Of a stretch of 37,245 bases of DNA, positions 1 through 37,245 are shown one piece after another (position 1 is the stretch's first letter; the number at the start of each line of letters is the position of its first letter). This DNA comes from Steroidobacteraceae bacterium (GTDB lineage: Bacteria > Pseudomonadota > Gammaproteobacteria > Steroidobacterales > Steroidobacteraceae): contig JADGHX010000029.1 in the NCBI GenBank assembly GCA_019683695.1, positions 1-37,245 on the forward strand. The letters are read 5' to 3'. The notes beneath the pieces were generated by a model that did not search any database, was not told the DNA's origin, and saw only the letters and a list, made by a program, of their open reading frames with translations. Position numbers and translations under genes: made by a program.

Positions 1-9
1 GGAGAAGAA

Positions 10-2109
10 GTCTCAATCCCTTCTTCATCAGGGCATCTCATCGAACAAGCACGGCCTGTCCTACCGGTTCCGGTCTCATGTCTCAATCCCTTCTTCATCA
101 GGGCATCTCATCGAACCGCTCGACGCCGAGTACTGGCCCGCATTCGAGGCGTCTCAATCCCTTCTTCATCAGGGCATCTCATCGAACCGAGCGGCTCAAG
201 GAAGCGCGTCGCGCGGTACGTGAGGTCTCAATCCCTTCTTCATCAGGGCATCTCATCGAACCTGTACTGACTGACCGCACGTGCGAATGCGCGGTTGTCT
301 CAATCCCTTCTTCATCAGGGCATCTCATCGAACCTCCAGCGGATTGTCATGCTCGCCGCGGAGCATCTGGTCTCAATCCCTTCTTCATCAGGGCATCTCA
401 TCGAACAGAAATCCGACGCCGACCGCCTGCGCGAGCTGATCGTCTCAATCCCTTCTTCATCAGGGCATCTCATCGAACCGCGATGGTCGGTAAACGCGGC
501 GTGCTCTTCATGTCTCAATCCCTTCTTCATCAGGGCATCTCATCGAACCCTCGCGCGCTACGAAAAAGAGTTGAAGACTCTTTGTCTCAATCCCTTCTTC
601 ATCAGGGCATCTCATCGAACCCGTACCGCGAGCACGTTCCGCCTGACCCGAAGGTCTCAATCCCTTCTTCATCAGGGCATCTCATCGAACCGCTGGCGTA
701 GATCAGCGCGACGCGTTCGCGGTTGTCTCAATCCCTTCTTCATCAGGGCATCTCATCGAACCTGCTACGAGTGCAAAAAGGACATCTACGCGCGTCTCAA
801 TCCCTTCTTCATCAGGGCATCTCATCGAACCATCTGGCGGCCAAGCAAGTCGACGAGAGTTTTTGTCTCAATCCCTTCTTCATCAGGGCATCTCATCGAA
901 CCCGACGCGCGCGGGGAACTGGTCTACGACCGCTGGTGTCTCAATCCCTTCTTCATCAGGGCATCTCATCGAACGCGACAACGGCAAGATGTACGTGCGC
1001 GGCTACTACAGTCTCAATCCCTTCTTCATCAGGGCATCTCATCGAACACTGGAGGGGCTAACGATGACGATACAGGAATTCGTGTCTCAATCCCTTCTTC
1101 ATCAGGGCATCTCATCGAACTTACCTGTGTGGCATCGACGACAGGTTTTGCAAGTCTCAATCCCTTCTTCATCAGGGCATCTCATCGAACCCCGAGTTGG
1201 GCGGCCTGGCTGGTATACCTCAGAGGTCTCAATCCCTTCTTCATCAGGGCATCTCATCGAACACGGAACGGCGATTAAATCCTGTACTGACTGACGTCTC
1301 AATCCCTTCTTCATCAGGGCATCTCATCGAACCAACCGCGTCGATGACGTGAACACGGCGCGCTAGGCGTCTCAATCCCTTCTTCATCAGGGCATCTCAT
1401 CGAACCAATGCATTCGCGCGCGAGGTCGGCTATAGCAGGTCTCAATCCCTTCTTCATCAGGGCATCTCATCGAACGCACGTGAGCATCGACCGGCCGCGC
1501 AGCGTTCGTCTCAATCCCTTCTTCATCAGGGCATCTCATCGAACCCGATGGGCGCAAGGAGGAGGCGAAGCTGATCAGTCTCAATCCCTTCTTCATCAGG
1601 GCATCTCATCGAACAGAAGGCCATGAAGGTAATCTCGATACCACAGAGTCTCAATCCCTTCTTCATCAGGGCATCTCATCGAACCAGCGACGACGCGTCT
1701 GAGGCCGAGGCCATCGAGGGTCTCAATCCCTTCTTCATCAGGGCATCTCATCGAACGGCGGCCGGGTTGTTATACCTCCGATCGCGTTACCGGTCTCAAT
1801 CCCTTCTTCATCAGGGCATCTCATCGAACCCACGCCAGAGCTGGACGAGCAACTGCGGGGTCTCAATCCCTTCTTCATCAGGGCATCTCATCGAACATCT
1901 GGAAGCGCAATACCGGATGACAATCGAGTGTCTCAATCCCTTCTTCATCAGGGCATCTCATCGAACGCGCGCCGACGTTGCAGCAGCTCTGTGAACGCTG
2001 GTCTCAATCCCTTCTTCATCAGGGCATCTCATCGAACTCTCGCTGATGAGTACGCCCGATTGGGCTTCGAAGGTCTCAATCCCTTCTTCATCAGGGCATC
2101 TCATCGAAC
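10..2109 (-). CRISPR. CRISPR array, 30 repeats of 37 nt and 29 spacers, type III-B
   Basis: Thirty 37-nt repeats, apparently all identical, start at 10, 80, 151, 225, 297, 370, 442, 512, 584, 654, 725, 794, 865, 938, 1011, 1084, 1154, 1226, 1296, 1369, 1439, 1508, 1578, 1648, 1720, 1793, 1860, 1930, 2001 and 2073. On the plus strand each begins GTCTCAATCC and ends CATCGAAC. Spacers are 30-37 nt. I infer leftward (minus-strand) transcription. The repeat read that way ends in ATTGAGAC, close to the common 8-nt crRNA 5' handle ATTGAAAC. The adaptation genes also lie on the right, which should be the leader end. The nine bases before 10 could be another spacer, so the array may continue past the left edge. 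The long open frames across this region are repeat translations, not genes. Confidence 0.99.
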
Positions 2110-2182
2110 TGCTCGCAGCCGGAATTCCTCCCAAATCATAGACTTGGAAGCATGCTTGCCGAACTTGCTGCGACTTGTCAGG
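2110..2182 (-). promoter_or_regulatory. CRISPR leader with candidate array promoter
   Basis: This is the short segment between the last repeat and the cas2b stop codon, on the side expected to carry the leader if the array is read leftwards. The minus strand has a good -10-like hexamer TATGAT (2135-2140), which would start transcription about 20 nt before the first repeat. I see no convincing -35. The leader may extend into the end of cas2b. Confidence 0.5.
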
Positions 2183-2192
2183 TTAACCTGAC
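2177..2192. repeat. 16-bp perfect palindrome at leader/cas2b junction
   Basis: GTCAGGTTAACCTGAC is a perfect 16-bp palindrome that contains the cas2b stop codon and sits about 70 bp from the first repeat. It could bind a dimeric protein or mark the leader. There is no T tract, so a terminator is unlikely. Confidence 0.6.
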
Positions 2193-2551
2193 GCTTTGCT
2201 TCGAGCACTGGTGGCCTTGGCCGACGGCGGCCGCCGAGTGAACGGAACAGAACGCGACGGAACAACTCCGGAGAGCATGAGTGTACCGTCTGGCAGCCCT
2301 TGCGAACCGAGCGTGTCGACGACTGGCATCTTCGGAATTCGATAGATGCGAACGTCATCGACACGGTCGTCTATTCGATCTGCAATTCGCGCTTTGATTA
2401 TTCCGAGCCGTTGTGGCGTGGCTTGCGTAACGAAGATGGAGTATTGAATCGACACGGCCTCTTCACTCAGAAGGCGATGCACTCGCCTGAGCCTGCGCGG
2501 AGACCGGATATCATAAGCGATAAGCCATTCGGCTGATTCGTTCAGTGCCAT
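2183..2551 (-). CDS. cas2: Cas2 (second copy, Cas2b) with basic C-terminal tail
   Basis: A Cas2-family protein of 122 aa; Cas2 dimers bridge Cas1 dimers in the spacer-integration complex. The beta1 motif IAYDI places the conserved Asp at residue 14. A typical ferredoxin-fold pattern follows, with VRIYRIP near 67-73 and a terminal motif GLPDGTLML near 85-93. Cas2 proteins usually end about there. This one goes on for some 29 residues rich in Ser, Arg and Lys, running towards the leader. The start ATG (2551) lies inside the end of cas1b (10-nt overlap), so the two are translationally coupled. It differs clearly from the other cas2 at 4394-4678. A decayed partial copy of this gene lies at 5151-5301. 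Confidence 0.88.
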   Translation of the reverse strand: MALNESAEWLIAYDIRSPRRLRRVHRLLSEEAVSIQYSIFVTQATPQRLGIIKARIADRIDDRVDDVRIYRIPKMPVVDTLGSQGLPDGTLMLSGVVPSRSVPFTRRPPSAKATSARSKASG

Positions 2552-3402
2552 TCGCGGAGAAGCTCCTGCGCCCTGCGGAACAGGCGCCCGAGAATATGCG
2601 CACAACGCCTCTCTAGGTCCTCGCTGTAGGTTTCGAGAATATATATCGCCTCGCGTGCAGTAGTGTCCAACTGCGAGCCCAAGCCCTGCAGCTCGAGTTC
2701 GAGCGCAAGTTCCAGGAGTCTGCAGACGTCCACGGCAAGACTTAACTCAGTGCCATCGATAGCAGTGTAGATCGCTGCAACACCAGCTTTGCGCACGTAC
2801 GCGGAAGAAAGCGCCATGAGTGCTGCGCTGTACAGCGAGTTGCGTGTTGATGCCGGTTGCTTCCTCTGCTCGTAGACGAATCGCCTGATGACTTCCCTAC
2901 GTGCAGGTGCATCCACTGGCCGGCCGGCAGCGCTTCTGTGCGAGATCCACGATTGCACGGCACGCATCCGTTCTGCGCGCAACCAATTGTCGTATTGTTC
3001 ACGCCAGTCAGTCCGCTCCAGAAACTCGGTCAGAAGCCTGTCGAGTGAGGATCTGACTGGAACAGTGGGTTGCACATAGCCCACTGGCGCGCCAGCGGCA
3101 TTCAGAATCACGATTGGGATGGCTCGCTCCAGGCAGCTTCTTACGGCCCGTGCGCGCCATTCAATAGAAGCAGCACAGACGATCCGCGACACCCGAGCCA
3201 ACGGGTATCGCACGATGGCACGACGCTCGCGCGAAACCGCCAGGGCGGGCCCATCGATGTCGACAACGCATCGCCGAGGTGACATCAGATACAGGGGCCT
3301 TGCTTCTGATACGCCGCGCCGAACATCGTGGTTGGGCGTACTTGCGGCCGGGCAGCCGCCAGCGTCGTCAGTTCGGGAGTGTGGACGCGGTTCTGCGTTC
3401 AT
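2542..3402 (-). CDS. Divergent Cas1-like protein (Cas1b) lacking catalytic residues
   Basis: A 286-aa protein with recognisable Cas1 architecture. The N-terminal beta domain runs from about 37 to 115, with a Cas1-like LYL...VDIDG start and a PIVILNAAGAPVG strand. A helical domain follows, in which residues 187-231 align by eye with the region of Cas1a that carries the metal ligands. The acidic position survives (AVDVCRLLE, D225). The His is replaced in AIDGTEL, and the block carrying the catalytic Glu (GLEGTAAAAFF in Cas1a) is missing or unrecognisable. Nuclease activity is therefore unlikely, and a structural or regulatory partner of Cas1a is more plausible. ATGA overlap with cas1a and 10-nt overlap with cas2b place it firmly in the adaptation operon. 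The first 35 residues look poorly conserved, so a later start is possible. Confidence 0.75.
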   Translation of the reverse strand: MNAEPRPHSRTDDAGGCPAASTPNHDVRRGVSEARPLYLMSPRRCVVDIDGPALAVSRERRAIVRYPLARVSRIVCAASIEWRARAVRSCLERAIPIVILNAAGAPVGYVQPTVPVRSSLDRLLTEFLERTDWREQYDNWLRAERMRAVQSWISHRSAAGRPVDAPARREVIRRFVYEQRKQPASTRNSLYSAALMALSSAYVRKAGVAAIYTAIDGTELSLAVDVCRLLELALELELQGLGSQLDTTAREAIYILETYSEDLERRCAHILGRLFRRAQELLREWH

Positions 3403-4391
3403 GCGCCGTCATCCCCTTCCGATTCGTCCTCATCAACAAGCATCGGTTCTCCGTGGCGGCGCAAGCCGCGAACGATGGCTGCGCATTGCCGCCGCAGAAA
3501 ACGACGCAAGAACGACGCCTTCTTTTCCCACGCTGCGTAGAAATGGGCACGGCCAGCCTTGCCGAGCAGACAGGCGCCCTTGTCGTACACAAAACTGTCC
3601 GCACGAAGTTCCCGAGTGCGCAGCATCTCCCAAGCCCAATCGTCTATTCGCGGACGCAGCGGTTCCACGAGGTCGCAGGCCATCGATTCGCGGCCAATCG
3701 CGGGTCGGTGATAGAAGCCAATCAGGGGGTCGAGGCCCGCTGCATGGCAGGCTGACACAGCTTCAAAATGCAGCAGCGTATAACCGAGCGACAGACAGGC
3801 GTTGACAGGATCGCGAGGCGGCCTGCGATTGCGCCCTGCGAAACCCAGACTCTCGGGGAACAGCGCACCGTATCCACGGAAAAACGCCGCTGCTGCCGTA
3901 CCTTCGAGGCCGCGAATTGTTGCCACATCGAGCTTCGAGGATGACTGCAGAGTGCGTCGTGTCGCTTCAATGGATGCGACTGCGTCACTGAGCGCCTTGC
4001 GGCAAGCCGGTCTCTGCTGGATCGCCTCCCGAAGGAGACGCAGGTGACCGCGAGTTTTGGCAAGCACGGTGCGACGCGCCCAGCGGAGGCACCAGTGATT
4101 GTCGAGCGCAAGCTGATATTGCGCGAGGCGGATGGCCGCATCCGAGTGCCCGGGGCCAAGCAGAATGGCAATGCGCTTGCTCTGTCTCCGGCTGAGAAGG
4201 ACAGTCGCGACGCCATTTTCGCCGAGACGAGTGAGCACCGCGGCTTCGAGCTTCACATTGCCCTGAATGACCAGGCGATCAAGCAGATTCAATGCAATCG
4301 TTCCACGCTTCTCACCGGATTCGTACAATGCGAGCGCTGCACCATCCGGTCGCAGCTCAAGATTTGAGCGATCCAGAACGAGCGTAGCCAT
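3399..4391 (-). CDS. cas1: Cas1 CRISPR integrase (canonical, Cas1a)
   Basis: Metal-dependent DNA integrase that inserts new spacers together with Cas2. It is 330 aa, normal for the family. The N-terminal beta domain is followed by the helical catalytic domain. All three metal ligands are visible: E163 in GLEGTAAAAFFRGYG, H228 in LDPLIGFYHRP, and D240 (with E243) in SMACDLVEPLRP. There is no fused reverse transcriptase or Cas4 domain. The gene starts two bases after the cas2a stop and overlaps cas1b by ATGA. An acidic C-terminal tail rich in Asp and Glu ends the protein. Confidence 0.97.
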   Translation of the reverse strand: MATLVLDRSNLELRPDGAALALYESGEKRGTIALNLLDRLVIQGNVKLEAAVLTRLGENGVATVLLSRRQSKRIAILLGPGHSDAAIRLAQYQLALDNHWCLRWARRTVLAKTRGHLRLLREAIQQRPACRKALSDAVASIEATRRTLQSSSKLDVATIRGLEGTAAAAFFRGYGALFPESLGFAGRNRRPPRDPVNACLSLGYTLLHFEAVSACHAAGLDPLIGFYHRPAIGRESMACDLVEPLRPRIDDWAWEMLRTRELRADSFVYDKGACLLGKAGRAHFYAAWEKKASFLRRFLRRQCAAIVRGLRRHGEPMLVDEDESEGDDGA

Positions 4392-4393
4392 GA

Positions 4394-4678
4394 TCAGCCG
4401 ACGTAGAAGTACGGTGGATCTACAGGTTCAACGGCGACACCCAAGGTGTACACGCGAGCGCGCGGGTCGAGCTTCAGCAGGAAGAAGCGATCGTTATCCT
4501 CATCCAGGATCAGCGCCATTTCGTGCAGCAGTTCAGCCTTCTCCGCTGCGGTGAGAAAGACCTCGTAGAAGGATTTTTGCCCTCCGGTCGCATGACCCTT
4601 GACGAGTTCCAGACTCGCGCGCAACCGCTTTCGGTCGGCGACATCATAGGCGGCCAGATAGAGGTCACGTTCGGGCAT
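4394..4678 (-). CDS. cas2: Cas2 (canonical length, Cas2a)
   Basis: A 94-aa Cas2 protein, partner of Cas1 in spacer integration. The first strand LYLAAYDV carries the conserved Asp at residue 12, and the length is typical. The start at 4678 is preceded by a GGAG/AGGAA-like ribosome site. An in-frame extension upstream overlaps the LysR remnant and does not look coding. The gene is the first of the adaptation cluster and is separated from cas6 by a 622-nt scar, so it may have its own promoter. It is only distantly similar to Cas2b. Confidence 0.9.
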   Translation of the reverse strand: MPERDLYLAAYDVADRKRLRASLELVKGHATGGQKSFYEVFLTAAEKAELLHEMALILDEDNDRFFLLKLDPRARVYTLGVAVEPVDPPYFYVG

Positions 4679-4729
4679 GTTCCTGCTCCGGGCTCTGCGA
4701 TGAGGAGACTGTACACTCGTAGCCGCGGG

Positions 4730-4936
4730 ATCAGCCGAATCGGCAAGCTTGCCGTGGGGGCGCCCGTGCCGGAGCTGCAGAGTGAGCTCTGGCTGCTCAC
4801 GCATCCCCAGCTTCGGCGCACCGCTCGCGTAAAGGCGTTCGTGGATACGCTGGCCCGCCTGCTGCGTCCGCTGGTGCCGCTGTTCGAAGGGCGCGCACGG
4901 CCGGAGCCCAGGCGTCTTCCGGCGTCGGGCGCGTAG
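4730..4936 (+). pseudogene. 3' remnant of a LysR-family regulator gene
   Basis: The plus strand encodes about 69 codons ending at a TAG (4934-4936). Their sequence matches the typical C-terminus of LysR-type regulators, including ELWLLTHPQLRRTARVKAFV. The DNA-binding half and most of the effector domain are absent, and upstream the frame runs antisense into cas2a. It is probably a truncated chromosomal gene left by insertion or rearrangement of the adaptation genes. Identification rests on the C-terminal motif alone. Confidence 0.65.
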
Positions 4937-5078
4937 CGAGCAAGGTATTGATTCAGCGCCGCGCGGTTGCCAGCCGCCGGCACCGCGCCGATCATCGGCC
5001 TCCGAAGTCAGTCCGAACGGGGGTGAAGATGGCAAGGCATCTCATTTCCGCGCTCAAGTTCTCCAAGGTCTATCCGAT

Positions 5079-5150
5079 CCCCCGGTCTACGCTTCCACTG
5101 GACACCCCTTCGGCCAACAATCTTTGTCCAGTGGAAGCGTAGACCGGGGG
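5079..5150. repeat. Perfect 26-bp inverted repeat with 20-nt centre
   Basis: Arms 5079-5104 and 5125-5150 match at 26 of 26 positions: CCCCCGGTCTACG...TGGACA against TGTCCA...CGTAGACCGGGGG, around a 20-nt centre. The right arm ends exactly where the duplicated cas2b fragment begins. The inner ends read ...CA and TG..., like abutted insertion-sequence ends. Alternatively the whole 72 bp could be a small palindromic (MITE- or REP-like) element. No T tract follows either arm, so a simple intrinsic terminator is unlikely. Confidence 0.85.
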
Positions 5151-5301
5151 AACCGAGCGTGTCGACAACTGGCATTTTCGGGATTCGGTAGATGCGAACG
5201 TCATCGACACGGTCGTCTATTAGATCTGCAATTCGCGCCCGGATTGAGATGGAGTATTGAATCGACACGGCCTCTTCACTCGAAAGGCGATGCACCCGCC
5301 T
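5151..5301 (-). pseudogene. Decayed partial duplicate of cas2b
   Basis: These 151 bp match 2305-2488 inside cas2b, with about 8 substitutions and a net 33-nt deletion that removes roughly 11 codons after the SIQYSI segment. The start of Cas2, including its conserved Asp, is missing. At the right the copy abuts the cas6 stop codon. At the left it ends at the 26-bp inverted repeat, so the reading frame runs into unrelated sequence. It is non-functional as Cas2. Confidence 0.88.
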
Positions 5302-6305
5302 TATGCCGACCTGGACGCATGCTCAAAGACGCGCGTGCGTACGTCGAGCGGATTGCGGGTTGCGTGGGTGAACGTGACTTCGTATTTGCCGAGTCCCATC
5401 GTCGCGTTTTTTCCGGCATGCAACCACTGCCCGAGCCACAGCCAGCATGCGAGCTCGGTAAGAGGGCCGGTAAGCGTCCATTCACCGATCACACCACCCA
5501 GAGCCATCTCCTGTTTCTGACGAGAGGAATAGCGCCTCCAATCGCGCCAGCGAAGATTCCGAGTGTCCTGCAGTGCCTCGGCTTGCAGTGCCAAGTCAGT
5601 CGGATTCTTCACGAAGCCAGGCATGTCGGCGTGAATATCGAGCATGAGGGACGCGCGGCGCATGATCGCCGTGATCAGTGTTCTCGCGTGCAGCTCCTCC
5701 GGCCCCAATGCACGCCCCTGATTCTGAAGTCGCAGTGGCGTATGGATCCGCAGAGTTGCCGAATCCACCTCCGGGAAAGCGGGCACAACGAGTTCGGCCA
5801 GGTGGGACCGGATACTTTGAGTGTGGGTGTCCCATACGGATGTTCCCGGCCCGCTTGTCTCGAGCAGGACGTCTACCAACTCCGCGCGGGCACGGCGTTT
5901 GCCCAGGCCCTGTCGAAATGCGCGCCGGAACGAATGGACCACAAGTGGCAACTGGTTCAGGGCCCGGCCGAACAGCACAACACCGAACGAAATCGTGTCG
6001 CCTTGGGCAATTCGGCGAGCACCGAACGGGGGCGGCTCGATTACGTAAGGGTTGGGCACGGATGAAAACTTCTGCAGCGTGTGATGCGGAGGAGCAGGGG
6101 TTTCGAACATGGCAGGGTACGCACACGTACGAAGCAGAGAACACGCTGCACATTGCTTCAGTCCCGTGATGCAGACCGTCCGCTTCAACGCCGCTCCGAG
6201 CTGCCCTCGCAGCAACGATCCCGCGTACTCGGGAAGGTGAAGGTCATCGGTGACACGGAAGAGAAGGCGGTAGCGAGCGACTGGCAGCCGCTGGCCGGGC
6301 ATCAT
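5301..6305 (-). CDS. cas6: Cas6 pre-crRNA processing endoribonuclease
   Basis: A RAMP-fold endoribonuclease that cuts the CRISPR transcript within repeats, leaving an 8-nt 5' handle (here predicted AUUGAGAC). The protein is 334 aa. The N-terminal half carries a Cys cluster (C45, C52, C55, C61) of the kind seen in proteobacterial Cas6 proteins: CITG...CAAC...CAYP. The C-terminal half has the family glycine-rich region, with GGVIGEWTLTG and the G-loop HAGKNATMGLGKYEV near 297-311. The start ATG (6305) overlaps the stop of the CARF-nuclease gene as ATGA, which decides against the slightly longer frame. It is the last gene before the scar at 4679-5300. Confidence 0.92.
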   Translation of the reverse strand: MMPGQRLPVARYRLLFRVTDDLHLPEYAGSLLRGQLGAALKRTVCITGLKQCAACSLLRTCAYPAMFETPAPPHHTLQKFSSVPNPYVIEPPPFGARRIAQGDTISFGVVLFGRALNQLPLVVHSFRRAFRQGLGKRRARAELVDVLLETSGPGTSVWDTHTQSIRSHLAELVVPAFPEVDSATLRIHTPLRLQNQGRALGPEELHARTLITAIMRRASLMLDIHADMPGFVKNPTDLALQAEALQDTRNLRWRDWRRYSSRQKQEMALGGVIGEWTLTGPLTELACWLWLGQWLHAGKNATMGLGKYEVTFTHATRNPLDVRTRVFEHASRSA

Positions 6306-7444
6306 CGACCGGTCACCCATACCTTGAGTTTCTCGTCGAGGCGGCGGAGGTCACTGCCGCACACGAGCTCGACGTTCAGGGCGCGTGCTAACCTTTTCTC
6401 GTGCTCGTCAAGCATGCGATAGCTCGCGAGCATCGCGCGTGTGCCCAGTCCTCCAATGCGCCGGGAGATCTCGGCCAGCTTGAACAGCGCATCATTGGCT
6501 TTGCTGGCTTGCACGCCGTTCATGCGCGCTGTCTTGCACTCGATAACGTGTAGCCGGTTCCTTGCCATGAAGGCGACATCCAGCTCGTTCTTGACGCCGC
6601 TGGCATCGAATACGACGAGATTGACGTGCTTGTCCCGAACGCCAAGCTCCTGAGAGAGTCGCGACACCTCTCGGTATACGTATTCCTCGATCCACCCGCC
6701 ACCAGCGAACGCCCGGTCGGATTCACTGCGGAACTCGATGCGATCGCCTCCGATCGCAAGCACATCGGAGTCCGAAAACTTTTGCAGCAGCGACTGAAGA
6801 CCGGCACTGCCGCCGTGGGGCGGCAACTCGATGCTCAAGCTTTCGCGCGCTTCTGCGGCATGCGCCAATGCATTGAGCTCGCCAATTGGGCCAGCGAGGC
6901 TGCCGACGTTCAGAATCAGATCTTCGAGCAGGCCGTCGAGATTCTTGCTCGAATCCGGGCTCCTGAGTCCGGGTTGGGGGTCATACCCATAAGCCCGAAG
7001 ATAATCAGGCAGTCGAATCTTCGGCTCGAGCCGGAATCGAGTCGGTTCGTTCGTTAGGACAATGAGCTCATCCGTATCGATATCGACGTAGAAGACGTCC
7101 CAACGCAACCCTCCCTCTCGTACCGTCTGATAGGCAGCGAGCGCCATGAGCTTGGTGCCACCGCTGAGATTGAGTGCGACCTGCTCTTTCTCATACTCCG
7201 ACGCGACGTTCAATACGATATTCTTCAGGCGCACAACATCGTGCTCGTCGTCTATCAGTACCCGACTGGTCTTGATGCCCGATGTGCGGAGCACTCTTTC
7301 CATCGCGTCCGCTTTTGATGCCATCTTCCCGGTCACCAGAAGAATGACGTTCTGCGGCTTTTGGCATTGCGGATCCAGGGCGGGCAGCAGGTTGGGCGCC
7401 GCCTGCGCCGAAACGAAACAAATGTGGATTTTCGCTTTCAGCAC
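6302..7444 (-). CDS. CARF-domain PD-(D/E)XK nuclease, Can2/Card1 family
   Basis: A type III ancillary effector: an N-terminal CARF domain senses cyclic oligoadenylate (cA4 in characterised Can2/Card1 proteins) and switches on a C-terminal nuclease that degrades nucleic acid. In this 380-aa protein the CARF ligand loop is visible as LNLSGGTKLMALAAYQ (91-106). The nuclease core is NELDVAFMARNRLHVIECKT, with D289, E302 and K304 forming the D...ExK signature, and an upstream acidic WIEEYVYREV near 251-260. No HEPN motif is seen. The start is GTG at 7444 with a weak ribosome site, 42 nt after cmr6; the end overlaps cas6. Substrate preference (DNA, RNA or both) cannot be read from sequence. Confidence 0.9.
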   Translation of the reverse strand: MLKAKIHICFVSAQAAPNLLPALDPQCQKPQNVILLVTGKMASKADAMERVLRTSGIKTSRVLIDDEHDVVRLKNIVLNVASEYEKEQVALNLSGGTKLMALAAYQTVREGGLRWDVFYVDIDTDELIVLTNEPTRFRLEPKIRLPDYLRAYGYDPQPGLRSPDSSKNLDGLLEDLILNVGSLAGPIGELNALAHAAEARESLSIELPPHGGSAGLQSLLQKFSDSDVLAIGGDRIEFRSESDRAFAGGGWIEEYVYREVSRLSQELGVRDKHVNLVVFDASGVKNELDVAFMARNRLHVIECKTARMNGVQASKANDALFKLAEISRRIGGLGTRAMLASYRMLDEHEKRLARALNVELVCGSDLRRLDEKLKVWVTGR

Positions 7445-7486
7445 GAATGTGTTCTCGGGTGTTCTCTTGGGCCACCGCGCCGACTG

Positions 7487-8677
7487 CTATGCCCGCTTCG
7501 GAGCGATCTCCGCCAGTCGCTTCGCGAGCTTGCGCGGCCGATCATTGAATTTCGGCTTCCGCTTCTTTCCCTCAACGGCATCGGGGTTCGCCATGATTCC
7601 ACGCCAGCGTTTCTCGACTTCGTGCACAAGAAGCTCATGAGCTTCGTACGAGAGGGCATTGCGCTCTGCAAGAAAGCCCTCGACCTCACCCAGAAATACA
7701 TTGTTGTCGGTCCCGAACCAGGTCGACAGTTTCCGCTTCACCCACGCAGCGTCTTCCGGCAGCCCCGCAAGGGCTTTCTCGAGCTCGGCGGCGCGTCGTC
7801 GGCGCTCTTCCTTCTCGCGCATCTGCCGCTCCCACGCCTCCTGGGCGGCCGCATCCTCGCGAAACGTGCCGTATCCGACAGATGTCTTCGCTCCGAAGCC
7901 GAGCCATTCGAATGCGTGGAAAAACGTGGTCCGGAGCAGCTGCTGCCACCGTTGCCCCTCAGCGAGGTCCGCTCGGGTCATCAAAGCCACCGGATCACAT
8001 TGAACGTGGAACACGAAACGCGACTTCGGCGGCACGGTCAGGAAGTAGACTGGGATAGGCTGTCCGGAATCATGCGGCGGTTCGCCGCGCTGGTAGTAGT
8101 GGCTTTGGTGCGGGGTCATCACGTCCACGGCGAGTGTGCCGGCGTCAATTTGCGGGATCACATCCCAAAACTGCAATGCGCCACGCCGTGCACCGGAACC
8201 GTGCTCATCGATTTCCTGGCCGAATAGCGCATCGACCGTCGCGTTGTCCCATTCGTGACTGTTTTCCCACATTCCACCGGCGAGCTCGGACGCGGCTCGA
8301 CGGAGAACGCCCTTGACTCCACTACCGGGCAGATAGGGAAGCCCGTATGGATTGAGAAACGCAAAGCCGTTTTCGAGGGGATGTTCATTTCCCAGGCCGG
8401 AGACGAATGGGGACAACGCGAGTGCCTCCAGCCGCAGCAGCCGCCCCTGCTGCGCAAGCGGCTCGGCGAGAGCGGTCTGCCGCTCGAGCAGTGCCTTCAA
8501 TGTGGCCTGGTCCCGGTCGGTCAGCTTCGTCACAGACTTCCAGGCATTCTGTGACGTGCTGTCATTCCTGCTCCAGTCGCCCTCCTTCCATATGGACAGA
8601 AGAGCTCCGAAGCGCATGGCCGGCGACGCATCTGCGAAGTTCCGACCCAGGTATGCGGGAACAGCGGCGGCGGTCAT
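7487..8677 (-). CDS. cmr6: Cmr6, type III-B RAMP backbone subunit
   Basis: A RAMP (Cas7-like) subunit near the far end of the Cmr backbone. The core spans roughly residues 70-290: LPGSGVKGVLRRAA is the glycine-rich RAMP motif, with MTPHQSHYY and PVYFLTVPPKSRFVFHV in the middle and FEWLGFGAKTSVGYGTF at the end. The protein continues for about 120 further residues as a highly charged helical segment (AWERQMREKEERRRRAAEL onward) ending in a Lys/Arg-rich tail, which makes it longer (396 aa) than a minimal Cmr6. The ATG at 8677 follows the cmr5 stop by one base; an upstream in-frame start would overlap cmr5 and is less likely. Confidence 0.92.
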   Translation of the reverse strand: MTAAAVPAYLGRNFADASPAMRFGALLSIWKEGDWSRNDSTSQNAWKSVTKLTDRDQATLKALLERQTALAEPLAQQGRLLRLEALALSPFVSGLGNEHPLENGFAFLNPYGLPYLPGSGVKGVLRRAASELAGGMWENSHEWDNATVDALFGQEIDEHGSGARRGALQFWDVIPQIDAGTLAVDVMTPHQSHYYQRGEPPHDSGQPIPVYFLTVPPKSRFVFHVQCDPVALMTRADLAEGQRWQQLLRTTFFHAFEWLGFGAKTSVGYGTFREDAAAQEAWERQMREKEERRRRAAELEKALAGLPEDAAWVKRKLSTWFGTDNNVFLGEVEGFLAERNALSYEAHELLVHEVEKRWRGIMANPDAVEGKKRKPKFNDRPRKLAKRLAEIAPKRA

Positions 8678-8678
8678 T

Positions 8679-11153
<2,475 letters not shown>

Positions 11154-11157
<4 letters not shown>

Positions 11158-14100
11158 GCAGCTTCTCCATGACGCATCTCGCGAGCCAGGAACTCGGCGA
11201 CCGAAAGAAAGTTGGCCAACTCTCGAGACCACACAGTGCCGACCGAATGCGAACCCGCTGGCTGCATGGTTTGCTCTCCCGTTGTGACTTCGGCAAATGC
11301 AGCCAGACGCTGTGCGAGGTCTGGCAGATTGTGGCGTACCTTTGCGCCAGATGCGGACTGCCGGTCGAGCTGGTGCTCGATGAGCTTCGAGAGCATTTCC
11401 GCGTTCCCGCGCGGCGGGGGCAAGTCCTTGAGCCATTCGAGGATGTGATAGATGGCGCGACGGGAAACGCCTTCATCCGAAAGGAACGCTCTCAGGTCGC
11501 GCAGAAGGCGAATCGAACTTCCCCACTTCCCTGTAAGAAACAGCGCGCCCCCGGATCGCTTGATCACGGTCAGAGCAAAGGCATCACGCCCACCTTCGTT
11601 CTTGGCTCGGGCCTCGGCGCTGCGGAGTTCTCGGAGAACGGCGGTCAGAGGCGCCTGATGATGCGCGATAACCGCCCCGCACGATGCGGAAGCGTTTTTG
11701 CCCATCATGCGCATGAGTCGACCGTTCAGAAAGGCGAACCCCTTATCCAGTTTCAGCTCGTTGCGTTGATCGTGTTCTTCGCGGGATTCACGGCACTCCG
11801 GATCATGCCCTGAGTACGCATATCGCAGACGTTGCATTGCCGACAGGAGATCGCTGGCGGGCAGCATCGCCAGCACATCATCGCCGCCCGCATAGATCAC
11901 CTTCCCGCGGTGCTCACGCTCCACGACGTGGCGTGCCACGATCAGCGAAAAGTCGTTGAGCGCGCCGGAGATTGCGAGGTGACGATTGGGTGAGATGGCG
12001 CGTGCCTGCGCTCCATACTGACGTATCAGGTCGTGCTCCCTGGCGTGATCCGCGAAACCCTTCCTCACTTGCGGATGGAAGCTTTCGAGATAGGAGATCG
12101 CAGTAGGTCCGGCGCCCGAGAGAATCCGGCCCATGTGATCTCCATCCATGAAGACCAGAGCGTAGTAGGTCTCGGCCTTGTGCCCGAGGCGGGCTTCAAT
12201 CTTCGCCTGCAACGACAAGAGCTTTTGCTCGTCCTCCGGACTTTCCGAGTCAGACAGACGATCCATTTCGCCGACAAGGCGCGCAGCAGCAGTGTCGCGC
12301 AGCCTTGCCAGGCGCGGCGGCAATGCAGGTGGCTCGGCATTGGCGGAAATCTCGGCCAGAACGCCACGGTCATCGGATGAAGCCAGCGCAGAATCCAGCG
12401 CCTCCAGGTTCGCTGCAATGGCCATCGTATGCGTCGACACCACGAAGCGATCGATGCGGGAGCCTTCCAATGCCTTGCCGACTTCTTCCGAAAACAAGGT
12501 TGGCCATAACCGCTTGATCGCGGCAAGCGCACCGAGGTGCTCTCCCTTCTTTGCCCATGCTGGCTTGCGCTCGGAAAGTCTTGCCCATAGCGTGTCGCTC
12601 TGCTGCCGGTAGGACTTCTGGAGCTGCTTCGGGTCGGCCGTCAGCCATTCCGTCTCTCCAGTGAGCGAGCAGCGCCATCCTTCCTGCTTGCACTGAGCGA
12701 AGGGACGCACGGTCTTGGCCGCCGCCAGCACTCTTTCCGAAAGATCATGGATGGCTGGATACAGAACGCCCGGATTGGGAGAGAAAAACGTCGTCGTCCT
12801 TCCATTTTCGCCCTGGAGGGTCATTTCCTTCTGCAGGAGCCGCCATGCAGGTGTCGCAAGGAAGCCCGGGCTATCGTTGTTCCCGGAGTGAAAGTAGGGC
12901 GCCATTGCGACCGACAGGGCTGCAACGTCCAGGTCCGTCTGCTTTTCGACATTTCGCGGACGAATGAGACAGAACGGAACGATCGCCCAATGCACTTCCG
13001 GGAAGCCCGCCAGCTGTTCGCGGACCTGGCCATATGCGTGAACGGTTTCGTCGCGCGGTTGTGCCTTCTGACGGAGCCCTGCTTCCTCCAGAAGTCGATC
13101 GACGACGTCATGCCCGATGTCCAGGAGCCACTTGCGCAGCCGAGTTTCAATCTCCCTGGCAAGCGACTCAGCATCCTTGCGAGGGACAATTGCGACAAAG
13201 CGGTTCGGCAGAGCCGCCGAGAAGAGTGGATTGCTGTCCGTTCTACCGCCCGATGCCCACTCACATCGCGAAAAGAGTTCCTTGGGCAAACCGCATTCGT
13301 CTCGCAACCAAAGATCGACCTGCGGCACAGCGCGCAATCTTGGGAACAACACAGCGTCAGGGCCAAGCGCCTCACACACGGGCTTCATCGCTTCCCAGGC
13401 GAGCCGTGACAGCAGGTGGGAACCTGACCAGAGATCCGACGTGGAGCGTGCCGCCGCGATGAAGCTCTGAACCGGCCCGATCGAGAGCGCCAGTAATGCG
13501 GCCTCGTTGTCGTGATCAGCCGCAAAGGCACCGGCAAATGCGGATGTGACGTCGAGATGATCCCAGATGGAGTGATCGGGAACGCGCGTATCGGCCGGAA
13601 GTAACCGCCACAGCTCGCCGAGCCTTCCAAAGTCGCGTGAATCGTCGAGCTCGGGCCCGAATCGCCACCATGCCAGAAAGATCCTCCTGAACCCCTGCGC
13701 GTCGCGGTCGTCGGGAGGACCGCCCAGCCTTTCGACCAGACCAGAGAAATGCTCCTGGCTGCGCTTCTTGATGTCGGCTATATCGGTATCGCTCAGGCCA
13801 CCCGGCAACTCACAGGATTCGGCGGAAAGCGGGTGTATCAGTACCGGACGTTCGGTCCAGCGGACTTGCGCCCAATCTGCGATCTTCCGCGTTTTCGTCT
13901 CTCCCGCACGCGTGGTGATCGTGATCTCTTCCATCGGCCACTGCGGCCGATCCGCCGCAGCGGCCCACCAATCGGCCCGCTGGACGTGCCGATACAGCTC
14001 ACGGGGAAGTCCCTTCCTGAACAGCACGCTCGAAAGCGCGTGGTCGCCGTCTGCAGTGATGGTCTCGGACCGAATCTCTTCGAGTCCGAGAAGCCGTATC

Positions 14101-14219
14101 AGTGTCTTCGACGTCCCGCCTTCGTGGCCCGCGGGGTCACGCAGCAGCACGAGGGCCTTTTCGGCTGGGTCGTGAATACGAGCCGCAAGCTTCGTCTTCC
14201 AGAAGTTCGCCCTGTCCAT
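11154..14219 (-). CDS. cmr2: Cmr2 (Cas10), large subunit and cyclic oligoadenylate synthase
   Basis: The type III signature protein. Target RNA binding activates its palm domain to make cyclic oligoadenylates, and its HD domain may cleave ssDNA. It is 1021 aa. The N-terminal HD pair is H16-D17 in ARIHDPAEKAL. The signature LSIGPVQSFIAAARSTSDLW marks the first polymerase-like region, and a Cys-containing segment (QCKQEGWRCSLTGE) lies mid-protein. The first palm carries ALVFMDGDHMGRI. The second carries the cyclase motif VIYAGGDDVLAMLPAS, with GGDD at residues 778-781 (11877-11888). Both active sites thus look intact. The start lies 11 nt after cmr1 and the end overlaps cmr3. Confidence 0.97.
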
Positions 14220-14230
14220 TCTTCAACCCT

Positions 14231-15304
14231 TCATCGCATGACCGCTTTGCTTACAGCACGCGCGACGACACCCGATGCGTCGAGCGCCGCTACGATCTCC
14301 TGCCAGGTTCTTCTGAAAGCGGCTGTGTCGAGTAATGCTCGATTGTCCTTCGGCAGTTGATGCGGCATGGCAAACGCGCGCACAAACAACTCGCCTGACG
14401 TGCCTCTGATAACCTTCCAACGTAACGGGCTCGGCATTCGTCCATTCTTGGCGAATCCGAGAACGGCCCGCCGTGGCTTGTCCAGGAGCGAGCGCACGCG
14501 CTTCCTTTCCTCCGCAATTGCTCTGATGGCCTCATGCCACTGCGAAAACGTGTTCTTGCTGTGCCAGATCCAAAGGCCGCTCTCGTCCCTCGCCAGTGAC
14601 ATTGCCCAGTCATCGTCAAGACAAACTTTCCAGTCGCGGGAATACTCGGCAAAGGCGCCGACATCCAATCCAGGGTCTTGCTTCACCTCGCGATCCGGAG
14701 GATCCAGATGCACGGAGCCCCATCCACCGCGGGATCGGCTGCCCGCGGTGCCGAATGCGTGGATCAGCGACAATGTCCGGTGAAAGATTTCGGTGTGCTC
14801 GGCCGGGAACGCGAGCAGAAGCGTCCTGCTGCTCTCGTAGCCCGAAGCCTTGATGGCAGTTCGATCCGGGAGGTTTCCACCTCGCCTGATCAGCCCAAAC
14901 CACGCATAGCTCGTTGAAAGGCTGTCGGAAAGTGGCGCAATTCCCTTCTGAGCCCCTTTGCTCCATGCCACGCCGGTCGGCGTTTGCGCGTCAACAAGTC
15001 GCAGCCTCAAGAGACTCTTCCGTGCTGAAACGTTTCGGCCGGCCTCGTCCGCGTCCTTGTCAAGCCATGTGTGACCGAATAACCGGCCCTCCTCATGTCG
15101 CATCTGGTCCGGGTCTACACGAAACGCATGTTGTGCCGCATAGCCGACTCGCCACCATTGGCGCAGAAGCGCCTTCAACGGAGGTGTCCGCCATTGTGCG
15201 TCCTGAGTTGCGTTCCCAAGGAAGGCAGGCGTCGTGAAACTGACCTGATACGTCAACTGCTTATAAGTCTTCTGCTTCATTCCGCTGCCTGTAATTGCTT
15301 CCAT
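14231..15304 (-). CDS. cmr1: Cmr1, RAMP subunit of the type III-B complex
   Basis: A Cas7-like subunit at the crRNA 3' end of the Cmr complex, and specific to type III-B. The 357-aa protein shows VSFTTPAFLGNATQDAQWR near residue 21, the RAMP PPLKALLRQWWRVGY segment, a HEEGRLFG motif, and the glycine-rich loop FGTAGSRSRGGWGSV. The start at 15304 has an AGGAG ribosome site at usable spacing, 21 nt after the CARF-wHTH gene. An internal MKQKTYKQ start is possible but has no better site. Confidence 0.93.
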   Translation of the reverse strand: MEAITGSGMKQKTYKQLTYQVSFTTPAFLGNATQDAQWRTPPLKALLRQWWRVGYAAQHAFRVDPDQMRHEEGRLFGHTWLDKDADEAGRNVSARKSLLRLRLVDAQTPTGVAWSKGAQKGIAPLSDSLSTSYAWFGLIRRGGNLPDRTAIKASGYESSRTLLLAFPAEHTEIFHRTLSLIHAFGTAGSRSRGGWGSVHLDPPDREVKQDPGLDVGAFAEYSRDWKVCLDDDWAMSLARDESGLWIWHSKNTFSQWHEAIRAIAEERKRVRSLLDKPRRAVLGFAKNGRMPSPLRWKVIRGTSGELFVRAFAMPHQLPKDNRALLDTAAFRRTWQEIVAALDASGVVARAVSKAVMR

Positions 15305-15325
15305 TGGTAGTTCGCTCCTAAGCCC

Positions 15326-16498
15326 TCAACCCGCTCGGTCAATTTGCGCAAAACGAATGCTCTCCGGCGGAATCGCAAGCTTGTAGTGCCTTTGGCGGCT
15401 CGTACCTTTGTCGATACCGTACGTATTGGCGGCAGGTCCGAGTGCTGTCGTGATACGGCGGCGGAGTTTGCTCAGCTTTTGGGCGAAATAGTCATCGATA
15501 ACGCCCTTTGAGGCGCTTATGGCGTCCTCGACGCTGTCGGGTATGTGAAGCTCACCGCAGGCTGCCGCGAGATCTCGCAGATACTCGGCGCACCATTCTT
15601 GGTCCACACAGGCCTTCGCAGGTGCTCTGAGAGGCGGCAATCCTGCTTTTGTACGGTATGCAAGCACCGCCATGACAGCGAAAAGAGCTGGCTCGAGATC
15701 GATGACGCGGCCGCCCGCTCGAATACGCCTGTTGCGCACGTCGATGATCAGCTCAGGCGGTGCGAGCGCCGCACGGGCTGCCGCCACGGTGGCGTTGAAT
15801 GTCGCCTTGCCTTCTATGAGCTCCTTCGGCAATCCATGACGGAGGCTCACGATCGGAATCTCTGCCAGAGAAATCTGTGCATCGCGAGCATTCACCGCCA
15901 GGGGCGGGGCGTCGCGCGTCTGGAGAACTTGATCGTATGGCGTCGGGTAGTAGAAGTCCGGATTCGATTCGAATGGGCGCGAAACGAGGACGTGACTCAG
16001 TCGATCTTGAGGACGTGCAAACAGGGATAGTGCGTACCCGAGATAGAAACCCATTGTCTTGCGGCCCCCCGCCAGCGAAACATGCAGCGCTGCGGCCGTG
16101 TCGCCTGTCAACTCGCGAACGATCGCGGTGATGTAATCCGCCGCGTATTCGTTGTCGCCCGGCGTACGGATGTCTTCCATGGGAAGACCGTTCGCACCCG
16201 CGATTACGTGAATGCAGGATTCGTCAAAACGGATCTCGGGCAGGGAATAATCGGTGCGCAGGCGCCGGAACCACCCTGGCCGGCCCGCAGCCGACATCAA
16301 CAGGTTATTAATTGCTTGCTCCCGTCCTCGCACTGTCGTGATCAGGCGGACCTCGGTGGGTACATACGCTGGCCTTCCTTCCGCCGGGCGTACGGCCAAC
16401 GCATACAGAGTCTCTGTAACGATCTGCGGTGACAGGCCTGTCGCCGCCAACAAGATGCGGCGAGGGTAGCGGTGCGGCTGGTCGGGGTTCAGGTCCAT
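15326..16498 (-). CDS. CARF protein (NE0113/TIGR02584-like) with C-terminal winged helix
   Basis: This is the first gene of the Cmr operon. Residues about 13-180 form a CARF domain: RRILLAATGLSPQIVTETL at the start, VSLAGGRKTMGFYLGYALS as the ligand loop (140-158), then LSHVLVSRPFE and FYYPTP, a pattern typical of the NE0113 family. Some databases label such proteins Csm6 or ring nuclease. I find no HEPN R-x4-6-H motif. Instead, residues from about 250 resemble an OmpR/PhoB-type winged helix: IIDVRNRRIRAGGRVIDLEP, then ALFAVMAVLAY, ending LSKLRRRITTALG...RQRHYKL. I infer a cyclic-oligoadenylate-responsive transcription factor, possibly also a ring nuclease. The ATG at 16498 has no clear ribosome site; a TTG at 16501 is the alternative. 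Confidence 0.75.
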   Translation of the reverse strand: MDLNPDQPHRYPRRILLAATGLSPQIVTETLYALAVRPAEGRPAYVPTEVRLITTVRGREQAINNLLMSAAGRPGWFRRLRTDYSLPEIRFDESCIHVIAGANGLPMEDIRTPGDNEYAADYITAIVRELTGDTAAALHVSLAGGRKTMGFYLGYALSLFARPQDRLSHVLVSRPFESNPDFYYPTPYDQVLQTRDAPPLAVNARDAQISLAEIPIVSLRHGLPKELIEGKATFNATVAAARAALAPPELIIDVRNRRIRAGGRVIDLEPALFAVMAVLAYRTKAGLPPLRAPAKACVDQEWCAEYLRDLAAACGELHIPDSVEDAISASKGVIDDYFAQKLSKLRRRITTALGPAANTYGIDKGTSRQRHYKLAIPPESIRFAQIDRAG

Positions 16499-16991
16499 CA
16501 AAGGGATTGCTTCGTCTTTTGGGTGGAGAGCCTACATGTGAAACGGGCGGCCGTTCCAGATCGCAAGCTTGCGGTTCGCGAACACCCGGGCACACGGTCG
16601 GGCCGCCTGCGTGTCCGCGAACTTCATTCTCCCGTCTACCCTCTGGACGTTCCCCGATTCATGGCGGGGCATCGGGAGCTCAAGGCGGGGACATTCAAGG
16701 CACTGTGCCGAGTATTGCCCGTGCGGCAAGCCCACCTTCCGGGGTCCTGCTGATCAGAAGCTGTTTGGGCGAATCGCAACCCACGCCGACATGGGAGAGC
16801 AACAGCACCGGTCGATGTTTGCGATCTCGGGGAACGGGCCAATCTCAACCGTGTAGTCGCCGCCGCTTGATGAGCAGTGCTTGTCACGGCGCGAGGTTTC
16901 GTGATGCGCTCTTCCCTGATCTAGACGGGCGTCCAGGATGGCACCCTCCCGGCGCATGTCGAGGCGGCCGTGCCCCGCCCAAGTACGCGGT
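16499..16991. other. 493-nt region upstream of the Cmr operon, no firm gene
   Basis: This stretch should hold the promoter of the minus-strand Cmr operon, but I see no strong -35/-10 pair. One short minus-strand frame (16532-16735, about 67 codons) ends ANRKLAIWNGRPFHM and contains a CLEC pair. It continues in the same frame from a longer piece (16754-17050) that is interrupted by a TGA, so it may be a decayed gene. I do not recognise it and would not call it functional. Confidence 0.4.
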
Positions 16992-17462
16992 CTAGGCGCG
17001 CTTCGCACCCTTCCGGCGCTTGGCGGAGCGAGCCGCCTGCGTCGACTCATTCAGCGCCACGGCGGCGCGAATGAGCGCCTTCAAGGCCTTCTCGTTGATC
17101 GTGTCGCCTTCGTGAAAATCGATGGCGCGCCGGACGTTGCCTTCGAGGCTGGAGTTGAACAGGCCCGAAGGGTCCTCCAGCGAGGCGCCTCGGGCGAAGG
17201 TCATCTTCACGACGTTCTTGTAGGTCTCACCGGTGCAGAGAATCCCGGCGTGGGACCACACCGGAACGCCTCGCCACTTCCATTCCTCGACGACCTCGGG
17301 GTCCGCCTCCTTGATGAGACTGCGGATGCGCGCAAGCATCTCGCCACGCCAATCGCCCAGCTCCTGAATTCTCGCGTCGATCAGCCTGGACGCGGACTCC
17401 GCGCCTTGCGCGCGAGTCGGGCCGCTCTTCATCCTTTTCAGCGTTCGCGTTGTCTTCTTCAT
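16992..17462 (-). CDS. DUF1801 domain-containing protein
   Basis: A small YdhG/DUF1801-family protein of 156 aa, function unknown. Characteristic segments are LIKEADPEVVEEWKWRGVPV, then WSHAGILCTGETYKNVVKMTF and a GLFNSSLEGNVRRAIDF region. It ends in a Lys/Arg-rich tail. Several starts are possible; MKKTTRTLKRM at 17462 leaves a normal-length protein but has only a weak, distant GAGG. Next to it lies a second, broken DUF1801 gene on the same strand, so the pair was probably co-transcribed. Confidence 0.82.
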   Translation of the reverse strand: MKKTTRTLKRMKSGPTRAQGAESASRLIDARIQELGDWRGEMLARIRSLIKEADPEVVEEWKWRGVPVWSHAGILCTGETYKNVVKMTFARGASLEDPSGLFNSSLEGNVRRAIDFHEGDTINEKALKALIRAAVALNESTQAARSAKRRKGAKRA

Positions 17463-17509
17463 GCGTGTACCCAGCCTCGTGCCCATTGATGTCTTGCGTC
17501 GCGACGCGC

Positions 17510-17993
17510 TCACATGCGCTCGCCCGGCAACTGGCTGGCCTGCTTCACCCAGGAGGCGAGCAGCGCCTCATCAATCGGGTCGTGCTCGCGGATATCGAGG
17601 TAGCGCACTTCCTTGTGCTTCGATCCGCCGGGCGGCACAGGCCGCAGCGATGTGCCCCGGAAGAATGCCACTTTCACGTAGTGTGTGAAGCAATGCATGC
17701 TGAGGAACCAGCCTTGGCGCTCCATCCCGTAAAACGGCGAGTTCCCTTTGACCGCCTTGCTCACGTTGGGCCTGCACAGGGCCGTCGCCGTAGCCTTTCG
17801 GGATCTGAGGGTTGCCGCCTGAGAGAAGCACGGGCTCGCCATTGCCGCGGGACTGCGCTTTCGGCGTCGTCTTGCGCCTCTGGGCCGCGGTCTTGTGCGG
17901 TGAGGCCTTTTTCGCGGCTGGCCTGCGCGGCGACGTCGCCTTTGCCACGACGTGCCTGGCAGGGCGCTTTTTCTTGCTGTTCGCTGACTTCAT
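17510..17993 (-). pseudogene. DUF1801 family gene broken by an internal deletion
   Basis: Two frames together give a DUF1801 protein. The first (from 17993) encodes a Lys/Arg/Ala-rich N-terminus and the family motif LLSGGNPQIPKGYGDGPVQA. The second (ending 17510) encodes NVSKAVKGNSPFYGMERQGW, then HYVKVAFFRGTSLRPVPPGG and a C-terminal SWVKQASQLPGERM. The segment that normally joins them, roughly 25 residues with a PGWKR-like motif, is absent and the frame shifts near 17770-17785. A deletion not divisible by three explains both. A sequencing error alone would not remove the missing residues. Confidence 0.75.
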
Positions 17994-18102
17994 CCGGCCC
18001 CCCCTGCGTGCCCACGGTTGATGGGACTCATTCTATACGCGACACAGGCGTGAGCCCGCGGGATCTTCCAGCCGGCGAGATCCTCGCGGGCTTGATGACG
18101 CG

Positions 18103-18921
18103 TCAGTCCTCCTCGCGCCGCACGTTCGGCAACGATTCGCTGATGTTCGAGACCGTGTCCTCTCCCGCGATCGTGCAGATCGGGTGCGAGAAATCGTTCT
18201 CGAGGCTCGGGTCGGGCACGATGCCCTGATAGTTGATGTTGTCGTCGTTATCCGAGCTCACGCCGGCGGGCACCCAGTCCAGCTCGAGCGTGTGACGCGT
18301 GCGCCACGCGATGTTGTGGTCCGCGCATGAGGTGTCGCCGCTCACGCCGATGGCGCCGAGCAGCTGCCCCTGCTGGTTGTACAGCGCTAGTCCGCCGCCG
18401 AACACGTTCACGCCACCGATGCGCTGCCCGACCATCGGGTCGTTGCTCTGCCCGAAGTTCTGCGCCGGGCCCTGGTAGGCCACTTCGGTTTCCACCGGGT
18501 TGCTGTGCTGAAGACCATAGAGTGAGCCGCCCGGCTGCACAGCCGCCCACAGGTTTGCCGTCGAGAGTGCGAGGCTCGGCAAGCTGAACGCATTGGCCGT
18601 GTTCGCCTTCTGCGCGGAAATGACGCGGCTGCCGGGCCACTGATCACCTCGGTTGCTTCCGGTGAACGCCACGGCGCATACCACGCCGTCCCGATTCACG
18701 ATGGAGCCCCACATGTTCAGCCCGAAGCCGCCGTTGTTTTCGCTTTGCGCGGCTTTCAGTGCCGACTCCAGCGCGGCGTGACTCGGCAGCCCCGCGCATG
18801 CGTTGCCGCCATTGCCATTGGCCTGACCCGTGGCAGTACCCGATACAAGCGCGCCGCCTGCGCCGAGTGTCACTGCCGTACCGATCACCATGAGACCAGA
18901 ACACGTCTTCATATGCCGCAT
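18103..18921 (-). CDS. Secreted GlcG/HbpS-family protein
   Basis: Probable exported protein of the GlcG/HbpS (haem-binding/haem-degrading-like) fold. The 272-aa product starts MRHMKTCSGLMVIGTAVTLG, a signal peptide whose cleavage is likely after SGTATGQA. The HbpS-like core includes VCAVAFTGSNRGDQWPGSR, VISAQKANTANAFS and the glycine-rich GGVNVFGGGLALYNQQGQLL with GAIGVSGDTSC. This domain is usually about 140 aa; an extra C-terminal segment ends in an acidic tail. AGGAGG lies eight bases before the ATG at 18921, which decides this start. The ligand cannot be told from sequence. Confidence 0.8.
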   Translation of the reverse strand: MRHMKTCSGLMVIGTAVTLGAGGALVSGTATGQANGNGGNACAGLPSHAALESALKAAQSENNGGFGLNMWGSIVNRDGVVCAVAFTGSNRGDQWPGSRVISAQKANTANAFSLPSLALSTANLWAAVQPGGSLYGLQHSNPVETEVAYQGPAQNFGQSNDPMVGQRIGGVNVFGGGLALYNQQGQLLGAIGVSGDTSCADHNIAWRTRHTLELDWVPAGVSSDNDDNINYQGIVPDPSLENDFSHPICTIAGEDTVSNISESLPNVRREED

Positions 18922-19186
18922 GGGAATATCCTCCTGAAGAAAGGCTCGGCCTTTCGGTCGACCAACATGCAACGGGAAGGGGATCGCACGCGTTCAGTGC
19001 GTGAAGCGCATTCTGAAAGCCGCGTGGCGCAAGGAAACTGGTTTCATGTGATGCACGTGCGGCATGGCACAGGCGCGTTCGAAGCAGAACCACGTATCGT
19101 TATCGAGACTGCACCATCAGGCCCGCGCAGATCCGGCGCGGGCGATCTCGTCGTCAGAGCTTCGAAGCCGGAAGTGGCGCCGGGCG

Positions 19187-20287
<1,101 letters not shown>

Positions 20288-20471
20288 TCACAGGCGCGTT
20301 CCATTTGGCATCCGCGCGGAGCGGATCTGGCGAGAGCGTGAGCGCGAGACTAATCAGGTGTTGAATGCGTATCGCGTTTGTGATGCCAGTCGCCCAACGT
20401 TCTGGCGCAGTGCTCGCGCAGCGTGCGATCCGATAAGCTCACGGTCAGGTCCATGCGCAGAGGAACGGTTG

Positions 20472-20876
20472 ATGTCCGCTGAGGATCCGAAATCCGAGCG
20501 CCACCGTATCGACAAGTGGCTGTGGTGCACGCGGTTCTTCAAGACGCGTTCGCTCGCGGCACAGGCGGTGAGCGGTGGAAAGGTGCATCTGAATGGGGAA
20601 CGCGTGAAGCCCGCTCACGCCGTGCGCGTGGGCGACCGCATCAGCCTCACGCTGGATGGCATGTCTGCAGAGTTCGATGTAATCGGATTACCCGTGCGGC
20701 GCGGCCCCGCGCCGGAGGCGCGCACGCACTATGCGGAAACCCCGGCCAGCGCCGAGCGTCGTGCGAAGCTGCGCGAGCAGCATCGGCTCGCGGAGATGAG
20801 CCGGCCGCGGCCGGACACGCGGCCGGACAAGCGCGACCGGCGTCGGCTCGTGAAGCTGCAGCGAGGGGAGAAGTAG
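20472..20876 (+). CDS. hslR: Hsp15-like S4-domain RNA-binding protein
   Basis: A 134-aa protein with an N-terminal S4 RNA-binding domain: RIDKWLWCTRFFKTRSLA, then VSGGKVHLNGERVKPAHAV and VRVGDRISLTL. The basic C-terminal region (RRAKLREQHRLAEMSRPRP onward) is typical of Hsp15, which rescues stalled 50S subunits carrying nascent chains. The start at 20472 follows an AGAGGA ribosome site; longer upstream starts lack support. It is divergent from ddl and convergent with the RND pump gene. Confidence 0.9.
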   Translation: MSAEDPKSERHRIDKWLWCTRFFKTRSLAAQAVSGGKVHLNGERVKPAHAVRVGDRISLTLDGMSAEFDVIGLPVRRGPAPEARTHYAETPASAERRAKLREQHRLAEMSRPRPDTRPDKRDRRRLVKLQRGEK

Positions 20877-20885
20877 GGCGTGGGC

Positions 20886-20914
20886 AAGCCGCGGCCGCTT
20901 ACGCGGCCGGGCTT
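20886..20914. terminator. GC-rich hairpin between convergent genes
   Basis: AAGCC-GCGGCCGC, TTAC, then GCGGCCGGGCTT forms a stem with one bulge between the hslR stop and the end of the RND gene; it includes the latter's stop codon. No T tract follows on the plus strand, so terminator activity is plausible but weakly supported. Confidence 0.4.
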
Positions 20915-23900
20915 CGCTGCATGCGCGAACGCGCGCGCCGCTCGCGCACCCATTCACCCATGCGCGAGGTCCACACGAAAAACAGCGGAATGAACAGCAC
21001 CGCAATGAACGTGGCGGCGAGCATGCCCCCGATGACGCCCGTTCCGATCGAATGCCGGCTGGCGGCACCGGCGCCTGTGCTCACCGCAAGCGGCACCACG
21101 CCGAGAATGAACGCCAGCGACGTCATGACAATCGGCCGGAAGCGCAGCCGTGCGGCTTCCATGGCCGCCTCCGCGAGACTCTTGCCACCCTCGCGATGGA
21201 TGTGTGATGCGAATTCCACGATCAGGATCGCGTTCTTCGCGGCGAGCCCCACGAGCGTGACGAGCCCGATCTGCAGGTAGAGATCTGCGTAGATTCCGCG
21301 GAGCCACACCGCCACGAACGCACCGAACACCGCGAACGGCACCGCCAGGATCACTGCCAGTGGCAGTGTGAGCCGCTCGTACTGCGCGGCCAGAATGAGG
21401 AACACCATGAGTACCGCGAGCCCGAAAATGCCCGCCGTGTTCTGCTGGCTCGTCTTCTCCTGGAAGGACTGACCGGACCACGCGAGCTCGTAGCCGTCCG
21501 GCAGGTATTGGGCCGCGAGCTCCTCCATGGCCGCGAGCGCCTGCCCCGAGCTGTACCCCGGCGCCGGCTCGCCGAAGAGCCGCGCGGACGGGAAGAGGTT
21601 GAAGCGCTCGATCACGTCCGGCCCGGTCACTTCGCTCACGGTCGCCACCGCGGTGAGCGGGATCATGGTCCCCGACGAGGACCGCACGTAGACATCCCGC
21701 AGGTCCTCCGGGTGCGCGCGATATTGCCCTTCGGACTGCATGTGCACGCGGTACACACGCCCGTTGCGGTTGAAGTCGTTCACGTAATAGGCGCCGAACG
21801 TGCTCTGCAGCGTGAGGTTCACGTCGTCCAGGCTCACGCCGAGCAGCTTCGACTTCTCGAGGTCCACGTTCACCTGCACGCGCGGCACGCCCGCGGAGTA
21901 CGAGGTGCCCACGCCGGTGAGCTCCGGCCGCTTCGCCGCTGCGGCGACGAGCGCCTGCGTGGCCATCTCGAGCGCGCGATAGTCATTGCCCTGGCGCGCC
22001 TGCACGAAGCCTTCGAAACCACCGGTGTTCGAAAGGCCCTCGATGGCGGGCGGCGCGAGCGAAAACACGAGCCCATCGCGGATGCGCGAGGCCGCGCCAT
22101 ACAGCGCGCCCGCCACTTCCTGCGAGGACATGCCTTCGTCCGTGCGCTCGGACCAGTCCTTCAGGATGATGAAGCTCACCCCGGCATTGCTGCGCTGGGC
22201 ATTGGTCAGCACGTCGAACCCGCTGACCGTGAAGTTGTCCGCGTACGCCGGATGCTTGAAGACGGCCTGGTCGAGCTGTTGGAGCACGGCGTCCGTCCGC
22301 TGCAGTGATGCGGCCGGAGGCAAGGCGGCGATGGCGATGACGTAGCCCTGGTCCTCATCGGGCGCCAGTGCAGTGGGCACCGTGCGCGTCAGCAGCAGGA
22401 TGCCGCCGAGTATCACCACGATGAAGCCCGCCGCCATGCGCCGGTGGCGCAGCACCCAGCCCACGCCACGGATGTAGCCGTTCGTGAAATTGCCGAACCA
22501 TCGGTCGAAGTGCGCGAGCAGGCCACGGGGCTCGACCTCGCCCGTCTTCAGCAGCAGCGCGCACATGGCCGGCGTGAGCGTGAGTGCCACGAACCCGGAG
22601 ATGGTGACGGAAACGGCGATTGTGATGGCGAACTGCCGGTACATCTCACCGACGAGGCCGCCCAGGAACGCCACCGGCAGGAACACCGCGTTCAGCACCA
22701 GCACGATCGCGATGACGGGCCGGCTCACCTCGCTCATCGCACGGCGCGTGGCTTCCTTCGGGTCCACGTGCTCGGCGCGCATGTGGCGCTCCACGTTTTC
22801 CAGCACGACGATGGCGTCGTCCACCACGATGCCGATGGACAGCACCATGCCGAACATCGTGAGGGAGTTGATGGAGAACCCGAGCAGATGCATGCCCGCG
22901 AACGTGCCGATGAGCGACACGGGCACGGCCATGGTCGGAATCAGTGTGGCGCGCAGGTTGTACAGGAACAGCCACACGACGAGGAACACGAGCACCATCG
23001 CCTCGACCAGCGTCTTGGCGACTTCCTCCATCGACACGCGCACGTACTTGCTGGTGTCGTAGGGAATGGCCCACGTCAGCCCCGCCGGGAAGCGGGCGCC
23101 GATCTCCTCCATCTTGTCGTACACGGCCTGCGCCACTTGCAGCGCATTCGCGCGAGGCGCGAGCACGACGGCGGCACCCACAACCGGCCGGCCCTGCCGG
23201 GTCATGCCGAAGGAATAGTCGCGCGCGCCCAGCTCCACACGAGCCACGTCGCGCAGGCGCACGACTTCGCCGGCATCGCCGGTCTTGAGCACGATGCGCT
23301 CGAACTGTTCCGGATCCGAGAGGCGGGTCTGCGACGTGACGGTGAGCGTGAGATCCACACGGCGCACCATGGGCTCATCACCGAGCCGGCCCGCCGCGGA
23401 TTGCGTGTTCTGCTCGCGCACGGCAGCGGCGACGTCGCCCGGCGTGAGGCCCAGCTCGGCGAGCTTGTCGGGCTTGAGCCAAATGCGCACGGAGTACTCG
23501 CGTGCCCCGAACACCTGCAGGTCTCCCACGCCCGGAATGCGCCGCAGCTCGTCGAACACGTTCACGATGGCGTAGTTCGAGATGAACAGCGAGTCGTACC
23601 GCCCGTCCGGCGCGTCGAGCGTCACCACCTGAAGAAAGCTCGGCAGACTCTTCGCGACCGTGACGCCCTGGCGGCGCACTTCCTCGGGCAGCAGGGGCAG
23701 GGCGCTCTGCACGCGGTTCTGCACATTGATGACGGCGATATCCGGGTCCGTGCCGACCGCGAACGTGATGGTGAGCTGCATGGCGCCGCTCGAGGAGTTC
23801 GCGGAGCGCATGTAGAGCATGCCCTCCACGCCGTTCAGCGCCTGCTCGAGCGGCGCGGCCACCGTTTCGGCGATGACGTCTGCGCTGGCGCCCGGATACG

Positions 23901-24045
23901 ACGTGGAGACCAGCACCGCGGGTGGCGCGATGTCCGGATACATGGAAATCGGCAGCGCGCGGAACGACGCCACCCCCGCAATGACGATGAATGCCGACAC
24001 GACCGCGGCGAACAGCGGCCGGTCGATGAAGAAGTTCGAGATCAC
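20899..24045 (-). CDS. RND efflux pump inner-membrane transporter (HAE1, AcrB/MexB type)
   Basis: Proton-driven trimeric exporter of hydrophobic compounds in the inner membrane. At 1048 aa it has the usual length. It begins MISNFFIDRPLFAAVVSAF, the standard first transmembrane helix. The proton-relay pair is D409-D410 in GIVVDDAIVVLENVERHM, and the relay lysine lies in LAAKNAILIVEFA. The large periplasmic loops show the usual repeats (GASADVIAETVAAPLEQALN). It overlaps the adaptor gene by ATGA. No outer-membrane channel gene is in the window, so it presumably shares a TolC/OprM-like channel encoded elsewhere. Drug specificity cannot be inferred. Confidence 0.96.
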   Translation of the reverse strand: MISNFFIDRPLFAAVVSAFIVIAGVASFRALPISMYPDIAPPAVLVSTSYPGASADVIAETVAAPLEQALNGVEGMLYMRSANSSSGAMQLTITFAVGTDPDIAVINVQNRVQSALPLLPEEVRRQGVTVAKSLPSFLQVVTLDAPDGRYDSLFISNYAIVNVFDELRRIPGVGDLQVFGAREYSVRIWLKPDKLAELGLTPGDVAAAVREQNTQSAAGRLGDEPMVRRVDLTLTVTSQTRLSDPEQFERIVLKTGDAGEVVRLRDVARVELGARDYSFGMTRQGRPVVGAAVVLAPRANALQVAQAVYDKMEEIGARFPAGLTWAIPYDTSKYVRVSMEEVAKTLVEAMVLVFLVVWLFLYNLRATLIPTMAVPVSLIGTFAGMHLLGFSINSLTMFGMVLSIGIVVDDAIVVLENVERHMRAEHVDPKEATRRAMSEVSRPVIAIVLVLNAVFLPVAFLGGLVGEMYRQFAITIAVSVTISGFVALTLTPAMCALLLKTGEVEPRGLLAHFDRWFGNFTNGYIRGVGWVLRHRRMAAGFIVVILGGILLLTRTVPTALAPDEDQGYVIAIAALPPAASLQRTDAVLQQLDQAVFKHPAYADNFTVSGFDVLTNAQRSNAGVSFIILKDWSERTDEGMSSQEVAGALYGAASRIRDGLVFSLAPPAIEGLSNTGGFEGFVQARQGNDYRALEMATQALVAAAAKRPELTGVGTSYSAGVPRVQVNVDLEKSKLLGVSLDDVNLTLQSTFGAYYVNDFNRNGRVYRVHMQSEGQYRAHPEDLRDVYVRSSSGTMIPLTAVATVSEVTGPDVIERFNLFPSARLFGEPAPGYSSGQALAAMEELAAQYLPDGYELAWSGQSFQEKTSQQNTAGIFGLAVLMVFLILAAQYERLTLPLAVILAVPFAVFGAFVAVWLRGIYADLYLQIGLVTLVGLAAKNAILIVEFASHIHREGGKSLAEAAMEAARLRFRPIVMTSLAFILGVVPLAVSTGAGAASRHSIGTGVIGGMLAATFIAVLFIPLFFVWTSRMGEWVRERRARSRMQRSPAA

Positions 24046-25265
24046 GCCTTCCCGTCCTTGCCGTCGGCCTGCGCGGCCTGGCTCGCAGGCTGTTCGGCCG
24101 GTGCGGACGGCTGCCCGGCAGGCGCCGGCATCGTGCCGTCCGGCTGCAGCGCCACCGCCTTCACGACTGCGCCGGGTTGCACTTTCAGAATCCCTTCCAC
24201 GACGACGCGGTCCCCGGCGGCGAGGCCATTCACGACGGCAACGTCGTTGCCCGACGTGACGCCCAGGTGTACCGGACGTGGTGCAATTTTCTCGTCGGGG
24301 CCCACCACCCAGACGATGGACCCCTGCACGCTGTGCAGAACGGCCCGTTTCGGGATGACGAGCGAGCCGGCGATGTTCACGCCTTCCACACGCGCGCGCA
24401 CGACCTGACCCGGCAGCAGGGCGTCGTTCTTGTTCTCGAAGATCGCGCGCACCGCGACCGTCCCGGTCTGGTCGCCCACGGCAGGCGAGATGAACTCGAT
24501 GCGTGCGTCTTCGACGAGCGTGTCGCCCTGCGTACTCATGACGCGCACCGCGACCTTGCCGGCGCCGTCGCCAGCCATGGCGGCGCGCAGGCTTTCCGCC
24601 TCGGCCGAGGGCATCGCGAACTCCACGTACAACCGATCGACCTGCACGATGTGCGTGAGCAGGCTGGAGTCCGTGCCCGCGGTGACAAGGCTGCCTTCCG
24701 AGCGCACCTCGCGGCTCGTGAGGCCGGCGATGGGCGCACGCACGTCGGTATACGAGAGGTCCAGCTCGGCCGAGCGCAGCGCGGCTTGCGCCGCGGCAAC
24801 GGCCGCCACGGCGCTTTCATGCGCGGCGATCGCCGCGTCCCGATCGCGCAGGCTCACGAGCCCCTGCTCGTAGAGCGGCACAATGCGATTGCGCTCGCGC
24901 TGTGTCTGCTGGAGGTTCGCTTGCTGCACGCCGAGCTCGGCGCGCGCGCGCTCCACCTGCGCCTGGAAAGGCGCGGGGTCGATCTTGAACAGCAGCTCGT
25001 TTTCCTTCACGCGCGTGCCTTCCTTGTACAGGCGCCGGAGCAGGATGCCGGACACGCGCGCGCGGACTTCCACTTCGCGCACGCCGCGCAGCTGTGCCGG
25101 GTGTTCCAGCGTGAGGGCAAGCGGCCGGGGTCGCACTTCGACGACACCCACTTCAACCGGCGGCGGAGCCTGAGGCGCCTGCTGTCGTCCGCAGGAAGCA
25201 ACACCCGCGAGGAGGATCAGCGCTGCCAGGGAACGGGCCGCGCGCGTGTAGTTGAGGTTCTGCAT
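24042..25265 (-). CDS. RND efflux periplasmic adaptor lipoprotein (AcrA/MexA type)
   Basis: The membrane fusion protein linking the RND pump to an outer-membrane channel. The 407-aa product has a lipoprotein signal ending LAGVASC, so it is anchored by a lipid. The biotinyl-lipoyl and hairpin region includes VEVRARVSGILLRRLYKEG, KIDPAPFQAQVERARAEL and LSYTDVRAPIAGL. Barrel-domain motifs follow, with a Gln/Ala-rich C-terminal tail. It is the first gene of a two-gene operon with the transporter. No adjacent TetR-type repressor is visible. Confidence 0.95.
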   Translation of the reverse strand: MQNLNYTRAARSLAALILLAGVASCGRQQAPQAPPPVEVGVVEVRPRPLALTLEHPAQLRGVREVEVRARVSGILLRRLYKEGTRVKENELLFKIDPAPFQAQVERARAELGVQQANLQQTQRERNRIVPLYEQGLVSLRDRDAAIAAHESAVAAVAAAQAALRSAELDLSYTDVRAPIAGLTSREVRSEGSLVTAGTDSSLLTHIVQVDRLYVEFAMPSAEAESLRAAMAGDGAGKVAVRVMSTQGDTLVEDARIEFISPAVGDQTGTVAVRAIFENKNDALLPGQVVRARVEGVNIAGSLVIPKRAVLHSVQGSIVWVVGPDEKIAPRPVHLGVTSGNDVAVVNGLAAGDRVVVEGILKVQPGAVVKAVALQPDGTMPAPAGQPSAPAEQPASQAAQADGKDGKA

Positions 25266-25476
25266 CGATCCCAGCTCCGATGGGGTCGAAGGCCGCGATC
25301 AGCGCGGCGTGCGAGCCTGCTGCAGCCGTTCGAGGAGCCCCTGAAAAGGGGGTGCGAACTATAACCGTGCGCTATGGCGAGGCCAAGCATGTTGCACAGC
25401 TGCCGCGTCGCTCCGTGCCACGCAGGCGGCGAGCCGCCGGTTACGGATCGCGCGTGTCCTCCAAAAGAGGTACGAC

Positions 25477-27036
25477 TCAGTGCTTCCTAAGCACGATGAG
25501 CTCGATGCCAGGGGGCGGCATGGAGGCGCTCAGCCGGATGCGCGGGCCGCGCTGTTCCGTGCGCTCCACGAGGGCGAAATCGCTGTCGCCGGAAATCCGA
25601 TAGCGTTCGACGGTGTACGGGCGCTCGGCGAGATTCTCGACGGTGAGGTCGTAGCCACGATTGTTACTGTATGTGACAGACCGGCGTTCGAGCAGCTGTA
25701 CCTCAAACTGCGTACCCACCTTGAGCACGTCCGGCCCGGAGCGAGGGCCGATGAATTCCGCGGGAATCTGATAGTTGCTGATCAGCACCTGCACCGTATC
25801 GCGATCCCGCGAACGGCCGGCCAGCACCGCGAAGCCGTTCTGGTCGCCGCCCTGTGCCGCGAGCCGCACCGGCGTGTCTTTCATGCGCCCGAGCGCGATG
25901 AGGGCCTGGCCCGTCTTGTCCGGCGTGGTGCCGTTCTTCCCGAAGACATTGTCCGCGCGATACAGGGCGGAGATGTCGATCGGCGCGTCCTGCATGTACA
26001 CGAGCGTGGAGGCGACGAAGCCTGCGCGCTGCAGGTCCGACGGCAGCGGCTCGAGCAGACCGTAGTTCCACTCGTTGAGCACGCTCAGGGTTTTGCGGAA
26101 GCCGTGGCGATCGAGCCGCGCGCGCAGGTCACGCGCCACGCGGATCATGTCCAGCGGATCGTTCGAGTCCGTGGCGTACCAGTGCCATGAATAGAAATCG
26201 AGCGGCACCTTGTGGGCGCGCACGTAGCGCAGGAAGTCGTCGAGATACGGGTTGGCATCATTCGGCCGCGCGAGCGCCGGCCCGCCCACCCGGGCGCGGC
26301 GGTCCGCCTGCTTCACGGCGCGCGCCACTTTTTCATAGAGCTCGAAGTACTGCTGCGGTGTGCCGCCCCAGAACATCTTTCCGAGGTCCGGCTCGTTCCA
26401 CACTTCCCAGTAGCGGATGTTGTAGTGGAAGCCGTTCGCCCAGCCCTTGTTGTAGTGGAGCACGATGTGCTTCACGACTTCGGCATAGCGATCGAAATCC
26501 TTCGGCGGCTCGACGTTCGCGCCTTCGCTTCGGCCGAGCCGGAACATGACTTCGGCATCCACGGCCTTGATCGAGGCGATGAGACGATCCGTCGGGCCGA
26601 AGTTGTAGCTCTTCGGATCCTTCGGATCGGCGTTCGGGTCCGGGAAGATGCTGAGCCCGGTACGCTCGGGCTCGATGAGCGCATTCGGTGTGTCCGGGAA
26701 GCGAGCGTCGATGTCACCGGCGCCGTACGAATCGTGCGTGCGCACGAGGTCGATGCGCGCCTGTCGATAACCCTGCGTCGCCTCCCAGTCGCCCGGAATG
26801 TTCCAGCCGCCGAAGGTGAAACGGATCGGCTTGTGAAAACCCTTGCCGGGTGCGCCGTTCACGCCTTGAAGGGAGCGCAGCTCGCCTGCGGTTTCGGCCG
26901 CGTCCACCTTCACGTGGCGCAGCTCATGGGAGGCGGGCGGCGGCGGTTGGGACGGCACATTGGCCTGCACCACACTCGAGCCCAGGATCGGGCCGGCCAC
27001 AAGGCCCAGGATTGCGAATCGGAAAAGTCTTCTCAC
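25477..27036 (-). CDS. GH39-like glycoside hydrolase, exported
   Basis: Clan GH-A retaining hydrolase resembling family 39 (beta-xylosidase/iduronidase type). The 519-aa protein has an N-terminal signal peptide (MRRLFRFAILGLVAGPILG). The acid/base Glu is E215 in YWEVWNEPDLGK and the nucleophile is probably E322 in SVLNEWNYGL. Between them lies a FYSWHWYATDSNDP segment typical of the barrel. A C-terminal beta domain ends the protein. It stands alone between unrelated genes, so the substrate is not suggested by context. Exact family assignment is by motif and carries some doubt. Confidence 0.82.
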   Translation of the reverse strand: MRRLFRFAILGLVAGPILGSSVVQANVPSQPPPPASHELRHVKVDAAETAGELRSLQGVNGAPGKGFHKPIRFTFGGWNIPGDWEATQGYRQARIDLVRTHDSYGAGDIDARFPDTPNALIEPERTGLSIFPDPNADPKDPKSYNFGPTDRLIASIKAVDAEVMFRLGRSEGANVEPPKDFDRYAEVVKHIVLHYNKGWANGFHYNIRYWEVWNEPDLGKMFWGGTPQQYFELYEKVARAVKQADRRARVGGPALARPNDANPYLDDFLRYVRAHKVPLDFYSWHWYATDSNDPLDMIRVARDLRARLDRHGFRKTLSVLNEWNYGLLEPLPSDLQRAGFVASTLVYMQDAPIDISALYRADNVFGKNGTTPDKTGQALIALGRMKDTPVRLAAQGGDQNGFAVLAGRSRDRDTVQVLISNYQIPAEFIGPRSGPDVLKVGTQFEVQLLERRSVTYSNNRGYDLTVENLAERPYTVERYRISGDSDFALVERTEQRGPRIRLSASMPPPGIELIVLRKH

Positions 27037-27194
27037 GCCTTCGGCATTCTGTTCAACAAGACGCGAAGGCTACCAGCGCATTGCGCGACTCTGTACTGGA
27101 TATGCCACTGTGCGCGCAGGAAATGGATAAGCTGATGTCCCAGCACTTGCGCGCGTGATGGTGCGCAGGTGCTCGCGGAGATGAAGTCGACGTC

Positions 27195-27599
27195 TTACGT
27201 CTTTGCCGGGAAGGCATCCGGCACCGGCAGGGCCAGCGCTACGTGATCTTCCGCGCTCGCCGCGTGCGTGATGTGGCCTTTGCCGCTTGTGTCTTCCAGC
27301 AGAATGAACTGGCCCGGCGTCAGTCGGCGCTTTTCACCATCCGCCGCAGTCACTTCGACGATGCCACGCAGGCAGACCATCACCTGCCTGCGCGGTGCCG
27401 GATGCCAGTCTTCGGTCGTGCCCGCCTTCAGCGATGCAAACGTGGCCCCGCGCACGTCGCCGATGCGACTCACGGCCAATGCCGCCTGGATGCCCTCATT
27501 GCCGAGCGCCGAGAGCAGCAGCGCCTCATCGGCAAAGTGCGAGACGCCATCTGGGCCGGTGTACAGCCGGGTGCACGTGAGCTTCGTGGAATGCTTCAT
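27195..27599 (-). CDS. Small cupin-domain protein
   Basis: A single-domain cupin of about 134 aa. The C-terminal half shows the barrel: RRQVMVCLRGIVEVTAADGE, then LTPGQFILLEDTSGKGHIT with a His that may bind metal. The usual first motif G(X)5HXH is modified here (DWHPAPRRQVMV). The chosen start MKHSTKLTC (27599) begins at the conserved part; the longer frame upstream is Arg/Cys-rich and unlike the rest. No clear ribosome site is seen. The function is unknown and the gene is divergent from the outer-membrane protein gene. Confidence 0.75.
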   Translation of the reverse strand: MKHSTKLTCTRLYTGPDGVSHFADEALLLSALGNEGIQAALAVSRIGDVRGATFASLKAGTTEDWHPAPRRQVMVCLRGIVEVTAADGEKRRLTPGQFILLEDTSGKGHITHAASAEDHVALALPVPDAFPAKT

Positions 27600-27717
27600 C
27601 GCAAGACGATCGCGGCGAACAGCATCACAAGGAGGATGCGCGAGGATACAGCGTGCGCGCAGGGGCTGCATGGCGCATCATTCGTGCGGCGTTGTCGCGC
27701 TGAAACGGTGTTCTGTC

Positions 27718-28374
27718 ATGCGAAGTGCAGTTGTTCATCTGGCCGTGGGGCTCGTCTCCTTCGGCATCGCCAGCTCCGCATTCGCGGCGGATGGTTCGGC
27801 AGAGGAGGAGAGCACGGGCCGGCCGCGCTTCGAAATCACGCCCTTCATCGGGTATCGCGCCGGCGGCGATTTCGATGTGGAGGGCTCGGACGAAGACGCG
27901 GACCTCGATGACCACGCGGCGTATGGGCTCGCGCTCAATCTGCGCCTCGACGAAGTCTCGCAGTACGAGTTGTTCTTTGCGCGGCAACCCACCCGGTTCA
28001 AGGCGGACTCGCCGGTCGGCGGGCTGGATGTCGACGTGGACTATCTGCATATCGGCGGCACGCTGGAATCCGAGGAGCCGCGCCGCTTCACGCCTTACCT
28101 TGCCGGCGGCCTCGGCGTCACGCGTATCTCGCCGGACGATGCCGCGGCGGACGATGAAACGCGCTTCTCCATTTCGCTGGCCGGGGGCGTGCGTGTGCCC
28201 ATCACCGCGCGCTTTGGCGTGCGGCTGGAAGCCCGCGGCTATCTCACGTTCATCGACACCGATTCGGCCGTGTTCTGCGCGTCCGGGTCGTTCGGTGGTG
28301 TGTGCTCCATTCGGGCCAGCGGCTCGACGTTCTTCCAGTACGAGGCGCTGGCGGGAGCCACGTTCACGTTCTGA
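27718..28374 (+). CDS. Outer-membrane beta-barrel protein (OmpA/OmpW-like fold)
   Basis: A 218-aa exported protein with signal peptide MRSAVVHLAVGLVSFGIASS ending AFAA. The mature part alternates polar and hydrophobic residues in barrel-like strands: FEITPFIGYRAGGDFDV, YGLALNLRLDEVSQYELFFA, FTPYLAGGLGVTRIS and FGVRLEARGYLTFI. It ends in aromatic ALAGATFTF, the usual C-terminal Phe signature for outer-membrane assembly. Two Cys residues in the final loop may form a disulphide. The role is unknown. AsmA follows 39 nt downstream on the same strand. Confidence 0.82.
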   Translation: MRSAVVHLAVGLVSFGIASSAFAADGSAEEESTGRPRFEITPFIGYRAGGDFDVEGSDEDADLDDHAAYGLALNLRLDEVSQYELFFARQPTRFKADSPVGGLDVDVDYLHIGGTLESEEPRRFTPYLAGGLGVTRISPDDAAADDETRFSISLAGGVRVPITARFGVRLEARGYLTFIDTDSAVFCASGSFGGVCSIRASGSTFFQYEALAGATFTF

Positions 28375-28413
28375 GCGCGTACGCACGGGGGAACCGCCGT
28401 CCGCTCGTGCGTT

Positions 28414-30450
28414 ATGAGTAGCATGGCATTGCGCTTCCTCACTCGTCCCCGAACGCGAGCCGGCCGGGTGCTGCTCTGGACGGGCATCGGCATCGGCACG
28501 TTCGTCGCCATCCTGTTCCTCGCAGCGGCCCTCATGGACTGGAACGCGCTGCGAGGGCCGGTGACGCGCATGGCTTCGGAGAAGCTTGGCCGCCCGGTGC
28601 GCATCCACGGGACGCTGGACGTGTGGCCGCTGTCGCTTGCACCGACGATCACGGTGACCGGGCTCGAGATCGGCGACCCGCCCTGGGCGGACGGCGCGTC
28701 GATGTTTCGTGCCGAGCGTGTGACGGCGCAGATTCGTCTGCTGCCGCTGCTGTGGGGCGAGATCATCCTGCCGCGCCTCAGCGTGAAGCATCCCGAGCTG
28801 CGCCTGTGGCGCGACGCGAGCGGCCGGGCGAACTGGCAACTCGCGAAAAAGAAGAAGGAGCCGCGAAAGGCTCCGGTTCTGCCGGTGGTCCACCGCTTCG
28901 AAATCGAAGCAGGCCAGATGTGGTACCGCGACGCCCTGCGCGAGGTGACCCTCGAAGGGCGGCTCGAGGCGAGCGAGACGCGCGCCGCTCGTGGTGATCG
29001 CCCATTCCGGCTGGTGAATCTCGGCAAGCTGAATGGCCGGCCGTTTCGTCTGCAGGTGAACGGAGCGGCTCTCGCGAACGCGCGACCGGGCAGGCCCTAT
29101 CCCTTCGAGGCCGAGCTGCACGCCGGGGATCTCGATGTCACTGCGCAGGGGGAGGTCGCGAAGGCGTTCGATCTCAACGCGATCCGCGGCAAGTTCGTCG
29201 TCACGGGGGATGACCTCGCGCGGTTGTACTCGGTGACGGGTCTTGCGTTTCCCAATACGCCGCCATATCGCGTGTCCGGGCGCATGGTGCGGAACGGGCT
29301 GCACGTGGTGTTCGATGATCTTTCCGGAAAGGTCGGCGACAGCGACATGCGCGGCGAGGCCACCGTCGATTTGCGCAACGAACGGCCGCGCGTCACGGCG
29401 CGCGTGGAATCGCGCTCGCTCGATCTGGACGACGTCGCGACGTGGTTCGGCGCGCCACCCTCGCTGAAGAAGGGCGAGGCCGTGGCGCCGGAACAGTCAC
29501 GGATCGCGAAGCAGATGGCCGCTCAGCGCCGGCTGTTCCCCGATGCGCAGCTCAAGGTAGCGCGCGTGCGCGCGATGGACGCGGACGTCGAATATGTGGC
29601 GCATGCCGTGAAGACGGAACGGTTTCCGCTACGGGCCGCCGCGCTGAACATCACTCTGCAGGCGGGCGTGCTGACGCTGAAGCCATTCGTGCTCGAGATG
29701 CCCGAGGGCAGGATCGCCGGCACCCTGCGGCTCGATGCGCGTGAGAACGTGGCGCACACCTCGATCGACGCGCGCGTGAGCAACGTGCAGCTCGGGCAGT
29801 TCAAACCCAGGAAGGCCACCGAAGCGCCGGTCGATGGCGTGCTGCGCGCGCGCGTGAAGCTCGAAGGCGAAGGCAACTCAGTGCACGAGTTCGTCTCGAG
29901 CAGCAATGGCAGCATCACCGCGGTGCTTCCTCGCGGTGAGGTGCGCGAGGCGTTCGCCGAGCTCACGGGCATCAATGTGGCACGCGGGCTGGGGCTGCTG
30001 ATCCAGGATGCGAAAGAGAAAGTGAATGTCCGTTGCGGAGTGGCACAACTCGAGGCCCGGAACGGCAATCTGAAGGTGAGCCACCTCGTGTTCGATACGA
30101 GCAATGTGCTCATCACCGGCGAGGGCGACGTTGCGCTCGGCAAGGAACAATTCGATCTCGAGATCAAGGGGCAGCCCAAGAAAATGCGGCTCTTTCGCGT
30201 GCGGACGCCAGTCGCCATCCGCGGTCCGCTGCGGAAGCCGTCCGTGGGGCTGGGCGCGGAAGGTGAGACGGCGGGGCAGGGCGTTGCGGCGGCACTCGCG
30301 GCGCTCGTGACGCCCCTCGCGGCCGTGGTGGCCTTCGTCGACCCGGGGCTGGCGGAGGATGCGGACTGTGCCTCCCTGCTTGCGGAAGCGAAGGCGAGCG
30401 GCGCGCCGGTGAAGACGGCCGAAGTGGAGCAGGCGTCCAATAAACGATAG
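28414..30450 (+). CDS. AsmA-family protein
   Basis: A large envelope protein of 678 aa. It has one N-terminal membrane helix (LLWTGIGIGTFVAILFLAAA) followed by the AsmA domain starting MDWNALRGPVTRMASEKLGR, and a C-terminal AsmA_2-like region with IDARVSNVQLGQFKPRKA and FDLEIKGQPKKMRLFRVRTP. Members form bridge-like or scaffold proteins linked to lipid transport between membranes; the specific role here is inferred only from family. A hydrophobic Ala-rich segment lies near the C-terminus. The gene is the second of a pair with the barrel protein. Confidence 0.9.
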   Translation: MSSMALRFLTRPRTRAGRVLLWTGIGIGTFVAILFLAAALMDWNALRGPVTRMASEKLGRPVRIHGTLDVWPLSLAPTITVTGLEIGDPPWADGASMFRAERVTAQIRLLPLLWGEIILPRLSVKHPELRLWRDASGRANWQLAKKKKEPRKAPVLPVVHRFEIEAGQMWYRDALREVTLEGRLEASETRAARGDRPFRLVNLGKLNGRPFRLQVNGAALANARPGRPYPFEAELHAGDLDVTAQGEVAKAFDLNAIRGKFVVTGDDLARLYSVTGLAFPNTPPYRVSGRMVRNGLHVVFDDLSGKVGDSDMRGEATVDLRNERPRVTARVESRSLDLDDVATWFGAPPSLKKGEAVAPEQSRIAKQMAAQRRLFPDAQLKVARVRAMDADVEYVAHAVKTERFPLRAAALNITLQAGVLTLKPFVLEMPEGRIAGTLRLDARENVAHTSIDARVSNVQLGQFKPRKATEAPVDGVLRARVKLEGEGNSVHEFVSSSNGSITAVLPRGEVREAFAELTGINVARGLGLLIQDAKEKVNVRCGVAQLEARNGNLKVSHLVFDTSNVLITGEGDVALGKEQFDLEIKGQPKKMRLFRVRTPVAIRGPLRKPSVGLGAEGETAGQGVAAALAALVTPLAAVVAFVDPGLAEDADCASLLAEAKASGAPVKTAEVEQASNKR

Positions 30451-30471
30451 AAAAGGCGTCGCGCGACGTTA
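30451..30471 (-). terminator. Rho-independent-like terminator for the NYN gene
   Basis: On the minus strand, directly after the NYN stop codon, CGTCG-CG-CGACG forms a short stem followed by GCCTTTT. The stem is small and the T run is only four, so strength is uncertain. It may also slow the convergent AsmA transcript. Confidence 0.45.
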
Positions 30472-31317
30472 CGATTCCGGCGGCAGGCGAACGACATAGC
30501 CGCCGGACTTGCCCTCGCGCTCGAGGCTCACGAGCCGCCGGGCGGCGGCTTCCTCCAGCAACGCGTTGAACGAGCGAAAGCCGTAGTAGCTCTCGCTGAA
30601 CCCGGGGCGCTGGCGCTTGAGCGTCTGCTTGATCATCGAGCTCCAGATCTTCTCCTCGTCCCCCCGTTCCGCGATCAGGGCGTTGAGCGTGGCAAGCACG
30701 AGATCGAAGGCTTCCTGCTTGAGGTCGTGATCCTTGCCGTCTGCCGCGCCGGCCTCCGCGTGCTCCGTGGCCGCTTCGGCCGTGGCGCGGCCCGATGCAG
30801 CCGCCTTCTTCGTGCGGCGGCCCGGCCGGGCCTTCTGATGCTGGCGCACGAGATCGTCGTAATAGATGAACTCATCGCAGCTTGCGGTGAGCAGGTCCGA
30901 GGTGGAGTTCTTCACGCCCACGCCGATGACGGCCTTGTTGTTCTCCCGCAGCTTCGACACCAGCGGGGAGAAATCGGAATCGCCGCTGATGATGACGAAC
31001 GTATCCACGTGCGGCTTGGTGTAGCAGAGATCCAGCGCGTCCACGACCATGCGGATGTCGGCCGAGTTCTTGCCGGACTGCTTCACGTGCGGGATCTCGA
31101 TGAGCTCGAACCCCGCCTGATGCATGCCGGCCTTGAATTCCTTGTACCGGTCCCAGTCGCAATAGGCCTTGCGGACCACGATGCTGCCCTTCAGCAGCAG
31201 CCGCTCGATCACGAGCTTGATCTCCAGCTGCGGATAACGCGCATCGCGCACCCCGAGCGCAATGTTCTCGAAATCGCAGAACACGGCGAGGTTGCTGGTT
31301 TCCGACTGTGGGTTCAT
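30469..31317 (-). CDS. NYN (LabA/DUF88) domain protein with C-terminal OST-HTH/LOTUS domain
   Basis: A PIN-like putative ribonuclease of 282 aa. The NYN domain carries the acidic metal-binding residues: D15 in AVFCDFENIALG, the SADIRMVVDALDL segment, and SGDSDFSPLVSKLREN. A Lys/Ala/Glu-rich linker follows (about 165-200). The C-terminal region, SESYYGFRSFNALLEEAAAR with a basic VSLEREGKSGGYVVRL end, matches the OST-HTH/LOTUS RNA-binding domain. The combination is common in bacteria, but the RNA target is unknown. The start at 31317 excludes an upstream Pro/Gly-rich extension. Confidence 0.9.
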   Translation of the reverse strand: MNPQSETSNLAVFCDFENIALGVRDARYPQLEIKLVIERLLLKGSIVVRKAYCDWDRYKEFKAGMHQAGFELIEIPHVKQSGKNSADIRMVVDALDLCYTKPHVDTFVIISGDSDFSPLVSKLRENNKAVIGVGVKNSTSDLLTASCDEFIYYDDLVRQHQKARPGRRTKKAAASGRATAEAATEHAEAGAADGKDHDLKQEAFDLVLATLNALIAERGDEEKIWSSMIKQTLKRQRPGFSESYYGFRSFNALLEEAAARRLVSLEREGKSGGYVVRLPPES

Positions 31318-31382
31318 GCACGGGACTCCGGCTTGCGGCCCGGAAGTGTAGCACCCGGGCCGCAAGGCACCCGGCCGCCCGG

Positions 31383-31649
31383 TCATTGCACGCTTTCAGG
31401 CATTTCCGCGGTGTTCGGCGCGTAGCGCGCGAAGGCCGTGTCTTCCATGTGGGCCAGTACGCGGCGGGCCTGCTCCGCGCTGCAGATGCCGGCTCGCATG
31501 AAAATGCAGAGGGCGCCGCCCACATGCTCGGCGAGCGCGGCGATGATGACGAGGTCGTCGTAGCGCGCGGCGAGCCGCGGGAGCACCTCGTTCAGATCAT
31601 CCACACAGGCCAGCACGTCTTCGGCAAACTGTTCTTCGGCGGTTGACAT
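31383..31649 (-). CDS. Small hypothetical protein
   Basis: An 88-aa acidic, mostly helical protein (MSTAEEQFAEDVLACVDDLN, then YDDLVIIAALAEHVGGALCI). I do not recognise a family. The ATG at 31649 has a GGGAG ribosome site at good spacing, which supports a real gene. It lies 65 nt upstream of the NYN gene on the same strand and could be co-transcribed with it. It is divergent from the XRE regulator. Confidence 0.6.
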   Translation of the reverse strand: MSTAEEQFAEDVLACVDDLNEVLPRLAARYDDLVIIAALAEHVGGALCIFMRAGICSAEQARRVLAHMEDTAFARYAPNTAEMPESVQ

Positions 31650-31819
31650 GGCAACTCTCCCTGGATGGCCGCCTCGTGCAGGCGGCAGGGCCGCACCTTG
31701 ATCCCATACGGCCGTGCGCTCCATGCGAATTCTTGCTGTGAACGTACAGAAATGAGCTCTGGCTTGTAGACTATACTCCGTGGACCTTAAGCCTCGGAGG
31801 GCAAGATGATGACGATACG

Positions 31820-32053
31820 ATGCGTGCGGATCAAGTTTCGGCGGCGTTCGGGCGCGTGTTGCGCGAGCAGCGCATGGCCGTGGGTGTCTCCCAGGAAGCC
31901 CTCGCCCTGAGTGCCGACGTCGATCGCACCTTCGTCAGCCAGATCGAGCGGGGCATCCGCCAGCCCACCCTCACCACGCTCTGCAAGCTCGCCAGGGCGC
32001 TCGACGTTCAGCCGTCTACCCTCGTGTCCCGCATGGAGCGCTTGCTCCGCTGA
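31820..32053 (+). CDS. XRE-family helix-turn-helix regulator
   Basis: A minimal single-domain Cro/C1-type DNA-binding protein of 77 aa: FGRVLREQRMAVGVSQEALA, then VDRTFVSQIERGIRQPTLTT and LCKLARALDVQPSTLVSRME. The start ATG is the only one in frame near the domain. A strong GGAGG lies about 19 nt upstream and is better spaced for an out-of-frame ATG at 31806, so initiation efficiency may be unusual. TATACT at 31772-31777 could be a -10 element, without a convincing -35. Confidence 0.85.
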   Translation: MRADQVSAAFGRVLREQRMAVGVSQEALALSADVDRTFVSQIERGIRQPTLTTLCKLARALDVQPSTLVSRMERLLR

Positions 32054-32172
32054 CCCTCGCCGGCCGCGCGTCCAAACCGTGACGCCGGTCACGCTCGTGC
32101 CCTCAACGGCCTCGCTGCGCTGCCGAAAAACTCGGTAGCGCCGGAAATTTCACATTGAGGGGGCGCACTCAC

Positions 32173-33915
32173 TTGCGCACCAAGATCCTCGTGACGACCT
32201 GCCTCGGCGCGATTGTCCTGACAGTCGGGGTCTTCTTCGTCACGCACGCGGTGCTCGCACGGGCCTTCGATCGCGTGCAGACGGAGAACCTGCGCCGGAA
32301 CGACGAGATCGCGCGCCTTGCGCTGGAGCTCTCGAGAGTCCAGCCCGGCACGTCTCCGCAGCTGCAAGACGGCCTCGCCGAGTACCGGGCGACCGAAGCC
32401 GCCCGGCACACGATGATCCTCGTCGTGGCGGTGTTGCTGGGCGGGTTCGCGCTGCTGACGTCCGCGCTCGTTGCGATTCTGAGCTGGAGCTGGCGCGCGA
32501 GTGAAAGCTCGCAGCGACAACGGCTGCTGCAGCAACGGCGGATGTCCCGTCTGGCCCGCCGGGATGTTCTCACCGGCCTGCCCAATCGCTTCCACCTCCA
32601 ACGCGTGTTGCCGCGCCTTCTGGCCCGGGCGGAGCGCGATCAGGGCCGGCTCGCGCTGTTGTGCATCGATCTCGATCACTTCAAGAACGTGAACGACTCC
32701 CTGGGCCACGGCACGGGCGACCGCCTGCTCGATTTCATCGCCCAGCGGCTGCGGAATTCGGTGGCCTCGCATGACGTTGTCGTGCGCATGGGTGGCGATG
32801 AATTCGTCGTCGTGGCCACCGGGCTGCCGAGCATCGCCGTGATCGATTCCATTGCACGCCGCATCCGCAAGGAGCTGAGCGTGCCCGTGGAGCTGGACGG
32901 CATGAGTCTGAGCGTCGTGCCCAGCATCGGCATCAGCGTGTATCCGGACGACGGCACGACCCAGGAGCAGCTCCTCAAGCACGCGGGCATCGCGCTTCAT
33001 CAAGCGAAGGAGCGGGGACGCAGCACGCATCTCTTCTTCACCGCCGAGATGAACGCGCGCCTCAGCGAGCGGCTCAGCATGGAGGCCGCACTCCGGCGCG
33101 CCATCGATGCGGGCGAGCTGTTCGTCGAATACCAGCCCTCGTTCGATCTGCGCACGCTGCGGCCCGTGAGCTTCGAAGCTCTCGTTCGCTGGCGCACGGC
33201 GGAAGGCGCGCTCATTCCGCCTTCGAGGTTCATTCCGATCGCGGAGCAGAGCGGGGCCATCGTCGAGATCGGCGAGTGGGTGCTGAAGCGCGTGTGCGAG
33301 CAGCTCGCGGCGTGGCAGCGACTGCAGGTGCCGCTGCTGCCAGTGTCCGTGAACCTGTCGGTGCGCCAGTTCGAGCAACCCGGGCTCGCGGACACGGTGG
33401 CCGGCATCGCCGGCGGCGCCGGCATCGAACCGCGCCTGCTCTATTTCGAGATCACCGAGACGGGGGCGATGCAGACCTCCGAGCAGAATCTCGGCGCCCT
33501 GCACGCGCTGCGCAACCTGGGGTGCCGCATTCTCGTGGACGACTTCGGCACCGGCTATTCGAGCCTGAGCTATCTCAAGCATCTGCCGATCGACGCCCTC
33601 AAGATCGATCGCGCCTTCGTGCGCGACATGGCGGCGGATGCGAACGATGCGGCCATCGTGAGTGCGATCGTCGGCATCGGCCGGAGCCTCGGGCTGCATC
33701 TCGTGGCCGAGGGCATCGAGACGCTTGAGCAGCTCGAGTGCCTGCGCACGCTCGGGTGCACGGCGGGCCAGGGTTTCTTTTTCAGTCCGCCCGTCGCGGC
33801 CGACACATGCGCGGGGCTGCTGGAAAGGCTGCATGCCGAGCGCCTGGACGAGACGCCGCAGTCCGGGCACCTGGGCGCGACACCGCCGGGTTTTCGGGCG
33901 CTGGCGAGCCCGTGA
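32173..33915 (+). CDS. Membrane GGDEF-EAL protein (cyclic-di-GMP turnover)
   Basis: A two-domain signalling enzyme of about 580 aa. Two membrane helices (ILVTTCLGAIVLTVGVFF near residue 5 and ILVVAVLLGGFALLTSALVA near 83) enclose a short periplasmic sensor segment. The GGDEF domain has an intact active site (RMGGDEFVVV, residues 207-211) but shows ASHD where the inhibitory RxxD site is expected. The EAL domain has SFEALVRWR (335-337), NLSVRQFEQPG, DDFGTGYSSLSYLKHLP and AEGIET, so it should be catalytic. I choose TTG at 32173, because AGGGGG precedes it at good spacing; a TTG six codons upstream is the alternative. Confidence 0.9.
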   Translation: MRTKILVTTCLGAIVLTVGVFFVTHAVLARAFDRVQTENLRRNDEIARLALELSRVQPGTSPQLQDGLAEYRATEAARHTMILVVAVLLGGFALLTSALVAILSWSWRASESSQRQRLLQQRRMSRLARRDVLTGLPNRFHLQRVLPRLLARAERDQGRLALLCIDLDHFKNVNDSLGHGTGDRLLDFIAQRLRNSVASHDVVVRMGGDEFVVVATGLPSIAVIDSIARRIRKELSVPVELDGMSLSVVPSIGISVYPDDGTTQEQLLKHAGIALHQAKERGRSTHLFFTAEMNARLSERLSMEAALRRAIDAGELFVEYQPSFDLRTLRPVSFEALVRWRTAEGALIPPSRFIPIAEQSGAIVEIGEWVLKRVCEQLAAWQRLQVPLLPVSVNLSVRQFEQPGLADTVAGIAGGAGIEPRLLYFEITETGAMQTSEQNLGALHALRNLGCRILVDDFGTGYSSLSYLKHLPIDALKIDRAFVRDMAADANDAAIVSAIVGIGRSLGLHLVAEGIETLEQLECLRTLGCTAGQGFFFSPPVAADTCAGLLERLHAERLDETPQSGHLGATPPGFRALASP

Positions 33916-34008
33916 GCCCGCCGCGCGCAGGGCATTGGCCAGCATTCCCGCCGCACCGGGCGGCGCACGCGGGTTAAACTGACCGCTTCGGTTCGAGCAG
34001 GCAGATCC

Positions 34009-34629
34009 ATGGCGAAGACGAAAAGAGCACGGCCGGGCGCTCCCCGGAGAATTTCACGGCGCGCGGCGGAAGAGGCCGTGCGGACCCTGCTGCGCTGGGC
34101 GGGGGAGGACCCGACGCGCGAAGGGCTTCTCGACACACCGAAGCGCGTGGTGAACGCGTACCGGGACTGGTTCTCCGGGTATCACATCGACCCGGCGGAC
34201 TATCTCCGTCGCACCTTCGAAGAGGTGGGCGGCTACGATGAGATGATCGTCCTGCGCGATATCACTTTCGAGTCACACTGCGAGCATCACATGGCGCCGA
34301 TCATCGGGCGCGTGCACGTGGGCTATCTGCCGACCAACAAGGTGGTGGGCATCAGCAAGCTCGCACGCGTGGTGGACGGCTACGCCCGGCGGTTCCAGGT
34401 GCAGGAGAAGCTCACGGCCCAGATCGCCACTTGTATCAACGACGTGCTGAAGCCTCGCGGCGTCGGCGTCGTCGTGGATGCCGTCCACCAGTGCATGACC
34501 ACGCGCGGCGTGCACAAGCGCGCCGTGTCGATGATCACCAGCAGCATGCTCGGCACGTTTCGCACGGACGCACGCACTCGCGCGGAGTTCCTGCAGTTCA
34601 TCGACATCCGGGGCGCGCGCGACGTGTAA
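34009..34629 (+). CDS. folE: GTP cyclohydrolase I (FolE)
   Basis: Converts GTP to 7,8-dihydroneopterin triphosphate, the first step of folate (and pterin/queuosine) synthesis. At 206 aa it has family length. Zinc ligands are visible: C91 and H94 in [12 protein letters not shown], and C162 in HQCMTTRGV. Other signatures are [19 protein letters not shown] and [20 protein letters not shown]. The first 18 residues are basic and variable. It is followed by a DUF3313 lipoprotein gene on the same strand. Confidence 0.96.
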
Positions 34630-34703
34630 CGGCGCCCTCGCGGCACGCGGATTGCGTCGCCGGTCTCCTGAAAAGCGGCCCGTGCACCGGGTGTGAGGCC
34701 ATC

Positions 34704-35375
34704 ATGAAGCAGACGTGGGCGAGCTCGGCTTTGCTGGCGGTTGCGGCTCTGCTGTTGGCATCGTGCGCAAACATGGGCAGCGCGTCGAGCGCGCCGGAGA
34801 CGTGGGAGGGGCTCACGCGCGTGAGCCGCCCCGGTCTCGATACCGTGTACGTGCGCGAAGGCGTCGATCTTTCCCGGTACACGCGCGTGATGCTGGATCC
34901 GGTAGAAGTCTCCTTCGACAAGAACTGGGATCCGCGGCGCCGCTCTGTTCCCCTGGACAGGACCGATCCGCAGGCCATTCGCGAGGGCCTCGCGAAGCTT
35001 GCGCGTGAGGTGTTCCGGCGCGAGCTGGAAACGCGCGGCGGCTACCCGCTCGTCGATCAGCCCGGCGATGACGTGCTGCGTGTGCGGGCGCAGATCGTGA
35101 ATCTCTACATCAACGCTCCGGACACGAACAGCGCCGAGATCACGCGCACGTATGTCATCGATGCGGGCGAGATGACGCTCGTCGCGGAGCTGTACGACTC
35201 CGAGACCAACACGCTGCTCGCGCGCGTGCGCGATCGCAAGCGCGGGATGGAGCGCGGGCTCAACGAGCTGCAGATCGCCAATCGCGTAACGAACACCGCG
35301 GAGGCGGACCGGATTCTGACGAGCTGGGCGCAGCGCCTGAGAGAGGCGCTCGATCAGGCCCGGCAAGGGACCTGA
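34704..35375 (+). CDS. DUF3313 family lipoprotein
   Basis: A 223-aa protein with a lipoprotein signal peptide, MKQTWASSALLAVAALLLAS followed by C21. The mature part matches DUF3313-type lipoproteins: YVREGVDLSRYTRVMLDPVE, VSFDKNWDP, then TYVIDAGEMTLVAELYDSET and a C-terminal LTSWAQRLREALDQAR. Function unknown; probably outer-membrane anchored. Convergent with bipA. Confidence 0.8.
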   Translation: MKQTWASSALLAVAALLLASCANMGSASSAPETWEGLTRVSRPGLDTVYVREGVDLSRYTRVMLDPVEVSFDKNWDPRRRSVPLDRTDPQAIREGLAKLAREVFRRELETRGGYPLVDQPGDDVLRVRAQIVNLYINAPDTNSAEITRTYVIDAGEMTLVAELYDSETNTLLARVRDRKRGMERGLNELQIANRVTNTAEADRILTSWAQRLREALDQARQGT

Positions 35376-35394
35376 CCGGCGGGGGGTGAGGTGA

Positions 35395-37215
<1,821 letters not shown>

Positions 37216-37245
37216 ACGGTGTGGGGGGTCGGCCCGGGAGCGGGG

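Follow-up and report, generated by a model that had tools for sequence, protein, structure and literature searches.

Among the closest described systems, a preference of type III spacers for mRNA-pairing crRNAs is documented by Vink et al. 2021 (PMC8482600). Such spacers fall on the coding strand in 65% of cases on average, while the III-B system of Moraxella reaches 88%. A strong bias is also described among the protective spacers of the type III system of Thermus thermophilus, which has no reverse transcriptase. For this system, Artamonova et al. 2020 (PMC7515739) attribute the bias to selection, as shown by experiment. In Marinomonas mediterranea, a III-B system with RT-Cas1 is found beside a DNA-targeting type I system, i.e., I-F (Silas et al. 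2017, PMC5576922).

We analysed a stretch of 37,245 nucleotides from a Steroidobacteraceae bacterium (in the following, the window), which carries a III-B array whose spacers, taken together, point to the same preference. As in Thermus thermophilus no reverse transcriptase is present, and like Marinomonas mediterranea the genome combines III-B with a DNA-targeting type I system, which is here of type I-G and comes without RT-Cas1. Set beside Marinomonas mediterranea, both array kinds of the present genome (III-B and I-G) hold one protospacer in common. Whereas Vink et al. mapped protospacers, our strand assignments derive from codon statistics and start-site motifs, for an array without mapped target, and whereas the cause of the bias was shown experimentally for Thermus, it is addressed here by sequence analysis.

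The window is one end of contig C197 of the genome (5.18 Mb in 312 contigs, 97.65% complete) and starts inside the array. The array (10..2109, minus strand) comprises 30 exact repeats of 37 nt, all identical, and 29 spacers of 30-37 nt. It continues on contig C258, where the same repeat occurs six more times and provides 8 further spacers (37 altogether). On the far side of C258 two degenerate repeats are found, while towards the contig end a repeat is broken by unrelated sequence. This interrupting sequence (L011:7200-7440) resembles the end of a mobile element and is probably the cause of the array being split over two contigs.

Degenerate repeats and the type of handle seen here are markers of array polarity. 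Here, the degenerate repeats are located at the C258 end, the cas genes adjoin the right end, and ATTGAGAC closes the repeat in the leftward reading, all of which indicates leftward transcription of the array. This agrees with what a sequence-only reading of the window had proposed from handle and leader. The same handle class is observed for related loci, whose repeats end in ATTAAGAC or ATTGAGAC and in most cases are oriented like the cas genes. Position next to the cas genes and the ATTGAGAC-type handle are those of a type III-B array.

The genes beside the array form a complete III-B set, all on the minus strand. That is, we find cas6 (5301..6320; PDLC01477, E 4.4e-98), a Card1-like CARF nuclease (6302..7444; PF09002, E 1.1e-25, and PF23400), the run of cmr6, cmr5, cmr4, cmr3, cas10 and cmr1 (7487..15304) and a CARF-domain protein of the NE0113/Csx1 kind (15326..16501; PDLC01904, E 7.5e-120, and PF09623). 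Cas10/Cmr2 is thus accompanied by Cmr3, Cmr4, Cmr5 and Cmr6, i.e., by the III-B core, while cmr1 is identified by a weak match (PDLC01445, E 2.2e-7). Hence, the Cmr effector that the sequence-only reading had presumed is indeed encoded next to the array. Cas10 carries GGDD at ORF residue 778, a motif that would bear on cyclic oligoadenylate signalling.

Next to strand assignment itself. The sequence-only reading had used open frames as its main criterion and had found about 24 of the 29 window spacers to read clearly as sense coding sequence. Open frames do not discriminate, however, as both strands are about equally open (2.32 frames on the displayed strand, 2.41 on the opposite one), and we discarded the count. 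Instead, we derived a codon model from 358 genes (480 kb) of this genome and used it to score sense versus antisense over all six frames of each spacer. Single-spacer calls are weak, since true gene fragments of spacer length score sense only 74% of the time. For the 37 spacers of window and C258, 26 show a positive sense score and the fitted sense fraction is 0.86 (0.64-1.00), a value that presumes the codon usage of the host, from which mobile elements may deviate. For the 29 window spacers alone, 20 are positive (14 with LLR>1, 4 with LLR<-1) and the fitted fraction is 0.84 (0.59-1.00). Compared with a 50:50 mixture, the 37 spacers are higher in summed score (P=0.00125) as well as in positive count (P=0.011). 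An earlier, less clean codon model, replaced since its longest-ORF training set probably held wrong-strand frames, provided about the same fraction (25/37 positive; 0.87, 0.58-1.00).

Contig C81 of this genome carries two type I-G arrays, to which the identical scoring was applied. Among their 47 distinct spacers 22 are positive, with a fitted fraction of 0.49 (0.30-0.68), and 0.49 is again obtained when refitting with the pooled models described below. The skew therefore belongs to the type III array. It is real in aggregate, not spacer by spacer: the claim of a general sense reading stands for the array, while its number of clear cases was overstated. Because the array is transcribed leftwards and its spacers are mostly sense as displayed, its crRNAs would mostly be antisense to mRNA, as had been suggested, with strands read from codon statistics.

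The individual spacers illustrate this limit. Five had been put forward as sense examples; 902-937 (LLR 3.3), 975-1010 and 1545-1577 (LLR 2.6) hold, but 1830-1859 (LLR -0.1) and 2038-2072 (LLR -0.5) are undecided. Spacer S14 (975..1010, plus strand) provides the strongest sense call of all (LLR 9.8). Spacer S15 (1048..1083, plus strand) contains a Shine-Dalgarno-like GGAGG followed by ATG and thus resembles a start of translation on the displayed strand; no window spacer shows this arrangement in the opposite direction. Spacer S10 (691..724) had been named as the clear exception, and its coding reading is indeed on the opposite, i.e., minus, strand (LLR -3.1). It is not the sole one, since S3 (188..224, minus strand), missed by the sequence-only reading, is equally clear (LLR -3.2). 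Two more lean to the opposite strand, namely 1615-1647 (LLR -1.6) and S4 (262..296; LLR -1.9). The latter shares about 14 nt with S18 (1263-1295) on the same strand, probably reflecting two captures from one place of one element; merged with S18 (54 nt) it is undecided (LLR -0.35, no strand assigned), and 25/36 spacers are then positive. A remainder of about one in six spacers points the wrong way, these being either non-functional or misread.

S14 and a spacer of an I-G array on C81 (L048:17021-17056) overlap in 30 nt of one protospacer, with the same strand displayed. Because of these shared 30 nt, it is probable that one invader was encountered by both the III-B and the I-G system of the genome. 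Judged from repeat polarity, the respective III-B crRNA would be antisense to the mRNA and the I-G crRNA sense. Within the first I-G array (L048:10142-10567), spacers 6-8 are exactly duplicated as spacers 9-11.

We searched for protospacers of the 29 window spacers, queried as the native array stretch, and found none in phages, plasmids, the own genome or 217 family genomes (own included). Among phages, 10 records were matched, all with E>=2. The plasmids provided chance-level pieces and the repeats of two other arrays only, while in the own genome, apart from the arrays themselves and the I-G spacer that overlaps S14, there were chance pieces only. Weak pieces in 7 other family genomes were considered as protospacers and rejected, since the best full-length agreement is 24-29 of 30-36 nt per spacer, which we take as chance. 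The same applies to viral contigs, where eight spacer cores (S14, S15, S10, S4/S18, S11, S13, S20 and S23) gave 3 matches of 24-25/36 nt. One of these contains the 19-nt core of S15, but with only 24/36 nt matching over the spacer it is not a protospacer. Targets and strands of the window array are thus taken from codon statistics, because no protospacer was found. For a III-B relative from Aeromonas (cas2-cas1-cas2), two spacers match phages with 30/32 and 31/32 nt, and both respective crRNAs (2/2) would be antisense to annotated genes. For array L148, which is from a Solibacteraceae MAG, a search of the genome it belongs to revealed no self-target, only one degenerate piece beside the array.

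Between array and effector genes lies the adaptation cassette, again on the minus strand. It comprises cas2b (2183..2605, likely start near 2551; PF09827, E 3.9e-13), a diverged second Cas1, here termed Cas1' (2542..3402; PDLC01185, E 2.4e-37), cas1 (3399..4391; PF01867, E 2.9e-69) and cas2a (4394..4678; PF09827, E 3.5e-7), for which the ORF is open to 5035 with an N-terminal extension that is probably untranslated. The two Cas2 proteins differ. Cas1' has a Cas1 fold according to both structure model and profile comparison: the structure was predicted with confidence (mean pLDDT 87.5) and aligns with 9p11_D over 242 residues (VIA-align Z 17.8, rmsd 3.8), the Foldseek matches listed are Cas1 or Cas1-family chains, and hhalign relates the protein to Cas1 with prob 99.4. 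The genome may have a third CRISPR locus, as a further, weaker Cas1 is encoded at C127:45064-45774 (L053; PF01867, E 2e-13).

Glu, His and Asp are the catalytic residues of Cas1. They are present in the window's cas1 product (Glu163, His228, Asp240), and all three are kept in 82/82 canonical Cas1 sequences. In the Cas1' family alignment (53 rows after a length cut-off, i.e., the window protein and 52 others), neither Glu nor His is conserved at the matching places, while Asp is found in 42/53. Since catalytic Glu and His are without conserved counterpart, Cas1' has apparently lost its catalytic activity.

Profile searches had suggested that Cas1' is rare: PDLC01185 at E<=1e-12 matched the own genome only among 398 genomes of the phylum, tblastn in plasmids and a first scan of genome contigs found nothing, and 59 relatives provided no other match. 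The scan based on Cas1 overturned this view. Within the 83 loci examined (three from plasmids and, out of 554 relatives, the best 80), 53 carry Cas1' between cas1 and cas2b, 48 supported by tblastn and 5 by position. The cas2a-cas1-cas1'-cas2b cassettes occur in Proteobacteria, Acidobacteria, a Nitrospira and others, the conserved Cas1' without catalytic Glu and His being common to the III-B loci of the window and of the relatives L086-L152. PADLOC has a matching entry, PDLC01185 ('Cas1, diverged variant, second in the loci'), i.e., the same protein family at the same position. This is a catalogue entry only; a functional study of the family was not found in the literature searched.

The relatives also allow a comparison of strand bias with and without the extra Cas1. 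They were collected by scanning genome contigs with a Cas1 alignment (80 loci, the best 80 of 554, plus three plasmids), and, being chosen by Cas1 similarity, the sample favours close relatives. Arrays were oriented by their repeat ends, and spacers were scored with models pooled by G+C content. The finder used reported no array for 35/85 loci, which stand outside the strand counts, and the pooled groups leave out three arrays of unclear direction (L103 18086-18245, L115, L156 11509-11692). The label III-B rests for some loci on Cas1/Cas2 set and repeat, since a cmr operon is not always visible within the flanks.

III-B arrays with extra Cas1 (25 arrays, 843 spacers) show a fitted mRNA-targeting fraction of 0.831 (0.780-0.877); L127 is counted here by its tblastn match, while its ORF itself is classed by position. 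Loci that have the extra Cas1 by position only (3 arrays, 88 spacers) reach 0.842 (0.663-0.975). For III-B arrays without extra Cas1 (13 arrays, 154 spacers) the value is 0.852 (0.731-0.952), and for the III-A/III-D loci L154, L156 and L159 (3 arrays, 134 spacers) it is 0.80. I-G-repeat arrays among the relatives are at 0.427 (0.315-0.545; 5 arrays, 166 spacers), and arrays from the same scan with repeats ending in GGATTGAAAC are mixed (0.67, 0.47-0.84; 4 arrays, 66 spacers). L063, L155, L157, L158, L160, L162, L163 and L165 belong to neither the with- nor the without-Cas1' group of these fractions; taken alone, L063 has 15 spacers and a fraction of 1.00 (0.68-1.00). The Latescibacterota locus L163, which has a PrimPol-type adaptation polymerase directly before cas1 (7773-9911), also looks mRNA-biased (15/19 spacers).

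As a measure independent of codon use, we counted Shine-Dalgarno-like motifs followed by ATG. Of 1137 type III spacers, 46 have such a site in mRNA-sense direction vs. 9 in the opposite one (P=4e-7), while for the 166 I-G spacers the numbers are 0 and 2, respectively. In this count, the spacers without Cas1' number 169, including those of L063, and the spacers with Cas1' number 931, including those of the position-only loci.

Given the weak single-spacer calls and a plus strand that is slightly purine-rich (0.523), the skew might be an artefact of base composition or a chance sample. This is very unlikely: composition-matched shuffles of the spacers (mononucleotide-shuffled) reach the observed sum in 0/300 cases, no skew is seen in the genome's own I-G arrays, and all 28/28 related III-B arrays with at least 10 spacers have a fitted fraction above 0.5 (22/22 with Cas1', position-only included, and 6/6 without) vs. 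1/3 for I-G. The sense skew taken alone would also fit a capture of spacers from RNA, as done by RT-Cas1 systems. To this we attach hardly any credence, since PF00078 (RVT_1) has 0 matches in the whole genome (97.65% complete), in line with the absence of a reverse transcriptase already remarked by the sequence-only reading. Thus, none is fused or next to cas1, and the published RT-Cas1 system gives only a moderate orientation bias (PMC5576922).

The sequence-only reading had left the cause between selection and acquisition oriented by the Cas1/Cas2 set. In the latter case, the Cas1/Cas1'/Cas2a/Cas2b set would insert spacers one way such that orientation is fixed at acquisition. The cassette is asymmetric enough, with one Cas1 lacking catalytic Glu and His and two unlike Cas2, and the newest spacers are as biased as the old ones (first four of each array, n=68, 0.91). 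The leader-proximal and distal halves are equally biased (0.867 vs. 0.850) and therefore do not separate selection from acquisition. But the bias is the same without Cas1' (array bootstrap, with minus without: -0.14 to 0.08), and in published work little or no bias accompanies type III acquisition in the absence of selection (PMC7515739, PMC5576922). Because III-B loci without extra Cas1 as well as III-A/III-D loci are equally biased, orientation by the Cas1/Cas2 set is not supported, and we consider it improbable.

A selection for working spacers, already described in the literature, offers the simplest account and the best fit. The locus is very probably an ordinary type III-B array in which the survival of cells with mRNA-pairing crRNAs enriches antisense spacers, i.e., we infer selection rather than acquisition. 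Fragments of invader DNA would probably be inserted in either direction, and the resulting crRNAs would presumably be made and act on RNA. Cells with a crRNA able to pair with invader mRNA would survive, such that mRNA-antisense spacers may come to make up roughly five in six of the array.

A spacer bias towards mRNA is what one expects of an RNA-targeting system, and the relatives have it as well. It is independent of the composition of the Cas1/Cas2 set, and the sense of spacers is readable from codon statistics and start-site motifs even without a target in the databases. Our analysis also points out that a common III-B adaptation cassette includes a second, conserved Cas1 as partner, which is apparently dead. 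Tentatively, the III-B adaptation module may be a heteromeric integrase of an active Cas1, a catalytically dead Cas1' and two different Cas2, in which the dead partner would introduce asymmetry and set the choice or docking of prespacers, without being the cause of the strand bias. If true, a Cas1'-containing heteromeric integrase would be widespread in type III-B.

Follow-up and report, generated by a model that had tools for sequence, protein, structure and literature searches.

The window, by which we mean the whole stretch of 37,245 nucleotides that was analyzed, carries on its minus strand a CRISPR array, four adaptation genes and a type III-B effector locus. In the direction of transcription the four adaptation genes encode a first Cas2, a canonical Cas1 (Cas1a), a degenerate Cas1 (Cas1b) and a second Cas2. 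The features are, in window coordinates:

1..2109, minus strand: CRISPR array of at least 30 repeats that continues past the contig end; repeat GTTCGATGAGATGCCCTGATGAAGAAGGGATTGAGAC on the minus strand, spacers of 30-37 nt
2110..2182, minus strand: leader of 73 nt from the second cas2 to the first repeat, with a fixed-position motif in an ungapped alignment of 44 leaders
2183..2551, minus strand: second Cas2, 122 aa, overlapping cas1b by 10 nt; PF09827, E 2.8e-13
2542..3402, minus strand: Cas1b, degenerate non-catalytic Cas1 paralogue, 286 aa; family PDLC01185, 126.9 bits over the full length
3399..4391, minus strand: Cas1a, canonical and presumably catalytic Cas1, 330 aa, with E163, H228 and D240; PF01867, E 2.9e-69
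4394..4678, minus strand: first Cas2, opening gene of the module, 94 aa, motif ATGGQKSxxExxLT; PF09827, E 5.7e-8
5301..6320, minus strand: Cas6; PF10040, E 2.5e-13; PDLC01477, E 4.4e-98
6302..7444, minus strand: Card1/Can2-like CARF-PDDEXK effector; PF09002 and PF23400
7487..15304, minus strand: type III-B effector (Cmr6, Cmr5, Cmr4, Cmr3, Cas10/Cmr2 and a RAMP); TIGR01898, PADLOC Cmr5, TIGR02580, PF09700 and TIGR02577
14231-15304, minus strand: the RAMP, probable Cmr1; weak match, E 8e-4

The initial annotation had described four genes joined by tiny gaps or overlaps, and the open reading frames were found at these coordinates with junctions of +2 nt (first cas2/cas1a), -4 nt (cas1a/cas1b) and -10 nt (cas1b/second cas2). 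Both Cas2s and Cas1a were recognized by Pfam and NCBIfam. The two Cas2 proteins scored above the PF09827 cut-off of 23.8 bits (33.3 bits for the first, 50.3 bits for the second) and each had the beta1 Asp that had been reported for it, which is conserved as YD among relatives. Among 20 relatives of the first Cas2 the residues Y11, D12, G32, QKS 34-36 and E39 were invariant, and the second Cas2 occupies the same place in the loci of relatives. The PF01867 match of Cas1a was full-length (residues 5-290), that of Cas1b was confined to the N-terminal domain (44-121, E 1.2e-8), and generic Cas1 models likewise matched only this domain of Cas1b. The PADLOC model PDLC01185, named "Cas1, diverged variant, second in the loci" after the same locus position, aligned Cas1b residues 37-286 to profile positions 1-246 of 246 (E 2.4e-37) and was matched by all 82 Cas1b relatives.

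The locus was assigned to type III-B by the presence of Cas10/Cmr2 together with Cmr3-Cmr6. At module loci elsewhere the effectors were mostly Cmr genes, and a strong Csm1 match was present in at least one locus. In addition to the Card1-like effector, the III-B locus of the window encodes an NE0113-type protein at 15326-16501 (PF09623; NCBIfam "ring nuclease Csm6" family). Between the first cas2 and cas6 lie the two arms (5073-5104 and 5125-5156) of a 32-nt inverted repeat. After it comes an incomplete, degenerate copy of the second cas2, in which 5141-5245 corresponds to 2295-2399 and 5247-5301 to 2434-2488 with 89-95% identity. No other copy of the inverted-repeat core of 5073-5156 was found in the genome, and the region 5073-5301 has the appearance of an IS end or of a scar left by rearrangement.

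Conservation of the four-gene unit

When 369 genomes of the same class were screened with PDLC01185, 25 had a match, and the arrangement Cas2-Cas1a-Cas1b-Cas2 was present in 19 of them, the window's own not counted. In two of these 19 (L018 and L021) the last gene or two were cut short or missed by the search. To scan independently of cas1b, a genome collection was searched with the first Cas2 alone. This gave 172 relatives, which shows that the module is common; the 80 loci that were kept and annotated with profiles comprised 69 complete modules, 6 loci ended by contig edges and 5 exceptions. The same four genes, in the same order and on the same strand, were thus found in 69 of the 74 loci with enough sequence, and in the same 69 of 74 the second Cas1 followed the canonical one, the position after which PDLC01185 is named.

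The module was complete in all nine named isolate records, which were from Ectothiorhodospira (three), Thiothrix (two), Rhodoferax antarcticus, Malikia spinosa, Tepidimonas charontis and Thioalkalivibrio ALE14. It was also present in three loci from a wider phylum sample (L134-L136), and the records of the first-Cas2 relatives include Acidobacteria and Neomarinimicrobiota. Across module loci the median junctions were 5, -4 and -1 nt. A search for the same gene order in other loci had been proposed with the initial annotation, which took the degenerate pair to be functionally coupled to the canonical one and named missing co-occurrence as the outcome that would speak against it; co-occurrence in 69 of 74 loci from the cas1b-independent search, together with the matching clades described below, bears the coupling out.

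All five exceptions were metagenome-assembled genomes (MAGs), in which cas1b was deleted, broken or not reached. One locus breaks off within cas1a (L033), one has lost both cas1 genes (L062) and one retains a remnant of cas1b (L080). In the other two (L071, 8714-9025; L085, 11350-11900) cas1b was absent, and an apparently intact cas1a, both cas2s and an array were kept. These two loci suggest that cas1b may be dispensable for maintenance, acquisition being a separate matter, and they would be useful natural controls if they are not assembly artefacts, both being MAGs.

Active-site residues, selection and phylogeny

The residues E163, H228 and D240, correctly assigned to Cas1a at the outset, were identical in all 97 family members of more than 280 aa, and Cas1a has the complete Glu-His-Asp active site. 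Cas1b lacks this triad and was for that reason not filed as an active Cas1. The reported loss of the catalytic His and Glu and retention of D225 in Cas1b also proved correct: among 82 Cas1b sequences no conserved catalytic His or Glu column was found, and, apart from D225, conserved in 76%, no acidic residue was frequent at the catalytic positions. Most of the conserved residues of Cas1b (Y38, L54, P67, R70, R73, W82, A86, C90, W140, G207 and L222) belong to the N-terminal beta domain, and this domain was better conserved than the C-terminal domain (mean entropy 2.23 vs 2.88 bits).

Cas1b evolves fast, with a mean identity of 26%. The median dN/dS of independent close pairs was 0.14 for the first Cas2, 0.15 for Cas1a, 0.19 for Cas1b and 0.18 for the second Cas2. 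The cas1b values are from 16 independent pairs, which exclude the window's own cas1b as no relative exceeds about 40% identity to it. Every cas1b pair was below 1, with a maximum of 0.64 in one pair, and it follows that selection preserves the dead Cas1; the relaxed selection that the proposed dN/dS test might have revealed was not observed.

A tree was calculated from 28 Cas1a, 28 Cas1b and 27 ordinary Cas1 sequences. Cas1a and Cas1b each formed a monophyletic clan (SH-aLRT 96 and 100, respectively), and a subclade of ten loci, the window among them, recurred in both. This topology indicates one old split between Cas1a and Cas1b, after which the genes were inherited as a unit. The four-gene adaptation module, with two dissimilar Cas2s and two Cas1s of which one has an active site and the other is catalytically dead, is conserved and co-inherited. 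The distance matrices of the four proteins were correlated (0.48-0.65), and the partial correlation of cas1b was higher with cas1a (0.37) than with the first Cas2 (0.22) or the second Cas2 (0.08). As shared ancestry explains much of this signal, it is only suggestive of a contact between Cas1b and Cas1a.

Predicted structures

The structure of Cas1b was predicted with AlphaFold2 using 82 sequences (pLDDT 88.8, pTM 0.83). The model contained all strands of the N-terminal beta domain and a helical C-terminal domain, i.e., the two-domain Cas1 fold. When it was compared with the PDB using Foldseek, all of the 50 best matches were Cas1 proteins or complexes that contain Cas1, with E values as low as 4e-10 and a TMq of about 0.40-0.65. 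The Cas1a model resembled an ordinary Cas1, with a pLDDT of 90.8 and a TM of up to 0.84 to solved Cas1 structures. As modeled, Cas1b is a whole folded pseudoenzyme and no fragment. Searches with Cas1b gave no match at E <= 0.001 in a viral fold library and no match among plasmids.

The Cas1b model was closer to chains B/D of the E. coli Cas1-Cas2 complex than to chains A/C, and we considered whether it represents the non-catalytic conformer. As the Cas1a model, used as a control, preferred the same conformer class in the entries shared by both (4xtk A-D, 2yzs A), this likeness is uninformative on the role of Cas1b.

Repeat and leader

The repeat beside the modules is 37 nt long and ends in CCCTGA....AAGGGATTAAGAC, a signature common to 44 loci; the variant in the window ends in ...GGGATTGAGAC. 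All 41 arrays that lie 3' of the module have the same direction as the operon. Among the 369 genomes the repeat signature was found in 16 of the 20 with the module and in 9 of the 349 without it (Fisher p 2e-18), the 20 being the 19 with the full arrangement and one genome in which the module is ended by a contig edge (G147). Arrays with module-type repeats were also present in five genomes that had no match to the diverged Cas1 (G015, G056, G061, G066 and G237). Module loss, incomplete assembly or another integrase that uses the same repeats are possible explanations for these five.

The leader, which separates the second cas2 from the first repeat, had a median length of 118 nt. In the leader of the window GGCAAG lies at about -50, and the IHF-like sequence CAANNNNNTG occupies -37 to -28 on the minus strand. 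Ungapped alignment of the 44 leaders showed CAA at a fixed position near -48 and CAANNNNTTR at -37. The latter was present at this position in 26 leaders and shifted by one base in another 7, and the best of 200 shuffles gave 4. CAANNNNTTR is similar to the consensus core of IHF sites. Bending by IHF helps to define the leader side in types I-E and I-F. By analogy, IHF bending may help to define the leader side at the module arrays, and leader recognition may be served by the IHF-like element as in other integrases. The module has a repeat and leader type of its own.

Relation to known adaptation systems

Cas1a shares the catalytic triad and the fold with the Cas1 of the canonical Cas1-Cas2 heterohexamer (E. 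coli I-E, P. aeruginosa I-F, I-C and II-A). Canonical hexamers already hold catalytic and non-catalytic Cas1 protomers (PMC10011333), but one gene provides both and Cas2 is a homodimer, whereas the window has additional genes for a dead Cas1 and for another Cas2. The Cas6-RT-Cas1-Cas2 complex of type III is likewise an adaptation module with catalytic Cas1a and non-catalytic Cas1b protomers (PMC8102632); there a single Cas1 gene is fused to RT and Cas6, whereas Cas1 and Cas6 of the window are separate genes. PDLC01185 is a catalogue entry only, without the four-gene unit, the selection, the repeat and leader or a mechanism, and in the open-licence literature we found no functional account of the diverged second Cas1 or of the module. 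The module is a real and conserved CRISPR adaptation variant that is catalogued but, within that literature, mechanistically undescribed.

Proposed integrase and alternative explanations

Known Cas1 dimers are asymmetric: one protomer catalyzes and the other, there called Cas1b, contacts Cas2 (PMC10011333), and such a non-catalytic protomer has also been described elsewhere (PMC8102632). The statement in the initial annotation that typical integrases are homodimer-built is incomplete in this respect, as only one protomer of each Cas1 homodimer is catalytic (PMC10011333, PMC8102632). This asymmetry is central to the interpretation of Cas1b. In the module a conserved, folded, dead Cas1 is translated together with an active one, so in the simplest reading a separate gene serves the silent role. 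We consider it probable, with some reserve, that the four genes encode one dedicated integrase with Cas1a:Cas1b heterodimers and perhaps a Cas2 heterodimer. The heteromeric integrase suggested in the initial annotation is retained in this reading, without the argument from spacer orientation.

We infer the heterodimer, the hexamer, the Cas2 heterodimer and the DNA-guiding role as the steps of the following arrangement. The known hexamer contains two Cas1 dimers, each with one protomer for catalysis and another that touches Cas2 and forms the lining of the repeat channel; in the module these roles would be divided between two genes. Each dimer would be a Cas1a:Cas1b heterodimer joined via the better conserved N-terminal beta domains. 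Cas1a would insert the spacer ends, and Cas1b, freed from keeping an active site, would act as a dedicated structural and DNA-guiding protomer. Less certainly, the two Cas2s would form a heterodimer, and the core would then no longer be two-fold symmetric. A stricter form, which we put forward only tentatively, is an obligately asymmetric four-chain integrase, in which two Cas1a:Cas1b heterodimers surround a Cas2:Cas2' heterodimer and the protein itself tells the leader side from the spacer side.

The main alternative is that Cas1a and the first Cas2 form an ordinary hexamer, and that Cas1b and the second Cas2 constitute a separate accessory complex outside the integrase core, with a role in, e.g., prespacer capture, protection or trimming (Cas4-like), or in holding the leader. 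The adjacent and often overlapping cas1b and second cas2 would be consistent with such a complex, as would the natural loci without cas1b that keep Cas1a and both Cas2s. However, the partial distance correlation links cas1b with cas1a and not with the neighboring second Cas2, and the best-kept part of Cas1b is the Cas1 dimer domain, so that we regard an accessory complex as unlikely.

The extra subunits could instead serve mainly to break the two-fold symmetry of the integrase and impose a single spacer orientation. The initial annotation had suggested that they fix the insertion orientation, and had pointed to a strong strand bias of the spacers. No phage matches to the spacers were found, and the bias was therefore judged by codon usage. 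In the window it was weak, with 18 vs 11 of 29 complete spacers, and not significant. Family-wide, the crRNA was antisense to the better-coding strand in 63% of 1296 spacers from 50 arrays (p 2e-20), or in about 72% after correction for the accuracy of the test. The bias showed no trend with age, by which acquisition bias and selection might have been told apart: the first six spacers, i.e., the newest, gave 62% and older ones 64% (Fisher p 0.58). This family-wide bias would fit an orienting integrase, as would the fact that four non-identical subunits could be asymmetric and that the type I-F integrase is C2 symmetric yet must still be oriented (PMC12259127).

However, the strong bias claimed for the window did not hold up, and the family-wide bias is explained equally well by selection during interference. 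Type III effectors need crRNAs that are antisense to transcripts. Interference favors such crRNAs regardless of a polarity device, and the bias is thus no proof of an orienting integrase. Furthermore, the IHF-like core of the leader offers a known alternative route to polarity, and DNA prespacers carry no mark of the transcribed strand. Orientation as the main function of the extra subunits appears quite improbable to us. Finally, the loss of catalytic residues, the divergence of cas1b, which is the fastest, and its deletion in a few MAG loci could point to Cas1b and the second Cas2 being a decaying or neutral duplicate, but this is hardly credible given 69 of 74 loci across several classes and phyla, intact frames, a median cas1b dN/dS of 0.19 and a single ancient origin, and the window holds a truly decaying copy for contrast in the partial second-cas2 fragment at 5141-5301. 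The doubt about simple decay expressed in the initial annotation was justified: dN/dS was always below 1, the co-occurrence is conserved, and recent-duplicate decay of cas1b and the second cas2 is ruled out by this purifying selection and conservation, barring artefacts in both.

To our knowledge, every studied Cas1-Cas2 integrase uses one Cas1 protein in two roles, and its catalytic and non-catalytic protomers therefore cannot be mutated separately. If the reading of the four genes as one dedicated integrase is true, the roles lie on two genes, each could be tested alone and the job of the silent protomer would be revealed. The module would also show how type III systems, in which no PAM is used, decide spacer polarity, and whether the complex loses its symmetry through a Cas2 heterodimer. 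Recorder tools could gain an integrase with separable parts.

The host genome contains further Cas1 genes at C81:13705 and C127:45064, the former an open frame of 706 aa that is probably a fusion. A second array with the repeat of the window, in six copies, is present on host contig C258.
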